A stretch of DNA of 64,000 nucleotides from Balneola sp. (lineage in GTDB: Bacteria > Bacteroidota > Rhodothermia > Balneolales > Balneolaceae): contig RHLJ01000004.1 of the NCBI GenBank assembly GCA_003712055.1, positions 248,001-312,000 of the forward strand. The letters run 5' to 3'. The position numbers and the translations under genes are program-made. The notes beneath the pieces are model-generated. The model ran no database searches. It was not told where the DNA came from and saw only the letters and a program-made list of their open reading frames with translations. Below are positions 1-64,000 of this stretch, piece by piece (positions within the stretch are counted from its first letter, which is position 1; every line of letters begins with the position of its first letter).

Positions 1-79
1 ATGCAAAACCGTTTGTTGACTTAGAGTAGAGAAACATATAAATACTTATTAAACGATAGCTTTATAAAAAGGGTCTGAA

Positions 80-1105
80 TTGGGAAGTGAGGTAACATTA
101 AGTCAAATTGCAAGTGCATTAAACGTGTCAGTTATGACCGTTTCAAGGGCACTGAATAACAGCGATAAAATAAATGCAGGTACCAAAGAGCTGGTTCTTA
201 AGAAAGCCGAAGAGTTAGGATATATACCAAACCAAATTGCTAAAAGCCTACAAACCAAAAAAACCTATACGATAGGGGTAGTAATTCCTGAAATACAGCA
301 TGTCTTTTTTTCGGCTGTTATTAGCGGGATTGAATCAGTTGTTTATGATAATAACTACCATCTATTTTTAACAAACTCCTCTGAAAGTTTCGAACGTGAG
401 AAGGATGTAATTGAAACGTTGAAATCAAGGAGAGTAGATGGATTGCTAATCTCACGCTCTGAAGACTCTGATGATGAAGGTTACTATAAGAAATTAATTG
501 ATACAGGAACACAGATTGTATTTTTTGATCGTTGTGTTGAAAATATAGGAGCAAGCTGTATATGTGTGAATGACTATTCCAGTTCGTTCCAGGCAACAGA
601 GCATTTAATTAATAATGGGTATAAAAAAATTGCTCATTTAGCTGGTCCACCAAACTTAAATATTAGTTCCGAGCGGCTTAGAGGATATAAAGATGCTTTA
701 GAAAGGAATGATCTCTTATTTGATGATTCATTAGTAGTTATAAGTGGCTTTAAGGAAAGCGGGGGCTATAAAGCGATGAATGAGTTAATGAGCAATTCAG
801 CCCACCTTCCGGAAGCAATTGTTGCCGTAAACGATCCGGCAGCTTTTGGTGCAATCAAATTTATTAATGAAAGCGGGTACCGAATACCAGATGACATCGC
901 AATTGTCGGATTCAGTGACGACATACGTTCCGAGTTGCTTCCTGTACCACTAACAACAGTTAAGCAACCCGCCTACGAAATGGGGGAACGGGCGGCAAGA
1001 AAGCTAATCTCTACTATAGAAAATAAATCAGAGTCTATAGAAAATATATACATGAGTACGGAACTGATCATTCGTGCTTCTAGCGGAACTGCCAGATCTA
1101 TATAG
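80..1105 (+). CDS. LacI-family transcriptional regulator
   Basis: Cytoplasmic DNA-binding repressor or activator, probably sensing a galactan-derived sugar. Residues 5-25 form the LacI helix-turn-helix (VSVMTVSRALNNS) followed by the hinge helix (GYIPNQIAKSL). Residues about 60-335 are a periplasmic-binding-protein-like sensor domain (TIGVVIPEIQH, NDPAAFGAIKF, TTVKQPAYEMG). The 341-residue length is normal for the family. The start is TTG with a purine-rich AAAAAGGG just upstream; no better ATG lies near the HTH. It sits directly before the SusCD/galactan operon in the same orientation, and LacI-type palindromes follow it, so it very likely controls that operon. The family and DNA-binding role are clear; the effector sugar is inferred from context. 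Confidence 0.93.
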   Translation: MGSEVTLSQIASALNVSVMTVSRALNNSDKINAGTKELVLKKAEELGYIPNQIAKSLQTKKTYTIGVVIPEIQHVFFSAVISGIESVVYDNNYHLFLTNSSESFEREKDVIETLKSRRVDGLLISRSEDSDDEGYYKKLIDTGTQIVFFDRCVENIGASCICVNDYSSSFQATEHLINNGYKKIAHLAGPPNLNISSERLRGYKDALERNDLLFDDSLVVISGFKESGGYKAMNELMSNSAHLPEAIVAVNDPAAFGAIKFINESGYRIPDDIAIVGFSDDIRSELLPVPLTTVKQPAYEMGERAARKLISTIENKSESIENIYMSTELIIRASSGTARSI

Positions 1106-1178
1106 TCGAGAAGAGATCGGATTAAATTTTTGAATAAAAAATTTGGCAAAAAGATTTAGAAGTATTAAAATATTGCCA

Positions 1179-1196
1179 ATTGTTAACGATAACAAT
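1179..1196. promoter_or_regulatory. Putative LacI-family operator O1
   Basis: ATTGTTAACGATAACAAT is an 18-bp dyad, symmetric except for one central pair, with the central CG typical of LacI-family operators. It contains the 14-mer TGTTAACGATAACA that recurs at 1258 and 5958. It lies between the regulator gene and susC. Binding by the upstream LacI protein is inferred. Confidence 0.75.
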
Positions 1197-1257
1197 TTGT
1201 CAGTATTTATTAAGCGAAGCTTTGTTGTGCTTTTATCCCCTATTTAAGTTTAATAAA

Positions 1258-1271
1258 TGTTAACGATAACA
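1258..1271. promoter_or_regulatory. Putative LacI-family operator O2
   Basis: A second exact copy of TGTTAACGATAACA, 77 bp downstream of the first and ending 23 bases before the chosen susC ATG. Its position inside the leader, just before the ribosome-binding site, suits repression of transcript initiation or elongation. Confidence 0.75.
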
Positions 1272-1280
1272 AAATTAGTT

Positions 1281-1284
1281 GGAG
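1281..1284 (+). promoter_or_regulatory. Ribosome-binding site deciding the susC start
   Basis: GGAG lies nine bases before the ATG at 1294. A longer reading from TTG at 1279 would begin inside this Shine-Dalgarno, so the ATG at 1294 is preferred. Confidence 0.6.
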
Positions 1285-1293
1285 ACTTACTTG

Positions 1294-4200
1294 ATGGAGT
1301 TTGAATTTTTCAGAAAGCGCTTTCTGCTGGTTGTAATAATTAGCCTTGTGTCACAACTGAGCGTGATAGGGCAAGAGGTTCTTACAGGAAAAGTATATGA
1401 CTCAGAAGATGGTGAGTCACTACCTGGGGTAAATATTGCGGTAAAAGGTACTACTATGGGGGGTGCGACAAATTCAGAAGGAGAATTTTCGATTAGGGTA
1501 CCGAGTTTAGAAGATACATTAGTGGTTTCTTTTATTGGATATTTACCACAAGAAATACCGATAAATGGTAGGGTTTACATATCAATTGCTCTTGAGCAGG
1601 AGATATTAGTTGGAGAAGAAATTGTGGCTTTGGGGTATTCCGATCAAAGACAAAAAGATGTCACAGGTGCGATATCCACGGTAAGTTCCGAAGAAATAAA
1701 AAGTATAGGTAGAACATCAGTGAATCAGATGTTACAGGGTCAAGCTGCCGGACTTAATTTACAAACACGCTCAGCTCAGCCTGGAGGCGGTGTAACGGTT
1801 AACATACGAGGGGCTATATCACCAAATGGAAATAATACCCCGCTATATGTAATTGATGGGGTTCCAATCACTAATAACTCTTCATCAGTTGCAGGACTGG
1901 AAGATGCTACATTAGGATTTTTTGGTGGGATAGACCGTGATCCACTAAGTTATCTAAACCCAAATGATATAGAATCCATAAGTATTTTGAAGGACGCCAG
2001 TGCTACGGCAATTTATGGTTCTTCAGCAGCCAATGGGGTAATCTTAATAACAACAAAAAGCGGAAGAGCAGGAGCTGTGCAAGTAAATTACAGTGGTAGT
2101 TTAACGATGCAACGCACCAGAGATTATTTCCCAATGCTAACAGGGAATCAATTTATGGTTGAGCAGGATAGACTGGCTTATGATCGATACTTATTTGACA
2201 ACGGCCTATTTCCATATGGAACAAATGATCCCAGCAGTGTCCCGGCATATCAGCCACTATTTACCGAACAAGAAATTTTGGATGGCGTTACTGGAACAGA
2301 CTGGTTTGATTTGATCTTTAGAGATGGTCTGATAAATGAGCACAATCTTTCTGTTTCCGGAGGAAATGAAAATACGAAAGTCTTCACTTCTTTTAATTAT
2401 CAGGACAATACAGCCGTACTTGAAAATTCAAAATTGACCAGGTACAGCGGTAGACTGAACGTTGAACAGAAGTTATCCAATGTTATTACGCTCAGTGTTA
2501 AATCCACCGTAGGTCGGTTACTTGGTAGTAACGCATCTACCGGGGGCAATATAGGTGGTTCAGAAACATTCAATATGATCCAGGCAGCTTATGCCTACAG
2601 CCCAGTGATTGAAGTTTTTGACGAAAACGGAAATTTTAATTCCACGCACAATCCATTGATTATGAGCCCGGCAGCCTTTCTTGAAATTTCAGACAATACA
2701 GAAACGTCAAAGATTTTCGCGGCTCCCAAAATTGAAGTTCAGTTCCTTCCATCATTAAAGTTGACGGGAATCGCTCAAGTTGATTATGAATCAACAAACA
2801 GAAATTTCTATTTGCCCAGGATTACAAATAATACCCAACTCCCAGATGGGATGGCTCAAAAAAATGAGAACACTATTGAGAATTATAGTGCAGAATCATA
2901 TTTGACCTATACTTCAACAGTTTTTGGGGGAGATTTGAGTGTAGTTTTTGGAGCCGGATATTATGAGACAAGCAGCAGTGGCTTTAGTTTAGAGGCGGTA
3001 GGGTTCTTTACCGATGCATTCAGAGATAATAATGTTGGTGTGGCTACTGAATTGCTCCAAAACTCTGTGAACTCATACAGAAACCAACGAACAAAATTGT
3101 CTCAATTCTTTAGATCAAATTACAGTTTTAAAGATCGTTACATATTATCTGTTGTTGCGAGAAGAGATGGATCAAGCATTTTTTCTGAAAATAATCAGTA
3201 TGGTATATTTCCTGGTATTTCATTGGCATGGATACTTTCTGAAGAGAAATTTTTAAACGATTATGAGAAGTTATCCAGTCTTAAACTTCGGATAGGGTAT
3301 GGACAATCGGGAAATGAAAGCATACTAAGTGGAAATACACTGGAGCTGTATAGTCCAGGGTATCCCTTCGTAATAGGTCAAACTGCTTATAATGGAATTG
3401 CGCTTTCACAGGTTGCCAACCCAGATCTTACCTGGGAAACAGTCACTACCATTAACTTGGGAATTGACTTTGGAGTTTTTACTAACAGAATTATTGGGAA
3501 GTTTGACCTATATCAACGAACGGCTAACGATTTGCTCGATTTTAATCAATTACCGTCAAATAATGCAGTGGGTATAGTGGCCGATAACGTTGGTTCTACA
3601 AGAAGTGAAGGGATAGAGCTTGAACTAAATACTTCGAATATTCTTAGTAATAAATTCAGTTGGTATTCAAATTTTAATATCTCATATAATAAAAGCTATT
3701 GGAATGAACGAAATCCCAGAGTCGCTTTGTCTCCATATATCGGAGAAAATGATGAATTAGGAACCATCTATGGCTGGAAAACAGATGGTATCATCCAAAG
3801 TGAAGATGACATTCCGGTTCATATGCCAGATGCTAATCTTGGGAATGTAATTTACGTCGATATCAATAATGATGGCAGGCTAGATAGCGAGGACGTGGTT
3901 AAAATTGGCAACAGTGTTCCAAGATGGAGGATTGGCTTTGGAAACGACTTTAACTACAGAGGCTTTGATCTGAGTATTTATATGTATGGAAGTTTAGATT
4001 TTCAGATCTATAATAACTACGCCCCCAATATATTCTCAATCTCACAATCAACTAACCCCTCTAACACCACAAATTTGATTAGGGATACGTGGTCAGCTGA
4101 TAATACTGAAGGCACACGTCCCGGACTTGCCAATAATCCTTATGATGGTAACAATCCTGCTGGAAGTGATTTTGACCTAGAAAATGGGGATTTCATTCGA

Positions 4201-4392
4201 ATCAGCAATATCAATTTCGGATATACTTTTCCATCAAAATTTTTAGGGAGTATTAACTCAGCAAGGATTTTTATAAGTATGCAGGATATCGCCTTGATTA
4301 CTAATTACTCAGGTTTTGATCCTGAGTTTAGTGAACCAAACCCCTACCCCGCTTCATATTCAACCACTCTGGGAATCGATATAAATTTTTAG
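1294..4392 (+). CDS. SusC-like TonB-dependent outer-membrane transporter
   Basis: Outer-membrane, TonB-energised oligosaccharide importer. A signal peptide (RKRFLLVVIISLVSQLSVIGQ) precedes a carboxypeptidase-regulatory-like domain (LTGKVYDSEDGESLPGVNI) at about residues 25-105. A plug domain follows (DVTGAISTVSSEEI, GQAAGLNLQTRS, YVIDGVPI, SILKDASATAIYGSSAANG), then a long beta-barrel ending in a C-terminal aromatic residue (TTLGIDINF). The length of about 1032 residues is normal for SusC. It is followed 21 bases later by its SusD partner and is the first gene of the galactan operon. The ATG at 1294 is chosen for its GGAG site. Substrate, probably beta-1,4-galactan oligosaccharides, is inferred from the GH53 and GH2 genes downstream. 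Confidence 0.96.
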   Translation: MEFEFFRKRFLLVVIISLVSQLSVIGQEVLTGKVYDSEDGESLPGVNIAVKGTTMGGATNSEGEFSIRVPSLEDTLVVSFIGYLPQEIPINGRVYISIALEQEILVGEEIVALGYSDQRQKDVTGAISTVSSEEIKSIGRTSVNQMLQGQAAGLNLQTRSAQPGGGVTVNIRGAISPNGNNTPLYVIDGVPITNNSSSVAGLEDATLGFFGGIDRDPLSYLNPNDIESISILKDASATAIYGSSAANGVILITTKSGRAGAVQVNYSGSLTMQRTRDYFPMLTGNQFMVEQDRLAYDRYLFDNGLFPYGTNDPSSVPAYQPLFTEQEILDGVTGTDWFDLIFRDGLINEHNLSVSGGNENTKVFTSFNYQDNTAVLENSKLTRYSGRLNVEQKLSNVITLSVKSTVGRLLGSNASTGGNIGGSETFNMIQAAYAYSPVIEVFDENGNFNSTHNPLIMSPAAFLEISDNTETSKIFAAPKIEVQFLPSLKLTGIAQVDYESTNRNFYLPRITNNTQLPDGMAQKNENTIENYSAESYLTYTSTVFGGDLSVVFGAGYYETSSSGFSLEAVGFFTDAFRDNNVGVATELLQNSVNSYRNQRTKLSQFFRSNYSFKDRYILSVVARRDGSSIFSENNQYGIFPGISLAWILSEEKFLNDYEKLSSLKLRIGYGQSGNESILSGNTLELYSPGYPFVIGQTAYNGIALSQVANPDLTWETVTTINLGIDFGVFTNRIIGKFDLYQRTANDLLDFNQLPSNNAVGIVADNVGSTRSEGIELELNTSNILSNKFSWYSNFNISYNKSYWNERNPRVALSPYIGENDELGTIYGWKTDGIIQSEDDIPVHMPDANLGNVIYVDINNDGRLDSEDVVKIGNSVPRWRIGFGNDFNYRGFDLSIYMYGSLDFQIYNNYAPNIFSISQSTNPSNTTNLIRDTWSADNTEGTRPGLANNPYDGNNPAGSDFDLENGDFIRISNINFGYTFPSKFLGSINSARIFISMQDIALITNYSGFDPEFSEPNPYPASYSTTLGIDINF

Positions 4393-4413
4393 AAAATATT
4401 AGAGAAGGATAGT

Positions 4414-5889
4414 ATGCAGATAACAAAAAATAGAACAAAAATTTTCCTAGTTGCCACACTTTTAATTGGAGCAGGTTGTGGAGATGTACTTGAGCCACAA
4501 GTATATGGAGATTTGACACCAGAAACGTTTTTTGGCTCTGAGGCAGATTTTAATAATGCAGTTATTGCTCTATACAGCCCATTTATGACAGATTGGGGAG
4601 TGGTTGACCAAGGTGACGGACAATGGTATGCATCTTTATATAATGCAGACCCAAAAACCTATTTAATGAGGAGTATGATTACCACTGATGAAATGTTCAG
4701 TCCCTGGGTGCCTGATTTTACAGGTTTTACTTTTGGCCCTGCTACGTTAAGTAGTTTTCAGGCTTCGACCTACGCGAAAATAAGATATGTAGCACGAGCT
4801 ACTGACGTAATCGATAAAATCCAAAACTCATCAGCGGATGTACCTACAAATATCAGAGACCTATATGTAGCAGAAGCAAAAGTACTGAGGGCATGGACCA
4901 TGTATATTATTTACGATTTCTTTGGCCCTGTAAATGTAAAACTGAACCCGGAAACACTTAGCGACATAGAGATTACTCCCCGGCTTGCTAAAGAAGATTA
5001 CTTGGCAGCGATGATAACAGACCTAGAGGAAGCTATTCCCAATCTAACAGATAAGTACAATGGAGACACAGAGAATTGGGGGAGGGTCAGTCAGGGCTTA
5101 GCTCGAATGGTATTACTCAAAATTTATATGCACGAAAAGAATTGGGCAGAAGCCGAGCAAATTGCACAGGAAATAGTTGCTATGAATTATGAATTATTGG
5201 ATTCCTATCCCGATGTTTTTAATAATGAACAAAATAACGAACTGATTTACGCAGTTCCTGCAGATGCTTCTTCCCCTAATTATTACACACAGGAAATTAT
5301 TCCAACTAATTTTGAGTCAAGTGGAAGTTTTATCCGTAGCTCGGGATGGTATGGCCTTTGGATGCCGTGGGATTTTTATGATACTTTTGATGCAGGAGAT
5401 GAGCGCCTGGATACCATTTTAGATTCTTATATAGATTTCAGGAACAATACAGTGGACAGGTCTAATGGAATGAACGGTGCAATTCCCCTTAAATACACAG
5501 AACTTGATGGAAATGGCCCTGGGCACAGTAACGACCAAATTGTTTATCGTTTTGCAGAAGTTTTATTGTCCCTTGCTGAAGCAATAAATGAACAAAGAGG
5601 TCCGGCAGATGCTTATCAATATATTAATCAAGTTCGAAACCGTGTTAGTCTTTCAGATTTGTCCGGATTAAGTCAAACCGAATTTCGAGATGCAATACTT
5701 GTAGAACGAGGACACGAGCTTTTTGCTGAGGGTGTAAGACGTCAAGACCTAATTCGACATGGAAAGTTCATAGAATACGCACAAGCCCGCGGTACAAGTG
5801 CGCAATCTCATCATGTATTGTTTCCAATTCCTCAGGAAGTAATTCTACAGGGTGAAGGTATCATTGAGCAAAATCCAGGGTACAACTAA
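4414..5889 (+). CDS. SusD-like glycan-binding lipoprotein
   Basis: Surface lipoprotein that caps the SusC barrel and delivers glycan to it. A lipoprotein signal ends at Cys22 (LLIGAGC). The N-terminal TPR-like helical region (LTPETFFGSEADFNNAVIAL, IRDLYVAEAKVLRAWTMYI) and the C-terminal SusD motifs (YRFAEVLLSLAEAINEQ, LVERGHELFAEGVRRQDLIR, HHVLFPIPQEVI, QNPGY) are all present. The 491-residue length is typical. It is in the same operon as susC, with a 21-base gap. The family is unambiguous; glycan specificity comes from the neighbours only. Confidence 0.96.
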   Translation: MQITKNRTKIFLVATLLIGAGCGDVLEPQVYGDLTPETFFGSEADFNNAVIALYSPFMTDWGVVDQGDGQWYASLYNADPKTYLMRSMITTDEMFSPWVPDFTGFTFGPATLSSFQASTYAKIRYVARATDVIDKIQNSSADVPTNIRDLYVAEAKVLRAWTMYIIYDFFGPVNVKLNPETLSDIEITPRLAKEDYLAAMITDLEEAIPNLTDKYNGDTENWGRVSQGLARMVLLKIYMHEKNWAEAEQIAQEIVAMNYELLDSYPDVFNNEQNNELIYAVPADASSPNYYTQEIIPTNFESSGSFIRSSGWYGLWMPWDFYDTFDAGDERLDTILDSYIDFRNNTVDRSNGMNGAIPLKYTELDGNGPGHSNDQIVYRFAEVLLSLAEAINEQRGPADAYQYINQVRNRVSLSDLSGLSQTEFRDAILVERGHELFAEGVRRQDLIRHGKFIEYAQARGTSAQSHHVLFPIPQEVILQGEGIIEQNPGYN

Positions 5890-5929
5890 AATTTTCTTTC
5901 CTACTTAACCAATAACTAATGCAAGAACT

Positions 5930-6973
5930 ATGAAAACAGAATTACGAGATATATTTTTGTTAACGATAACATTTTTGTTATCAAGCAATATCGTTTCCGG
6001 CCAGGAAACAATTGCAGAGGATAAAGCCTCCAATTACACCTTAGAGGAACTAGCCTCTCTTGAGAATTTAGGTACAGGCTTTGGTCCTTGGAATAGTATA
6101 CTAACTGATGATGCTTCAGTAGAATTGTTGGATGCAAATGGTAATGGTGCAAACAGCGCCGCTATAAATACGGATGCGTTGTCTTTTGCATTAATCGCTT
6201 CTCCAACTGATGTACTAGGCAATCGTGTAGATCTTGGGAGAGAGTTTTTATCTGCGTTATCAGATGGAGATACGCTCTCTTTTGATATTGCGTGGAATTG
6301 GGTAGACGGACTTAAGGGAGTTTCATTAAGTAATGGTAGTTGGGAAAGTGAAGATGTTACTCTCACTATAGATTTTGACATAACTGGATTTTATGTAAAC
6401 AGCGATTCTGTAGCCCCGCCACCAACAGAAGATGATTGGAATGGCTCGAATCCATGGCGACAGGAAGGAGAAGCCATGCACTTTTCTATAGTTAAGACAG
6501 CTGAAGGTTTAACATATTCAGTTAAAGCAATTACCCCGGAATCCCCGGTCGATTTTTCAGGAACCGTTGAGGGTGTTAATGCAGATCGGATAAACTTTTT
6601 TAACGATGATGGCCTCAATTGGGGAGGTTCCGGGCAAGGAAGTCTTTTCTTTAATAGTTTAAAGATTGTTAGTGGGATGGCTACTTCGAATGAAGAAGAA
6701 CTAATCCAGTATTCGTTCAAGTTAGAACAAAATTATCCAAATCCTTTTAACCCGGAAACCCAAATTTCCTATTCTTTGGAGCAAGCCGGGCCTGTTGAAC
6801 TAAGTATATACAACCTGCTGGGCCAACAGATATTGACTATAGAAAATGGATTTAAATCAGCAGGTAGTCACCTAGTAAGCTTAAATGCCTCAAATCTAAG
6901 CTCGGGAGTTTACATTTATACATTGAGAACCGAAATGGGAGTACTTTCCAGGAAAATGACTGTATTGAAATAG
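5930..6973 (+). CDS. Secreted T9SS-sorted protein of the galactan locus, N-terminal domain unknown
   Basis: An N-terminal signal peptide (ends near SGQE, residue 25) is followed by about 220 residues of probable beta-sandwich (SLSNGSWESEDVTLTIDFDI, DDWNGSNPWRQEG). The last 80 residues are a classic type-A secretion/sorting domain (NYPNPFNPETQISY, YNLLGQQI, SSGVYIYTLRT, RKMTVLK). The protein is therefore probably exported by a type IX-like system and held on or released from the surface. Its place straight after SusCD is where accessory surface glycan-binding proteins (SusE/F position) usually sit, so a galactan-binding role is likely but not shown by motif. An operator copy lies in its signal-peptide codons. 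I do not recognise the central domain. Confidence 0.85.
   Translation: MKTELRDIFLLTITFLLSSNIVSGQETIAEDKASNYTLEELASLENLGTGFGPWNSILTDDASVELLDANGNGANSAAINTDALSFALIASPTDVLGNRVDLGREFLSALSDGDTLSFDIAWNWVDGLKGVSLSNGSWESEDVTLTIDFDITGFYVNSDSVAPPPTEDDWNGSNPWRQEGEAMHFSIVKTAEGLTYSVKAITPESPVDFSGTVEGVNADRINFFNDDGLNWGGSGQGSLFFNSLKIVSGMATSNEEELIQYSFKLEQNYPNPFNPETQISYSLEQAGPVELSIYNLLGQQILTIENGFKSAGSHLVSLNASNLSSGVYIYTLRTEMGVLSRKMTVLK
5958..5971. promoter_or_regulatory. Putative intragenic LacI-family operator O3
   Basis: A third exact copy of TGTTAACGATAACA, inside codons for the signal peptide (residues about 10-15) of the T9SS-sorted protein, 4.7 kb from the two upstream copies. GTTATC follows six bases later and can pair with GATAAC as a small hairpin. 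It is placed much like lac O2 within lacZ; function is inferred. Confidence 0.6.
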
Positions 6974-6993
6974 TAAAAGTACCACGATTTTTG

Positions 6994-7017
6994 ACAGGTT
7001 TATTGAGTTAAGCCTGT
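6994..7017 (+). terminator. Stem-loop between the T9SS protein and the galactanase genes
   Basis: ACAGGTTTA and TAAGCCTGT can form a nine-pair stem (one G-U) with a six-base loop, followed by TTCTTTAATT. The T tract is imperfect, so it may be a weak terminator, an attenuator or an mRNA-stabilising hairpin separating SusCD expression from the enzymes. Confidence 0.4.
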
Positions 7018-7036
7018 TTCTTTAATTAAGTATATA

Positions 7037-8203
7037 ATGAGTTTTAAAATGCCAAATTTGATATTTCTTGCAGTAATACTTGTTATTGCATGTACTGATA
7101 ACCCCTCAAAAAACAATGACGAAGATCCAGCGCCATCTGAGGAATTCCTATTTGGTGCTGATTTATCATATGTAAATCAAATATTGGACTTTGGTGGAGT
7201 ATATAAATCAAACGATGTCCAAACAGATCCATATTCAATTTTTGCGGACTTAGGTACTACAACTGCGAGATTTAGATTATTTAAAGATCCGGTTTGGACT
7301 AAAGAAGTATATGGTGAATTAGGTACTCAACTTTACAATGATATAGACGATGTTACTCTTGCCATTCAACTTGCTAAAAGTGCTGGTATGAACGTGCTGC
7401 TCGACTACCATTATTCAGATGTCTGGGCGGATCCCGGAAATCAGGAGGTTCCGGAGGCCTGGAATGATCTCTCTTTTGAGGAAATTTCGGATTCAATCTA
7501 TCAGTATACCTATCAAATCTTGATGCACTTATACAGTGAAGATGCATTGCCGGAAATGGTTCAAATCGGTAATGAAAACAATTGTGGATTGGTTCATCCT
7601 TATGCAAATGTTTGCGAATCCGATGACTGGGAAGAGCTTGGTACATTACTTAACCAAGGGATTAAAGCAGTCAGGGAGACAGAGTTAGAAACGGGAAGTC
7701 AAATAAAAGTAATGCTACACGTTGCTCAACCCGAAAATGTCGATTACTGGTTCGAAAATGTGATTAGCATTGGCGGCGTGACTGATTTCGAGGTAGTCGG
7801 TTTCTCGTATTATCCAAAATGGTCTGAAATTTCTATCAACAGGATTTCAAATTATGTGGCCAATTTCAAGGCTGTATACGATCGAGAGGTGATGATACTG
7901 GAAACTGCGTATCCCTGGACTCTCACCAATGCTGATAGTTATGGAAACATACTTGGTTCCGACAGTGTAATTGATGGGTATGAGGCCACTATCGAAGGTC
8001 AACGGCAATTTATGATTGACCTTGTAAAGGAAGTTATGGATGGAGGAGGTACTGGAGTCTTTTACTGGGAACCTGCGTGGATTACTTCAAACCTAAAAGA
8101 CTTGTGGGGAACAGGTTCTTCATGGGAAAACAGTACGTTTTTTGATTATGAAGGGAATGCGCATGGAGGATTCGATTTCATGACTTACGATTATTCAGAA
8201 TAA
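7037..8203 (+). CDS. GH53 arabinogalactan endo-beta-1,4-galactanase (lipoprotein)
   Basis: Cuts beta-1,4-linked galactan of type I arabinogalactan into oligosaccharides. A lipoprotein signal ends at Cys19 (LVIAC), so it is membrane-anchored, probably at the surface. The (beta/alpha)8 barrel shows GH53 hallmarks: FGADLSYVNQ, LLDYHYSDVWADPG, VQIGNENN with the probable acid/base Glu180, and MILETAYPWT with the probable nucleophile Glu289, then GVFYWEPAW. The length of 388 residues is normal. A second ATG at 7049 is also possible. It lies between the SusCD block and the GH2 gene and is the best clue to the substrate of the whole locus. Confidence 0.94.
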   Translation: MSFKMPNLIFLAVILVIACTDNPSKNNDEDPAPSEEFLFGADLSYVNQILDFGGVYKSNDVQTDPYSIFADLGTTTARFRLFKDPVWTKEVYGELGTQLYNDIDDVTLAIQLAKSAGMNVLLDYHYSDVWADPGNQEVPEAWNDLSFEEISDSIYQYTYQILMHLYSEDALPEMVQIGNENNCGLVHPYANVCESDDWEELGTLLNQGIKAVRETELETGSQIKVMLHVAQPENVDYWFENVISIGGVTDFEVVGFSYYPKWSEISINRISNYVANFKAVYDREVMILETAYPWTLTNADSYGNILGSDSVIDGYEATIEGQRQFMIDLVKEVMDGGGTGVFYWEPAWITSNLKDLWGTGSSWENSTFFDYEGNAHGGFDFMTYDYSE

Positions 8204-8228
8204 TTAGGCAAATAGTAGCAGCAAAAAG

Positions 8229-10616
8229 ATGTTCAATACCACTTCGATAAGAATCAGCTTCAAAAAGCTTCAAGTTAGCATACTTTTATTGATTCCTTTA
8301 GCATGTACAATTCAAGCCCAGAATTTTGAGAATTCTCAATTATTTAATCATGATTGGGAATTTGTGAAAGATATCGATCCAGCTATATCAATAAATGATG
8401 CCACTATTCAATGGGAAAAGGTTTCCCTTCCGCATACAGCTAATATTGAACCCTTAGTAATTGCAGATCAACAATGGCAGGGAACCAGCTATTATCGAAA
8501 ATATTTTTCGTTATCGCCCAGAGTAGAGGAAAAACATATTTCCTTAACCTTTGAAGGAGTAATGCATGAAACGGAGGTCTACTTAAATGGAGAGGTGATC
8601 TATTATAACGCAGGCGGGTACCTTCCGTTTTATGTTGATTTGACTGATGTAGTAAAATTTTCTGAACGCAATGAGCTCATTCTGAAGGTAAACAATGAAG
8701 ACAATCCAGATATTCCACCGGGAAAACCGATCGCAGATTTGGATTTCAACTATTATGGAGGGATTTACAGAGATGTTCATTTATCTATAAAGGACAAATT
8801 TCGCATATCAGATCCTATAGGTGCCAATCGCGTCGCAGCTGGAGGGGTTTTTGTTCATTACGAAGACATATCTGACGAAAAAGCCACCGTATTCGTGCAA
8901 GTTGATATAGAAAATGGGCGCGATGAATCGGTAGAAGGAGAGCTACTAATTTCACTTAAAGATGCTAACGGAGCAATTGTAGCGAGCGGTGAAAATAATA
9001 TTCAATTAGAATCCGGTACAAATAGTTTAGTTAGAAGCGAATTTATAGTTGAGAATCCTCTCCTCTGGTCTCCTGATCATCCAAATCTATACTTGCTTAG
9101 TGTTCAGTTATTCAGCGCCAATGGAAAGGTAGATGAAGCAGAACAAAAAATCGGGATACGCATATTCGAATTCGATGAAGACAATCAATTCGTACTTAAT
9201 GGTGAGAAATTATACTTAAGGGGAACCAATCGTCACCAAGACTATCCTTATATAGGGTATGCTCTTTCAAACGAGGCCCAATACAGAGATGCATACAAGA
9301 TTAAAGAGGCGGGTTTTAATTTTATAAGAACCGCTCACTATCCACCCGATCCATCATTTTTAGAAGCATGTGATGAACTCGGAATTCTATTTATGAATGC
9401 AATACCAGGATGGCAGTTTTTTGGTGAGAACGAATTCCAAGAGCGGGCTTTGAATGATATTCGAAACATGATCAGACGAGATCGTAACCACCCAAGCATA
9501 ATTATTTGGGAAGCTTCTTTAAACGAATCAGGAATGCCGGAAGAATTCATGGAAATTGCCCATCAAACGGTTAAGGAGGAGCTACCAATTAATGATGTGT
9601 ACACAAGTGGCTGGTTAGACCACGCGTATGACATATTCATCCCTGCACGCCAACATTCAAAACCACCAGCTTACTGGAGTAATTACGACAAAGATAAACC
9701 ACTTTTTATTGCTGAATATGGGGATTGGGAATACTATGCCCAGAATGCAGGTTTCAATCAAGCAGCTTTTGAAAATCTAAAAGAAGAAGAGCGGAATTCC
9801 AGACAGTTGCGTGGATTTGGACAGGTAAGATTAGCCCAACAAGCCCTTAACTTCCAGGAGGCACACAACTCAAATCTTAAAGGAAACTCTTTTGGAGATG
9901 CTAACTGGGTAATGTTTGATTACAACCGGGGTTACGCACCAGATTTAGAGGCCTCTGGAATTCAGGACATTTTTAGAATTCCTAAATTTACCAACTATTT
10001 CTACCGGAGCCAGATTGATCCGGTTTTAGGTCCTGAACAGACATTGTTTAACTCCCCAATGGTATATATTGCAAACTATTGGACGGATTCGGAATTCACT
10101 GAAGTTAAAGTGTATAGTAATGCAGAGGAAGTGGTACTGTATTTGAATAATGAAGAAATCGAACGCAGAAACCCGGATATAGATCAGTATTCGACCCATC
10201 TTAACCATCCCCCTTTTACCTTTAATCTGGATTCTTTTATTCCGGGAATATTAACGGCAGAAGCGTTTATAAATGGAGAGTTGGTTGCCACACATGAGCG
10301 TATTACCCCGGGAGAAGCCACAAATATATCATTACAGGTAGATATCAGTGGCAAGCAACCGACAGCTGGGGTAAACGATGTGGTGTTTGTTTATGCATCG
10401 ATTACCGATAAAAATGGAAACGCAGTACCTGATGCTTCAAATCAAATCTTCTTCAAAATTGAAGGAGATGGTGAACTGATTGGTAATAACCCGATTAAAG
10501 CCGAAGCAGGTATTGCAACCATGTTAGTACGGATAGGAGAAAATACGGACAGTCTTATTATAAAGGCTAGTAGTGCCGCATTGAAAGAGGCTTCCTTATC
10601 GCTAACGGTACAATAA
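8229..10616 (+). CDS. GH2 beta-galactosidase
   Basis: Periplasmic or surface exo-enzyme expected to release galactose from galacto-oligosaccharides. A signal peptide (ends near IQAQ) is followed by the GH2 sugar-binding jelly roll (ISLTFEGVMHETEVYLNGE, DLDFNYYGGIYRDVHL), the immunoglobulin-like linker domain, and the TIM barrel (GTNRHQDYPYIGYALS, IRTAHYPPDPSFLEACDELG). The acid/base is likely Glu433 (WEASLNES) and the nucleophile Glu496 (LFIAEYGDWE). The C-terminal region resembles DUF4982 followed by a bacterial Ig-like domain (VYASITDKNGNAVPDA). It starts 25 bases after the galactanase gene. GH2 also includes glucuronidases and mannosidases; beta-galactosidase is preferred from the galK/galT context. 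Confidence 0.9.
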   Translation: MFNTTSIRISFKKLQVSILLLIPLACTIQAQNFENSQLFNHDWEFVKDIDPAISINDATIQWEKVSLPHTANIEPLVIADQQWQGTSYYRKYFSLSPRVEEKHISLTFEGVMHETEVYLNGEVIYYNAGGYLPFYVDLTDVVKFSERNELILKVNNEDNPDIPPGKPIADLDFNYYGGIYRDVHLSIKDKFRISDPIGANRVAAGGVFVHYEDISDEKATVFVQVDIENGRDESVEGELLISLKDANGAIVASGENNIQLESGTNSLVRSEFIVENPLLWSPDHPNLYLLSVQLFSANGKVDEAEQKIGIRIFEFDEDNQFVLNGEKLYLRGTNRHQDYPYIGYALSNEAQYRDAYKIKEAGFNFIRTAHYPPDPSFLEACDELGILFMNAIPGWQFFGENEFQERALNDIRNMIRRDRNHPSIIIWEASLNESGMPEEFMEIAHQTVKEELPINDVYTSGWLDHAYDIFIPARQHSKPPAYWSNYDKDKPLFIAEYGDWEYYAQNAGFNQAAFENLKEEERNSRQLRGFGQVRLAQQALNFQEAHNSNLKGNSFGDANWVMFDYNRGYAPDLEASGIQDIFRIPKFTNYFYRSQIDPVLGPEQTLFNSPMVYIANYWTDSEFTEVKVYSNAEEVVLYLNNEEIERRNPDIDQYSTHLNHPPFTFNLDSFIPGILTAEAFINGELVATHERITPGEATNISLQVDISGKQPTAGVNDVVFVYASITDKNGNAVPDASNQIFFKIEGDGELIGNNPIKAEAGIATMLVRIGENTDSLIIKASSAALKEASLSLTVQ

Positions 10617-10629
10617 AAGCTTAGCAATA

Positions 10630-11595
10630 ATGATAGCATCACATATCCAGAATATTACAATAAACAAGGAGATTGTCCTTGAAAACGGACAATTAAGGGT
10701 TTCAATACTACCAGAATGTGGTGGGAAAATCTCCAGCATAAAAAGCAATAAAAGCGGAACCGAGTTCTTATTGCAACCCTCACAAACCATTTCAAATGAG
10801 AGAGATTTACAGTACGGAATGAGTTTTTTGCCTCCGTACGCATTCGGTTTTGATGATTGTTTTCCCAACATAGCAAAAACAACACTCCGGTTGCCGATAG
10901 GGGAGCGCGATTATCCTGATCATGGTGAGTTGTGGACCAGTAAATTCAATTATGAAATAAATGGAAGAGAAAAATCCTGCAAAATTGAGACTAATGGTGT
11001 TTTTCAAGAATACATTTTCAAAAAAAAGGTTTCCTTGAATGGCAAGCGGTTACTCATTGAATATGAACTGGAGAATACTTCCGATACAGAACTTAATTAC
11101 ATTTGGTCAGCTCATCCGTTATTAGAGGTAGATCCGGAAGATGAAATACTCCTGCCAGAAGGAATCAGGCATTTCGAGGTATATTACTCAAATATCCAAA
11201 GCCTGTTAAAAGGGGATCACCTCCAATGGCCAATTAACGTTAGAAACGTAGCACTGGCCAATGTGCAGGAGCCTTGGAAAGAAATAGCTCTTAAATTATT
11301 TGCAAACAATATTAGCTCTGGGAAAGCAGGCTTTTACCGGAAAAAGTCCGATGAATCCATTGTCTTCAATTTTGATACTTACCACCTGCGCCATCTTGGG
11401 CTCTGGCTATGCTACGGAGGCTGGCCGGAATCCTCAGAAGAAAAACAGCTTACCGTAGCGATAGAACCAACAAATTGCGATACCGATTGCCTTTCGGAAG
11501 CCATACAACAGGGAAAACATACATCGTTAATGCCAGGAAAAAGTAATAGCTGGTTTTTTGAGCTTTGTATAGAACCAGGGTATGGAAATGTTTGA
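10630..11595 (+). CDS. Aldose 1-epimerase-like (galactose mutarotase fold) protein
   Basis: Probably interconverts galactose anomers before GalK, although the sequence diverges from standard GalM. Seen in the sequence are the galactose-mutarotase beta-sandwich features: an N-terminal strand set (ENGQLRVSILPECGGKISSI), a substrate-pocket His (DHGELWTSKF), a central WSAHPLLEVDPED, and a late Glu strand (TVAIEPTNCDTD). No signal peptide is present, so it is cytoplasmic. It overlaps galK by 14 bases and so is translated with it. Alternatives are an uncharacterised hexose-binding epimerase of the same fold. Confidence 0.8.
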   Translation: MIASHIQNITINKEIVLENGQLRVSILPECGGKISSIKSNKSGTEFLLQPSQTISNERDLQYGMSFLPPYAFGFDDCFPNIAKTTLRLPIGERDYPDHGELWTSKFNYEINGREKSCKIETNGVFQEYIFKKKVSLNGKRLLIEYELENTSDTELNYIWSAHPLLEVDPEDEILLPEGIRHFEVYYSNIQSLLKGDHLQWPINVRNVALANVQEPWKEIALKLFANNISSGKAGFYRKKSDESIVFNFDTYHLRHLGLWLCYGGWPESSEEKQLTVAIEPTNCDTDCLSEAIQQGKHTSLMPGKSNSWFFELCIEPGYGNV

Positions 11596-12775
11596 TTCTC
11601 AGATTAAAATAGGTAAGCATATTGTGGGGTATGTGGCCGAAGCTTTCACAAATCGGTTTGACGGTATACCAACTTTGATCAAATCACCAGGAAGGGTAAA
11701 TATAATTGGTGAACATGTAGATTATAATGATGGGTTTGTTCTTCCTGCAACTATAAATAAGCATGTTGTATTTGCGATAGCTGCTAATGATACTTCTGTT
11801 GTAAACCTGGTTTCTCTGGATTTAGGAGAGAAAGAATCAATAGATTTAAATAATCTGCAAATACCTCCTAAGTACCAATGGACAAAATACATTCAAGGAG
11901 CACTTCTCGAATTAGGTGAAAGGGGATATTCAGTGGCCGGATTCGATGTGGTTTTTGGAGGGAATATTCCCATTGGGGCTGGGGTGTCGTCTTCTGCAGC
12001 CTTAGAAGGGGGGTTGCTGACCGGGCTTTCACATCTTTTTTCGCTGGACATAACAAAAAAAGAAATAGCGATGATGGGGAAAGATATTGAGCACAATCAT
12101 ATTGGAGTACAATGTGGGATAATGGACCAGTTTATCAATGTATATGGTCAGAAAGACGGCATTCTAAAATTGGATTGTCGGGATCTTAGCTATGATATTC
12201 TCCCCTTCGAAAACCGGGATGTAGCTATTGTTCTTTGTAATTCCATGGTCAGTCATAATCTATATACAACGCAGTATAACAAACGGAGGAAGCAGTGTGC
12301 CGAGGCGGTCAGCTATTTTAAGAAATTCGACCCCCAGATAAAAAAGCTTAGAGATGTTTCGATAGAACTATTTAACTCCAAAGGAAAAGGCTTAAGTCCT
12401 GACATTCAAAAGAGAACTAAATTTGTAATCGAGGAGATAGAAAGGGTACATACTGCAAGTGATTTAATATTGTCGGGAGAGATTGATTCTTTGGGGGAGA
12501 AGCTGATTGAATCTCATCTTGGTTTGAGTAAGGAATATGAGGTGAGCTGTCTGGAACTTGATTTACTGGTGGATATTGCTGTAAAACAGAATGGAGTACT
12601 TGGGGCAAGGATGATGGGAGGTGGATTTGGTGGATGTACCTTGAATTTAGTCATGGATGATTCTGTAGAAAGTTTCAAAGAGACTATTACTGACAAGTAC
12701 AGATCGAAAACTCAAATTGACCCTGAATTATATGTGATGAAAATTGATGAAGGTGTACATATAATTGAAGGCTAA
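11582..12775 (+). CDS. galK: Galactokinase
   Basis: Phosphorylates galactose at C1 using ATP, the first step of the Leloir pathway, in the cytoplasm. GHMP kinase motifs are complete: the galactokinase signature GRVNIIGEHVDYNDGFVLPA, the phosphate loop NIPIGAGVSSSAALEGG, the catalytic Asp region CGIMDQFINVYG, and the C-terminal GGGFGGCTLNLV. The 397-residue length is normal. It begins inside the end of the epimerase-like gene (14-base overlap; an in-frame ATG also exists at 11588) and ends four bases before the galT ATG, so the three are translationally coupled. Confidence 0.96.
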   Translation: MEMFDSQIKIGKHIVGYVAEAFTNRFDGIPTLIKSPGRVNIIGEHVDYNDGFVLPATINKHVVFAIAANDTSVVNLVSLDLGEKESIDLNNLQIPPKYQWTKYIQGALLELGERGYSVAGFDVVFGGNIPIGAGVSSSAALEGGLLTGLSHLFSLDITKKEIAMMGKDIEHNHIGVQCGIMDQFINVYGQKDGILKLDCRDLSYDILPFENRDVAIVLCNSMVSHNLYTTQYNKRRKQCAEAVSYFKKFDPQIKKLRDVSIELFNSKGKGLSPDIQKRTKFVIEEIERVHTASDLILSGEIDSLGEKLIESHLGLSKEYEVSCLELDLLVDIAVKQNGVLGARMMGGGFGGCTLNLVMDDSVESFKETITDKYRSKTQIDPELYVMKIDEGVHIIEG

Positions 12776-12779
12776 ATCA

Positions 12780-13805
12780 ATGACCTCGAGACATTTAGAG
12801 TATCCACATAGAAGGTTAAATATATTAACAGGAGAATGGGTCCAGGTTTCCGCTCATCGAACAAAAAGACCGTGGCAAGGTCAACAAGAAGAGGTCAATA
12901 TTGATACAAAGCCTGAGTATGATCCGAGTTGTTATTTGTGCCCGGGAAATAAGCGTGCTAATGGCGTAATCAATCCTCACTACTCCTCTACGTATTCTTT
13001 TGTAAATGATTTTAGCGCCTTGATTGAATCAGTCCCTGATGATCATATTTCAATAGAAGGGTTGCTGGTTTCACAGGGTGAGCCGGGCATTTGTAAAGTA
13101 ATTTGTTTTTCTCCAAAGCATAACCGAACACTTCCGGATATGAGTGTTTCAGAAATCAGGAAAGTAGTTGAATGTTGGGTTCACGAATATGTAGAATTGG
13201 GAAGTAGAGAGAATATAAACTACGTTCAAATATTTGAGAACAAAGGAGAAATAATGGGGTGTAGTAATGCACATCCGCATGGGCAAATATGGGCTCAAAA
13301 ATCAATTCCAACAGAGCCCGAAAAAGAGCGTATTCGCTTTGAAGAATATTTCAAAGAGTATGGAAGAACCATTCTTACGGATTATTTAGAACTGGAACTC
13401 AGCCTCCAGGAAAGAATAGTTGCTGAAAATGATGATTTTGTTGTTTTGGTTCCATTTTGGGCTTTTTGGCCATTCGAGACACTCATTATCAGCCGACGGC
13501 CAATATCAAGGTTAGACGAATTTAGTGACTCAGAAAAGACAAACTTTGCACATATAATCCAGACAATCACCAGGAAGTATGACAAAGTTTTTAATGTGTC
13601 CTTTCCGTATTCGGCTGGGTTACATCCTGCACCAACAGATGGTGGAAATTATCCAGAATGGCATTTTCATATGCATTTTTATCCCCCGCTTTTAAGGTCT
13701 TCTACCATTAAAAAGTTTAGTGTTGGCTATGAATTACTTGCTAATCTACAGCGAGATACAACGCCGGAATACAGCGCTAATATCCTCAAAAAAATTTCAA
13801 TTTGA
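12780..13805 (+). CDS. galT: Galactose-1-phosphate uridylyltransferase
   Basis: Exchanges UMP between UDP-glucose and galactose-1-phosphate, second Leloir step. The zinc-site Cys pair is in DPSCYLCPGN, the next ligand region is HNRTLPDMS, and the nucleophilic His is in NAHPHGQIWAQ; a second half-domain carries PYSAGLHPAP and EWHFHMHFYPPLL. Length, about 341 residues, is normal. I use the ATG at 12780, four bases after the galK stop, rather than the in-frame TTG at 12765 inside galK. No galE follows, so UDP-galactose recycling must rely on a gene elsewhere. Confidence 0.95.
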   Translation: MTSRHLEYPHRRLNILTGEWVQVSAHRTKRPWQGQQEEVNIDTKPEYDPSCYLCPGNKRANGVINPHYSSTYSFVNDFSALIESVPDDHISIEGLLVSQGEPGICKVICFSPKHNRTLPDMSVSEIRKVVECWVHEYVELGSRENINYVQIFENKGEIMGCSNAHPHGQIWAQKSIPTEPEKERIRFEEYFKEYGRTILTDYLELELSLQERIVAENDDFVVLVPFWAFWPFETLIISRRPISRLDEFSDSEKTNFAHIIQTITRKYDKVFNVSFPYSAGLHPAPTDGGNYPEWHFHMHFYPPLLRSSTIKKFSVGYELLANLQRDTTPEYSANILKKISI

Positions 13806-14662
13806 GCTATGAAATACATAGGCATCTTTTTTTTTTAGGAATTATTGCATGTGAATCTACTTCGGACCCAATTCAAGAAACCCATGAAACGGAGGTAATC
13901 CTTCGAATAAAGCATAAAAGCACATTAGAAATCCTAGTCTGCGCTCATAGAGCTACTGTTGGTTACCTTCCCGAGAACTCTCTCTCTGCAATAAGGGAAT
14001 CGGTAGCACTCGGCGTTGATATTATTGAGTTGGATGTTCGTACGACAGCAGATGATAGTTTAGTGATTATGCATGATCATGATATCGACCGGACAACGAA
14101 CGGGTCTGGATACGTGTCAAGCATGTCCTATTCTGCCCTGCAAGAATATTTCTTAACCCATGCCGATTCACTAACCAACGAAAAAATACCCACTCTTAGA
14201 GAGGTTCTTTATCTCACACAGAATGAAGACGTTATTTTGAATTTGGATTTAAAGGATGTGAATACTCACCAGTATTATGAGTTACTTGAAGAGTTTAAGA
14301 TGCAGTATCAAGTGATGAGCTATATTTGGGATGAAGAACTTTTCTGGGAACTGTTAGAAAAGGATAGCTTATATGCTGTTTTGCCACTGGCAAATACGAT
14401 TCAGGAGGTAAGGTATTTCAATAGCTTCGTAGATTCTAAATTAATTCACTTCACAGAAGAAAGTTATCAGCCAGAGATTATTGAAGAAGCCAAAAGCAAT
14501 GGCCAACTTATTTTTATTAATTCACTTTGGGAAATTGATGACCTATTTATAGATGGTCAGACTCAGGAAATGGATTCTCTCATAGCTCACAGGCCAGCAA
14601 TTATTCAAACTGATTATCCCAAAGAACTTATTGACTATCTGAAGCAGAAAGGGCTCAGGTAA
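13802..14662 (+). CDS. Glycerophosphodiester phosphodiesterase, start region out of frame
   Basis: GDPD-family TIM-barrel enzyme hydrolysing glycerophosphodiesters to glycerol-3-phosphate and an alcohol. Motifs are AHRATVGYLPENSLSAI, the metal-binding IIELDVRTTADD and IMHDHDIDRTTNG, and NLDLKD. The natural start seems to be the ATG at 13809, reading MKYIGIFFF and then stopping at TAG. The 10-T run at 13827-13836 puts it one base out of frame with a perfect lipoprotein continuation, LGIIAC. With 8 or 11 Ts the protein would be a secreted lipoprotein. As sequenced, only a TTG at 13802, overlapping the galT stop, opens this frame. Its link to galactan use is unclear; phosphate or glycerol recovery is possible. 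Confidence 0.8.
   Translation: MSYEIHRHLFFLGIIACESTSDPIQETHETEVILRIKHKSTLEILVCAHRATVGYLPENSLSAIRESVALGVDIIELDVRTTADDSLVIMHDHDIDRTTNGSGYVSSMSYSALQEYFLTHADSLTNEKIPTLREVLYLTQNEDVILNLDLKDVNTHQYYELLEEFKMQYQVMSYIWDEELFWELLEKDSLYAVLPLANTIQEVRYFNSFVDSKLIHFTEESYQPEIIEEAKSNGQLIFINSLWEIDDLFIDGQTQEMDSLIAHRPAIIQTDYPKELIDYLKQKGLR
13827..13836 (+). repeat. Homopolymer T10 in the GDPD signal-peptide region
   Basis: Ten consecutive Ts sit in the codons for the hydrophobic core of the lipoprotein signal. One more T, or two fewer, would join the ATG at 13809 to the downstream frame. It is either a contingency (slippage) tract or a base-calling or assembly indel. Confidence 0.85.
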
Positions 14663-14701
14663 GTAATGCTACATTTATTCTCTATATAAAAGGACTCCGA
14701 G

Positions 14702-16333
14702 ATGGAAACAATTGATGTAATAGTATTCATAACTTATGTATCAATGATAATTGGCATAGGTCTATGGGTCTCAAGAGATAAAGAAGGACATACGAAAAAC
14801 GCTGAAGACTATTTCCTAGCCGGTAAGTCCCTTCCTTGGTGGGCTATTGGTGCATCTTTAATTGCTGCTAATATTTCAGCAGAACAAATAATAGGTATGT
14901 CTGGTTCTGGATTTGCTGTAGGACTAGCTATTGCTACTTATGAATGGATGGCTGCTGTTACTCTTCTTATTGTAGGAAAATATCTATTACCCATTTTTAT
15001 AGAGAAAAAATTATACACAATTCCTGAGTTTATCGAACACCGGTTCAATACGACTCTTAAAACTATTCTAGCTGTTTTTTGGATTGCACTTTTCACCCTT
15101 GTGAACCTGACTACAGTCATGTTTCTGGGAGCAAAAGCCTTGGATACTATTTGGGGTGTTGGAGATGGTAGTTTATTGCTGCTTGCACTGATTGGCTTGG
15201 CACTAATTGCAGCTACTTACTCTATTTACGGAGGATTATCAGCTGTAGCATGGACAGATGTAATTCAAGTTATACTATTAGTTTTGGGGGGTATAGTAAC
15301 GACTATTGTCGCGCTAAATGCAGTAACTCCCGAAGGAGGAGTAATAAAAGGTGCCGTGCATATCTTTGAAGTTGCGAATGATAAATTTGATATGATACTG
15401 GATAGATCTAACCCTGAGTTTAACAATTTACCAGGCATTGCAGTACTCATCGGCGGAATGTGGGTGGCGAATCTTTATTATTGGGGATTCAATCAATATA
15501 TCATTCAACGTACGCTAGCAGCCAAATCTTTAGAAGAATCCCAAAAGGGTATCGTTTTAGCTGCTTTTCTCAAACTGATTATCCCATTTATCGTGGTTAT
15601 TCCAGGGATTATCGCCTACGTGATGTATGCACAACCAGAAGGAACTTCGGAAATTGCAGGTGTAGTAGAAGCATTTACAAAATCTGATGGAACAACGGAC
15701 AATGATAACGCCTATCCCTGGTTAATAAGCGTTTTTGTCGCTCCTGGTTTTAGAGGTCTTGTGGTTGCAGCCCTTGCAGCAGCAATCATTTCTTCCATGG
15801 CATCAATGCTAAATTCAATTGCTACGATATTTACAATGGACATTTATAAGCCATATTTCAACAAAGAAGCTTCAGATTCCAAAACTGTAAACGTTGGCCG
15901 CCTTACTGCGGGAGTTGCATTAGTTTTTGCAATATTAATCGCTCCGCAGCTTGAAACAGTACCACAAGTATTTCAATTTATTCAGGAATATACAGGCCTA
16001 GTGAGCCCCGGTATCTTGGCAGTATTTCTAATGGGCCTTTTCTGGAAACCTACTACAACAAGGGCCGCAACTATTGGAGTATTGTCTTCGATCGTTGTTG
16101 CATTATTATTAAAAATACCATCGATAGACCTACCATTCTTGGATCAAATGTTCTACACACTGATAATTACAATAGTGATCATTGTTGGGATTAGCTTATC
16201 TACCAATGAAGAAGGCGATGACCCCAAAGCAATTCGTTTTACTTCAAAGACATTCAAAACCAGTCCTCAGTTTAATATCGGAGCGTATGTTGTACTGATC
16301 TTGACCTCAATTCTGTACGCTCTGTTCTGGTGA
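14702..16333 (+). CDS. sglT: Sodium/galactose (SGLT-type) symporter
   Basis: Inner-membrane SSS-family symporter driving sugar uptake with Na+. It aligns, from memory and with a constant offset of seven residues at the N-terminus, with Vibrio vSGLT: YFLAGKSLPWWAIGASLIAA, NISAEQIIGMSGSG, GGMWVANLYYWGFNQYIIQR, FLKLIIPF, QEYTGLVSPGILAVFL. Known sugar-binding positions Gln69, Glu88, Asn260, Lys294 and Gln428 of vSGLT appear conserved (here Gln62, Glu81 and onward). Ser91 is replaced by Ala84 (YEWMA). About 14 TM segments fit the 543 residues. A purine-rich AAAGGA precedes the ATG. It closes the galactan locus and supplies galactose to GalK. Confidence 0.94.
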   Translation: METIDVIVFITYVSMIIGIGLWVSRDKEGHTKNAEDYFLAGKSLPWWAIGASLIAANISAEQIIGMSGSGFAVGLAIATYEWMAAVTLLIVGKYLLPIFIEKKLYTIPEFIEHRFNTTLKTILAVFWIALFTLVNLTTVMFLGAKALDTIWGVGDGSLLLLALIGLALIAATYSIYGGLSAVAWTDVIQVILLVLGGIVTTIVALNAVTPEGGVIKGAVHIFEVANDKFDMILDRSNPEFNNLPGIAVLIGGMWVANLYYWGFNQYIIQRTLAAKSLEESQKGIVLAAFLKLIIPFIVVIPGIIAYVMYAQPEGTSEIAGVVEAFTKSDGTTDNDNAYPWLISVFVAPGFRGLVVAALAAAIISSMASMLNSIATIFTMDIYKPYFNKEASDSKTVNVGRLTAGVALVFAILIAPQLETVPQVFQFIQEYTGLVSPGILAVFLMGLFWKPTTTRAATIGVLSSIVVALLLKIPSIDLPFLDQMFYTLIITIVIIVGISLSTNEEGDDPKAIRFTSKTFKTSPQFNIGAYVVLILTSILYALFW

Positions 16334-16553
16334 TCGTACATTAACGGTAGAACGGATAGTTAAAGTGATTTCTAGTCAACCCTGTCTGCTTCCAAAACAT
16401 CTGTGATGGTATTTATTTCCGAGGGTACCAAAGGGAACTAATGGAGATTCAAAGACCAATGTTTTAGCCCTCCTGGGCGTACATTACAAAGTCCCTTCAA
16501 GTCATGATTTTGAAAATACTTTTTCTCGCTTATCTCAAAGTAAATAGCCCAGT

Positions 16554-16841
16554 TTATTCTTTTAGATACTTATATGCACAGTTTATAATCTTAAAATGAA
16601 GCTCGATGTTTACTCTATATACTGCTAAAACTACGACTATAACTATTGGGGCAATTACAATTGTGAGCACTGTTTCATTTTCCAGAATAGGAAACTTCTC
16701 TAAGACTTTTTTAGGATCAATATATTGTTGAAGAAGATGAAACATGTATTGTAGCTCCGCAACTGGAAGTAAAATATAGAGTAGGAAAATTAGCGTCCAG
16801 TCAAGTACTTGATAAAGTGTATTTCCATATTTAGGCCTCAT
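16554..16841 (-). CDS. Small membrane protein, unknown
   Basis: A 95-residue ORF with two convincing hydrophobic segments (LDWTLIFLLYILLPVAEL and VLTIVIAPIVIVVVLAVY) separated by a charged loop (DPKKVLEKFPILENE). The pattern suggests a real inner-membrane protein rather than a chance ORF. I recognise no family. It stands alone on the minus strand between the symporter and ggt; the 220 bases between its stop and sglT hold nothing I can identify. A chance ORF remains possible. Confidence 0.5.
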   Translation of the reverse strand: MRPKYGNTLYQVLDWTLIFLLYILLPVAELQYMFHLLQQYIDPKKVLEKFPILENETVLTIVIAPIVIVVVLAVYRVNIELHFKIINCAYKYLKE

Positions 16842-16908
16842 TCGATAATTATAACAAATTCCATACTTCTAGTGCGAAAGCTATTTACAAGTCCTAAAGA
16901 ACCATTGC

Positions 16909-16937
16909 TTGAGTAATCCGGTTAGGTATGCTATAAT
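16909..16937 (+). promoter_or_regulatory. Sigma70-like promoter of ggt
   Basis: TTGAGT (16909-16914) and TATAAT (16932-16937) are separated by 17 bases, the ideal spacing, and the start point would be near 16944. This falls inside the longest possible ggt reading frame and so favours the ATG at 16972 as the start. Bacteroidota promoters often look different, so this is tentative. Confidence 0.45.
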
Positions 16938-16971
16938 TCAGCGCTCTAAATCAAAAAACCTGTTTCTTATT

Positions 16972-18705
16972 ATGGATGCTCAATCAGTTATCACTCCTTT
17001 AGTACTTGCCATACTTCTTCTCTTCCCTTTTAGCTTGTTTGCTCAGATCGATCGCGAAGCGGGCAGTGCTTTTGCCACCCGGTCTGAAGTTATTGCACAA
17101 CGCGGGATGGTTGCTACCAGCCAGCCACTGGCCACCCAGGTTGGTCTTCAAATCCTCAAAAATGGAGGTAATGCCATTGATGCAGCGATAGGGGCTAATG
17201 CAGCGATGGGACTCATGGAGCCCACTGGAAATGGAATTGGAGGGGATCTCTTTGCCATAATTTGGCATGAGGAAAGTGGTCAGCTGTATGCGCTTAATGC
17301 AAGCGGTCGATCTCCATTGGGACTTTCTTATGACCGATTGATGGAAATCATTGAGGAAAAGGAATTGGACAGAATCCATCCTTATGATTTACTGTCTGTT
17401 TCTGTACCAGGAGCTATAGATGGTTGGTTTGAGATGCATGATCGTTTTGGGTCGGCATCCATGGAAGATATTTTAGCCGAACCTATCTGGTATGCTGAAA
17501 ATGGCTTTCCGGTGAGTGAAGCCATATCGGGAGCCTGGAGAAGAAGTGCCCGCTTCCTAAGCCGGCAACCAGGAGCCTTCATAGAAACCTTTACCTTTGA
17601 TGGCCGCGGCCCGGAAAAAGGGGAAGTGTTCAAAAACCCGGATTTGGGAAATACCTTCCGGCTATTGGCTAGAGATGGCCGAGATGCTTTTTACCGGGGT
17701 GAAATCACGGAGAAAATCGATGCCTGGATGAAAGAGAATGATGGTTACCTCCGCTATGAAGATTTCGATAAGCACACTTCAACCTGGGTGGAGCCACAAA
17801 CGGTAAACTATCGCGGCTATGATGTATACCAGGTGGGTGGGAATGTACAGGGTACAGCTGTTCTTCAAATGTTGAATATCCTGGAAGGTTTTGACCTTAA
17901 AGAAACTGGTTTTGCTACTGCAGAGACTTTTCATCTGTTTATCGAAGCCAAAAAACTGGTATTCGAAGACAGAGCCAAGCATTATGTGGACGAAGATTTT
18001 TACGATATGCCATACGAGAAACTGCTCTCCAAAGAATATGCAGCTGAACGAAGAGAATTAATTGGCGAAAGAGCTCGCCGTGATATTACTACCGGGGTAG
18101 ATGTGCTCGAAGATGGCGATACCATTTATCTTACCACAGCTGATCAGTACGGAAATATGGTTTCTCTTATTCAAAGTAATTTCCGCGGTATGGGAACTGG
18201 TTTTGTGGTGCCAGGAACGGGGTTTAGCTTTCAAAACCGGGGAGAGTTATTCTCACTCGATCCAAATCACCCGAATGTATATGAGCCAGGAAAACGACCG
18301 TTCCATACTATTATCCCAGGCTTCGTTATGAAAGACGGGGAGCCCTTTATGACGCTTGGTAATATGGGGGGGGGATATCAGCCCATGGGGCATGTGAGCT
18401 TAATCACCAACGTCATCGATTTTGGGATGAACATGCAGGAAGCTGGTGATGCCTTAAGATGGGAGCACTCAGGATCTACCCAGCCAACCGATGCATTGGA
18501 TGAAACTCTTACCGATGTTGGGATGGTAAGTATTGAAAGCTCAATTGATTTCGAGGTGATAAGAGCGCTGAGAAGGATGGGGCATGAAGTAAAAGTTGGA
18601 GACAGTTTCTTTGGCCGTTTCCAGGCCATTATGCGCGACTTAGAAACCGGTGTGTATTACGGAGCCTCAGAAGCCAGGGTTGACGGCCAGGCAGCAGGGT
18701 ATTAG
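16972..18705 (+). CDS. ggt: Gamma-glutamyltransferase
   Basis: Secreted Ntn-hydrolase that cleaves glutathione and other gamma-glutamyl compounds. A signal peptide (VLAILLLFPFSLFAQ) precedes the large subunit (MVATSQPLATQVGLQIL, NAIDAAIGANAAMGLMEPTG, GIGGDLFAIIW). Autoprocessing should occur before Thr384 (DGDTIYLTTADQYGNMVSL), freeing the small subunit with its GNMGGGYQPMGHV loop. The 577-residue length is normal. The ATG at 16972 follows a promoter-like sequence; a TTG extension to 16909 would run through that promoter. It is a stand-alone gene followed by a palindromic repeat pair, and likely serves periplasmic amino-acid and thiol scavenging. Confidence 0.94.
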   Translation: MDAQSVITPLVLAILLLFPFSLFAQIDREAGSAFATRSEVIAQRGMVATSQPLATQVGLQILKNGGNAIDAAIGANAAMGLMEPTGNGIGGDLFAIIWHEESGQLYALNASGRSPLGLSYDRLMEIIEEKELDRIHPYDLLSVSVPGAIDGWFEMHDRFGSASMEDILAEPIWYAENGFPVSEAISGAWRRSARFLSRQPGAFIETFTFDGRGPEKGEVFKNPDLGNTFRLLARDGRDAFYRGEITEKIDAWMKENDGYLRYEDFDKHTSTWVEPQTVNYRGYDVYQVGGNVQGTAVLQMLNILEGFDLKETGFATAETFHLFIEAKKLVFEDRAKHYVDEDFYDMPYEKLLSKEYAAERRELIGERARRDITTGVDVLEDGDTIYLTTADQYGNMVSLIQSNFRGMGTGFVVPGTGFSFQNRGELFSLDPNHPNVYEPGKRPFHTIIPGFVMKDGEPFMTLGNMGGGYQPMGHVSLITNVIDFGMNMQEAGDALRWEHSGSTQPTDALDETLTDVGMVSIESSIDFEVIRALRRMGHEVKVGDSFFGRFQAIMRDLETGVYYGASEARVDGQAAGY

Positions 18706-18746
18706 AACGATAGTATATATCAAAGTTTATGTATTCCCTTATCTAG

Positions 18747-18853
18747 GTCATGCTGAACTCGTTTCAGCATCTTTGTGGAGACCATAAGGCAATTACAGAG
18801 TAAATAATTAATCAACGCCTTTTCATAAGATCCCGAAACAAGTTCGGGATGAC
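18747..18853. repeat. GTCA-type palindromic repeat pair (locus A)
   Basis: The left unit starts GTCATGCTGAA and forms an 8-bp stem (ATGCTGAA/TTCAGCAT, 18750-18770). The right unit forms ATCCCGAA/TTCGGGAT (18830-18850) and ends in GAC. The two are head-to-head with GTCA/TGAC at the outer ends, the architecture also seen at 43532. It fills the gap between ggt and the His-rich gene. Confidence 0.8.
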
Positions 18854-18941
18854 TAAAGAATGGTTAGATTGTCGAAGCGCATTTACATATTTTATATGAA
18901 CTCGAATTACATCAGCTAAAAAAATTCCTTTCTTTTAGTTT

Positions 18942-19253
18942 GTGAAAAAGTCTATGCAAAACGGTGCTTTATTTATAGCCGCGTATTTAATTACGCTGCC
19001 CGTACTTAATGTGCTTCATTCACTTGAGCATCATCACGATCATTTTCACTTCGATATAGAGCAACCTGCGATTTCAGAAACCCAATCGGATTGTGACCTC
19101 TGCTATATCTATCAAAACCAAAAACTGGTAGATAGTAATGTTGAAGGCCTGTTTCTGACGTTTACTTTTTCACCAATAGAAGAAACTCCTTTTTCTATTA
19201 CTATTCCTGCCAACAAGCATTACGTTAGTCTACGCGCCCCTCCTTCGGTCTAA
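18942..19253 (+). CDS. Small His/Cys-rich exported protein, possible metal sensor or carrier
   Basis: A 103-residue protein with one N-terminal hydrophobic segment (GALFIAAYLITLPVLNVL), then a histidine cluster (HSLEHHHDHFHFD), a CDLC pair, and the C-terminal ending RAPPSV. That layout (His patch, CxxC, terminal RAPP) resembles small DUF2946-like proteins found beside metal-uptake receptors, but I cannot assign it firmly. GTG is used here as the start, giving the MKKS leader; an in-frame ATG lies at 18954. It heads the + strand run of transport genes and supports a metal-related reading of that cluster. Confidence 0.7.
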   Translation: MKKSMQNGALFIAAYLITLPVLNVLHSLEHHHDHFHFDIEQPAISETQSDCDLCYIYQNQKLVDSNVEGLFLTFTFSPIEETPFSITIPANKHYVSLRAPPSV

Positions 19254-19368
19254 CATCCCTCACTTATCTAGCTAGAAAACCACACTGATTATTCATCAGG
19301 CGATTGATTGCGTCTGCTATGTAGTATGGTTCTGTTTACTCATTTAAAAAGTTAATTAAGGTTATGCC

Positions 19369-21636
19369 ATGTTGGGACAAGTCAACTCAATCAAGTTGTA
19401 TTTGAGTACTGTAAGTTTCGAATACATTGCACATAGATTTTATTTACTGGTTGTTGCCGGGTTTCTTTTGATCCCTGCATCTGCTATTGGTCAGAATTCA
19501 CAGAATTTTCCGCCACCTCAACAACCACCAGTAGTAGAGGCGGTACAGGCAAATGGAAGCATAAATGTGGATGGAAAATTATTAGAACCCGATTGGGAGC
19601 GTGCTCCTGCAGTTACCGATTTTTTCCGAATGGAGCCAAGGCAAGGGGGGCTGGTCAAATACAAAACCTCGGTTAAGGTGTTGTTTGATGATAAAAACAT
19701 CTATTTCGGAGTTTTTGCTGAAGACTCTATAGGGTTAAAAGGAGTTCGGGTTCAGGACCTTCGTCGTGATTTCAGCTGGCCAAATAATGATATTTTTGGT
19801 ATTCAAATTGATGCTCAAAACCTGAAGCAGTATAGCGTTTCTTTTCAAACCACTCCATACGCAAGCCAGAGAGACTTACAGAACTTTAATGACACTAATA
19901 CCGATAATGATTGGGATGCATTGTGGTCGGTACGTACCCACCGGACCGAGTCAGGATACTATGCCGAATTTGCTATTCCGTTTAAATCCATCCGATATGA
20001 ATTACCAGAAAACTCAGAGGAAGTAACCTGGGGAATTACCTTCTATCGGCTTGCAAGAAGAGATTATGAGCAAACCGTGTTTCCTGCGATACCTCAGTCT
20101 TATAGCCCTTATCGAATGACCTATGCTGCAGAGCTCAAAGGACTGAAAGTACCAAAACCAAGTTCAAATATCCGAATTGAACCTTATGTACTGAATCAGC
20201 TTGAAAGTCTGGACACCGGAGGAGGAGCCGATACCGATAACAGCCCTAAACTTGGAGGGGACATCAAGTGGGCCATTACTCCCCGTTCCGTACTGGATGT
20301 AACTTTTAATACAGACTTTGCCCAGGCAGAGGTAGATCGGGCGGTGAATAACCTGGAGCGTTTTAACATTTTCTTCCCGGAAAGACGTCAGTTCTTCCTT
20401 GAAAATTCAGGAATATGGGCAGGGGCCAACAACCGGTCCATCGTTCCCTTTTTTAGTAGAAGAATTGGACTTCAGGGTACGTTTAACGCAGAACCTGCTC
20501 GAATCAATGCCGGAACCAGGTATACCTTCCGCGATGAAGAGCGCTCGGTAGCAGGCTTGTACATTCATCAGGCTGAGACCGATAACTCTGCTGCATCAAG
20601 CTTTGCCGTAGGTAGATACTTACAGAACTATGGTCGCGAAAACAACATTGGGGCCATGGTTACCTATCGGTTTAATGAAAGCTTTGCTGATACGGTATCC
20701 AGTAATTCCAATACTACCGTAACAGTCGATGGGCTTATTCGGCCAACCAATAACTGGACGGTTTCTTACCTGCTTTCAGGCTCTAATGATGAAGCAAGTA
20801 ATACTGACGGGCTTGCTGGACGATTGTCTGCGACCTACAACGCCAATGACTGGTACATGTTCTGGAATACCAATCTCGTCTCAGAAGATTATACCCCAGG
20901 CATGGGCTTTGTATTTCAAAACAATGTGATTCATCATAGTACGGGGGGGTATTATATATGGCGCCCCAAAAAACTGCCCTGGATCAGGCGTTGGGACCCA
21001 GGTGTTTTCGTTGATTATTTTCATGATGCAAATGACCCCGGGCAATTCCAACAAGCCAGTCTATGGATATTTCCGGTATGGGTTTATCTAACCGATGGCA
21101 CCTTTATCGCATACTCTATCTTGCCGACCTGGCAAAACATCAACTTCAATTTTGCACCTCTTGGTGTGCCAATCCAGCAAGACGACTATTACTATACTCG
21201 CCACAGGATAAATTATAATTCAGATCAATCAGCAAAGCTCTCCTTTTCAGGAAGATTGGAATGGGGTGATTTCTACAATGGTACACGAACTTCGATAAGA
21301 GGAGGGATTCGTTTTGCACCCCTTGTTTATACCGCCCTTACCGCTGATTATGAATACAATGATCTGAGAAACTTAGGTAGCTCGAACGAAGACCTGGATA
21401 CCCACCTGACTTCAGTAGGAGCCCGGTTCGCATTAAACCCAAGGGTACAACTTTCCTCTTTCTATCAATACAACACCTTTGATGAGCAGGGCCGATGGAA
21501 TGTGCGGTTGAGCTGGGAATACATGCCTTTGTCCTTCGTGTACCTCGTATTTAATGATCGACGGATTGAAAGCTTAAACACTCCATTTGAAGAGCAACAA
21601 TTCATTGCCAAGATCACCCTACTGAGACAGTTCTAA
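19369..21636 (+). CDS. DUF5916-type outer-membrane barrel with CBM9-like N-terminus
   Basis: A signal peptide (LLVVAGFLLIPASAIGQ) is followed by a CBM9-like domain at about residues 55-245 (INVDGKLLEPDWERAPAVTD, NIYFGVFAEDS, YYAEFAIPFKSIRYELP). Then comes the DUF5916 region (FNTDFAQAEVDRAVNNLERF, FFPERRQFFLENSGIW) and a C-terminal beta-barrel ending in Phe. DUF5916 proteins are widespread in Bacteroidota and of unknown function. Here it occupies the place where a TonB-dependent receptor would be expected in a metal or metallophore uptake operon. It lies 38 bases before the ABC ATPase gene. The role is inferred only from position. Confidence 0.85.
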   Translation: MLGQVNSIKLYLSTVSFEYIAHRFYLLVVAGFLLIPASAIGQNSQNFPPPQQPPVVEAVQANGSINVDGKLLEPDWERAPAVTDFFRMEPRQGGLVKYKTSVKVLFDDKNIYFGVFAEDSIGLKGVRVQDLRRDFSWPNNDIFGIQIDAQNLKQYSVSFQTTPYASQRDLQNFNDTNTDNDWDALWSVRTHRTESGYYAEFAIPFKSIRYELPENSEEVTWGITFYRLARRDYEQTVFPAIPQSYSPYRMTYAAELKGLKVPKPSSNIRIEPYVLNQLESLDTGGGADTDNSPKLGGDIKWAITPRSVLDVTFNTDFAQAEVDRAVNNLERFNIFFPERRQFFLENSGIWAGANNRSIVPFFSRRIGLQGTFNAEPARINAGTRYTFRDEERSVAGLYIHQAETDNSAASSFAVGRYLQNYGRENNIGAMVTYRFNESFADTVSSNSNTTVTVDGLIRPTNNWTVSYLLSGSNDEASNTDGLAGRLSATYNANDWYMFWNTNLVSEDYTPGMGFVFQNNVIHHSTGGYYIWRPKKLPWIRRWDPGVFVDYFHDANDPGQFQQASLWIFPVWVYLTDGTFIAYSILPTWQNINFNFAPLGVPIQQDDYYYTRHRINYNSDQSAKLSFSGRLEWGDFYNGTRTSIRGGIRFAPLVYTALTADYEYNDLRNLGSSNEDLDTHLTSVGARFALNPRVQLSSFYQYNTFDEQGRWNVRLSWEYMPLSFVYLVFNDRRIESLNTPFEEQQFIAKITLLRQF

Positions 21637-21674
21637 CCAAATCATCTTGTTTATCTAAAATCAGTTTCACACTC

Positions 21675-22376
21675 ATGCTTCAAACTAAAAACTTAACTAA
21701 GAAATATAACGAGACCGTTGCCCTGAATAACCTAAATCTGAGTATTGAAAAGGGTGAAATATTCTGTCTCTTAGGAGCTAATGGAGCAGGAAAAACCACC
21801 ACCATTAATCTCCTGATGAACTTCATTCAGCCAACATCTGGTGAGGCATTTATTAATGGGTTGGAGGTGACTAAAAACTCGATAGAAACAAAAAAACATC
21901 TCGCTTATATCCCAGAAAATCTTGTGCTATATAATGAATTAACAGGGTTAGAGAATCTGGAATATTTTCTAGGCTTAGCGGGCATTAAGTATGCTAATGA
22001 TGACTTAGAGGCATATTTAATGGAAGCAGGTTTACAGAGCGAAGCATTTAACAATCGGGTCAAAACCTATTCTAAAGGCATGAGGCAAAAGATTGGAATT
22101 GCTTTGGCCATAGCAAAAAATGCTACGGTTTTGCTATTGGATGAACCTACCTCGGGTCTTGATCCAAAGGCAAGTAATGAATTTTCGGAACTCCTTATTC
22201 GGCTTAGCGAGCATAAGGTAGCTACACTCATGGCAACTCATGATTTATTTCGAGCGAAGGAAACGGGTACGCATATAGGAATTATGAAAGCAGGAGACCT
22301 GCTGGAAAATATCTCTACAGACTCGATCACTCACAGTGAACTTGAAGAACTCTATTTAAACCAGATAAATAACTGA
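21675..22376 (+). CDS. ABC-2 type transporter ATPase subunit
   Basis: Cytoplasmic ATP-hydrolysing subunit of an ABC-2 type (export-type) system. Walker A is GANGAGKTT, the signature is YSKGMRQKIGIALA, Walker B is VLLLDEPTSGLD, and the H-loop is ATHD. The 233-residue length is normal for this small class. It is followed three bases later by the first of two permease genes, so the three form an exporter or an enzyme-secretion unit. Substrate unknown. Confidence 0.92.
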   Translation: MLQTKNLTKKYNETVALNNLNLSIEKGEIFCLLGANGAGKTTTINLLMNFIQPTSGEAFINGLEVTKNSIETKKHLAYIPENLVLYNELTGLENLEYFLGLAGIKYANDDLEAYLMEAGLQSEAFNNRVKTYSKGMRQKIGIALAIAKNATVLLLDEPTSGLDPKASNEFSELLIRLSEHKVATLMATHDLFRAKETGTHIGIMKAGDLLENISTDSITHSELEELYLNQINN

Positions 22377-22379
22377 GCC

Positions 22380-23780
22380 ATGATTTTTTATATAGCAAAA
22401 AAGGAGATGAAGGAAATTAGGCGGTCTAAGTCATTCCTGTGGATGGCCGTTATCATTGTTTTGATGGGAGGGAGCTCTTTTTTCCTAAGCTATAATCATT
22501 ACACTGATAAGGAAGAACAACGCGAATTAGCACGTGTAGGTGAAAGAGAGCGCTGGCTGGGACAGGGAAGTAAAAATCCCCATAGTGCGGCTCACTATGG
22601 CACCTATGCTTTTAAGCCTAACTCTGCATTATCATTAGTTGATCCGGGCGTGGAAAAATTCACGGGCGTATCGGTTTTCCTTGAATCACATGCGCGAAAC
22701 GAAGCCGAACAGGTTGCCGCCGCAGATCAGACCGGCCTTTCTCGATTTGGAGATATTACTCCCGATTTTATCCTGCTGTTTATAATCCCGCTGATCATCA
22801 TAATCATGTCTCACCAAACAATTACGAGGGAGAGACAGGCACAAACACTCCGGCTCATAAAGATGCAGGGAGTTAGCAATTTTCAATTTATTGTGGGAAA
22901 ATGGTTAGGGAACTACCTGCCAATAGTAGTTTTATCAACGATCATTTTTGTACTAGCAACCCTCACGATTACACTGGTTAATGCTACCTTCGATTGGAGT
23001 TTTATTGTTGCAATGGCTGTGATCTACCTGGTTTACTTTGCCATTATAACCAGTATTTCTGTTTCTATTTCAGCACTTAGCAAAAACTCTGGGATTTCAC
23101 TGGTTGTTCTTTTAGTGTTTTGGATTGTAAGCTGTCTTGCGATTCCAAAAATCGCGAGTAGCTATACAAATGGGGAATACCCTTATCCAAGCAGGCAGCA
23201 GTTTCAAAATGCAGTTGCAGAAGATAAAAGCAAAGGTATAGATGGGCATGATCCCTGGAATGAAGCATCCAAAAAGCTTGAACAGGAAACCCTGCAAACA
23301 TACCAGGTATCATCACTGGAAGAGTTGCCGTTCAACTTTGATGCATATCGCATGCAAAAAGGGGAGGAACATGAAGCTCAGGTTTACTACAAACACTATG
23401 AGAATTTAAAAGCAGTATACAAGCAGCAGTCTGAGGTATATAGACGGTTGGCAGTTTTTTCTCCTTTTCTTCCTGTTCGGTTTATGTCAATGTCGCTGGC
23501 ACATACCGATTATTCCACGCACTGGAATTTTACGGATGAAGCCGAGAAGCATCGTATAGAGATGCAGAGAATACTCAACACTAATTTTGCAGAAAATTCA
23601 AAACTAGGAGAGTGGAGTTATCGAGCGGATGAATCCTTGTTGGCCGAGATACCAGAATTCGAATTCGAGTTCCCAGGTTTCTCGGAAACTATCCAGGAAA
23701 ACCGTTCAAATATCTTCGTTTTAGCCTTGTGGTCCATGGCTTCTATTGGTTTCCTATTCATCGCCTCAACACGTTTATAA
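22380..23780 (+). CDS. ABC-2 type permease, DUF3526-like (first)
   Basis: Inner-membrane permease with one TM helix near the N-terminus (FLWMAVIIVLMGGSSFFLS), a long periplasmic stretch of about 110 residues, a cluster of TM helices (FILLFIIPLIIIIMSHQTI, YLPIVVLSTIIFVLATLTI and others), a second large extracytoplasmic domain, and a final TM helix. This arrangement matches DUF3526/ABC-2 permeases. The next gene encodes a related permease, starting one base after its stop, so the pair probably forms a heterodimer with the ATPase upstream. Confidence 0.88.
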   Translation: MIFYIAKKEMKEIRRSKSFLWMAVIIVLMGGSSFFLSYNHYTDKEEQRELARVGERERWLGQGSKNPHSAAHYGTYAFKPNSALSLVDPGVEKFTGVSVFLESHARNEAEQVAAADQTGLSRFGDITPDFILLFIIPLIIIIMSHQTITRERQAQTLRLIKMQGVSNFQFIVGKWLGNYLPIVVLSTIIFVLATLTITLVNATFDWSFIVAMAVIYLVYFAIITSISVSISALSKNSGISLVVLLVFWIVSCLAIPKIASSYTNGEYPYPSRQQFQNAVAEDKSKGIDGHDPWNEASKKLEQETLQTYQVSSLEELPFNFDAYRMQKGEEHEAQVYYKHYENLKAVYKQQSEVYRRLAVFSPFLPVRFMSMSLAHTDYSTHWNFTDEAEKHRIEMQRILNTNFAENSKLGEWSYRADESLLAEIPEFEFEFPGFSETIQENRSNIFVLALWSMASIGFLFIASTRL

Positions 23781-23781
23781 T

Positions 23782-25182
23782 ATGCTTATTCAAAATATTA
23801 TACATGAGATACGCCTGCTTAGCAGAAGTTATTGGTTTCTGGCATTGTCGTTAATTTTCATTTTGCTATGCCTCTATGCCGGATATAATGGGATGACTCA
23901 TCATGAATTCAGGACAGTGGAGTTGGATCAGGCAAAGGCTGAACAACAAGAATTGATAGATAATGTGTTTAGTGTTGCTCAGGCAGTTCAAAATGGAGAG
24001 TCCCCTGATAATGCCTACCGTTTATCTCCGATGAATGCATCCATATCTACCGGAGCTCTTGCATATATGGCCCCTGAACCATTGAACATGTTTGCGATAG
24101 GGCAAAGTGACTTATACACGCATCAAATAAAGATTTCAGCAAGGGAGGATATTGCTACCCTAACTTTTACCGAAATGAGTAACCCGGTTCAGCTGCTGTT
24201 CGGAAATTTTGATCTGGTTTTTGTATTCACCTATCTGATCCCTCTAATCATAATTGCATTTACCTACAATTTGCAATCACAGGAACTCGAAAGCGGAAGG
24301 TTAAAACTCTTGGCTTCCAGTCCAATTAACCCAAAAATATGGTTGTTCCAGCGGTACCTGACCCGATTTCTTTCGATATGCTTCATATTAGGGGTAATAA
24401 ATATTCTGTTATTACTCGTTTTAAATGCAGACCCTGATGCGCGCCTTACCAGTATGGCTCTGGCTACTTTTGCATATCTATGTTTTTGGTTTGCAGTCTC
24501 TTTCTTAGTTAATGTGTTCGGTACTACATCCGGTCAAAATGCAGTCGTTTTATTATCAATTTGGATTGTACTGGTTCTGATTATCCCCGCGACCGTAAAT
24601 CAACAGGCAAACTCAATTTATCCAACTCCTTCAAGAGTCTTACTGTTGAATGAAATTCGGGAGACCAAAAAGGAATTGTCGGAGGAACAGGATAAAGTTC
24701 TGGCTGAATATCTGCGGAATCATCCGGAATTAGCTCGGAACGAAGGGGAGAACCGGTTTGCATATTGGCAAGGCTTTTTCGCCAGCCAGGAAATGATGGA
24801 GCAATCCCTTTCGCCACTCATTGAGCAATTTGATACACAGTTAGCAAAACAAAGCAGCTGGGTGAATACCTGGAGATTTTTGAGCCCTGCCATTTTATTT
24901 CAATCCAGCTTTACCGAATTAGCAGGCACTTCATCAAGGCAGTACAACGAATTCAAAGCCGGGGTTAAAGACTTTTCAATAAGCTGGAGAGAATTCTTTA
25001 TGCCTATGGTGTTCGAAAATCGGATGCTGACGATTAGTGATTTAGAATTGCTGCCTTCTTTTGAACATCAGGTTACCGTTGACAGAAGATTTACCAGCAC
25101 GAATTTAATTGCATTAATGGCCATATCAGGCCTTTTGTTGGCAATCGGTTTCAGAAAACAACAAATGCTTTTTCAACTATGA
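23782..25182 (+). CDS. ABC-2 type permease, DUF3526-like (second)
   Basis: Paralogue of the preceding permease with the same layout: N-terminal TM (YWFLALSLIFILLCLYAGY), a periplasmic domain, a TM cluster (FDLVFVFTYLIPLIIIAFTY, FLSICFILGVINILLLLVL, NAVVLLSIWIVLVLIIPAT), a second periplasmic domain and a terminal TM. A conserved cytosolic loop, SQELESGRLKLLASSP, parallels TRERQAQTLRLIKMQG of its neighbour. The ATG at 23782 is preferred over an upstream TTG because it follows the previous stop by one base. It overlaps the next gene through ATGA. Confidence 0.88.
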   Translation: MLIQNIIHEIRLLSRSYWFLALSLIFILLCLYAGYNGMTHHEFRTVELDQAKAEQQELIDNVFSVAQAVQNGESPDNAYRLSPMNASISTGALAYMAPEPLNMFAIGQSDLYTHQIKISAREDIATLTFTEMSNPVQLLFGNFDLVFVFTYLIPLIIIAFTYNLQSQELESGRLKLLASSPINPKIWLFQRYLTRFLSICFILGVINILLLLVLNADPDARLTSMALATFAYLCFWFAVSFLVNVFGTTSGQNAVVLLSIWIVLVLIIPATVNQQANSIYPTPSRVLLLNEIRETKKELSEEQDKVLAEYLRNHPELARNEGENRFAYWQGFFASQEMMEQSLSPLIEQFDTQLAKQSSWVNTWRFLSPAILFQSSFTELAGTSSRQYNEFKAGVKDFSISWREFFMPMVFENRMLTISDLELLPSFEHQVTVDRRFTSTNLIALMAISGLLLAIGFRKQQMLFQL

Positions 25183-26450
25183 TGTCTCTAACAAGCTTTT
25201 CTGGTCTAGGAAAATCTACCTGGTTAATACTTAGCCTGGTATTTCTCCTATCTTGTAACCGAGCCCAATCAGGTACGGAGCAGACCCTGGACTATGACGC
25301 TGGAAGGGATTACTTCCCCGATAAAGTTAGCCTCCAGTACGCTAAAAATTTCAGTGTTAGCTACCATAAAAACTACAAGGTAGTACGGACCAATGCACAA
25401 CTAAGCTCCTGGGAAGGCAATGGAGAAGAAGCAAAAGAAGATATAGTAGTACTGGTTCAACGAGGTACTCCAGCACCAGCGCTAACTGGTGATTTGAAGG
25501 ATGCTACAATTATCCAGATACCAGCAAAACGAGTAGCCGTTAATATTCAAAATGGAGAGGTTTTCCTAAATGAACTGGGTCTTTCGGATAACATTGTAGC
25601 AGTTGGAGGAGCGGTTTCCTATGATGATTCAATCCGAGAGAAAGTAATTAACCAGGAGCTTGCCCAGGTTGGGTATAGCTGGCATCGGCCTGCTAATATG
25701 GAAGTGTTGCTAGAAGAGAAAGTGGATCTTTTCTTGATGAATCTTTCCAACCTAGATTTTGCTGAAGTACTGGACAGGAGTCGGCAGCTGGGGATTCCGG
25801 CTACCCCGGTATTTGAGTGGTCTGAAGGAAATTATTTAGCCAGGGCAGAATGGATAAAGTTCTATTCACTTTTTTTCAATGCGGAAGCGAGAGCAGACTC
25901 GGTATTCAATGAGATTGTTGAACAGGTTGAGGAAATACGAGCATTAACATCAACCATCAATGTAAATGATAAGCCCACCATGATTTGGGGATATTATTCA
26001 GGTGATGACAGATGGATTGTTCATCGAAATAGTATAGAAGCCCAGTTTATGAGAGATATAGGGGTGCTGAATATACTCGAAGATTTTTCTCGTCCTGTGC
26101 GAAATGAAGGGGAATCCATCTCCAGCGAAGAGCTGCTCACAACCGCACGTAATGCCTCTCATTGGATGATCGGGGATATACACTCAGAATCACTCCCTTC
26201 TGAAAACTATATGAAGAATTTTAACTCCTGGAGTTCCGGGAGGTTATATCACAATATGAAGAGGAGTAAACCTGAAGCTAATGCCTTTGATTGGTATGGC
26301 AGGGCGATCGTAAGGCCAGATTTAATTCTAGCCGACATGACTAAGCTTATCTATCCGGAAATAGACCTGGATCACAAGCTCTATTTCATGGATCACTTTG
26401 ATAAGTCGATGAAGCTGCCTCCGGAAACCAGTCAAAGTTTTTATAACTGA
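25179..26450 (+). CDS. Periplasmic-binding lipoprotein of a FecCD-type importer (paralogue 1)
   Basis: Class III (BtuF/FhuD-like) solute-binding protein tethered by a lipobox (VFLLSC, Cys about residue 26). Typical elements are the N-terminal half (IIQIPAKRVAVN, LNELGLSDNIVAVGG), NMEVLLEEKVDLFLM, a long connecting helix (WIKFYSLFFNAEARADSVFNE), and the C-terminal half (RPDLILADMTKLIYPE). Binding residues cannot be read with certainty. Its ATG overlaps the previous permease stop, and its stop overlaps the start of a paralogous copy. It therefore couples the exporter genes to the importer genes that follow. Confidence 0.87.
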   Translation: MMSLTSFSGLGKSTWLILSLVFLLSCNRAQSGTEQTLDYDAGRDYFPDKVSLQYAKNFSVSYHKNYKVVRTNAQLSSWEGNGEEAKEDIVVLVQRGTPAPALTGDLKDATIIQIPAKRVAVNIQNGEVFLNELGLSDNIVAVGGAVSYDDSIREKVINQELAQVGYSWHRPANMEVLLEEKVDLFLMNLSNLDFAEVLDRSRQLGIPATPVFEWSEGNYLARAEWIKFYSLFFNAEARADSVFNEIVEQVEEIRALTSTINVNDKPTMIWGYYSGDDRWIVHRNSIEAQFMRDIGVLNILEDFSRPVRNEGESISSEELLTTARNASHWMIGDIHSESLPSENYMKNFNSWSSGRLYHNMKRSKPEANAFDWYGRAIVRPDLILADMTKLIYPEIDLDHKLYFMDHFDKSMKLPPETSQSFYN

Positions 26451-27703
26451 TGTCTCATAATCCTTCAACAATGAAGCACACCTATTTATTAATTCTTTCA
26501 GTTTTCTTGTTTTCCTGTAATCAGGCTCAATCTGATGAAGAACGTTCACTTAATTTCGATGCTGGAAAAGACTATTTCGTTGATAAAATTACCGTGGATT
26601 ACGCCCAAAACTTCAGTGTTAGCTATCACAACAATTATAAGGTAGTCAAAGCAACAGTAAGCTATGGTGCCGCTGAACAAGATTCAGATTCGCTTTCCTG
26701 GATCGACGCTTTTACAGATGTAATGGTTTTGGTTCAGAGAGGAACGCCTGTTCCTCCACTTACCGGGGAGCTTGAAGGAGCTCATGTAATTGAGATTCCT
26801 GTAAACACCATTGCTGGAAATGCAGATGATGCGCCCACCCGGTTTTTAGCACTGGAAGTGGATAATAAATTATTGGGGCTTGGTCATAAGGATGTTTATG
26901 ATCCCGGCCTTAAGGCCCGGTTTGATCAAGGAGAATTACAAGAAATAGGAGCCTCCTGGCATACCGGGCCAAATTTTGAAGTACTCTTAGCGATAGCTCC
27001 TGAACTAACGTATCTCACAGCAGCCAGTCTTACTCAGGCAGAGGGGGTATCACGGACGCGGGAATTGGGCCTTAAAGCAGCTCCTGAGTTTTCGTGGAGT
27101 GAGACATCCTACCTGGGGCAACTGGAGTGGATAAAATATGATGCTCTTTTCCTGAATGAAGAAGCGCAGGCGAATAAGTTCTTTAATGAAATTAAGGGAC
27201 GTACTGATTCCCTGATAAACCTGGTAAAGGACGTATCTGATAAGCCTTCCGCTATGTGGGGCATGCACAGTCGAAGTGGAAACTGGACAGTGAGATCAAA
27301 TGGAGGGATTGCCGAATTGATCACACTGGCGGGAGCGGTTAATCCTTTTGGAGATGCTTCGGCAGCAATAACAAAGACAGAAGCCAATGGCCTTTCTGAG
27401 GGCATAACCATTTCTGATGAACTGGTGCTGCAAAAAGCTGAGGATATAGATTTCATTTTTTCATTCCAGTCAACAACAGGCAACTGGCCTACGAAAGCAT
27501 ATATGGAAAATTTCCCGGCGTATCGAAATAAGGATTTGTACCACCACTTTAAACGCTACAAGGATTATGGGGCCAGCGATTGGTACCAATCGGCTCCAAT
27601 GAGACCAGACATGTTGCTAAGTGATATGATCAAGCTTTTTCACCCAGAGTTATTGCCTGATCATGAATTATTCTTCTTAGCACCCATTGAAATCACACAT
27701 TAG
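26450..27703 (+). CDS. Periplasmic-binding lipoprotein of a FecCD-type importer (paralogue 2)
   Basis: Tandem paralogue of the preceding gene with parallel motifs: lipobox VFLFSC, YDAGRDYF-like LNFDAGKDYF, FSVSYHNNYKVVK, VLVQRGTPVPPLTG, NFEVLLAIAPELTYL, WIKYDALFLNEEAQANKFFNE, RPDMLLSDMIKLFHPE. The two copies clearly arose by duplication but have diverged. The annotated ATG overlaps the previous stop by one base; a later ATG at 26471 gives a tighter signal peptide (MKHTYLLILSVFLFSC) and may be the real start. Two ligands, or open and loaded forms of one metallophore, are possible. Confidence 0.87.
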   Translation: MSHNPSTMKHTYLLILSVFLFSCNQAQSDEERSLNFDAGKDYFVDKITVDYAQNFSVSYHNNYKVVKATVSYGAAEQDSDSLSWIDAFTDVMVLVQRGTPVPPLTGELEGAHVIEIPVNTIAGNADDAPTRFLALEVDNKLLGLGHKDVYDPGLKARFDQGELQEIGASWHTGPNFEVLLAIAPELTYLTAASLTQAEGVSRTRELGLKAAPEFSWSETSYLGQLEWIKYDALFLNEEAQANKFFNEIKGRTDSLINLVKDVSDKPSAMWGMHSRSGNWTVRSNGGIAELITLAGAVNPFGDASAAITKTEANGLSEGITISDELVLQKAEDIDFIFSFQSTTGNWPTKAYMENFPAYRNKDLYHHFKRYKDYGASDWYQSAPMRPDMLLSDMIKLFHPELLPDHELFFLAPIEITH

Positions 27704-27715
27704 ACTTGTTCAAGA

Positions 27716-28807
27716 ATGTCATCAACAATTGCATCAAATACAGTAACTGAAAGCACAGCAATGAAGCTACCTGGCCATTCGCGTTTATTTCTTTTTCCTG
27801 TATTAATGGTACTACTGGTTATAATCTTTTTGATGGAGTTAGGTATAGGCTCTGTCTCCATACCAGCATCAGGGATAATTGATGTTCTACTAGGTTCAGC
27901 AAATGCCGAAGCCATTTGGAGTACCATTATTTTAGAACTTCGCTTACCACGTACTTTAGCCGCTATTTTAGGAGGTGCTGCATTAGGAGCAGCTGGATTA
28001 CAACTTCAAACCTTATTTAAAAATCCGTTAGCAGGCCCATGGGCTCTTGGACTTACGGCAGGAGCTCAGCTAGGTGTAGCACTGGTTGTAACTTTGGCAG
28101 CAGTGGTAGGGTCCTCCTTTCTGCAAAACTTCGAATTCATAGGTAACCTGAGTATTGTACTTGGAGCAATGCTGGGTTGTTTAATTGTGTTGCTGTTGAT
28201 CGTTGCTGTATCAAAATATGTGAGTACGATCACCCTTCTCATTTTTGGGTTAATGCTTGGCTTTTTTGCCCAGGGCTTAATCAGTGTAATTCTACACTTT
28301 ACCAATGTAGCTCAAACCAGAATTTTCGCGGGTTGGAATGATGGTAGTTTTGCCGGGGTATACTGGGAACATTTTCCTGTGCTGGTACCTATGGTAATCA
28401 TTGGGCTTGCGGGCGGGTGGCTGATGGCAAAGCCTTTAAACGCATTCCTTCTGGGCGAAAACTACGCGAGAAGCCTGGGAATGTCCGTAAAGCGAACACG
28501 GCTAATTACACTAGGCTGTGCCGTGTTATTGGCAGGTCCGGTAACTGCTTATTGCGGCCCTGTATTATTTCTTGGGTTAATTATCCCGCATATGGCGAGG
28601 GGACTGTTCAATACATCTGATCATAAAGTTCTTATGCCGGCTGTGATGTTGCTAGGGGCTATTGTCGCTCAGGCTGCAGATCTATTCGTTCATCTTCCCT
28701 GGGATAAGCATTTCCTTCATTTAAATGCTGTTAATGCGCTTATAGGGGCGCCAGTGGTAATGTGGGTGATTCTCAAGAATAAAAAAATGAGAGGCTTTGA
28801 GGCTTGA
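27716..28807 (+). CDS. FecCD-family permease (iron-complex/cobalamin type importer)
   Basis: Inner-membrane permease of a type II ABC importer. Characteristic FecCD elements are LRLPRTLAAILGGAALGAAG, LQTLFKNPLAGPWALGLTAG, GWLMAKPLNAFLLGENYARS and FLGLIIPHMARGLF. About ten TM segments fit the 363 residues. It follows the two binding lipoproteins and precedes the cognate ATPase by 29 bases. The family carries iron-siderophores, haem, cobalamin or other metal chelates; the exact cargo cannot be read. Confidence 0.93.
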   Translation: MSSTIASNTVTESTAMKLPGHSRLFLFPVLMVLLVIIFLMELGIGSVSIPASGIIDVLLGSANAEAIWSTIILELRLPRTLAAILGGAALGAAGLQLQTLFKNPLAGPWALGLTAGAQLGVALVVTLAAVVGSSFLQNFEFIGNLSIVLGAMLGCLIVLLLIVAVSKYVSTITLLIFGLMLGFFAQGLISVILHFTNVAQTRIFAGWNDGSFAGVYWEHFPVLVPMVIIGLAGGWLMAKPLNAFLLGENYARSLGMSVKRTRLITLGCAVLLAGPVTAYCGPVLFLGLIIPHMARGLFNTSDHKVLMPAVMLLGAIVAQAADLFVHLPWDKHFLHLNAVNALIGAPVVMWVILKNKKMRGFEA

Positions 28808-28836
28808 TTTCAGATTTCAATTGTAGCTAACGAATT

Positions 28837-29850
28837 ATGGAAACCATTCTTAATCTTAAAAATCTGACAACAGGGTATAAGTCCAAAGGTAGCAGTAGTG
28901 TAGTAACCTCAAACATTAATGCGGAGTTATACCGGGGCGAATTGGTGTGCTTAATTGGTCCTAATGGGGCCGGGAAATCAACACTCATGCGTACTATTTC
29001 AGGCTCTCAAAAACCACTTGCAGGAGAAGTGTTCCTGGATGGAGTTGATATTTATAGCATTCCTCCAAAAAAACTAGCTAAGAATCTAAGTGTAGTACTC
29101 ACGGAACGTGTAAATGCTGGGATGTTATCCGCCTATGAAGTAATTGCACTTGGGAGATACCCACATACGAACTGGTCCGGAAAGCTTGATACTCAGGATC
29201 ACAGGATTATCCAGGAAGCTATAGAAATGACAGGAGCCCAGGATCTGGTTGAACGGTCTCTTTCTGAATTAAGTGATGGAGAGCGCCAGAAAATTATGAT
29301 TGCCCGTGCTTTTGCGCAGGAACCGGAGATAATGATACTGGATGAAGTAACTGCTTTCCTGGATTTACCAAGGCGGGTTGAAATCATGAAGCTTTTACGG
29401 AACATGGCTAGCGAATCGAAGAAATCTATTCTTCTATCCACTCATGATATGGATTTAGCTTTGCGCGGATCCGACAGAATCTGGTTGCTTCCAAAAGATG
29501 GTTCATTGCATATAGGTTCTCCAGAAGATTTAGTACTAAATGGGTCTTTTGAAGCAGCCTTTGAAAGTGAAGGCATCAACTTCGACAAGCAAAGTGGCTC
29601 CTTCAATATCCATAATGAGTACAGGAAAAGAGTAGCTCTTAAAGGAGATGGGCATAATATGCTCTGGACAGAAAGAGCTTTGTTGAGGAATGGTATTTCT
29701 ATAGATCCCGATGCGAATGTTCTTGTGACAGCAGAAACATTGGTAGGAAAGCATCAATGGTCCATCTCCTCCGACGATCACAGTGGTAGCTATGAATCTA
29801 TTTACGAATTGATCCAGGAACTAAACCTTCTTGAAAATCAAATGGCATGA
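28837..29850 (+). CDS. FecE-type ABC ATPase with C-terminal extension
   Basis: ATPase partner of the FecCD permease. Walker A GPNGAGKST, Q-loop region SVVLTERV, ALGRYPHTNW, signature LSDGERQKIMIARA, Walker B IMILDEVTAFLD, H-loop STHD. At 337 residues it is about 80 longer than plain FecE. The extra C-terminal part (about 255-337) is a small alpha/beta domain (MLWTERALLRNGISIDPDAN, TLVGKHQWSIS) seen in related Bacteroidota ATPases; its role is unknown. It completes the importer encoded from 25179 onward. Confidence 0.92.
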   Translation: METILNLKNLTTGYKSKGSSSVVTSNINAELYRGELVCLIGPNGAGKSTLMRTISGSQKPLAGEVFLDGVDIYSIPPKKLAKNLSVVLTERVNAGMLSAYEVIALGRYPHTNWSGKLDTQDHRIIQEAIEMTGAQDLVERSLSELSDGERQKIMIARAFAQEPEIMILDEVTAFLDLPRRVEIMKLLRNMASESKKSILLSTHDMDLALRGSDRIWLLPKDGSLHIGSPEDLVLNGSFEAAFESEGINFDKQSGSFNIHNEYRKRVALKGDGHNMLWTERALLRNGISIDPDANVLVTAETLVGKHQWSISSDDHSGSYESIYELIQELNLLENQMA

Positions 29851-29956
29851 ACAACAAAGAAACTTAGATGACTAAGTACAATTAACCGATAATCCATGAG
29901 CCATGATTTGACCGTCGTGGCTTCTCTTACTCACTTAACTTTTTAATATAGTATAT

Positions 29957-30994
29957 ATGAATACCTCAAATAAAATACCCATTACTATTCTTACCGGGTT
30001 TTTAGGATCAGGGAAAACGACTCTTTTAAATCACATATTGGCCAATAACTCAGGTAAAAAAATAGCAGTTATTGTAAATGAATTCGGCGAGGTGAATGTG
30101 GATGCCAAATTGGTTCAGCACACCACTGAAGAAATGATCGAATTATCCAATGGGTGTATTTGCTGTACTCTTCGTGGCGATCTCATCGAAGGGGTCGACA
30201 AAATACTAAACGAGAATAACATCGATGCACTGGTTATTGAATCTACTGGTATTGGAGAGCCTATCCCTATTGCACAGGCATTTTATGTACATCCTGAAAT
30301 ATTAGAAGCCAATCCAGACCTGCCAGATATACAAGACCGGGTATTTGTAGATGCAATCATCACTGTTATAGACAGCGCCCAGTTCTTTGATATGTACGAA
30401 AAGCAGTCGCTCATTCCTGATGACGATTTTGGAAGAGGCTATAGTCAGTTACTTGCTGAGCAGGTAGAAGGAGCTGATATCTTACTCTTAAATAAAGTTG
30501 ATGAAAGTACAGATCAGGAACTGACAAAACTCACGGATTTATTGAAGCTAATGAACCCGCGAGCAAAAATGCTTAAGACTACTTATGGAGAAGTTCCAAT
30601 AGATGAAATTGTGGACACTAACATTTTTGACATAGAAGTAGCGGAAGATTCTTCTCTTTGGGTTGCTGAACTGGAAAAAGAGCCCGGATCAGAATCCGAA
30701 GAATATGGGATTGGAACCTTTGTCTTCAAATCCGTCGCGCGATTTGATGAGGAAAAACTGATAAGGCTTTTCCAAAGTGAGTTTCCTCAAAATATCCTTA
30801 GATCAAAAGGGATTGTTACCATTAAGAACACAGATGCCGCTTTTTTATGGAACCAGGCTGGAAAGTTTATAAAATTTGATCCGATTGGGAGATTTAATAA
30901 CCCGGACTATACCTATAATGAGATTGTTTTTATCGGAACCGGGGTTAACGAAAAGTCCATCAATTCATGGCTGAGCAAAGCATTAGTTGCTTAA
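29957..30994 (+). CDS. COG0523 (CobW-type) GTPase metallochaperone
   Basis: G3E-family GTPase that hands metal, usually zinc, to client proteins or helps cobalamin synthesis. P-loop GFLGSGKTT (residues 14-22), the metal-binding CxCC motif in NGCICCTLR (Cys67, Cys69, Cys70), switch region ESTGIGEP, and the base-recognition LLNKVDE are all present. A CobW C-terminal domain occupies the last 100 residues ([18 protein letters not shown]). The 345-residue length is normal. It follows the importer genes after 106 bases that hold a weak hairpin (29899-29922). With the His-rich small protein it argues for zinc or another divalent metal as the theme. Confidence 0.93.
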
Positions 30995-31017
30995 TGGTAG
31001 CCTGAAGCTATTCGAAA

Positions 31018-32190
31018 ATGACCCCATCATTTGATGTCTTGATTATTGGTGGAGGTGTACATGGTGTACATCTCTTCCATCTTATCAAAAAGCGAACGGA
31101 AAATAAGCTGACCATTGGAATTGCGGACCCTAATCCGGCTCCGCTTCATAATTGGAAGCATTGTACTTCAAATAGTGGTATGGAGTTTTTGCGATCCCCT
31201 TCCGTTCATCATGTGGATATCGACCCTTTCGCATTGCAGAAATTCTCCGACCATCATTCAATACAGCCTAAACCTTTTGTCGCTCCTCGCAATAGGCCAT
31301 CGCTCAATTTGTTTAATGCTCATGTGCGGGATGTTCTTTCGGCATATAAACAAGAGGATTATTGGATACAAACCCAGATTACCGATATCGAATTACATTC
31401 TATGGGTGCGCGTATTTTTTCAGAAGATGGAGAGATTCATGCTCGTCATATTATTCTTGCTATAGGCAATGGCGGACAACTAAATATGCCTGAATGGGCG
31501 AATAGCCTGGCATCAAAAGCATTTCCTGTACATCATATTTATAGTCCCGATTTTTCAGTAAAGGCATATAAAGAGGGTTTTCATACCGTTGTAGTAGGTA
31601 GTGGGATGGGAGCAGTACAGACATTTATAAAGCTTGCTGAAAGTTACTCCGGGAAAATAACCTTGTTAACTCCCGGGAAAATCAATGTATCTCAATACGA
31701 TATTGATCCAGGCTGGATGGGGCCGAAATATTTGCATCGCTTCTATTCAGAACAACGCACTTTTAAAAGACGAGCAATGATTTCATCAGCTCGTAAGCGA
31801 GGTACCATCACTCCTGATATAAATTGGAAATTGAACCAGGTTCTGAAAATGGAACATGCCCATCACGTGATTGGGAAGATTAAATCGGGCGAGTTATTTG
31901 GGAGTGATAATGCATTTCTCAATTTAGAAGGTGAAGGGCATTTATTCTGTGATCAGATTTTGGTGGGTACCGGATTCTCACCAACCATAAATAGCACGTT
32001 GATTCAAAACCTGAAAAACAATAGTCATCTTAAATGTGCAGAATGCGGGTATCCAATTATTGATCCATTTTTACGTTGGCATGAGCATCTGAGTGTATCT
32101 GGGGAACTTGCCGAGCTGGAAATAGGGCCTGGAGCAAAAAATATTATTGGAGCAAGGCACGCTGGGGAAAGGATACAACGTTTATTTTGA
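31018..32190 (+). CDS. FAD/NAD(P)-binding flavoprotein, possible monooxygenase-like
   Basis: A Rossmann FAD motif opens the protein (FDVLIIGGGVHGVHL), and a second nucleotide motif is central (FHTVVVGSGMGAVQTFIKLA). LAIGNGG and LVGTGFSPTIN complete the two-dinucleotide-domain flavoprotein pattern. The 390-residue size and the MEFLRSPSVHH stretch recall SidA/lysine N-hydroxylase-like and related FAD/NAD(P) proteins (PF13454/Pyr_redox_3 group). It starts 23 bases after the COG0523 gene. It could modify a metallophore or act as a reductase; the reaction is not readable from sequence. Confidence 0.75.
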   Translation: MTPSFDVLIIGGGVHGVHLFHLIKKRTENKLTIGIADPNPAPLHNWKHCTSNSGMEFLRSPSVHHVDIDPFALQKFSDHHSIQPKPFVAPRNRPSLNLFNAHVRDVLSAYKQEDYWIQTQITDIELHSMGARIFSEDGEIHARHIILAIGNGGQLNMPEWANSLASKAFPVHHIYSPDFSVKAYKEGFHTVVVGSGMGAVQTFIKLAESYSGKITLLTPGKINVSQYDIDPGWMGPKYLHRFYSEQRTFKRRAMISSARKRGTITPDINWKLNQVLKMEHAHHVIGKIKSGELFGSDNAFLNLEGEGHLFCDQILVGTGFSPTINSTLIQNLKNNSHLKCAECGYPIIDPFLRWHEHLSVSGELAELEIGPGAKNIIGARHAGERIQRLF

Positions 32191-32299
32191 TGATTTAACA
32201 ATTTAACTACCTAGTATATAGTCAGGGCTATTGCAAGTCTGGAATTAACCAGCGAATTTTTCATTGTAAAAATTACACCACCTTAAATACTCTTATCAA

Positions 32300-33925
32300 A
32301 TGAAAACCATTTTCCAACAAACGAGATTTATGTTGTTAGCATTGCTTTTCCTGGGTTATACAGGAACCGTATTTGCCCAAAATGCTGAAGAATCTACCCT
32401 CAGAATGGTAGCCTGGAACATCGAGCACCTGGCCGAAAATGATGGAGAGGGCTGTGTTGCCAGAAGCGAAGCTGATTATGCTAAACTTCGAGCTTTTGCA
32501 GAGTCTATGGATGCAGATGTGGTTGCATTACAAGAAGTAGAATCAGCAAAAGCTGTGGCTCGTGTATTTCCGGAAAGTGAGTGGACTATTATAATGTCTG
32601 ATCGACCAGATAGTGGTTCTTATGATTGTAGAGGAAGTGGCCGTCCATCCACACAGCAAAAAGTAGCCTTTGCCATCCGCAAGGGAGTAGAGTTTGAGGG
32701 AGTTGAGAATTTTGATGAACTGGCATTAGGCAATCCTGGACTTCGCTATGGTTTAGTCATAAGGCTAACGGGAACTCCTGAGCCTATTGAGGTAATGAAT
32801 GTGCATATGAAAAGCGGATGCTTTGTAAACGACTATTCTACTTCCGATCGTGATGCATGTGAAACCTTCGAAGAGCAGGCCCCTGTGCTTGATGATTGGG
32901 TGGAAAGCAAAGTTGAAGAAGGAACAGCCTTCGTAATTCTTGGGGATTTTAACCATCGGATAACTACCCCGGAGAATCGTTTTTGGGAAGATCTTGAAGA
33001 AATGGATGGTGGTGAAATAGGATTAGCAAGTAGTATGGAAGGTATAAGAGGATGCCATCCACGATACCCCGACCCAATCGACCATATAATAACAAGTTCG
33101 CAGGGGAGTAAATACTTCGTTCCTGGAAGCCAGGACGTCTTTTATTTCGGAATGACTCCTCAGACTATGACCGAAGATGATATGCTAAGCGATCATTGTC
33201 CTGTAGCTGTTGATCTGTGGCTGACTGAGCCTCTTCCAATAAGCACGGGTGTTCGATGGACTCAAAACAGTGCAGAATATGCCCTGATCACTTCATCTCT
33301 TTACCAGCAGGCAGAACAAAATATCGAAGGTTTTTCTTCCATGGATGAGCCCTGGGTAGTAATTATGGATGTGGACGAGACCTTGCTGGACAACAGTAAT
33401 TACAATAAGCGCAGGGATGCACAAGGACTGGGATTTACCCCAGAAACCTGGGCTGATTGGGTGATGGAAGAATCAGCCACAGAAGTTCCTGGATCTAAAC
33501 AGTTCGTTACCAAAGTAATTGAAGCAGGGGGCCAAATCGCCCTGGTCACTAACCGGGACCGTGCACATGATCAACACACCTGGAATAACCTGTTAGCATT
33601 AGGCTTTCCAATAAATCGAGCTACTACCTGTATTATTGGTAGGGCACAAGTTGACAGGGATGCTGTGGGTGAAGATGGAATTATCAATGACAAAGACCTT
33701 CGTCGCAAAGAGGTAATTACTGGAACAGCTGAAAACTGCTGGGCCAATTATCTGGAAGCGCAATCTTCCTGGAATAGAGATTTATCACTGGTTATGCAGG
33801 TTGGAGATAACATCAAAGACTTTGCAAAAACTACACAAGAAAACGTTGACCTTAGCGAATTCCTAAAGCGCCAGGGAGTAGATATTCTTGTGTTACCCAA
33901 TGCGATGTACGGTTCCTGGGATTGA
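32300..33925 (+). CDS. Secreted endonuclease/exonuclease/phosphatase fused to a HAD acid phosphatase
   Basis: A signal peptide (MLLALLFLGYTGTVFAQ) precedes an EEP domain at residues about 30-315: MVAWNIEHLAEN, ALQEVES, the catalytic GDFNHR and SDHCPVAVDLW. A second, C-terminal domain from about residue 320 is a class-B/subfamily-IIIB acid phosphatase of the HAD fold: nucleophile Asp357 and Asp359 in VIMDVDETLLD, ALVTNRDR, and LVMQVGDNIKDF. Both domains have their key residues, so the protein may cut nucleic acid and then remove the phosphate. It converges on the LytTR regulator gene with no space between the stops. The fusion could instead act on phospholipid head groups. Confidence 0.88.
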   Translation: MKTIFQQTRFMLLALLFLGYTGTVFAQNAEESTLRMVAWNIEHLAENDGEGCVARSEADYAKLRAFAESMDADVVALQEVESAKAVARVFPESEWTIIMSDRPDSGSYDCRGSGRPSTQQKVAFAIRKGVEFEGVENFDELALGNPGLRYGLVIRLTGTPEPIEVMNVHMKSGCFVNDYSTSDRDACETFEEQAPVLDDWVESKVEEGTAFVILGDFNHRITTPENRFWEDLEEMDGGEIGLASSMEGIRGCHPRYPDPIDHIITSSQGSKYFVPGSQDVFYFGMTPQTMTEDDMLSDHCPVAVDLWLTEPLPISTGVRWTQNSAEYALITSSLYQQAEQNIEGFSSMDEPWVVIMDVDETLLDNSNYNKRRDAQGLGFTPETWADWVMEESATEVPGSKQFVTKVIEAGGQIALVTNRDRAHDQHTWNNLLALGFPINRATTCIIGRAQVDRDAVGEDGIINDKDLRRKEVITGTAENCWANYLEAQSSWNRDLSLVMQVGDNIKDFAKTTQENVDLSEFLKRQGVDILVLPNAMYGSWD

Positions 33926-34615
33926 TTATACCTTTAGGAATTTATTTTTAAAATCATCTTTAAATGCATTTCCAATAGGTATCTCTTTTTCCCCGACAGA
34001 AATCATATTTCCTTCTACATAATTGATTTTTGAAAGGGAGACCACAAAGGATTTATGCACTCTTATAAAAGAATCTGGAGATAACTTCTCCAAAAAAGAC
34101 TTCAAACTCTGGTTGAAAGTGAGTTTTTCTGAAGAGGTATGCAGTGTTACATAGTCTCCCAGACTTTCTACAAAAAGAATGTCTTCTTCATCGATACGGT
34201 AGGTTTTGCCATCGGCTTTTATAATTAATGGCTGGGATTCGTCTGAAGCTTGTTCGCTTTCAAGTAGTTTGGAAACCTTATTCACCGCTTTTAAGAATCG
34301 TTCGAAAGAGAAAGGCTTAAGGAGGTAATCGATTACATCCAGCTCGTATCCTTCCAGTGCATATTCTGAATAAGCAGTGGTCAAAACTATTTTAGGAGGA
34401 TGGGATAAGCTCCTGATCAAATCAATCCCCGAAAGCTTGGGCATATTTATATCAAGAAAAAGTACATCTACTTCTTGTTTCCGAAGAAAAGATACTGCCG
34501 AAACACCATTATCAAATTCTGCTATAAGATCCAGGAAATCTAGCTCAGAGATATATTGTCTGAGGATATCCCTTGCTATTGGCTCATCTTCTACAATAAT
34601 ACAGGTCAGTTTCAT
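33926..34615 (-). CDS. LytTR-family response regulator
   Basis: Receiver domain (residues 1-120) with phosphoacceptor Asp55 (VLFLDINMPKLSGIDL), acidic pair Glu9-Asp10, and Lys in YLLKPFSFERF. The LytTR DNA-binding domain (about 130-229) shows ILFVESLGDYVTLHT and FIRVHKSFVVSLSKI. The 229-residue length is normal. Its start overlaps the histidine-kinase stop by four bases, so the two are a translationally coupled two-component pair. Target genes are unknown. Confidence 0.95.
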   Translation of the reverse strand: MKLTCIIVEDEPIARDILRQYISELDFLDLIAEFDNGVSAVSFLRKQEVDVLFLDINMPKLSGIDLIRSLSHPPKIVLTTAYSEYALEGYELDVIDYLLKPFSFERFLKAVNKVSKLLESEQASDESQPLIIKADGKTYRIDEEDILFVESLGDYVTLHTSSEKLTFNQSLKSFLEKLSPDSFIRVHKSFVVSLSKINYVEGNMISVGEKEIPIGNAFKDDFKNKFLKV

Positions 34616-35646
34616 TTCATCCTCAGGCTTAGCGTTACATCGTATGTATAGTTGTCTTCTTTGATCTCTAAACTATGCCGGTCTGCATAGAGTAAGTCTA
34701 ATCGCTTTTTCACATTTTGGATGCCTGTTCCCGAGGAAGTAGCCTCCAGGTTTCTGGAATTAGATTTCGTATTCACCGATCGAAAAGTAAGTGTCTTATC
34801 CATCACACTTAAGTTGAAGCTGATTTGGTCAGTTTCCTCGGTAGTACTTCCATGCTTAAAAGCATTTTCCACGAAGTTCACCAAGAGGAGGGGGGCGATG
34901 CTTAGGTCATCAAATTTGCCATGGACTGAGAAAGCCACTCGCCTGGGATTAGAAATTCGTTCTTTTTGCAGGTTAATGAATTCTTTCAGGTATTCAATTT
35001 CCGCAGAAAGTGGAACAATGTCTTTGTCCATATTTTCTACAATGTATCGGAGGATACTGGATAGCTTTAGGATCATCGAAGGAGCTTTTTCTGATTTCTT
35101 GAGTGCTTCTCCATAAATGGTATTAAGATTATTGAATAAGAAGTGTGGATTAATCTGAGCTCTTAATGCTTTAAGTTCGCTGAAGGTTTTTTCCTCCTGG
35201 AGCTGGGCTAGTTTTAGTTCTGTTTCCTTTCTCCCAAACCAGGACTTAGAAAATTCTATCATGGAAGAAATGGCTAAGTAAACAGCCATAATCCCGAAAA
35301 TCTCATGTGGCATAAAAGAACCGACCATGAAATAGTTTGGGAACAGAAAGTCAGAAAACATTCCATATGATAGGCCATATAAAGATAGGGTTATACCATA
35401 TCCCGGAACTAGTATCATTCCTATGTAAGCCCACACTCCATACTTGACTAACATATCTGGAATGAAACGATAAATATTAAATAACACGACAGTCACAAAA
35501 GGAATATGGAATAAAAAGCTATAAATGAAATCAACTACTCCAAGTTGTTCAGTTTGTGCGAACACTCGTAGGGTGATTACGAAGGATATCGTCCAGAAAA
35601 CAAGATTCTGGACGATATTAATTGCCAATTTCTTCTTAAAGTTCAT
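34612..35646 (-). CDS. LytS/YehU-type sensor histidine kinase
   Basis: Four TM helices occupy residues about 8-130, followed by a coiled linker and the His_kinase domain with phosphoacceptor His168 in ALRAQINPHFLFNNLNTI. The ATPase N-box is LLVNFVENAFKHG and the glycine box is SGTGIQNVKKRLDLL. The sensor is purely membrane-embedded with little periplasmic sequence, so it may read a membrane or lipoprotein signal. It overlaps the lipoprotein gene upstream by 11 bases and the regulator downstream by four. Confidence 0.94.
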   Translation of the reverse strand: MNFKKKLAINIVQNLVFWTISFVITLRVFAQTEQLGVVDFIYSFLFHIPFVTVVLFNIYRFIPDMLVKYGVWAYIGMILVPGYGITLSLYGLSYGMFSDFLFPNYFMVGSFMPHEIFGIMAVYLAISSMIEFSKSWFGRKETELKLAQLQEEKTFSELKALRAQINPHFLFNNLNTIYGEALKKSEKAPSMILKLSSILRYIVENMDKDIVPLSAEIEYLKEFINLQKERISNPRRVAFSVHGKFDDLSIAPLLLVNFVENAFKHGSTTEETDQISFNLSVMDKTLTFRSVNTKSNSRNLEATSSGTGIQNVKKRLDLLYADRHSLEIKEDNYTYDVTLSLRMK

Positions 35647-36322
35647 TGTTCACCCTTGTTAGCTCAATAGGGTCGTCAAATGCATCCTCATCATCGCCAT
35701 ATTTCTTCACGAACCGTTGAAGTTCTTTTGTTGAAGCAGTGATAAGTATTTCGCTTTCTCCAGCTAAGGTATCATTTATTTTCTCATGCTTAATACGAAC
35801 TCTGTTTTCAACAATCAGGTCGGTAATCCATGAGTCTTCAAACAGCTCTATAGAAAGCTTATCCTGATTCAAAGTGAGTCGAGAGAATGTATGAACCCTA
35901 AATAGATGTGCGTCAACGAAGTTGTCATCTCTCATATCAAAATCAAACAGTTGTAAATCGAGGAAAAGATTGTTTCCTATTTGTCCTGCCGCACCAAGGA
36001 AATAGCTTGTGTCAGGAACGGAGCTACTCAGTTCTTCAAATATGATCATATAAAAGGGACCTTCGATAAACACATCGTCTTCTTCAGCTTCAATGCCGAT
36101 AGTTCCTTCGTAGTTTTCACCATTAATAGTTATATCAGGTACATTTCGAATATCATTTACAAAAGTCCATCGTTGATTGCCGCTTTCCCATCTACCCTCC
36201 AGTCCGTCAACAAGCATAGCGTTGTCTTCGTTAATTAGAGGGTGGACAGATTTCAAGAAACAGCCTGTGAATAGAAAGCTACAGGCAAGAATGAATAGTA
36301 AAAGTTTGATTGCAGATCTCAT
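35636..36322 (-). CDS. Lipoprotein of unknown function in the LytTR operon
   Basis: A lipobox (FLFTGC, Cys about residue 21) begins a 228-residue protein with the sequence SVHPLINEDNAMLVDGLEGR and a mainly beta-rich body (RWTFVNDIRNVPDITINGE, SIELFEDSWITDLI). I know no named family for it. It is first in a three-gene operon with the kinase and regulator (11-base overlap), so it may be the sensory partner or a target of the system. Confidence 0.8.
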   Translation of the reverse strand: MRSAIKLLLFILACSFLFTGCFLKSVHPLINEDNAMLVDGLEGRWESGNQRWTFVNDIRNVPDITINGENYEGTIGIEAEEDDVFIEGPFYMIIFEELSSSVPDTSYFLGAAGQIGNNLFLDLQLFDFDMRDDNFVDAHLFRVHTFSRLTLNQDKLSIELFEDSWITDLIVENRVRIKHEKINDTLAGESEILITASTKELQRFVKKYGDDEDAFDDPIELTRVNNEL

Positions 36323-36474
36323 TGTTTGTAGAGTTGGTTATCGTTTGCAATGCAAAGAAACGGGTAACTGCAAAGGCCCTGAAATTTATTCGATGAACGT
36401 ATCACTTTTCTCGATAAACTTTTACAGCGAAAAGAGAAATGAAATGGTAAGTTGCCCGAAACAAATGGTTATCT

Positions 36475-37473
36475 ATGAAAAAGCTCGCATTATTTTTAAT
36501 GGGTTCACTCCTATTTATTTCCTGTGAACCTGTACAAGAACAACCTGCACCAGTTCAAAAAGAATGGTCCATAGCTTTACATGGAGGGGCAGGATATTAC
36601 CCCCCAGATGCTCCTGAAGAGGAAGTTCAGGCTTATATGGAGGCCTTGGATGAAGCCCTTGCAATCGGAACGGAGATCTTGGCTAATGGTGGATCAGCAC
36701 TGGATGCTGTTGAACAAACCATACAATTTATGGAGGATAACGAACTGTTTAATGCCGGAAGAGGGGCGGTATTTACGGCGGAAGGAAAGAACGAATTAGA
36801 CGCTGCTATCATGGACGGTACTAATATGAATGCCGGAGCAGTAACCGGAGTGACAACTGTTAAAAATCCAATTTCTCTTGCCCGAAAAGTAATGGAAGAT
36901 TCGCGGCATGTATTTTTTGCTGCTGATGGAGCTGAAAAGTTTGCGGATGAAACCACACTAGAACGAGTAGAAAACGAGTACTTCCGAGTTCAGGAACGAT
37001 ATGAGCGATGGAAAAGAAATAATACTTCTACTAGTGGAAACCTGGAATTGCTTGAAGAAAATGGCTGGAAAATGGGCACCGTTGGCTGTGTTGCACTAGA
37101 TAAGGAAGGAAACCTTGTAGCGGGCACATCAACAGGAGGGATGACTAATAAAAGATTCGGACGTGTAGGAGATGTGCCTATTATTGGTTCAGGAACCTAT
37201 GCAAATGATCAGGTTGCAGTTTCGGCAACAGGTTGGGGAGAGCGAATAATGCTTAATGTTTCTGCACATGCGTTGGCATCTTATATGAAGTTTAAAGAAG
37301 CGAGTCTTCAACAGTCGATGGATTATCTGGTTGGAGAGCTACTAAATCCGAGAGAAGCTGGTTTTATTGCAGTTGATCAGTATGGTAACTATTCAATGGA
37401 AACGAACACGGGGTCCATGTTCCGTGCGGCAAATGATTCCGATGGGAATAAAGTAGTAGCTATCTGGGATTAG
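36475..37473 (+). CDS. Isoaspartyl peptidase / L-asparaginase (Ntn-hydrolase), lipoprotein
   Basis: Type 2 asparaginase that removes isoaspartyl residues or asparagine amide nitrogen. A lipoprotein signal ends at Cys17 (LLFISC), so the enzyme is exported. Motifs are IALHGGAGYY, NGGSALDAVEQTIQFMED, FNAGRGAVFT, and the autocleavage site GTVGCVALD with Thr202 as the new N-terminal nucleophile; TSTGGMTNKRFGRVGDVPIIG follows in the beta subunit. The 332-residue length is normal. A repeat-filled gap follows it. With ggt it points to periplasmic peptide scavenging. Confidence 0.94.
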   Translation: MKKLALFLMGSLLFISCEPVQEQPAPVQKEWSIALHGGAGYYPPDAPEEEVQAYMEALDEALAIGTEILANGGSALDAVEQTIQFMEDNELFNAGRGAVFTAEGKNELDAAIMDGTNMNAGAVTGVTTVKNPISLARKVMEDSRHVFFAADGAEKFADETTLERVENEYFRVQERYERWKRNNTSTSGNLELLEENGWKMGTVGCVALDKEGNLVAGTSTGGMTNKRFGRVGDVPIIGSGTYANDQVAVSATGWGERIMLNVSAHALASYMKFKEASLQQSMDYLVGELLNPREAGFIAVDQYGNYSMETNTGSMFRAANDSDGNKVVAIWD

Positions 37474-37515
37474 CATTAATTACTCAAAACCAGGCTTAGA
37501 ACAATTAACTTTTAA

Positions 37516-37566
37516 GTCATCCGCACTTTGATACTGAATCAAGTTCAGTACAAGTTGCGGGATCTG
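37516..37566. repeat. Nested, degenerate GTCA-type palindrome (locus B1)
   Basis: The outer arms GTCATCCGCA (37516-37525) and TTGCGGGATC (37555-37564) fit one repeat unit. Its loop is replaced by a complete second hairpin, TACTGAA/TTCAGTA with loop TCAAG (37532-37550). This looks like one unit embedded in another. Confidence 0.55.
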
Positions 37567-37579
37567 TGGAAGGCAAAAC

Positions 37580-37631
37580 GTCATTCCTCGGCGAAGGCCG
37601 GAATCTAGATTCCCGTATTCACGGGAATGAC
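37580..37631. repeat. GTCA-type palindromic repeat pair sharing TCTAGA (locus B2)
   Basis: The left unit begins GTCATTCC with a GAAG loop, and the right unit ends CACGGGAATGAC. The two are head-to-head and meet at AATCTAGATT (37602-37611). Outer ends are GTCA and TGAC. It belongs with the units that bracket the GIY-YIG gene. Confidence 0.8.
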
Positions 37632-37691
37632 CTGAGCTTTATCGAGTTACCTGTTTGAAAGCTATTTATCCAGAACTTAGAAAAATCCCTG

Positions 37692-38459
37692 TCATTCATA
37701 ACCAAAACGGAAACGGTCTCTCAAATCCTGTACATAAATACCAATATCATTTCTCAGTTCGAAGAATCGAGCGTGATAACTTTGGTATTGTGCTTTGGTA
37801 AACATCTGCTTGTTCTCATTAAGAGCAGGTAATAGTGATAAGCACAGGTTAGCGGAAGTAAGAGCTTTCTTAGTGTAGGCAATATTTGCCCCTAAATAAT
37901 CGGCTTCAAACCCAAAGGAGTAACCTCCGGCTAGTTTGGCCCCAATTTTAAGAGATTCACCAACATATTCCTGAAAAGCTTTGGTATGATTTTTCTCAGG
38001 GATGGTTTCGGACCACTTAAGTACATCCACCGCGAGATGCCGGGCTCTATTGAAAATGAGAAGATTATCTAAAGAGCCATAATCTGAATCCGCAAATTCT
38101 TCACTTAGGGCTTTCCATTCTTCTCCAGCATCAAAATCTTCCTCGTCCTCATCAAGTTCTGAGAACTCATCAGAACCAAAGAGAAAGTCTTCATCCTCCT
38201 CAAAATCATCATCATCTTCCCAATCTTCATCTTCAGGAAAATACGCTTCGTCTAATAATAACTCTTCTTCTACATAAGCTTCAAAAGCATCATCCTCACT
38301 TAAGCTCTCTTGCAGAAGGGTAATCCAGCGCGGGGTATTTCCTTTAGGATCAGAGGAAATAAACTTTCTTAGTTGATCACTTTTCTTCTCTACTTCATTG
38401 AGGTGAGCTTCCCATTTATGTTCATCCCAAAGCTCGTCATCAAATCCATCAAAATGCAT
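37692..38459 (-). CDS. Highly acidic protein of unknown function
   Basis: A 255-residue cytoplasmic protein without a signal peptide. Residues about 60-120 are dominated by Asp and Glu (FPEDEDWEDDDDFEEDEDF), and the last 110 residues look helical (LIFNRARHLAVDVLKWSE, AYTKKALTSANLCLSLLP). I recognise no family. It is the last gene in a minus-strand series after the PNP gene, with a 102-base gap that contains one isolated DnaA-box-like TGTGGATAA (38547-38555). The gene is plausible from its length, composition and position; function is unknown. Confidence 0.8.
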   Translation of the reverse strand: MHFDGFDDELWDEHKWEAHLNEVEKKSDQLRKFISSDPKGNTPRWITLLQESLSEDDAFEAYVEEELLLDEAYFPEDEDWEDDDDFEEDEDFLFGSDEFSELDEDEEDFDAGEEWKALSEEFADSDYGSLDNLLIFNRARHLAVDVLKWSETIPEKNHTKAFQEYVGESLKIGAKLAGGYSFGFEADYLGANIAYTKKALTSANLCLSLLPALNENKQMFTKAQYQSYHARFFELRNDIGIYVQDLRDRFRFGYE

Positions 38460-38561
38460 ATATATACTAGTCTCAATGCTTATGGTTTACTATAGAAACG
38501 AATTTCGCCTATAGATTGCAATAGCGCGTGGAAAAATAACGCTTTTTGTGGATAATTAGTC

Positions 38562-39398
38562 TCACAATCTTTCAAGCACTCCAACCATGATTTGGGTCAA
38601 CTTAGGTTCTGCCATAGCAGCAGCCTCAAGTACATCGTCTAGACTTACTGGCTCAAGGGCATCCGGAAAGCATTCATCAGTAATAACTGAAATACCTAAT
38701 ACATCCATGCCCATATGTACTGATGCAATTACTTCAGGTACGGTGCTCATTCCAACTACATCTGCTCCCAATTGCCGCATGTATCGGTATTCGGCGCGGG
38801 TTTCCATTGTGGGGCCTGAAACAGCTAAATAAACTCCTTTATGTAACTTAATGGCATTATCCAATGCTACATTTTCGGCTGTTTCCACTAAACGTTCAGT
38901 ATAAGGCTCGCTCATATCCGGGAAACGAGGACCCATTTGGTCGTCATTTGGTCCAATAAGTGGATTGTCTCCTAAAAAGTTAATGTGATCATGAATCAAC
39001 ATCACATCTCCCCGTCTATATATGGGATTTAATCCTCCACATGCATTACTAACCATAAGGGTATGAACCCCCAAAGCCTTTGCAACCCGAACAGGAAAGG
39101 CAATTTGATGCATGGTATATCCCTCATAGTAATGGAAGCGTCCCTGCATAGCCATTACTGATTTACCTCCTAACTCACCAAATATTAATCTTCCTGCATG
39201 TCCTTCTACTGTTGAAACAGGAAAGTGAGGGATTTTATCATAGGTAATAACATGGTGGGCTTCAATTTCCTCAGCAAGCTGTCCCAGCCCGGTTCCCAGA
39301 ATAAGTAAATATTCGGGCAGCAGGCTGGTTTCACTCTGAATATACTCTACAGCCTGGTCTCTTTTTCCCCGGAATTGTTCTACGGTATCAAACGCCAT
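38562..39398 (-). CDS. Trimeric purine nucleoside phosphorylase
   Basis: Phosphorolyses purine nucleosides to base and (deoxy)ribose-1-phosphate. Class II PNP motifs are LLILGTGLGQLAEEI, the phosphate-site MQGRFHYYEGY, VSNACGGLNP, VSGPTMETRAEYRY with purine-contacting Glu199, and VVGMSTVPEVI. At the position of human Asn243, which reads the 6-oxo group, the protein has Asp241 (SVITDECFPD). That may alter base preference. The 278-residue length is normal. It sits 31 bases downstream of the DivIVA-like gene in the same direction. Confidence 0.94.
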   Translation of the reverse strand: MAFDTVEQFRGKRDQAVEYIQSETSLLPEYLLILGTGLGQLAEEIEAHHVITYDKIPHFPVSTVEGHAGRLIFGELGGKSVMAMQGRFHYYEGYTMHQIAFPVRVAKALGVHTLMVSNACGGLNPIYRRGDVMLIHDHINFLGDNPLIGPNDDQMGPRFPDMSEPYTERLVETAENVALDNAIKLHKGVYLAVSGPTMETRAEYRYMRQLGADVVGMSTVPEVIASVHMGMDVLGISVITDECFPDALEPVSLDDVLEAAAMAEPKLTQIMVGVLERL

Positions 39399-39429
39399 AT
39401 AAAACTTTTTGGATGTGAATAGAGAAAAA

Positions 39430-40080
39430 TTAATCTATTTCGTCGAGAATATCATTCAGGCGATCAGATCCCGGAGGAAAACCCTCATTATCCTCATTTA
39501 GAATAGATTGATCTTCTTCAGTAGAGTCCTCATCGCCATCAAATTCAAAGCGTGAAGAGTTTGATGAGCTTTCTTCAACGTTCTCAGATTCTTCCAATGC
39601 TTCATCCTTAGGTAAGGAAAAAATGTTCATTTCATCATTGGAAAACTTTTCGATGGATGTTTTGGCATTGTCGAGGTAAGAAGATATACCTGCAATTATT
39701 TCATCTCTACGGTCAAGGAGTCGAAGAATGCTTTGACGAATTTGTGCTCTTTGCTGATTAGCTTCCTGGATGATGGTTTCAGCTTCCATTTGAGCTTTAT
39801 CCGTAGTGTTTTTTGCCTCAAGTCGGGCATTATCCATTTTTTGAGCTACGGATTCCTTAGTGGTTTGAAGTGTTTCGTGAAGTGCTTCTTCTACCCGTTC
39901 ATAATGCTTTACCCTGTCACTAAGTTTTTCAATCTGTTCTTCAAGTTCTTTATTCTTTGAAAGAAGATGTTCGTACTCATTCGAAATCAAAGTGAGAAAA
40001 GCCTGTACATCAGCAACATCATAGCCCCTTAATGATTTTTCAAATTGCTGCTGCTTAATTTCTAATGGCGTGATTTTCAT
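39430..40080 (-). CDS. DivIVA-domain coiled-coil protein
   Basis: The N-terminal 60 residues match the DivIVA lipid-binding domain (KITPLEIKQQQFEKSLRGYD, VADVQAFLTLISNEYEHLL). They are followed by long coiled coil (ELEEQIEKLSDRVKHYERVE through MEAETIIQEANQQRAQI) and an acidic tail. The family marks membrane curvature, poles or division sites. Its position downstream of a YggS gene with small membrane genes in between recalls the ylmE-ylmG-divIVA order near division genes in other bacteria. Polar or septal function is inferred. Confidence 0.9.
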   Translation of the reverse strand: MKITPLEIKQQQFEKSLRGYDVADVQAFLTLISNEYEHLLSKNKELEEQIEKLSDRVKHYERVEEALHETLQTTKESVAQKMDNARLEAKNTTDKAQMEAETIIQEANQQRAQIRQSILRLLDRRDEIIAGISSYLDNAKTSIEKFSNDEMNIFSLPKDEALEESENVEESSSNSSRFEFDGDEDSTEEDQSILNEDNEGFPPGSDRLNDILDEID

Positions 40081-40116
40081 AATAAGTGTCTTTACTAATC
40101 TTAATTAAAATAACAC

Positions 40117-40470
40117 TTATTCGTTTAACATGTTCCTCAGATTACTGTCGTCCTCTTTTTTCTGGGCGGCTCTAACACCTTTCTCTTCAATAGTAATTTC
40201 TCCTATTGATTCTGAAGAATCAGGAATTCTGATTTTTTCCTCCTCAAGATCAGAAACAATGGCCTCTAAATTGGAGATCCTTCTTTCGGTGGTTTTCTTA
40301 AACTCACCAAGTGCTTTAAAAAACTGAGGGTTTATTTCTCCGGAAGAAGTAGAGCTTTTTCTATTAATCCAAGCTTTAATCAATCCAAAAACATTATGTA
40401 GGAAAAACCCAGTTAACCCTATTCCAAAAACAATAGCAACCAGAGCTACTATAAATTCTTCTTCTTGCAT
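40117..40470 (-). CDS. Small membrane-anchored coiled-coil protein (1)
   Basis: One N-terminal TM segment (FIVALVAIVFGIGLTGFFLHNV) and a basic linker (KAWINRKSS) precede a short coiled coil (GEFKKTTERRISNLEAIVSD) and a charged tail. The 117-residue layout resembles the neighbouring 96-residue protein, including the shared pattern 'R-I-x-N-L-E-A-I'. No named family is certain; PspB-like envelope-stress proteins share the TM plus coiled-coil form. It lies 36 bases before the DivIVA gene in the same operon. Confidence 0.75.
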   Translation of the reverse strand: MQEEEFIVALVAIVFGIGLTGFFLHNVFGLIKAWINRKSSTSSGEINPQFFKALGEFKKTTERRISNLEAIVSDLEEEKIRIPDSSESIGEITIEEKGVRAAQKKEDDSNLRNMLNE

Positions 40471-40474
40471 AGTA

Positions 40475-40765
40475 TTAGCCTCTTACTTTTGAGCGTTGAG
40501 TGGAGTCAGAAGCGTTAAGATCATCCTTAATCTCTATTTCATCAAGCGAAATTTCACCTGATTTTGAAGAATTTTCTGAAGCAATTGCTTCCAGGTTTTC
40601 TATTCTGGTTTTCAGGTTGAAGATCATCTTCCGTAGTTCATGAGATTCTTTTGCACTTGTTAGACGCTTTTCCTCTAACGATAGTTCTTTTTCTTTATAT
40701 GCGTAAAATAACCCACCGATTATAGCAACGATTGGGATGATAGCAAACCATGGTAATCCAAACAT
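40475..40765 (-). CDS. Small membrane-anchored coiled-coil protein (2)
   Basis: A 96-residue protein with an N-terminal TM helix (WFAIIPIVAIIGGLFYAY), then a charged coiled coil (EEKRLTSAKESHELRKMIFN, LKTRIENLEAIASEN). It resembles the 117-residue neighbour four bases downstream in layout and in the RIENLEAI motif, suggesting an ancient duplication and perhaps a heteromer. PspB-like by shape only. It lies between the YggS and DivIVA genes. Confidence 0.75.
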   Translation of the reverse strand: MFGLPWFAIIPIVAIIGGLFYAYKEKELSLEEKRLTSAKESHELRKMIFNLKTRIENLEAIASENSSKSGEISLDEIEIKDDLNASDSTQRSKVRG

Positions 40766-40825
40766 AATGCCCGAGTTTAATTAGTTCCTGTTGGAAAGTG
40801 GGGAGCCTTACGCACTAAATCAACC

Positions 40826-41524
40826 TTAGTTTCGTGATCCAAAAATGGCGCTTCCAACTCGAATCATGGTTGCCCCTTCCTCAATAGCCACCTCAAAATC
40901 TCCGCTCATTCCCATCGAAAGTTCTTTGAGCTGGACATTTTCTCCGTTCAAATGAGAATGATCAGTTAATGTGGTTTTTAATTTGGCAAATTCAGGACGA
41001 ATATCTTCAGGATTATCTGAAAATGTGGCCATTCCCATTAACCCTTGTATCATCAGGTTCGGAAGAGTTTTAGCATGAGTTAACATGCTTTCAAGTTCAG
41101 ATGGATCACATCCGCTTTTTTGATCTTCTCCGCTAATATTTACTTGTATAAGTACATTAATGGTTCTGTTAGCAAGCTCAGCACGTTTCTGTATTTCATT
41201 AAGGTGCTTACTTTTTGACGCGGAATGAATCCAGTTAACACGGTTAGCGATGTATTTAATCTTGTTCGATTGCATTGTTCCGATCATATGCCATTCTATG
41301 GTCGGTTCACTAATTGCTTCCATTTTCTCTTGCAGTTCTTGCATTCTGTTCTCACCAAAGTGAAGCTGACTTGCAGAAAAAGCATCTAGAATAGCTTCAT
41401 TTGGTTTTGTCTTGCTAACAGCAATCAGTGTGATTTCTTTTGGGTCTCTATTTGATTTGTTGCAAGCGGCGTTAATTCTTTGATGAATCTTCTCAAGATT
41501 CTTATAAATAGAAGGCTCTATCAT
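40826..41524 (-). CDS. yggS: YggS/PLPBP pyridoxal-phosphate homeostasis protein
   Basis: Cytoplasmic PLP carrier of alanine-racemase-like TIM-barrel fold. The PLP lysine is in LIAVSKTKP, followed by FGENRMQEL, IEWHMIGTMQSNKIKYI, VLIQVNISGEDQKSG, GLMGMATF, and the phosphate-binding LSMGMSGDFEVAIEEGATMI, RVGSAIFG. The 232-residue length is normal. It is the first gene of the minus-strand run toward the DivIVA-like gene, diverging from the Nif3 gene. Confidence 0.96.
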   Translation of the reverse strand: MIEPSIYKNLEKIHQRINAACNKSNRDPKEITLIAVSKTKPNEAILDAFSASQLHFGENRMQELQEKMEAISEPTIEWHMIGTMQSNKIKYIANRVNWIHSASKSKHLNEIQKRAELANRTINVLIQVNISGEDQKSGCDPSELESMLTHAKTLPNLMIQGLMGMATFSDNPEDIRPEFAKLKTTLTDHSHLNGENVQLKELSMGMSGDFEVAIEEGATMIRVGSAIFGSRN

Positions 41525-41700
41525 TTACCAAATCTCGTTCAAGTTATTTTAAAGTTATGAACATAAAGATAGCCTTTTATAATTCGTATATAAGCGTTAT
41601 TTTTGGAAGCTCTAGAAAGACGTAGATTTTCATCATTTGAATATTATACTGAACGTTTACAAACATCCCTTGTCGGATCATCTATCTCAACCAACATTCC

Positions 41701-41707
41701 AAAGGAG
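41701..41707 (+). promoter_or_regulatory. Strong Shine-Dalgarno of the Nif3 gene
   Basis: AAAGGAG lies seven bases before the ATG at 41715. It is the clearest ribosome-binding site noted in a window where most genes lack one, and it fixes this start. Confidence 0.8.
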
Positions 41708-41714
41708 TAGATAG

Positions 41715-42776
41715 ATGGCAACTAAAATCCGGCATATATCCACTTTTTTGAATCAATGGGCTCCGCCTCACATAAAACTGGATTACGACAATGTTGGATT
41801 ACTAGTAGGAGACCCTGAAACTGAAGTAACGTCTGTTCTCACCTGTCTTGATGTTACTGATGATGTTATTGAAGAAGCAATAAGTAAAAAATGTGAACTT
41901 ATTGTAGCTCATCACCCACTGATCTTTAATAAAATTGGCTCTATCAATCCAACCAATCAGCAAGGAAGGATAATTTATAAGCTGATAAAAAATGATATTG
42001 GCTTACTTGTAGCCCATACTAATCTTGATGCTGCGCTGGACGGAGTTTCATTTGTTCTTGCAAATATTCTTGGACTGGATAACCTGAGGTTTCTGGAAAA
42101 AAATTATAGCATAAGCCGAAAGATAAGATTAGTTACTGCTGAGGAAGATGCTACCTCGGTGTTAAAATTATTGAATTATTATTCAGCAGAGGAAGCTCAT
42201 TATTTCGAAGTAGAGAACAGGGAGCGTGGACTAAAGTGTTTTGAAGCAATTATTGATAAACATCTGGTACCAACGCTAAAAGCAGGTCTTAAGAAAGAAG
42301 GACTCCTTAAAGCAGGCTCCTTTCAGGTAACTGAATTAGCCTCCAATTCTCAGAATTTTGGAATGGGAGTGCTCGGAGAGTATCCCGAGGAAGGAGTTGG
42401 GCAAAACGAATTCCTTCACCTGGTTTCCAAAGCTTTGAATGTTCGGTCAGTCCGATTCTCAGGGAATGTAGACAGAATTAAGAAAGTGGCAGTTTGTGGA
42501 GGGTCGGGAATCTCACTTAAAAAAGCTGCGATTAAAGCAGGAGCCCAGGCCTTTGTTACTGCTGATATTAAGTACCACGACTATTTCACTGAAAAGGAGA
42601 ACTTCCTGCTTGTGGATGTTGGGCACTACGAAAGTGAATTTCCAATTGCAGAAGCGCTAAAAAATGAATTATCAGATGCTTTTGAAGAAGTAAGCGTCTC
42701 GGTTACTCAAATGGTAACCAACCCAATGAAAATCTATGTGTCTGACATAGAACCTCAACCCATTCATCAAAGTTGA
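41715..42776 (+). CDS. Nif3-like dinuclear metal-centre protein
   Basis: Conserved hexameric protein (YqfO/YbgI family, sometimes called GTP cyclohydrolase I type 2) with a two-metal site of uncertain function. Metal-binding motifs are AHHPLIFNK and AHTNLDAALDGVS near the N-terminus, and KYHDYF and DVGHYESE near the C-terminus. The 353-residue length includes the central PII-like insert (LVTAEEDATSVLKLLNYYSA) of the long YqfO type. It is followed 11 bases later by a COG1579 coiled-coil gene, a common pairing. Confidence 0.95.
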   Translation: MATKIRHISTFLNQWAPPHIKLDYDNVGLLVGDPETEVTSVLTCLDVTDDVIEEAISKKCELIVAHHPLIFNKIGSINPTNQQGRIIYKLIKNDIGLLVAHTNLDAALDGVSFVLANILGLDNLRFLEKNYSISRKIRLVTAEEDATSVLKLLNYYSAEEAHYFEVENRERGLKCFEAIIDKHLVPTLKAGLKKEGLLKAGSFQVTELASNSQNFGMGVLGEYPEEGVGQNEFLHLVSKALNVRSVRFSGNVDRIKKVAVCGGSGISLKKAAIKAGAQAFVTADIKYHDYFTEKENFLLVDVGHYESEFPIAEALKNELSDAFEEVSVSVTQMVTNPMKIYVSDIEPQPIHQS

Positions 42777-42787
42777 TTTAACCATAC

Positions 42788-43522
42788 ATGAAAGAAATAC
42801 TTCAACAATTAGCAAACTTACAGTACATCGATAGCAGAATCGATGAGATCAAGCAGCTAAGAGGAGATCTTCCTGAAGAAATCCTTGATATAGAAACGGA
42901 TATTGCTCGCGGAGAAGCAAAACTTTCGAAGTTAGAAGATGAAGAGAAAAATCTATTCGTCGAGTTTGATAGCCTTGAATTAGAAATAAAGACCTCAGAA
43001 GAAAAGGTAAAGAAATACGAAGATCAGCAACTCTCAGTTCGAAACAACAGAGAGTATGATGCCTTAACCAAAGAGATCGAAGCTCAAAAACAAGTTATTG
43101 AAAACGCTAAATCTCGAATTGAAGAAGTAGAGAAGAGAAAAGAAGAGATAGGGCCTGAACTTGAAGTAGCCAAAACCGATCTGGATCATACGAAAGCTTT
43201 ATTCGAACAAAAGCAGAATAGCCTTGAAAAGGTTATGAAGTCGACTGAAGACGAAGAAGTTGTTCTCATGAAAAAGAGAGGAGAGGTAGAGAAAGGTATT
43301 GACCAGCGTTACATGCGTAATTATAATCGCCTCAGAAATGGCTTGAATAATGGTATTGCCGTGGTAGCAATGGATAGAGGTGCCGCTTTCGGAATGGTAC
43401 TTCCTCCCCAACAACAAGTTGAAGTGCGCCGAATGAACAAGATCATTTTCGATGAAAACAGCGGGCGTATTGTTGTTGATCAGTCATTTTTTGATAGAGC
43501 GAAAGAACAACTTACTCTATAA
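42788..43522 (+). CDS. COG1579 coiled-coil protein with cysteine-free ribbon
   Basis: Long antiparallel coiled coil (residues about 10-175) with the conserved YEDQQLSVRNNREYDALTKE turn, followed by a C-terminal zinc-ribbon-like module (VLPPQQQVEVRRMNKII, SGRIVVDQSFF). Family members normally carry two Cys pairs around the LPPQ motif and in the final CxxCGRIL; this protein has no cysteine at all. It follows the Nif3 gene closely, as in many bacteria. Function is unknown; a tethering or nucleic-acid role has been suggested for the family. Confidence 0.88.
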   Translation: MKEILQQLANLQYIDSRIDEIKQLRGDLPEEILDIETDIARGEAKLSKLEDEEKNLFVEFDSLELEIKTSEEKVKKYEDQQLSVRNNREYDALTKEIEAQKQVIENAKSRIEEVEKRKEEIGPELEVAKTDLDHTKALFEQKQNSLEKVMKSTEDEEVVLMKKRGEVEKGIDQRYMRNYNRLRNGLNNGIAVVAMDRGAAFGMVLPPQQQVEVRRMNKIIFDENSGRIVVDQSFFDRAKEQLTL

Positions 43523-43531
43523 GACTTAAAA

Positions 43532-43597
43532 GTCATTCTGAACTTGTTTCAGAATCTTTCGTGCTGTACAAAGACCCTGAACCTGTTTCAGGGTGAC
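43532..43597. repeat. GTCA-type palindromic repeat pair (locus C)
   Basis: The left unit, GTCATTCTGAA with its TTCAGAAT partner (stem 43535-43555), faces a right unit ACCCTGAA/TTCAGGGT (43574-43594) that ends in GAC. Outer ends are GTCA and TGAC. Loops are the CTTGT/CCTGT type seen at locus A. It fills the gap between the COG1579 gene and rnpB. Confidence 0.8.
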
Positions 43598-43644
43598 TTT
43601 CTTCCATTTTTTTTAAATAAATCCGATCAAAAACGTATCTTTAA

Positions 43645-44013
43645 AGCGGAAAATCGGGTAATCGCTCTATGAAGCTTTAGTGGATTAGAGAGGAAAGTCC
43701 GGACACCAACAGGCACCACGCTCAACGATCCTTCGGGCGAAGTTGAGGCTCGGTTAGGGCGACCTGGCCGGGACAGAAAGTGCAACAGAAAGCAAACCGT
43801 CTCGATTCGTCGGGATAAGGGTGAAAAGGTGAGGTAAGAGCTCACCGCCCCGTACTGTGAAGTCGGGGGCAAGGTAAACCTCGTGGGGTGCAAGCTCATG
43901 TAGGGTGGTATGCGTCGCTTGTCGTAAAGCCACCGGGTGGAGTGCACCAGATAAATGATTACCGAATCCCGGGTATCCGGGAGGAACAAAATCCGGCTTA
44001 TAGATTTTCCGCT
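43645..44013 (+). ncRNA. rnpB: RNase P RNA, type A
   Basis: Catalytic RNA of RNase P, which trims tRNA 5' ends; its protein partner RnpA is encoded at 56172. The ends pair as helix P1 (AGCGGAAAATC with GATTTTCCGCT). Conserved elements are GAGGAAAGTCCGGAC, the ACAGAAA and GGTAAGAGCTCACCG stretches, and the 3' consensus AAATGATTACCG with ACAAAATCCGGCTTATAG. The length of about 369 bases is normal. It is followed by a strong terminator. A minus-strand ORF across it is only a shadow. Confidence 0.97.
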
Positions 44014-44021
44014 ATAACATG

Positions 44022-44056
44022 AAAACCCCGTCCCTAAAGGGCGGGGTTTTGTTTTT
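44022..44056 (+). terminator. Rho-independent terminator of rnpB
   Basis: AAAACCCCGTCCC pairs with GGGCGGGGTTTT around a TAAA loop, followed by GTTTTT. It is the clearest intrinsic terminator in the window and ends the rnpB transcript before the unknown gene at 44113. Confidence 0.93.
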
Positions 44057-44112
44057 CCTATCTATTATATTGTTCATATTAAGTTTATCAACAAAGCCAA
44101 AACGGAGAGGAT

Positions 44113-45180
44113 ATGACTGCGATAAAAGATCTAATATATTTTGATCAAGACAAGGCATCTTCTTTACTAAGTCAATTTGAAGGGGGATTGACTAAAGAGT
44201 TTCACGAAGGAAAAGAGGTTTCAGAAAATAAAGAGAGGACAAATAAAGTTGATGTGAAAGTTTTTCAAAGAGAATTTGGGGGTATGGATTCGGAGAAGTT
44301 CACAAGAATGCAGACGAAAATTTTACATCACAATCTATTGAATCAGTTGGAGAGTTTTTTGATAGATAACAATATGTTATTGGACTTAAATCAAGCTACA
44401 AAAGAAGCAGAACTAGATGACATAGTTATAAGAAGTCTTCTAGAAGGAGTAAGCTATGTGAGAGCAGAGGGATATTGTACAATTAATGACTTTGAAAGAT
44501 TAAAAAAGATAATGTCTAAGTTTTCCTGGTTGGTTGATTTCATTAATAAGTGCAATAAATATTCTATAGAGCAGAATGAGGATATAAAATTACTAAGACT
44601 TCAAGTCGAAGAAATAAAAAAGGGATTAAACGATATTAAGGATAGAAATAAAAAAGCACAGCAAAAGTCCCTAGTCTCAAGCTTTGAAAAAGACATTAAT
44701 GAGAAAGTGAAAGCTCTATCCGAAGTAATTGCTAGCCCGGATGAGTGGCTTTTAGAAGGATTTTCTGAATGGGTAGATACATTTAACAAAGATCAAATCC
44801 ATTTACGTAGTAAACCATTTGACAACTACGAGGGGTTTGAGGTTATTTGCAATCTTAAAAAAAGTCATTTTGTGGAAGATGATTTAAACCACATAATGTT
44901 TTCTTATGGGAAAAATCCAAATGTAAAGCTTACCGTATTAGGTTTAATTACATCAAAACCCAGTTTAGAAGATGCAGAGGCCGCAAAGCAAAGAGAGTTT
45001 CTAGACGGAGAAAGCAACTATAAAAAGGTAAGGAGCTTTGGTAACTCAGTACTTAATGTATTTGACTCGATGGAGGGAATAGAAGCTTTTGGTAGGTTTG
45101 TAACATACCCAGATATTACGATTTATCCACTAGGAGTTTATAGAAATATTGAGAATCAAAGCCTAAAAAGTAACTTATAG
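44113..45180 (+). CDS. Unknown cytoplasmic protein, possibly DUF6414-like
   Basis: A 355-residue protein without signal or TM segments. Its opening (KDLIYFDQDKASSLLSQFEG, then GLTKE) resembles the start of DUF6414 proteins as I remember them, a family of unknown function. The middle is helical and probably coiled (LRLQVEEIKKGLNDIKDRNK), and the C-terminal half is alpha/beta (FEVICNLKKSHFVEDDLNHI, VKLTVLGLITSKPS). The gene looks more AT-rich than its neighbours and stands alone between rnpB and smpB, ending in a six-base convergent overlap with smpB. That suggests an acquired accessory gene; defence or stress roles are speculation. Confidence 0.78.
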   Translation: MTAIKDLIYFDQDKASSLLSQFEGGLTKEFHEGKEVSENKERTNKVDVKVFQREFGGMDSEKFTRMQTKILHHNLLNQLESFLIDNNMLLDLNQATKEAELDDIVIRSLLEGVSYVRAEGYCTINDFERLKKIMSKFSWLVDFINKCNKYSIEQNEDIKLLRLQVEEIKKGLNDIKDRNKKAQQKSLVSSFEKDINEKVKALSEVIASPDEWLLEGFSEWVDTFNKDQIHLRSKPFDNYEGFEVICNLKKSHFVEDDLNHIMFSYGKNPNVKLTVLGLITSKPSLEDAEAAKQREFLDGESNYKKVRSFGNSVLNVFDSMEGIEAFGRFVTYPDITIYPLGVYRNIENQSLKSNL

Positions 45181-45648
45181 ATTTAGTTTAGTACCACCCT
45201 TCAGACTCCTTTCCATATCTCTCTTGGTATCGGCAGCCTTTATACTTTCTCTTTTGTCAAACTTCTTTTTACCTCGAGCTAATCCAATCTGAACTTTGGC
45301 AAAGCCCCCTTTGAAATAGATTTTTAAAGGAATAATGGTGTTTCCTTTTTGTTGAACAGCCTTGTCGAGCTCACGGATTTCCTTTTTGCTTAGGAGAAGT
45401 TTTCGTTCTCTGCGAGGGTCATGGTTGTAGTAGGAGCCTTGCTCATAAGGTTTGATATAAAACTCTTTTAAAAACACTTCTCCATCCTTCAAGAAAGCGA
45501 ATGCATCTGTAAAACTGGCTTTTCCCTGGCGCAGAGATTTTACCTCCGTGCCCTGGAGTACAATCCCCGCCTCAAACGTTTCCTCAATCGAATAATCATG
45601 GAAAGCTTTGCGGTTTTGGATAGTTACCGTGTTTTTTTTCTCAGACAT
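45175..45648 (-). CDS. smpB: SsrA-binding protein SmpB
   Basis: Binds tmRNA and brings it to stalled ribosomes for trans-translation. Hallmarks are the N-terminal NRKAFHDYSIEETFEAGIVL, GTEVKSLRQGKASFTDAFAF, and the basic C-terminal region IGLARGKKKFDKRESIKAAD. The 157-residue length is normal. The tmRNA gene is not visible in the window. The end overlaps the convergent unknown gene by six bases. Confidence 0.97.
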   Translation of the reverse strand: MSEKKNTVTIQNRKAFHDYSIEETFEAGIVLQGTEVKSLRQGKASFTDAFAFLKDGEVFLKEFYIKPYEQGSYYNHDPRRERKLLLSKKEIRELDKAVQQKGNTIIPLKIYFKGGFAKVQIGLARGKKKFDKRESIKAADTKRDMERSLKGGTKLNL

Positions 45649-45676
45649 AAATACTGGTTAACTCAAGAGAAGGTCA

Positions 45677-46096
45677 CTAAACTTCAAATCCTAGTTTCTG
45701 GAGCTCCTCAACAATTTGCGGATCCGGGCTACGATCAGGGAAGGTGGCGTAGATACCCAGGATTTGCTCTATCTCGCTAATAGCCTTTTCATTGTTTTCA
45801 TTGATCTTCAACACTTCAATGTACTGTGCCAGAGCTCCATTCATCTTATCTCGCATATTGGTAGTGTTCGAATCTCTGTACTCAAGAAATAATCCATAGT
45901 TGAGATGCACCTTTTCTTTAAGAGAAGTTGTTTCCTCCGAAGCTTCAATACCATCTAAAACAGCGAGTGCTTCTACATAAAGGTCTTTTTCTAATAAAGC
46001 GTCAATTTGAATGGAGAGGTTTTCCGGTGTTTGCTGGCTCTGTGAGCATCCCCATAGAGTAACTACTATCAATAGTAGGGGTAGGGTTTTCTTCAT
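45677..46096 (-). CDS. Small TPR-like lipoprotein, unknown
   Basis: A lipoprotein signal ends at Cys17 (LLLIVVTLWGC), followed by about 120 helical residues that look like short TPR repeats (LLEKDLYVEALAVLDGIEAS, ALAQYIEVLKINENNEKAIS). No named family. Its first 95 bases lie within the end of the upstream M50 protease gene in another frame, an unusually long overlap. It lies 28 bases upstream of smpB. Confidence 0.82.
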   Translation of the reverse strand: MKKTLPLLLIVVTLWGCSQSQQTPENLSIQIDALLEKDLYVEALAVLDGIEASEETTSLKEKVHLNYGLFLEYRDSNTTNMRDKMNGALAQYIEVLKINENNEKAISEIEQILGIYATFPDRSPDPQIVEELQKLGFEV

Positions 46097-47336
46097 TGAT
46101 GAAATTTTTAAAGGATAATGGATTTAAACTTATACAAAGAACAAAGATAAGCATACTTAACCATCCAATCACTTTTCTGGCCGGAGTAAGTGGTCGTTCA
46201 ATGAGTACCGGAGGGTGTTCAACTTTTACAATAAAAGCGATAAAAACAGTCCAAAAAACCCATATTAGGGAAGAATCGGGAGTGTTATCTCCGGTAATTA
46301 GATATAAATATACTCCGGAACTAATTATTGAAAACGGAAGCGCTGTAGCAACCCATAATTGTTCGCGCTTGAAGGCTTTTTGAAGAATAAGAAATAAGAT
46401 CGCAGTCCAAATCAGCCATGAAAGTAACCCAAAGTTATTGTCGAAGCTTATGACTTGCTGGTGGATTAATGGGACGGCTTCAATGCCAGCAAGAATAGTT
46501 ATTCCCGTAAAAAATACACGAGCTACAATTTTATGTTTTTCATAACCAATAAGTGAATAAAGGATATGGCCACCATCAAGCTGACCAACGGGCATTAAAT
46601 TTAGTGCCGTAAAGAATAGCCCGAACCAGCCAGCTAACAAGAAAGGATAGTGCTGAATTTCCCATAATGGCGGAGCATCAGCAAAAAAAGATGCCAGGAA
46701 ATTATAAAGCGGTGTACCTCCAAAAAAGAGCACCATTTGATTTTCTCCTACCTGAGGATCTTCTGGATATTCCCCATGTTCATAAAAATGTTCTACCATA
46801 TAATTATGGTCACCGAATTTGTTCAAAAATTCAGGCTCAGGAAGAGTGGAGAAACCAATCAGTAGCAATAGAATAGAAACGATAAAGCCAGCAATTGGTC
46901 CCGCAGCACCTATATCAAAAAGCTTTTTTGTCTCGTGTATTTGCTCTCTTATTCTTATTACTGCTCCCAAAGTACCAATGCCTAACGGTACCGGAATATA
47001 ATAAGGAAGAGAGACTTTAACTCCGTGATATACAGCAGCAAAGTAATGTCCAAATTCATGAAAAGTGAGAAATGTGAGTAACAGAGTAGCAAACGTTACG
47101 CCGCGTAATAAGCTCTCTTCAGAAAAGGCAGGTAAGATTCCCCATAAAACTCCTTCTGCGGGTGTACCTACAAGAAAGGTACTCACCAAAGAAACTGATA
47201 TATAGGTGAGTATGAACAAGCCGGAATGTTTGAGTATCGTTTTTATATCCGGGTTATTAACTCGTTTCTTTGGGTTATCAGCTTCTCTGTTTTCAGGAAG
47301 AGGATAGAAGAAGGTTGTTTTAGATTCCTCGCTCAA
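46002..47336 (-). CDS. M50-family site-2 protease-like membrane metalloprotease
   Basis: Polytopic inner-membrane protease expected to cut substrates within the membrane. The zinc motif HEFGH (His93, Glu94, His97) lies in a TM helix, and the third-ligand motif is LMPVGQLDGGHILY. Further TM helices bring the total to about ten. The 444-residue protein has no PDZ domain and resembles the short M50 group found in chloroplasts and Bacteroidota. The last 31 residues (from about NEENPTPTID) are read across the start of the lipoprotein gene in a different frame, so the C-terminus may be a late extension. No RseA-like substrate is evident nearby. Confidence 0.9.
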   Translation of the reverse strand: MSEESKTTFFYPLPENREADNPKKRVNNPDIKTILKHSGLFILTYISVSLVSTFLVGTPAEGVLWGILPAFSEESLLRGVTFATLLLTFLTFHEFGHYFAAVYHGVKVSLPYYIPVPLGIGTLGAVIRIREQIHETKKLFDIGAAGPIAGFIVSILLLLIGFSTLPEPEFLNKFGDHNYMVEHFYEHGEYPEDPQVGENQMVLFFGGTPLYNFLASFFADAPPLWEIQHYPFLLAGWFGLFFTALNLMPVGQLDGGHILYSLIGYEKHKIVARVFFTGITILAGIEAVPLIHQQVISFDNNFGLLSWLIWTAILFLILQKAFKREQLWVATALPFSIISSGVYLYLITGDNTPDSSLIWVFWTVFIAFIVKVEHPPVLIERPLTPARKVIGWLSMLIFVLCISLNPLSFKNFINEENPTPTIDSSYSMGMLTEPANTGKPLHSN

Positions 47337-47344
47337 AAAAAGTG

Positions 47345-48577
47345 TTATTTAATGGGTTCTCTTGAAATTGGCATAGTCATACATCGCGCGCCTCCACGAC
47401 CCCGGCATAATTCATGCCCCTGAAAACTAATGGCAATTTTATTTTCATCATTCAACTCAAGTGGCCTATCTCTATACTCCTCAACAAATTCAAATTGCGT
47501 CATAAAAGAATAACCATGATCTACCAACGTGTTGAAGGTCTTAGTGTTTCGTTCATACCCTACAATTACTCCTGGAGCAAGTGCAAAAACGTTAGCTCCA
47601 TCTGTCCATTGTTCTCTAAACTGGCTGGTACGATCCTCACCACCGCATTTGATAAATGTATAGTCGGTTCCCGAGAACTCATTAAGAGCTTCTGATAAAG
47701 AAGATCGAGACTCAGCAAGGATCTTGTCATTACTATATTGAAGGGCTACCACATTATCCCTCTGTTCTAAAATGGCGGGAGGAAAAGCGATGCACTCATT
47801 GCTACTGGCAAAGGTGAAAATAGTATCAAGGTGCATAGAGGCTCTTTGCTTAGGGATATCAACAGCAAGAACCGTTTCCACTCCATGACTTAACAACCCT
47901 TTTGCGGCATGCATTAATCCGGTAAATGAGGTTCGCTCACTCATACCTATTAAAACGAGTTTATCCGACTCCACTAAAACATCCCCACCCTCGATAGATT
48001 GATGGCCCGAAATACGAATCGCATTACTCTTTATATCATTGAATAATGGATGGTAACTAACCAGGGTTTCCATAATTAACGACTCTCTTAATCGAGCTTT
48101 TGTGGCAGCTCTTGAAACAAGGATACTGTTTCCAACTACTGCAGCAAGATCTCTAGTAAAGAGTAAATTCGGGGAAGGGTTCAGGTTGAAATCTGTTGAG
48201 CCATGCAGGGTTCCTTCAGTACTAAATTTTAGCAACTCCTGGGGATCAAGCCGGATGAGCTGGTCATGAATAATAGAAAGGTTTTCCTCCGGAAATTCAC
48301 GGATAAGTTGCTCAATAAAATAATTCCTGGCTTCTTCCTCTTGAATTACCTCGCTAAATAAGTCGAGTATTTCTATAACCTTGCCATTCTCCGGCATAGC
48401 AGCTTTGAAAACTTCAAGCATATCCAGATGCTCACCACGAGCATCTTCCTCGAAGATTATATCATCAAAGAGTAGTTCATCTTTTATTTCCGGATTCACA
48501 AGGGATACTTCGTGACCGGGAGTATGGACAATGACTCCGTTTAGATGTCCAATTTCAGAAGAAACGTTAATATGCAT
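47345..48577 (-). CDS. arcA: Arginine deiminase
   Basis: Converts arginine to citrulline and ammonia. Motifs are LFTRDLAAVVG, IEGGDVLVES, MHLDTIFTF and, near the C-terminus, GRGGARCMTMP with the catalytic Cys399. The 410-residue length is normal. No ornithine carbamoyltransferase or carbamate kinase gene is near, so the classical energy-yielding ADI pathway is not encoded here; arginine catabolism or acid tolerance is possible. It is 8 bases upstream of the M50 protease gene and diverges from the SirB1-like gene. Confidence 0.95.
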   Translation of the reverse strand: MHINVSSEIGHLNGVIVHTPGHEVSLVNPEIKDELLFDDIIFEEDARGEHLDMLEVFKAAMPENGKVIEILDLFSEVIQEEEARNYFIEQLIREFPEENLSIIHDQLIRLDPQELLKFSTEGTLHGSTDFNLNPSPNLLFTRDLAAVVGNSILVSRAATKARLRESLIMETLVSYHPLFNDIKSNAIRISGHQSIEGGDVLVESDKLVLIGMSERTSFTGLMHAAKGLLSHGVETVLAVDIPKQRASMHLDTIFTFASSNECIAFPPAILEQRDNVVALQYSNDKILAESRSSLSEALNEFSGTDYTFIKCGGEDRTSQFREQWTDGANVFALAPGVIVGYERNTKTFNTLVDHGYSFMTQFEFVEEYRDRPLELNDENKIAISFQGHELCRGRGGARCMTMPISREPIK

Positions 48578-48660
48578 AACAGAGTTTTCGTTAGGGAGTC
48601 AAATATAGAGATATGAGCTCCATATTTAAACGGAAATTCTAGATTTGAATATCTATCTTA

Positions 48661-49536
48661 ATGCGCAGTACGAGAGAAAAGATGACTAGCAAATCCGAAA
48701 TAGAATCACTCCTCCTCCTAATGGATGATCCCGATCCATTTATTAAAGAGAGTGTACATAGCAGATTTACGGAACTTGGGGAAAATGCAGTTCCACTACT
48801 TGATCAATTCAGGCTTGAAATAAAAAACCCAGAGGAAAAGAAGAAAGTTGGGGATCTGATTCATCAACTTACTTTTTCAACACTTGAAAGTGATTTTCAT
48901 GAACTGTTTGAGCGAGGAGTAAAAAACCGGACGGATTTAGAAAATGCGGCATTCACGTTAGCCCGATTTGGTAATCCTACACTAGGCAATAGAGAGTATT
49001 CTCAAAAACTTGATCATTTTGCGGAAATGGTTGAGCCTACTATTCGCTATCGCTTAGATGAGCGCCGAAAAATGAAACAGCTCATTAAATTTGTTTTCGA
49101 AGATTTGAATTTTGGTGGAGATACGGAAGATTATCATAACCCGGCAAACTGCTTTATGGATAAGGTAGTAAACCGAAGAAGGGGACTGCCTATTACATTA
49201 AGTATGGTTGTGATGTTTTTAGCCCGGCGCTTAGATATGCCATTTTTTGGTGTAAATATGCCGATTCATTTTATGCTGAACTATATAAGTGATAAAGAAG
49301 AGGTTCTTATTGACCCCTATGACAATGGGGCTATAGTTACCTATGATCAATGCTATTTCTTTCTCAAAAAGAATAATATTGAGCCTAAGCCCGATCATTT
49401 TAGAATAGCTTCTGATGTTGAGATAATTATTCGTTGTATCCGGAATTTGATACATAGTTACGAGCGCCTTAATCAGCCAACCAGGATTGAGGATTTAAAA
49501 AAACTGCTTGCTATAGCCGAATCATACGAGGAATAA
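48661..49536 (+). CDS. SirB1-like transglutaminase-fold protein
   Basis: Transglut_core2 (SirB1/YchA) family protein. Residues about 125-230 carry the diagnostic FEDLNFGGDTEDYHNPANC, VVNRRRGLPITLSMVVMFLA and INMPIHF-like VNMPIHFMLNY; a helical HEAT-like region precedes. The active-site Cys of true transglutaminases is not expected in this family, and function is unknown. Two starts are possible, 48661 and 48682. It is followed three bases later by a DUF3052 gene. Confidence 0.9.
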   Translation: MRSTREKMTSKSEIESLLLLMDDPDPFIKESVHSRFTELGENAVPLLDQFRLEIKNPEEKKKVGDLIHQLTFSTLESDFHELFERGVKNRTDLENAAFTLARFGNPTLGNREYSQKLDHFAEMVEPTIRYRLDERRKMKQLIKFVFEDLNFGGDTEDYHNPANCFMDKVVNRRRGLPITLSMVVMFLARRLDMPFFGVNMPIHFMLNYISDKEEVLIDPYDNGAIVTYDQCYFFLKKNNIEPKPDHFRIASDVEIIIRCIRNLIHSYERLNQPTRIEDLKKLLAIAESYEE

Positions 49537-49539
49537 CAG

Positions 49540-49947
49540 ATGGCCGGATATTCAGGTACTCCGCTGGTTAAGAAGCTAGGCATAAAGCAAGGTATGCGGG
49601 TGTTATTTGTAAATGAACCTTCTCACTACATGGATTTGTTGGGAGAGCTTCCTGAAGAAATTGCCATTCTTGATCTTAAAGCTGAAGAACTGAATTTCAT
49701 TCACTTTTTTTGTGAAGATCTGGAAACACTTCATAATCTATTTCCCATTTTAAAGGAAAAACTTACCAAAACAGGGATGATTTGGATTTCCTGGATTAAA
49801 AAAGCGTCCAAAAACTTTAGCTGGACATTTACAGAAGCAGAGGTAAGAAGATACGGGCTGCAAATCGGGTTGGTAGATGTGAAGGTGTGCGCTGTGGATG
49901 AAGACTGGAGTGGCCTGAAATTTATGTACAGGCGTGAAGATCGTTAG
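49540..49947 (+). CDS. DUF3052-family protein
   Basis: A 135-residue cytoplasmic protein opening with the family signature MAGYSGTPLVKKLGIKQGMR and containing GMIWISWIKKASK and VCAVDEDWSGLKFMYR. The alpha/beta fold is methyltransferase-like but lacks a visible SAM motif. Function is unknown. It sits three bases after the SirB1-like gene and 21 bases before the alcohol dehydrogenase gene, so it is part of a three-gene run. Confidence 0.9.
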   Translation: MAGYSGTPLVKKLGIKQGMRVLFVNEPSHYMDLLGELPEEIAILDLKAEELNFIHFFCEDLETLHNLFPILKEKLTKTGMIWISWIKKASKNFSWTFTEAEVRRYGLQIGLVDVKVCAVDEDWSGLKFMYRREDR

Positions 49948-49968
49948 TTCTACTTATTTCTGAATCTC

Positions 49969-51015
49969 ATGAAAGCACTGGTCTATAAGGGAATAAAACA
50001 GGTAGAGGTAATAGATGTACCCAATCCTGAGATTCTGACCCCGAATGATGTAATTGTAAAAGTTGAATGTGCAGCGATTTGCGGTTCTGATATGCATGTA
50101 TATCATGGCCGGGAACAAGGGATCGATATTAATACAATAATGGGGCACGAGTTCGTAGGAACTGTCATTGAAATCGGTGATTCAGTCAAGAGATTTAAGC
50201 CAGGAGATGAAGTAATAAGTCCTTTTACTACAAATTGCGGGCAATGCTATTATTGCGAAAATGGGTTAACGGCAAGATGCGAGCAAAGCCAACTATATGG
50301 ATGGGTGGAACAAGGAATAGGTTTACATGGTATTCACGCAGAATTTGCAAGAGTTCCATTCGCAGACTCAACGCTGGTTCATAAACCTGAGCATATAAGT
50401 TGGGAACGGGCGAATCTCATTTCTGATAATTTACCTACCGGGTATTTCGGAGTAGAAATGGTAGAGATAAATCCGAAAGGGGTGTATGCGGTTTTAGGCT
50501 GCGGGTCTGTAGGATTAATGGCTGCTTTAAGTGCTTTCGAACAAGGTGCAACGAGGGTGTACGCACTAGATAGAATACCTTTTCGATTAGAAAAAGCAGC
50601 CTCTTTTGGAGCGATTCCGATCAATATTGATCAGGAAGATGCCGTGAAAAAAATTAAAGCAGAGACTGGAGGAAGAGGGGTGGATGGAGCGATTGAGGCG
50701 GTAGGGAGTGCTCCTCCTCTAAAACTGGCGTTCGATTTGTTAAGGCCCGGAGGAGTACTTGGATCAGTTGGAGTTCAGGCTTTTGACAAGCTGCCATTTT
50801 CTCCTCCAAACCTCTATGATAAAAACGTTACTATGAAGTTTGGAAGATGCTCGGCCAGGCACTATATCGATAAAGTACTGCCGATAATTGACACGTTACC
50901 TGCTGATGTATTGGATGTAGTAACTCATCAATTTCCTCTGGCTGAAGCAAAAGAAGCATATCGGGTATTCGATGAAGAAAAAGAAAGTGCAATTAAGGTT
51001 TTACTGAAGCCTTAA
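49969..51015 (+). CDS. Zinc-dependent alcohol dehydrogenase (MDR family)
   Basis: Medium-chain NAD(P)-dependent dehydrogenase. Catalytic zinc ligands are in AAICGSDMH and GHEFVGTVIEIG. The four-Cys structural zinc site is CGQCYYCENGLTARC. The nucleotide fold has VLGCGSVGLMAALSAFEQGA and IEAVGS. The 348-residue length is normal. The substrate cannot be read; polyol, alcohol or glutathione-independent aldehyde activities are all possible. Its end overlaps the convergent SSS symporter gene by four bases. Confidence 0.93.
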   Translation: MKALVYKGIKQVEVIDVPNPEILTPNDVIVKVECAAICGSDMHVYHGREQGIDINTIMGHEFVGTVIEIGDSVKRFKPGDEVISPFTTNCGQCYYCENGLTARCEQSQLYGWVEQGIGLHGIHAEFARVPFADSTLVHKPEHISWERANLISDNLPTGYFGVEMVEINPKGVYAVLGCGSVGLMAALSAFEQGATRVYALDRIPFRLEKAASFGAIPINIDQEDAVKKIKAETGGRGVDGAIEAVGSAPPLKLAFDLLRPGGVLGSVGVQAFDKLPFSPPNLYDKNVTMKFGRCSARHYIDKVLPIIDTLPADVLDVVTHQFPLAEAKEAYRVFDEEKESAIKVLLKP

Positions 51016-52715
51016 ATCTTACGAACTACAAACCAGGTAGCTAGTGCTCCCCCTAAGAGATAGCTAATTCCCGCTAAGCGATCTCCAAAGAAAAGCTCTC
51101 CCATTCCTAGAAGAATGAATATAATACCAAGAAAGGATTGCAGAACTGAGACTAAGGCCGGCCCGAGTCTGTCCTGGGATTCCTTACCATCAGCAAAAGG
51201 TTTCCATCCTTTACCAAAAGGTCGAACCTGATGGTAGTATTTCTTGAGAGTTTCCTCACTCTCTGGCTTGGTAACAAAGGTGGCAATTAACCAGCTTATC
51301 GTTGAAAGAGTGGTTGTAAAAATCATGCTTGTAGCAAAATCATACCCCAGTGATTTAGAAATAATTGCACCCAGGGTAGCGGCAATCATTGCTACAATTT
51401 CACTCCAGGCATTAACTCTCCACCAAAACCATCGAAGTAACATAACCCCACCAATTCCGGCGCTCAAGGAAAGAATAAATTCCCAGCCCCCTTTTACTGA
51501 ATCAAAAAAGTAGGAGACAACCACTGCTACTCCTGCCATACCAATGGTGGCTAATCTGGAGATAAATACATAGTGTTTTTGTGCTTTTTCCGAGCTTTCG
51601 AAGCTTTCTTCTTTCTTGATGAAACGAGCATAGAAATCATTAATCACATAGGATGCCCCCCAATTAAGTTGGGTTGATATAGTAGAAACGAAAGCAGCTA
51701 AAAAGGCGACACATAACAAGCCGAACCAACCAACAGGTAACACCTCGGCCATCATCATTGGATATCCGGCTTCCTTATCTACCAGTTCCGGAAAAATAAC
51801 AAGGGATACAAGGGCAACTAAGATCCACGGCCAGGGACGAATGGCATAATTAGCAATATTGAAGAGAAGAGTTCCTGCAACAGCATTTCGTTCGTCTTTA
51901 GCTGAAAACATTCGTTGAGCGATGTAACCGCCACCTCCTGGTTCAGCTCCTGGATACCAGGCCGCCCACCATGCCATTCCCACCCAAATTAAAGCAGTAA
52001 CAATGGGTATTTCTGGGTTTGTAAATGGGTTAAAGCTTAGTACTTCCAGCATATCCTGGCGTGCTAATTGGGATTTCAATGCACTAAATCCACCAACATG
52101 ATCTATCGCAAAATAGGCTAGAGCAATGGATCCAACCATGGCAATGGCAAATTGAATAAAGTCGGTGATTACTACTCCCCAAAGCCCGGATATTGCAATG
52201 TAAAGTGCGGTCATTCCATAGAGGATAACAATGATAGTCCACTGATCAGCTCCTGTTAGTACAGACATTATTTTAGCCATACCAACAGTCACCCAGCCCA
52301 TAATTACACAATTGAAAGGGAAGGCAAAATAAAGTGCCCTGAAGCCTCTTAAAAAGCTTGCAGGTTTACCTCCATACCTAAGCTCGATAAATTCACAGTC
52401 AGTGATAACATCAGCGCGTTTCCAAAGCTTGGCATAGATAAAAACAGTGAGCAAACCAGAAATCATCCAGCTCCACCAGAACCAATTTCCGGCTATTCCC
52501 TGAGACGCTACAATACCAGTTATTGCAAGGGGAGTGTCAGCTGCAAAAGTAGTAGCAACCATTGAAGTTCCTACCAGCCACCAGGGTAGGTTCTTTCCTC
52601 CGGCAAAATAATCATCAAGAGATTTTTGATCCCTTCGTTTCGCTATAATTGCTACCGCAATAAGAATTAAAACGTAGCTAGCGATAATGATGTAATCTAA
52701 AGTGCCGAAAAGCAT
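51012..52715 (-). CDS. SSS-family sodium:solute symporter
   Basis: Inner-membrane Na+-coupled transporter with about 14 TM helices in 567 residues. SSS hallmarks are LDDYFAGGKNLPWWLVGTSM and TFAADTPLAITG near the N-terminus and AAFVSTISTQLNWGASYVIN in the core. It is quite unlike the galactose symporter at 14702 and lacks its sugar-binding motif. Substrate is unknown (amino acid, carboxylate or sugar). Confidence 0.93.
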   Translation of the reverse strand: MLFGTLDYIIIASYVLILIAVAIIAKRRDQKSLDDYFAGGKNLPWWLVGTSMVATTFAADTPLAITGIVASQGIAGNWFWWSWMISGLLTVFIYAKLWKRADVITDCEFIELRYGGKPASFLRGFRALYFAFPFNCVIMGWVTVGMAKIMSVLTGADQWTIIVILYGMTALYIAISGLWGVVITDFIQFAIAMVGSIALAYFAIDHVGGFSALKSQLARQDMLEVLSFNPFTNPEIPIVTALIWVGMAWWAAWYPGAEPGGGGYIAQRMFSAKDERNAVAGTLLFNIANYAIRPWPWILVALVSLVIFPELVDKEAGYPMMMAEVLPVGWFGLLCVAFLAAFVSTISTQLNWGASYVINDFYARFIKKEESFESSEKAQKHYVFISRLATIGMAGVAVVVSYFFDSVKGGWEFILSLSAGIGGVMLLRWFWWRVNAWSEIVAMIAATLGAIISKSLGYDFATSMIFTTTLSTISWLIATFVTKPESEETLKKYYHQVRPFGKGWKPFADGKESQDRLGPALVSVLQSFLGIIFILLGMGELFFGDRLAGISYLLGGALATWFVVRKI

Positions 52716-52803
52716 GTATGTATTATACTAAGGGTTCCAAAAAACTGCCAAAGGTTAAATAACAAACAGTAAAATCCAAACCTTTTGTTCTTATCTTAAC
52801 CCA

Positions 52804-53451
52804 ATGCAAGTGATCATTGACGGCTTTATAAATGGAATCACCCAGACTTCGGGCTTGGAATGGGTAGCAGTAACCACCGGTCTTTTAAGTGTCTGGTTTT
52901 CTATGAAAGAAAATATCTTGGTCTACCCTTTTGGAATTGTAAGTGTGCTCATTTATGTGCACCTGGCATTTAATTATCAGTTATATGCCGATATGGGGGT
53001 AAACAGCTACTATTTTGTGATGAGTGTTTATGGTTGGTATCACTGGAAAGACACTAAGGATAGTGCCCGAGTTCAAATCCCAATAACTACAAATTCTAGA
53101 ACGGAATGGATGATATCGGCAGGAATTCTTATAGGTTCGTTTTTAATACTCTCTTTTGTGCTAATCAACTTTACCGACAGCGATGTTCCTATTTGGGATG
53201 CTACTACAACCTGTTTCGCTATTACTGGAATGTGGTTAATGGCACAAAAAAAACTGGAACACTGGCTGGCATGGATTATTACAGATCTTATTTCCATCCC
53301 TCTTTATTTTTATAAAGGCCTGATACTTACCAGTGTTCAATTTCTCATATTCACGATCCTTGCAATAGCAGGTTTTATTGCCTGGAAAAACTCATTAAGT
53401 AATCAGGATGACAACCTTGCTATAGGTTCGAATACAGTTTCTGCATCCTGA
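52804..53451 (+). CDS. pnuC: Nicotinamide riboside transporter PnuC
   Basis: Facilitates uptake of nicotinamide riboside or a related vitamin across the inner membrane. It shows seven TM helices in 215 residues and the family motifs VTTGLLSVWFSMKENILVYP, MGVNSYYFVMSVYGWYHW, and LEHWLAWIITDLISIPLYFY. No riboswitch is visible upstream and no NadR-type kinase gene is next to it. Its last 49 bases overlap the end of the convergent HsdR-N gene. Confidence 0.94.
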   Translation: MQVIIDGFINGITQTSGLEWVAVTTGLLSVWFSMKENILVYPFGIVSVLIYVHLAFNYQLYADMGVNSYYFVMSVYGWYHWKDTKDSARVQIPITTNSRTEWMISAGILIGSFLILSFVLINFTDSDVPIWDATTTCFAITGMWLMAQKKLEHWLAWIITDLISIPLYFYKGLILTSVQFLIFTILAIAGFIAWKNSLSNQDDNLAIGSNTVSAS

Positions 53452-54308
53452 TCAAAAGAAAAGCCCAGCTCCTGAACGGCATCAAAACGGGTAATCCCTT
53501 TCTCATTCATGAGCGTAGCATTTTCTCTATCAGCATTTTTTACTGCATCAAGAGAAACAGAAATAATACCCACGTTTGAATGCTGTCTGTTCATAACCAC
53601 ATTAAGTGTAGAGCCGCCTTTTGGAGTAGCGGTTATTGCTACTGCTAAGTTAAGTCCATTTCCTGTTGAGAAGATTCGGTAATAATTCGCCAATTCAAGT
53701 TCGAACTGGGAGTCTTTAAATCTCAAATAATGAACACTAGAATCGCTGTTGGAATACAATAATTGAGAGTTTTTGACTGCCCAATCCTGAACGGTATCAG
53801 AAGAGTTTTTCCCTAAAAACCCTCGTTTAATCCAATATTCAGAATCTCTGTTAATCTCATGTTTAGAATCATATTCAATTGGTAATTCAGAGAGTTGCTT
53901 TAGGAGTGATTCATCACGCGAAAACCAATAATATGTAAGGCCATTGGTAACCAGTAAAAATGGCGCGTTTACTTTTTGATTATATCGGGCTATTTGGAGT
54001 GCGGTCTTTTCATTTAAAGAGACATCTCCTGCTTTACACTCTACCAGAAGTTGGGGTTTAAAGTGTTCATTATAGCACACAATATCTGTTCTGGAAGCTC
54101 CTTTATCACCTGGTAAACGAACTGGTGATTCAAAAGAAATACGATTTTTGGAAACACCTGCCTCAAGCATCAAATATTCCACAAAAGCGAGTCGAACTCT
54201 TTCTTCCGGAAGGTGTTTATAGGGCTTCTTAAGGATAGGATTCCAGAGGAGCTTCTCTTCATTCCGGAAGATTACCTGAGGAAAATGATGTGTGCTACTG
54301 CTTTTCAA
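53403..54308 (-). CDS. Orphan HsdR N-terminal-domain protein (PD-(D/E)xK nuclease fold)
   Basis: Residues about 25-150 match the HSDR_N_2 domain of type I restriction enzymes. EERVRLAFVEYLMLEAG, then TDIVCYN with the catalytic Asp and LLVECKAGD with the Glu-x-Lys pair, form a nuclease core. The remaining 150 residues (GNGLNLAVAITATPKGGSTL, DRENATLMNEKGITRFDA) are an unassigned C-terminal domain. No helicase, HsdM or HsdS gene is nearby. Related short proteins are common in Bacteroidota. The only start is TTG, two bases after a perfect 16-bp hairpin, so that insertion may have displaced the original start. Confidence 0.82.
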   Translation of the reverse strand: MKSSSTHHFPQVIFRNEEKLLWNPILKKPYKHLPEERVRLAFVEYLMLEAGVSKNRISFESPVRLPGDKGASRTDIVCYNEHFKPQLLVECKAGDVSLNEKTALQIARYNQKVNAPFLLVTNGLTYYWFSRDESLLKQLSELPIEYDSKHEINRDSEYWIKRGFLGKNSSDTVQDWAVKNSQLLYSNSDSSVHYLRFKDSQFELELANYYRIFSTGNGLNLAVAITATPKGGSTLNVVMNRQHSNVGIISVSLDAVKNADRENATLMNEKGITRFDAVQELGFSFDQDAETVFEPIARLSS

Positions 54309-54310
54309 TC

Positions 54311-54355
54311 TCGTTAATCGTTATTCAACAGAGGTGAAAGAATAACGATTAACGA
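54311..54355. repeat. Perfect 16-bp inverted repeat (GTTAAT/GTTATT hairpin family)
   Basis: TCGTTAATCGTTATTC and its exact complement GAATAACGATTAACGA flank a 13-base loop. It lies between the yidC stop and the TTG start of the HsdR-N gene. There is no T tract on either strand. A similar hairpin occurs at 63863. Confidence 0.85.
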
Positions 54356-54363
54356 AAAGGAAA

Positions 54364-56160
54364 TCATGATGCTTTAGCAACCGCAGCCTGATGAGTACTT
54401 TTATTAATGTACAACTGCTGAACAATAGAAAGCAGGTTGAAAATCAGATAATACAAGCTCAATCCTGATGCAAAGTTGTTGAAGAAGAACAATAGCATTA
54501 CAGGGAGGAAGTACTGCATAATTTTCATCTGCTGAGCCATAGGGTTATTAGACCCTCCGGTAGTAGCAGAGCTTGTGAGCCTGCTTTGTAACATCATAGA
54601 AGCCGACATTAATAATACTAAACCCGCGATTTGGTCTCCCAGGAAAGGAATAGAAAAAGGAAGATCAATGATATAATCCGGTGCAGAAAGATCACTTACC
54701 CAAAGGAATGGCTCTTGCCTAAGAAGGATAGAGTTTTGGAAAAATCTCCATAGAGTAATAAGGATAGGAAACTGCAGAAGCATCGGTAAACAACCTCCAA
54801 GAGGGTTTACTTTATTCTTTCTATACAAATCCATAGTAGCTTTTTGTTGCTTTTGCGGATCATTTTTGTACTTGTCCTGAATTTCCTTCATTTGAGGTTG
54901 GAGTTCCCTCATTGCAGCCATACTCTTATAACTCTTAATGGTAAGAGGGGAGAGTATCAGCTTAACAGAAGCAGCAAAAATGATGATTAGTAATCCATAG
55001 TTGGAAATAAACCCACTGAAAAAAGTGAAGAAAGGGATTACCACAAATCGGACAAAAGGATCAGAGAACCATCGTAGCCAACCATATCCAACTTCAACCA
55101 TGTCAAAAGCATGCTCGTTGAAGTCTTTAACGTCATAATATTTCATTGGTCCCATATAAAGGCGATACGAAACTATGCCGTCAGAAGGGATGTCAGAAGT
55201 AATTGCCGTTGAGTATCGGTGATCAGTTAAAGGATCATCTACTTCACCATTAATTTCTCCTCGTAAATAAGCGCCATCAGTAGGGGTAGTCGGTTGTATG
55301 ATTTGTGCAAAGAACTTTGTTTTACTCCCTACCCAGTCAATATTTCCATTTACACTTTGTTCAACTACCCCATTATCATCATCAAAATCGTCTGCTTTAA
55401 CTTGCTCCAATTCACCGCCGGCATAGAAATAAGCGGAGGTTCCCAGGGCTTCCTGAACTCGATCCAACTCTGTAAAGTTTAGTGGAGAATTCCATCCAAA
55501 ATCTACAGCTCTACCTATTATATAATCCCTTATACCAACAAATCGAATATCCAGGTCAACTTCATAGCTATCCCCGAAAAATAAATACGTGTATTGGAGT
55601 GTTCTTCCATCTCCAATATCCAATACATAAGTAAGCTCTTTGCTATCCCCTTCAACTACCGTTAATGAGCTCCCAGCATTTACTTGCCTGAAATTGAGAT
55701 TCTGAGTTTCCACGTTATAATTCTCAGTGGATAAAAACCCAATATTATATGCGGACCTGGTAGTATCTCGAATTAGCTGAACAGGTTTACCATCCCAGGT
55801 TTTATGATCCTTCAAAATAAATTTTGAAGGTCCTCCACCTTTGGTAGTAAAAACAGCGGTATAAAGTGGGGTCTCAACAGTGAACTCCGAAATCGTGGAA
55901 TCCTGATTCGAAGAAAACATACCTACAATGGAAGCCTCATCGTCTTCGTTTTCTGCTTCGAGCTGGGTTGTAAGTTCCTGTTGCTGGATTTGTTGTTCTT
56001 CCCTAAGCAGTTCCTGCTGTTCTACAAAAGCGAGGCTGTCCTGAATAGCTTGTTGCCGACGCTGTTCGGCCATTTGTTCTTCTGAAGGCATGGTAAAATA
56101 GAACCAGCCAAGCATGAGAAGGAAGATGAGTGAAAATCCGATTACGGTATTTTTATCCAA
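54364..56160 (-). CDS. yidC: Membrane protein insertase YidC
   Basis: Inserts and folds inner-membrane proteins with or without SecYEG. An N-terminal TM helix (FSLIFLLMLGWFYFTM) is followed by a large periplasmic domain of about 330 residues with the acidic/Gln-rich start typical of Bacteroidota, then the conserved core (YGLLIIIFAASVKLILSPLT, YKSMAAMRELQPQMKEIQ, VNPLGGCLPMLLQFPILITL, QIKIMQYFLP-like QQMKIMQYFLPVMLLFFFNN). The 598-residue length is normal for the Gram-negative type. It follows rnpA by 11 bases in the classic rpmH-rnpA-yidC order. Confidence 0.97.
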   Translation of the reverse strand: MDKNTVIGFSLIFLLMLGWFYFTMPSEEQMAEQRRQQAIQDSLAFVEQQELLREEQQIQQQELTTQLEAENEDDEASIVGMFSSNQDSTISEFTVETPLYTAVFTTKGGGPSKFILKDHKTWDGKPVQLIRDTTRSAYNIGFLSTENYNVETQNLNFRQVNAGSSLTVVEGDSKELTYVLDIGDGRTLQYTYLFFGDSYEVDLDIRFVGIRDYIIGRAVDFGWNSPLNFTELDRVQEALGTSAYFYAGGELEQVKADDFDDDNGVVEQSVNGNIDWVGSKTKFFAQIIQPTTPTDGAYLRGEINGEVDDPLTDHRYSTAITSDIPSDGIVSYRLYMGPMKYYDVKDFNEHAFDMVEVGYGWLRWFSDPFVRFVVIPFFTFFSGFISNYGLLIIIFAASVKLILSPLTIKSYKSMAAMRELQPQMKEIQDKYKNDPQKQQKATMDLYRKNKVNPLGGCLPMLLQFPILITLWRFFQNSILLRQEPFLWVSDLSAPDYIIDLPFSIPFLGDQIAGLVLLMSASMMLQSRLTSSATTGGSNNPMAQQMKIMQYFLPVMLLFFFNNFASGLSLYYLIFNLLSIVQQLYINKSTHQAAVAKAS

Positions 56161-56171
56161 AGTAAAGCGGG

Positions 56172-56609
56172 TTAGAGTTCGTTTTTATTTGACGAAAGCA
56201 GGCGACTACGCAATTTGGTAAGCAGGGTTACCATATCGTTTTCAACTGTAGCAAAATCCAGGCCATTAACCCGGGTAGAAAAAACTATATGCATAGATTT
56301 CTCAGCACGCTGCAATTCCTCGCTAAGCAAATGTCGATTAAGTCGATATGCTTCTCTTAATAATCGTTTGCAACGGCTGCGTTGAATGGCATTTCCAAGT
56401 TTCTTGGATGCTATAAAGCCAACTTTGTACTCTCTTGGGTCAGAATCAAATTCGACAAATCGGGCATTAATTGAATCGGTGAGAATGTAATTTCGGCTTC
56501 CAAAGATGCGCTCGAAATTCCTTCTGCCCCTTAGAATGTGAGATTTTGGAAGGGTAAATCTTCGAGAAGAAGGAGCAATTAAATTACTTTGCTCCTTTTT
56601 TCTCATCAC
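56172..56609 (-). CDS. rnpA: Ribonuclease P protein component
   Basis: Protein subunit of RNase P, partner of the RNA at 43645. The signature region is [20 protein letters not shown] followed by [11 protein letters not shown]; the N-terminal [20 protein letters not shown] is also typical. The 145-residue length is normal. Its start lies inside the end of rpmH (26-base overlap), and two ATGs in a row (56609, 56606) are possible. Confidence 0.95.
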
Positions 56610-56742
56610 TTACAGTAAGCTTATGGCGACCTTTAGCACGTCGTCCAGCAATTACTTTTTGTCCGTTTCTAGTGGACATGCGCTCACGGAATCCGTGCTT
56701 GTTTTTGCGCTTTCTATTACTTGGTTGAAATGTACGTTTCAT
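56584..56742 (-). CDS. rpmH: 50S ribosomal protein L34
   Basis: A 52-residue ribosomal protein reading [52 protein letters not shown], essentially the complete L34 consensus. It is read from my own translation of the minus strand. It overlaps rnpA by 26 bases, as in many genomes. The rpmH-rnpA-yidC block is often near the origin, but dnaA is not adjacent here. Confidence 0.97.
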
Positions 56743-56853
56743 GAATCAGGATAATTAACTTTCAAATTCGATATCCAAAAAGGCTTCAAATATAAGGAGA
56801 AAATCCTGCAAAACGAATATGAATTGTAGGAAATTTATAAGTTTGTTTTAGAA

Positions 56854-56902
56854 GTCAGTCCACGAATATAGAAATCTAGACCCCTGCCTTCGCAGGGGTG
56901 AC
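56854..56902. repeat. GTCA-type palindromic repeat, left of the GIY-YIG gene (locus D1)
   Basis: The clear half is TCTAGA-ACCCCTGC/GCAGGGGT-GAC: a perfect 8-bp stem with loop CTTC (56880-56899), ending in TGAC at 56902. To its left a decayed forward unit starts GTCAGTCC at 56854, so the whole again runs GTCA to TGAC with TCTAGA (56875-56880) in the middle. Confidence 0.75.
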
Positions 56903-56960
56903 AATTTAAACGAGGGCTAAGGAACAAAAAGTTGTAAGGAATACTGAGCCTAAGGGTCTT

Positions 56961-57275
56961 ATGATTATGAAAGAAGGCTTTGTATACATACTGCCAAACG
57001 TCCAAAGAACCGTTCTCTATACCGGTGTTACCAGTGATTTAGTAAATAGGGTTTATAACCATAAACAGGGGAATGGTTCGGTTTTTACATCAAAGTACAA
57101 TGCTTATTTACTTTTGTATTATGAAATACATCAAGATATGTACCAAGCAATAGTTAGAGAGAAGCAAATCAAAAAGTGGAAGCGAGAGTGGAAATTTAAC
57201 TTGATTAAGTCTGGTAATCCTGAACTAAAGGATCTATGGGGTGAAATACTCCCTGAAGGAAGATTCCATTTTTAG
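56961..57275 (+). CDS. GIY-YIG nuclease-like protein bracketed by palindromic repeats
   Basis: A 104-residue stand-alone GIY-YIG domain of the UPF0213/YhbQ type. The GIY half is GFVYILPN, the YIG half is LYTGVTSDL, the catalytic Arg and nearby His are in VNRVYNHK, and the metal-binding Glu is in AIVREKQIKKW; KSGNPELKDLW closes the fold. An in-frame ATG at 56967 may be the true start. The stop is only 11 bases from the right-hand palindrome, and the left palindrome ends 58 bases before the start, in opposite orientation. This tight packing suggests the gene and repeats form one element. DNA cleavage is likely; the target is unknown. Confidence 0.88.
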   Translation: MIMKEGFVYILPNVQRTVLYTGVTSDLVNRVYNHKQGNGSVFTSKYNAYLLLYYEIHQDMYQAIVREKQIKKWKREWKFNLIKSGNPELKDLWGEILPEGRFHF

Positions 57276-57286
57276 TTTTCTTTTAA

Positions 57287-57316
57287 GTCATTCCCGCGAA
57301 GGCGGGAATCTAGATC
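57287..57316 (+). repeat. GTCA-type palindromic repeat unit, right of the GIY-YIG gene (locus D2)
   Basis: GTCATTCCCGC-GAAG-GCGGGAATCTAGATC: a perfect 8-bp stem ATTCCCGC/GCGGGAAT (57290-57309) with loop GAAG, GTCA at the left and TCTAGA (57309-57314) at the right. It is the intact form of the unit and faces the opposite way to the left copy at 56875. Confidence 0.85.
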
Positions 57317-57459
57317 AAAGTTCTTTGCATTCTGTTCGAATACACTTTCTACCTTTACTGTAGAAGCGGCACTAAATAAAGAGCTAAGCGCAAAATCAAC
57401 ATGTCATATAAGCTGGTTTGGCGTAATATTTGTTTAAAGGGCTATAGTCGCATTGAAAG

Positions 57460-57476
57460 AACCTTAGTATAAGGTT
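57460..57476. promoter_or_regulatory. 17-bp palindrome upstream of secA
   Basis: AACCTTA-GTA-TAAGGTT is a perfect seven-base dyad 40 bases before the secA ATG. With a three-base loop it could be a small leader hairpin or a regulator binding site; no T tract follows. Function is unknown. Confidence 0.35.
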
Positions 57477-57516
57477 AACTTGAATGCTTAATTAAACCCG
57501 ACTCCACAAGAGATTT

Positions 57517-60500
57517 ATGATTGATAAAGTAGGAAAGCTCATTACCAAAATATTTGGGTCGAAAAGCGATAAGGACATCAAAGCCATTCAGCCGATTGTT
57601 GAAAAAATCAAATCATACGGCCCCGAAATGGAGAAATTGAGTGATGATGAGCTGAAAGGAAAAACACACGCATTCAAAAAACAAATAAAGGATGCTACCC
57701 AGGAAACAAGGGATCAGATTGATGAAATAAAGCAAAAGCTGAACAATATTGAAGAGCTTTCTCCAGCCGAACACAGGGTACTTGCGGAAGATTTAGATGA
57801 TCTTGAGCAACAAGAATTAGATATCATTGAAGACGTACTCAATGACATATTGCCCGAAGCTTATGCGGTACTAAAAGATACCTGCCGTCGATTTGTCGGT
57901 AAAAGCTGGAAAGTAGCAGGTGATGAGATTGAGTGGAACATGATTCCTTACGATGTGCAATTAGTAGGTGCCATTACATTACATCAGGGGAAAGTAGCCG
58001 AAATGAAAACGGGAGAGGGTAAAACCCTGGTAGCTATTTTCCCGGCCTATCTTAATTCCCTTGCCGAAAAAGGAGTTCACGTAATTACTGTGAACAACTA
58101 TCTGGCTAAACGTGATGCTGAGTGGAATGAGCCCATTTTCAATTTCCATGACATTTATGTGGATTGTATCGACCGGTATGAGCCCAATACCGAGCAAAGA
58201 AGAAAAGCTTATCGGGCAGACATTACCTATGGTACCAATAACGAGTTTGGTTTCGACTACTTGAGGGATAACATGGTAATTGGTCAGGAGCAGTTGGTGC
58301 AAACTCAGCATCACTATACCATAATTGATGAGGTTGACTCCATTTTAATTGACGAAGCACGAACCCCGTTAATTATTTCAGGTCCGGTACCACACGATAA
58401 TAAGTCGGACAAGTACGTAGAGATGAAGCCAAGGGTAGAATCGTTGGTGGCTGCTCAAAAGAAGTTGGTTGCTCAATTAGTCCAGGAAGGTCAAAAATAT
58501 CTGGATGAAGGTAATGAGGAAGAAGCTGGTTTAGCCCTATTTAGAGCTCAAAGAGGTTTTCCAAAGAATACTCGTTTCCGCAAAATGCTTCAGGAACCAA
58601 GTATTCAAAAACTCATCCAGAAAACGGAGTCTTTCTACTTGGCAGATAATGCTAAAAACATGCCTATCGTAGATGAATATCTATACTATGCGGTGGATAT
58701 GAAGCTCAATTCTATCGAGATGACTGAGAAGGGGCGGGAATTCATCACTATGAAAAACGAGGATACCGAATTTTTCGTTATCCCTGATCTGGGTCTAGAA
58801 ACTTCAGTAATTGAGAAAGAGATTGAAGGCCTTGAATCAGAAAAGGTTGAAGAAGTAAAAGCCCTAGAGTTAAGTGACACTTACCAGGATAAAAAGCTTG
58901 ATGAAGCGAAAGCGGAAATTCGTCAACTAAGAGAACAAAAGTTCAGTGAGCTTCATCGCTTGTTTGCAGAACGCGGGGACAGAATTCATACAGTAAACCA
59001 GCTGTTAAAAGCATATACCAATTTTGAGAAAGAGGAAGAATACATCGTTCAGGATGGTAAGGTTCAAATTGTAGATGAGCATACAGGTAGGGTGCTCTCG
59101 GGAAGGCGTTATTCTGATGGCTTGCACCAGGCAATTGAGGCAAAGGAAAATGTAAAAGTTGAAGCGTCAACCCAGACCTATGCGACTATTACGCTCCAGA
59201 ACTACTTCAGAATGTATCACAAGCTTTCCGGAATGACTGGTACTGCCGAAACAGAAGAAGGAGAATTCAACGAGATTTATAAACTGGATGTAGTTGTTAT
59301 TCCAACTAACCGACCTATTCAAAGGGACGATAAAGAGGACTTGGTATTCAAAACCAAGCGAGAAAAGTTTAAAGCCTCTATCGACAAGGTTCTAGAATAC
59401 CACAAGAAAGGACAACCAGTATTGGTTGGTACTACCAGTGTTGAGGTTTCTGAAACCATGAGTAGAATGCTCAAACGAGCAGGTATTCCTCACAACGTAC
59501 TTAATGCAAAACAGCATGCAAAGGAAAGTGAGATTGTAAAGCAGGCAGGTCAGCCCGGTGCCGTTACAGTGGCTACTAATATGGCGGGTAGAGGTACTGA
59601 TATTAAACTGGCGCCCGGTGTTAAAGAGAATGGCGGTTTGGCAATATTAGGAACAGAGCGACATGAGTCACGACGAATTGATTTGCAGCTTCGAGGACGT
59701 TCCGGTCGTCAGGGAGATCCCGGAGAGTCTCAGTTTTATGTTTCTCTTGAGGACAAACTCATGTCACTTTTTATGAGCGATCGTGTGGCTGGAGTGATGG
59801 ATAAATTAAGCTTCGAAGAAGGAGAGGTAATTACTCACCCATGGATTACCAAGTCTCTTGAAAGGGCGCAGTCTAAAGTGGAGCAAAACAACTTCAGCAT
59901 AAGAAAGCGTCAGCTGGAATACGACGATGTATTAAATAACCAACGGAATGTAGTTTATGCTCGAAGAAAGCACGCCCTTCTTGGTGATCAGTTACGTACC
60001 GATATCCTGGGAATGCTTGAAGAGTTTGTGGAAGATTTGGTTGCCAATCATGTAGCGACAGGAGATTATGAGGGACTTCATGCAGAGGTTCTAAGAAACT
60101 TAGCCGTTGACGTAGAGTTTGATAACGATAAGTGGCGTGAAATGGATGAGTCTCTACTTGTAGACATGATTATTGAGCGTGCACTAGAAGTATATAAGCG
60201 GAAAGAAGAAATGATGGCTAAGCCGCTTTATACAGTGATGAAGAAAATTACGGAGTCAAATCCGGATAGACGGCCCGATAAGGTTCAGGTAATTTTTACC
60301 GACGGAATTCGTCGAATGCGTGTGGTGGTAGATGTAGAAGCTGCTCTAGAAAACGAAGGAAAGGAAGTAGCTCTTGCTCTGGAAAAAGCAGCGGTATTAT
60401 CAGTTATTGATGATAAGTGGATGCAACACCTACGCGAATTGGACTCCGTGAAAGAAGGTATTGGTTTAAGGTCTTTTGCACAGAAAGATCCACTCCTTGA

Positions 60501-60897
60501 ATACAAGCGAGAAGCCTTTGATATGTTTAGGCAACTTATCGACATGATAAACCAGGAAGCTATTTCATTAATCTGGAAATCATATCCTGAGGCTCAGGCT
60601 GGTGAACTTCAGCAGGCTCAGCAGCAACGTTCCAGATTTGACACCAGTAAAATGCAAACTCAACATGCTGATTCAACAGGTATGGGACTTCAGGCGCCAC
60701 AACAGCCGATTAACGGAGACCAACAAAGGCCGTCAGGTCCAAATGTAAAACGGAAACCTGTTGCAATAGCCCAGGAGCCTGGAAGAAACGAGGTTGTTAC
60801 TATCCAAAATATGAGTACCGGAGCAACAAAAGAAGCCAAGTGGAAGGTAGCGAAGCGACTGGTTGATGAAGAAGGTTGGATATTGGTTGAGAAGTAA
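57517..60897 (+). CDS. secA: Preprotein translocase ATPase SecA
   Basis: Motor ATPase that drives secretory proteins through SecYEG. Walker A is MKTGEGKTLVAIF, and the DEAD box appears as IIDEVDSILIDEARTPLIIS; further motifs are MTGTAETEEGEF, GTTSVEVSE, ATNMAGRGTDI, and LRGRSGRQGDPGESQFYVS. An insertion of about 150 residues after the first nucleotide domain fits the long Bacteroidota form, total 1126. The usual C-terminal Cys-rich zinc module (CxCxSGxxxKxC) is absent; the protein ends in a different 45-residue tail (KRKPVAIAQEP to EGWILVEK). It stands alone with a 241-base leader region. Confidence 0.97.
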   Translation: MIDKVGKLITKIFGSKSDKDIKAIQPIVEKIKSYGPEMEKLSDDELKGKTHAFKKQIKDATQETRDQIDEIKQKLNNIEELSPAEHRVLAEDLDDLEQQELDIIEDVLNDILPEAYAVLKDTCRRFVGKSWKVAGDEIEWNMIPYDVQLVGAITLHQGKVAEMKTGEGKTLVAIFPAYLNSLAEKGVHVITVNNYLAKRDAEWNEPIFNFHDIYVDCIDRYEPNTEQRRKAYRADITYGTNNEFGFDYLRDNMVIGQEQLVQTQHHYTIIDEVDSILIDEARTPLIISGPVPHDNKSDKYVEMKPRVESLVAAQKKLVAQLVQEGQKYLDEGNEEEAGLALFRAQRGFPKNTRFRKMLQEPSIQKLIQKTESFYLADNAKNMPIVDEYLYYAVDMKLNSIEMTEKGREFITMKNEDTEFFVIPDLGLETSVIEKEIEGLESEKVEEVKALELSDTYQDKKLDEAKAEIRQLREQKFSELHRLFAERGDRIHTVNQLLKAYTNFEKEEEYIVQDGKVQIVDEHTGRVLSGRRYSDGLHQAIEAKENVKVEASTQTYATITLQNYFRMYHKLSGMTGTAETEEGEFNEIYKLDVVVIPTNRPIQRDDKEDLVFKTKREKFKASIDKVLEYHKKGQPVLVGTTSVEVSETMSRMLKRAGIPHNVLNAKQHAKESEIVKQAGQPGAVTVATNMAGRGTDIKLAPGVKENGGLAILGTERHESRRIDLQLRGRSGRQGDPGESQFYVSLEDKLMSLFMSDRVAGVMDKLSFEEGEVITHPWITKSLERAQSKVEQNNFSIRKRQLEYDDVLNNQRNVVYARRKHALLGDQLRTDILGMLEEFVEDLVANHVATGDYEGLHAEVLRNLAVDVEFDNDKWREMDESLLVDMIIERALEVYKRKEEMMAKPLYTVMKKITESNPDRRPDKVQVIFTDGIRRMRVVVDVEAALENEGKEVALALEKAAVLSVIDDKWMQHLRELDSVKEGIGLRSFAQKDPLLEYKREAFDMFRQLIDMINQEAISLIWKSYPEAQAGELQQAQQQRSRFDTSKMQTQHADSTGMGLQAPQQPINGDQQRPSGPNVKRKPVAIAQEPGRNEVVTIQNMSTGATKEAKWKVAKRLVDEEGWILVEK

Positions 60898-60993
60898 AAA
60901 GGCGGCCATTTCTGGTGAAAATTAATATTGGTTTTTAGTCTTCATTCCTTATCATTGGAGCCCATGTTAAGAAATTGTTAACTCACTCAGCTC

Positions 60994-61740
60994 GTGGAAG
61001 TTCTAGGCATTGATATAGGGAGTAAAGGCATTAAAGGGGCGATCGTTGATGTCGTTAAGGGAGAAATCGTATCAGGGAAAAAATCCACGGATATAATAGA
61101 GGATACCCGCCCACATAAATTGATTTCTAAACTGCATAAAGTAGTAAAGAAGTTTGACTGGAAAGGTCCTGTGGGATGTGCATTTCCAGCTGGAGTTCAT
61201 AAGGGAATCATTCTTTCAGGGGATCAGGTGAATAAGGCCTGGATTGATGCTGATGCCGAGCACCTTTTTTCTGAAATCACGGGGTGTAAGGTTAATGTGA
61301 TAAACAAAACAGACGCGATGGGTATAGCCGAAATGACTTTCGGTGTAGGTAAAAAAACAAACGGTACGGTTGTTATCCTGAATGTAGGTTCAGGATTTGG
61401 GACATCCATTTTTGTAGATGGTCAACTAGTTCCAAATACAGAACTGGGAAAGATCGAAATTAAAGGGCTTCGTATTGATCAGCGCGCTTCAAACAAATCA
61501 AGAAAAGAAGAAGGGATTTCAAGAAAATCCTGGGCAAAAAGACTTCAACCCGTGCTGGAGCATTATCAAGATTTATTTCATCCCAGGATGTTCATAATGG
61601 CAGGTCAGATTAGTAAGAAGCCAGAAAAGACCCTTCCTTATATAAAATTAAATACAAAGTTTAAGCCGGCAGAATTCGGGTACGATGCCAGTATTGTAGG
61701 GGCTGCTTACTATGCAGCTGTGAAACAAAAGCTGATCTGA
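60994..61740 (+). CDS. Polyphosphate-glucokinase-like ROK protein
   Basis: Homologue of strictly polyphosphate-dependent glucokinase. The phosphate loop is GIDIGSKGIKGAIVD, then CAFPAGVHKG, NVGSGFGTSIFVDGQLVP and NTELGKIEI, and AGQISKKPEKTLPYI. The usual catalytic stretch NDADAAG reads NKTDAMG, so the Asp expected right after Asn is Lys, and ELGH reads ELGK. The start is GTG. At 248 residues it has the family length. It may use an altered mechanism, another substrate, or be regulatory. It lies 96 bases after secA and converges with the TPR gene. Confidence 0.85.
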   Translation: MEVLGIDIGSKGIKGAIVDVVKGEIVSGKKSTDIIEDTRPHKLISKLHKVVKKFDWKGPVGCAFPAGVHKGIILSGDQVNKAWIDADAEHLFSEITGCKVNVINKTDAMGIAEMTFGVGKKTNGTVVILNVGSGFGTSIFVDGQLVPNTELGKIEIKGLRIDQRASNKSRKEEGISRKSWAKRLQPVLEHYQDLFHPRMFIMAGQISKKPEKTLPYIKLNTKFKPAEFGYDASIVGAAYYAAVKQKLI

Positions 61741-61756
61741 GATCCGGATCAGTACT

Positions 61757-62839
61757 TTACTTTAATCTGTCCAAGGCTTCTTTAGATTCCTTGTGATCTT
61801 TGTCGTTAGAAAGAGCCGTTTGATAATGGGTCTTAGCTATTTCTGGATTATTTCTTTTTTCATAAATAGTACCCAATCGATAGTAAGTCCAGGCTTTGAA
61901 GTTGTCAGTCAAATCCAGGTCGGCGTTCAAAAAACGATTTAAATATTCTTCTCCTTCATCAAGGTAGCTTCCGGAAATTGCTGCTAGCCGACCAATTTGA
62001 TAATAGGTGTTATAGTATTCAGAATCTGCTTCGAGGGCATTTTGATAAGCTTCATAGGCCTCTTCATATTGGCTGTCTCTCTGAAGTGCGTTACCAAGAT
62101 TATTATAGATTGCCGCAGTCGTATCATTAACAGCGAGTTGTTTTTTTGCTATCTCTGCAGCTTTTCCATACTCCTGGTTATTAAAATGGAAACTGTACAA
62201 GCTATAATAAGGCCTCATTAGCTCAGGATAGGATTCAATGGCTTCATTATAGTTTTGAACAGCTTTTTCGTCTTCATCAAAATAAGAGTACACTCTACCC
62301 CAGGCGATATATCCCGCTTCTTTTTCAATTTCAAAAATGGCTTTGGCTTGTTCCTCAGCTTTGTCCCTTCCCCCACCTACAAATTTTGGTGCCTGTAAAT
62401 AATATTCCATAGCACTTTCTCGAGCTTCCACATTGGAGGGGTCATATTCAATAGCCTTTTCGTAATTCTTTTTGCTATTCCTGGCCAAGCCCGGGAGTTT
62501 TAGCTTTGGAGCATTTTGAGCTCTCCTCCCAAAAGAATGCCCCAACCACATATGGTATTTGGAATTTCCTTTTTCGTATTTGGCTGCCTGTTCAAACGAT
62601 TTGGTAGCATCTCCAAACTCTTCCATATCAAATAGAATTCTTCCCAGGTAAAAATTAGCTTCTGAATCTGACTTATTTGATTTCAGGTAGTTTTCAAAAA
62701 AGGATTTGGCTTGCTCCAATTGTCCGTCTTCAAAAAGGTCGACGCCAGACTGGATGCCAGTTTGGCCCTGTGCAGAAATAGTTAGAAAAAGTAAGAAGAG
62801 AAAAGGAGTAAGAAAGCGAAGTGTTTTAGGAAGCTTCAT
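61757..62839 (-). CDS. Exported TPR-repeat protein
   Basis: A signal peptide (FLTPFLFLLFLTISAQGQ) is followed by about eight tetratricopeptide repeats across residues 30-360, for example AQGQ-distal LEQAKSFFENYLKSNKSDSE, ANFYLGRILFDMEEFGDATK, AAIYNNLGNALQRDSQYEEA and AWTYYRLGTIYEKRNNPEIA. It is probably periplasmic and a scaffold for protein contacts. No partner can be named from context. It converges with the ROK gene, 16 bases apart. Confidence 0.9.
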   Translation of the reverse strand: MKLPKTLRFLTPFLFLLFLTISAQGQTGIQSGVDLFEDGQLEQAKSFFENYLKSNKSDSEANFYLGRILFDMEEFGDATKSFEQAAKYEKGNSKYHMWLGHSFGRRAQNAPKLKLPGLARNSKKNYEKAIEYDPSNVEARESAMEYYLQAPKFVGGGRDKAEEQAKAIFEIEKEAGYIAWGRVYSYFDEDEKAVQNYNEAIESYPELMRPYYSLYSFHFNNQEYGKAAEIAKKQLAVNDTTAAIYNNLGNALQRDSQYEEAYEAYQNALEADSEYYNTYYQIGRLAAISGSYLDEGEEYLNRFLNADLDLTDNFKAWTYYRLGTIYEKRNNPEIAKTHYQTALSNDKDHKESKEALDRLK

Positions 62840-62926
62840 GCCATAAAGTTTTTTTAAAAGATGAAACGACTACGCTTCTTATCCATTGCGGTTTCGAAAC
62901 CAAAAGATTTTGACCAAAGAAAAGCC

Positions 62927-63316
62927 TTAAGACTTAGACCACAAGGCTACCCTGTTTCCCTCGGTATCTTCGATTACAGCCATATACCCATGATCTTCTG
63001 ATATTTGTCGCTTAGGAATGAACACTGAACCCCCTGCTTCTTCAACTTTATCCAAAGCAAGTTGTAAATCAGGGTCGGCATCGAAATAGATTAAAGGGCC
63101 GTGAGTATTACTTGGAGCATACCATCCTTCGGCATGCCAAACCAGTGCTCCACTTACATTACCGCTTTCCCCGGGAAATACTTCCATTTTAAAACCGTCT
63201 CCTAAATCCATACTGGCCAGTTCAACTCCCAGGATTGTAGAGTAAAATGCTTTGGCTCTTGTAATGTCAGAGACTGGTAATTCAAACCAGGCCAGTGTGT
63301 GTTTTTTATCACTCAT
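62927..63316 (-). CDS. VOC-superfamily (glyoxalase-fold) protein
   Basis: A 129-residue single-module vicinal-oxygen-chelate protein of the PhnB/'YP_' type: WFELPVSDITRAKAFYSTIL, GVELASMD, ISEDHGYMAVIEDTEGNRVA, LWS. Potential metal ligands His/Glu are present at the usual positions near EDHGY and DTEGN. It overlaps the DoxX gene by eight bases and is its downstream partner, so the two are co-translated. Substrate is unknown; the pairing hints at oxidative or electrophile stress. Confidence 0.92.
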   Translation of the reverse strand: MSDKKHTLAWFELPVSDITRAKAFYSTILGVELASMDLGDGFKMEVFPGESGNVSGALVWHAEGWYAPSNTHGPLIYFDADPDLQLALDKVEEAGGSVFIPKRQISEDHGYMAVIEDTEGNRVALWSKS

Positions 63317-63776
63317 TTTCTTCTTTAGTATTTAGTTTAGAATGAATCCATCCGTCAATGGAGTATTTCCCTCCTCCGGAAATTAAGACGATCAAACAGA
63401 GGCCAATCACTAAAAGATGAAGTTCAAAGCCCTCACCTCGTCCGGGTTCGGAATACCAGTTCATAAAGAAATGACTTCCGGTTACAAAGTAAATAGCACC
63501 TAGCATAACAGCGATAATACTCCCAGCTGAAAACCTTGATAAAAAACCAAGTATCAGGGCGATGCTCCCAAAAAACTCAGCTACAGCGACCAGGAAAGTG
63601 ATAAAGAAGGGTATCCCAAACCATTGCTCAAAAGATTTCATTACAGGAGTAAGGCCATGTCCTCCCCAAATACCAAGAATTTTTTGCGCTCCATGAGGAA
63701 ATATGACAAGCCCAATAGTAATACGGGCAATTAGAGGTGAGATAGACGGTGTGGTTTTAAAAAATTTAGAAAGCAT
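63309..63776 (-). CDS. DoxX-family membrane protein
   Basis: Four-TM protein of 155 residues with the DoxX hallmarks LIARITIGLVIFPHGAQKIL, GWGG-like GIWGGHGLTP, FFITFLVAVAEFFGSIALIL, and a final TM LHLLVIGLCLIVLISGGG. DoxX relatives act in quinone-linked or stress functions; this one cannot be assigned further. It is first in a two-gene operon with the VOC gene (eight-base overlap). Confidence 0.93.
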   Translation of the reverse strand: MLSKFFKTTPSISPLIARITIGLVIFPHGAQKILGIWGGHGLTPVMKSFEQWFGIPFFITFLVAVAEFFGSIALILGFLSRFSAGSIIAVMLGAIYFVTGSHFFMNWYSEPGRGEGFELHLLVIGLCLIVLISGGGKYSIDGWIHSKLNTKEENE

Positions 63777-63838
63777 GGATGTATAATTATATAGATGCTA
63801 TTAAATCTTTACATATAGTTTATTGCATTTTTTGGTGA

Positions 63839-63918
63839 ACCTTATGTGTTTCTGTCAGCTGTTAATGGTTATTGGTGAATTATCTTTCCAATAACCATTA
63901 CCGAATAACGCATAAGGT
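63839..63918. repeat. Two-tier inverted repeat (GTTAAT/GTTATT hairpin family)
   Basis: Inner arms TAATGGTTATTGG (63863-63875) and CCAATAACCATTA (63888-63900) form a perfect 13-bp stem. Outer arms ACCTTATG (63839-63846) and CATAAGGT (63911-63918) pair around it. It resembles the hairpin at 54311, with C replaced by G in both arms. The rest of 63777-64000 holds nothing I can identify. Confidence 0.75.
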
Positions 63919-64000
63919 CAGTAAGTAACTATTGTGTAATAATTCATTGTACTTTATATAATGTATTCCAAATTCCTCATACCAATTATTAACGGAGATA

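Follow-up and report, generated by a model that had tools for sequence, protein, structure and literature searches.

What does a small GIY-YIG nuclease have to do with the short palindromes that stand on either side of its gene? A locus in a Balneola sp. genome raises this question, and the answer bears on a wider problem. The palindromes are CGTC-tagged REPs, a class of repeats that "apparently lack a dedicated transposase" and that were not found to flank any tyrosine transposase (Di Nocera et al. 2013, BMC Genomics 14:522, PMC3733652). For GTAG REPs the partner enzyme is known: RAYTs were linked to these repeats by inverted flanking REPs, by co-evolution and by an abundance that tracks the gene (PMC2817692), and the idea of the REPIN has been built on such repeats (PMC3116915).

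The window, by which we mean the whole 64,000-nucleotide stretch of DNA that was analysed, carries the GIY-YIG gene at 56961..57275 on the + strand. The gene encodes a single-domain protein of 104 aa (PF01541, E=5e-15) and lies between intact host genes, with what we take to be rpmH (together with rnpA and yidC) on one side and secA on the other; it has no intron, intein or modular DNA-binding tail. To its left is a CGTC-type REP unit of type A (GTCACCCCTGCGAAGGCAGGGGTCTAGA; 56875..56902, - strand) whose GTCA end points toward the gene, and to its right a second type A unit, also a hairpin (GTCATTCCCGCGAAGGCGGGAATCTAGA; 57287..57314, + strand), follows the stop codon at a distance of 11 bases. 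The entire candidate element, unit-gene-unit, spans 56875..57314 (+). Both units are 28 bases long and form an 8-bp hairpin with a GAAG loop and an unpaired GTC in front (z about -4). A T precedes the GTC of the left unit, TGTC being a known variant, and its stem begins A-C; in the right unit the preceding base is A.

CGTC REPs as described in 2013 have a (C)GTC tag, an 8-9 bp stem beginning AT, a short loop and a CCA-like tail, form inverted dimers and occur in several phyla. The repeats analysed here are alike, with an unpaired (C)GTC tag, a stem of 8-9 bp, a loop of 4-5 nt (8 bp and GAAG in the window), a tail that fits CCA (CCAG, CTCA or CTAG), many copies and inverted dimers; they are CGTC-tagged REPs. 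A strict scanner for such units (GTC followed by AYNNN, a loop, the perfect reverse complement and C) finds nine in the window, compared with 1.55 in shuffled sequence. Eight of the nine form four inverted pairs, namely the nuclease pair and three gene-less doublets: a type B pair with GTCA outward at 18747+/18853- (GTCATGCTGAACTCGTTTCAGCATC ... GTCATCCCGAACTTGTTTCGGGATC), a type A pair at 37580+/37631- in which one TCTAGA is common to both units, and a further type B pair at 43532+/43597-. The ninth unit (59667, within secA) is probably a chance match. Genome-wide, the window-unit pattern has 27 copies, four of which flank the two closest paralogues, and the reversed control has none.

A first-pass annotation, made from the sequence alone, had described a 104-residue gene between oppositely oriented palindromes with its stop 11 bases from the right copy, and the same palindromes as pairs in at least three other gaps of the window without a nuclease; both statements held, the former with exact coordinates. 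Its description of the gene as boxed in by outward-facing repeats needs correction. At the window nuclease GTCA faces inward and TCTAGA outward, the opposite of the three gene-less pairs, where GTCA faces outward. This is also the minority arrangement among nucleases with units on both sides (n=97), where GTCA is outward in 59 and inward in 14, the commonest order being + unit, gene, - unit. The proposal that TCTAGA is a conserved junction and a site of cleavage or joining failed, since TCTAGA is the end of the stem (AT) plus a tail that varies (CCAG, CTCA, CTAG and others), and the constant part of the unit is GTCA...RTC.

The source genome contains seven small GIY-YIG genes, and all seven are flanked by GTCA-tagged palindromes. 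Three palindrome types are present and are sorted by nuclease clade. Type A (GTCAYYCCYGCGAAGGCRGGRRTCTA) stands at two nucleases, the window gene and a sister 75% identical to it; type B (GTCATCCYGAACTTGTTTCRGGATCTT) is found at three paralogues; and a GA type with tandem G-A mismatches, and hence a mismatched stem, together with a longer loop (GTCATCCTGAG...CGAAGGATCT) is found at the remaining two. The three unit types have 27, 54 and 83 copies genome-wide, and their reversed-pattern controls have zero. Between the B-type paralogues L007 and L009, homology runs from GTCA to TGAC and the sequence outside is unrelated. At L007 (G000:C2, near 323500-324300), about 36 bp of the end of the upstream gene (TGCACCCTGGACCCCAGGAAGGATTATAGACCTGGA) recur downstream of the GIY-YIG element, a repeat that may be a duplication linked to insertion.

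Nine columns are invariant across 83 sequences of the protein (Y9, Y20, G22, R30, H34, E67, K71, K78 and N86 in window numbering). Among them are catalytic-type residues (Y9, Y20, G22, R30, H34, E67 and N86), including those expected of an active GIY-YIG nuclease; activity itself is inferred, as there are no biochemical data. The AlphaFold2 model (mean pLDDT 91) is closest to UPF0213, followed by Slx1 and UvrC. Slx1 cuts branched DNA, and the likeness fits a hairpin or cruciform as the putative substrate. NCBIfam yielded no family, close relatives were absent from phage records, and a search of Rfam gave no match near the gathering score.

To see how far the pairing of gene and repeat extends, we examined 80 loci in named genomes from many phyla, chosen by protein similarity to the window family. 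The first loci had already been inspected when the strict unit definition was refined. A perfect-stem scanner misses the types with tandem G-A mismatches and makes lower-scoring nucleases seem unflanked, and an outer-stem scanner was therefore used for the 80-locus count. Strict units lie within ~200 bp on both sides of 54/80 nucleases and on at least one side of 75/80, compared with both-side flanking of 3/508 control ORFs at the same loci and 1/142 small ORFs. When GTC was replaced by each of the 63 other trinucleotide tags, at most 1/80 nucleases appeared flanked. With a looser scanner, unit density is 5.7/kb within 200 bp of a nuclease and 0.23/kb beyond 2 kb, and scrambled tags give no density peak near nucleases. 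The association is tight and specific.

It is also broad. The three main unit types adjoin nucleases in 18 phyla, and a cyanobacterial plasmid copy (L265) raises this to at least 19. Units are densely packed around a GIY-YIG gene of Neisseria gonorrhoeae, and two species of the 2013 survey, Azospirillum lipoferum and Novosphingobium aromaticivorans, both have flanked GIY-YIG copies; those of N. aromaticivorans carry a GTCG variant, which the scanner did not pick up. Tandem arrays of the form unit-gene-unit-gene-unit also occur (L207). Some individual settings deserve record. On Planktothrix agardhii plasmid p1 (L265) the GIY-YIG gene and its repeats have a type IIL restriction-modification enzyme on one side and a DISARM helicase gene on the other, and on a plasmid of Azospirillum lipoferum 4B (L263) an element stands between sufB and sufC, apparently within an iron-sulphur assembly operon. 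Genome G074 has two equal-scoring GIY-YIG genes 6.4 kb apart (contig C1, near 206023 and 212474) with several units around each, which probably reflects a recent duplication.

Nuclease and palindrome match by clade. The tree of 130 nucleases requires 11 changes of palindrome type, compared with 55.8 after shuffling (0/200 shuffles were as low), and within the window's phylum alone the figures are 6 and 21.9 (minimum 15 in 300 shuffles). Many forks of the 130-nuclease tree are unresolved because the protein is short.

Repeat number also co-varies with the gene. We counted three unit patterns, excluding other types, in 148 genomes of the window's phylum alone, which are not phylogenetically independent. 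The nuclease was found in 84/148, with up to 15 copies per genome. The 84 gene-positive genomes hold 1644 of the counted units and the 64 gene-negative genomes 101, so that 94% fall in gene-positive genomes; 20 or more units were present in 27 gene-positive genomes and in no gene-negative one (p=3e-8). The rank correlation between units and nuclease number is 0.62, and remains 0.50 after removal of the Y1_Tnp count. There are exceptions. Eight of the 64 gene-negative genomes carry 5-18 units, and a search of these eight at E 0.01 found no gene in seven and a weak match in one (G017); conversely, 20/84 gene-positive genomes lack all three counted types, other types being uncounted, and the link between gene and units is weak in the large family f16. 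Genome G043, with no detectable GIY-YIG gene, has short tandem arrays of type B units on contig C1 near 625600 and 892180.

These counts bear on the checks that the first-pass annotation had set out. Within the genome every GIY-YIG paralogue proved to be flanked, flanking of relatives held in many phyla, and the tracking of gene presence by repeat number held with the exceptions just given. The REPIN-like logic with a GIY-YIG enzyme that it proposed is supported by flanking, matching and abundance; that the nuclease moves or maintains the repeats is still inference.

If the unit-gene-unit block is mobile, copies that lack the gene and sites that lack the block are of particular interest, and both exist. 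A relative in the window's phylum (G025) and its congener (G021) contain gene-less doublets of ~86-102 bp that consist of both element ends with the gene missing. Ten of 15 such doublets match both ends of a gene-bearing element, a result equalled in 0/300 shuffles. In the source genome a clear end match was seen in only 2/11 doublets tested against one B element. The G025 and G021 doublets (L236-L250) have a further 8-10 bp in common outside GTCA (ACA[AG]T[CT]TT / AAGATTGTG), and therefore the element or its preferred target reaches past the tag in that subfamily.

At orthologous sites the block is present in some genomes and absent from others. In one genome of the same genus (G148) only 48 bp separate the rpmH and secA sides in the alignment, which leaves no room for the window element; in another (G135) the L008 site is shorter by ~560 bp, and a short gene-less pair occupies the L010 site. 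On Sphingobium plasmids, some strains have a unit-GIY-unit block between fnrL and a response regulator, strains TomTYG64 (L257) and TomTYG74 (L256) have a single palindrome there without a gene, and TomTYG72 and TomTYG65 have neither gene nor palindrome. Sinorhizobium C101 (L260) likewise has a gene-less site with a solo palindrome where its relatives have unit-gene-unit. The solo palindromes at these three loci are of a rare symmetric form, GTCA...TGAC, as if the outer arms of both units had been joined; asymmetric units outnumber symmetric ones 469 to 6. The symmetric palindrome could be the target or it could be a deletion scar, and we cannot decide between the two. No clean target-site duplication was found at the elements examined.

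How does this arrangement compare with known systems? As in REPIN/RAYT systems (GTAG REPs; Nunvar 2010, Bertels and Rainey 2011), a gene stands between two inverted REPs and gene-less doublets are dispersed. Enzyme-REP co-evolution and abundance that tracks the gene are both met here, the latter with exceptions, whereas the constant flanking of the enzyme in those systems is here a strong tendency and not a rule. The enzyme of REPIN/RAYT systems is an HUH/Y1 tyrosine transposase; here it is a PF01541 GIY-YIG protein, the tag is GTCA instead of GTAG, and the chemistry must differ. Lacking a tyrosine transposase, the present system is therefore not a member of the REPIN/RAYT group and only works like one. 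The 2013 work on CGTC REPs named no enzyme; the present data tie a GIY-YIG nuclease to them and show further palindrome types and phyla. Free-standing GIY-YIG homing endonucleases of the I-TevI kind belong to the same catalytic superfamily and have the same conserved Y, Y-x-G, R, E and N, and selfish spread of the nuclease gene through DNA breaks, as in those enzymes, is plausible here. Unlike them, the present elements have no intron or intein and no DNA-binding tail domain, their partner is a dispersed short palindrome, and they have gene-less derivatives. UPF0213/YhbQ and Slx1/UvrC are alike in fold and catalytic residues but are repair-type or uncharacterised genes. A search of the open-access literature, which left out preprints and subscription papers, found nothing that connects GIY-YIG proteins to REPs or to CGTC repeats, and priority is uncertain.

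We consider it likely that these loci form a minimal mobile system, like that of REPINs, in which a GIY-YIG nuclease takes the place of a tyrosine transposase, with cutting and moving of the repeats by that enzyme as inferred parts of the model. On this reading the window locus would be one mobile copy, two inverted CGTC-tagged REP hairpins around one small GIY-YIG gene. The nuclease would recognise its cognate REP, by the constant GTCA tag and the clade-specific stem-loop, when the repeat is folded into a hairpin or cruciform, for which single-stranded DNA of the lagging strand is the most likely setting. It would nick or cut the REP, leaving it to host replication and repair to copy the bounded segment or to move it. 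Elements that have lost the gene and kept both ends, the REP doublets, would be spread in trans as non-autonomous copies, much as RAYTs drive REPINs. Recognition, cleavage, mobilisation and the form of the DNA are all inferred, as there are no biochemical data and no data on movement in vivo. To our knowledge GIY-YIG nucleases do not act as transposases, and strand joining would therefore need host functions.

The main rival is homing. In this explanation the REPs are pre-existing targets that a free-standing GIY-YIG homing endonuclease cuts and into which its gene is copied by repair; the gene thereby comes to be flanked by REP sequence, and the spread of the REPs has some other cause. A homing gene interrupts its own recognition site, the empty allele being the intact target; among the empty sites seen here, some have a solo palindrome and others have none. 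GIY-YIG domains are classical homing nucleases, and the solo symmetric GTCA...TGAC palindromes at gene-less sites of TomTYG64, TomTYG74 and Sinorhizobium C101 are in its favour; because of these solo palindromes at some empty sites, the rival is left open. Several observations speak against it. The units on either side of the gene are whole and not half sites, the ends of gene-less doublets are those of the element itself, symmetric targets are rare because nearly every unit is asymmetric, repeat number goes with the gene, and TomTYG72 and TomTYG65 have neither gene nor palindrome at the orthologous site. We regard homing as unlikely.

Less probable still is that a Y1/HUH transposase such as a RAYT, or some other transposase, moves the REPs, with the GIY-YIG gene merely carried along as a passenger between two of them. 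Y1_Tnp genes are frequent, being present in 106/148 genomes of the phylum, and genomes with more of them tend to hold more units (correlation 0.44), but the correlation falls to 0.14 once GIY-YIG number is removed. None of 20 Y1_Tnp genes in unit-rich genomes is flanked by units, the 2013 survey found no CGTC-flanked tyrosine transposase, and palindrome type would hardly be expected to follow the tree of a mere passenger. An equally remote possibility is a housekeeping role without mobility, in which the nuclease processes REP hairpins or cruciforms to protect replication and its flanks are its own regulatory or processing sites. The closest folds do include the DNA-repair nucleases Slx1 and UvrC, the former acting on branched DNA, and unit type does match nuclease clade. 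However, gene and flanks are missing as a block at orthologous sites, the gene is multicopy and occurs in tandem unit-gene-unit arrays, and a housekeeping gene would not need to turn up at one new position after another with a REP on either side. Coincidence, in which REPs gather between genes and a small gap gene acquires them as neighbours, finds support in the mostly extragenic location of REPs (PMC3733652) but is all but excluded by the scarcity of both-side flanking among control and small ORFs relative to nucleases and by the matching of clade and palindrome.

The preferred reading thus remains the REPIN-like mobile system, and no better candidate than the GIY-YIG enzyme has yet emerged for the unknown machinery of CGTC REPs. 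A bolder version, towards which the balance tips only slightly, holds that all of the CGTC REP superfamily depends on GIY-YIG nucleases as its dedicated mobilising enzymes; the superfamily would then comprise ancient hairpin-ended elements of ~350-450 bp in at least 19 phyla, with gene-less doublets moved in trans by a chemistry not known from any bacterial transposon. CGTC REPs are widespread short bacterial repeats, and the question of what makes and spreads them has stood open since 2013; a specific, small and catalytically intact-looking candidate enzyme makes that question directly testable at the bench. If the proposal is true, systems of REP plus enzyme have at least two origins, with unrelated chemistry, and a mobile element can have a GIY-YIG nuclease as its sole enzyme.
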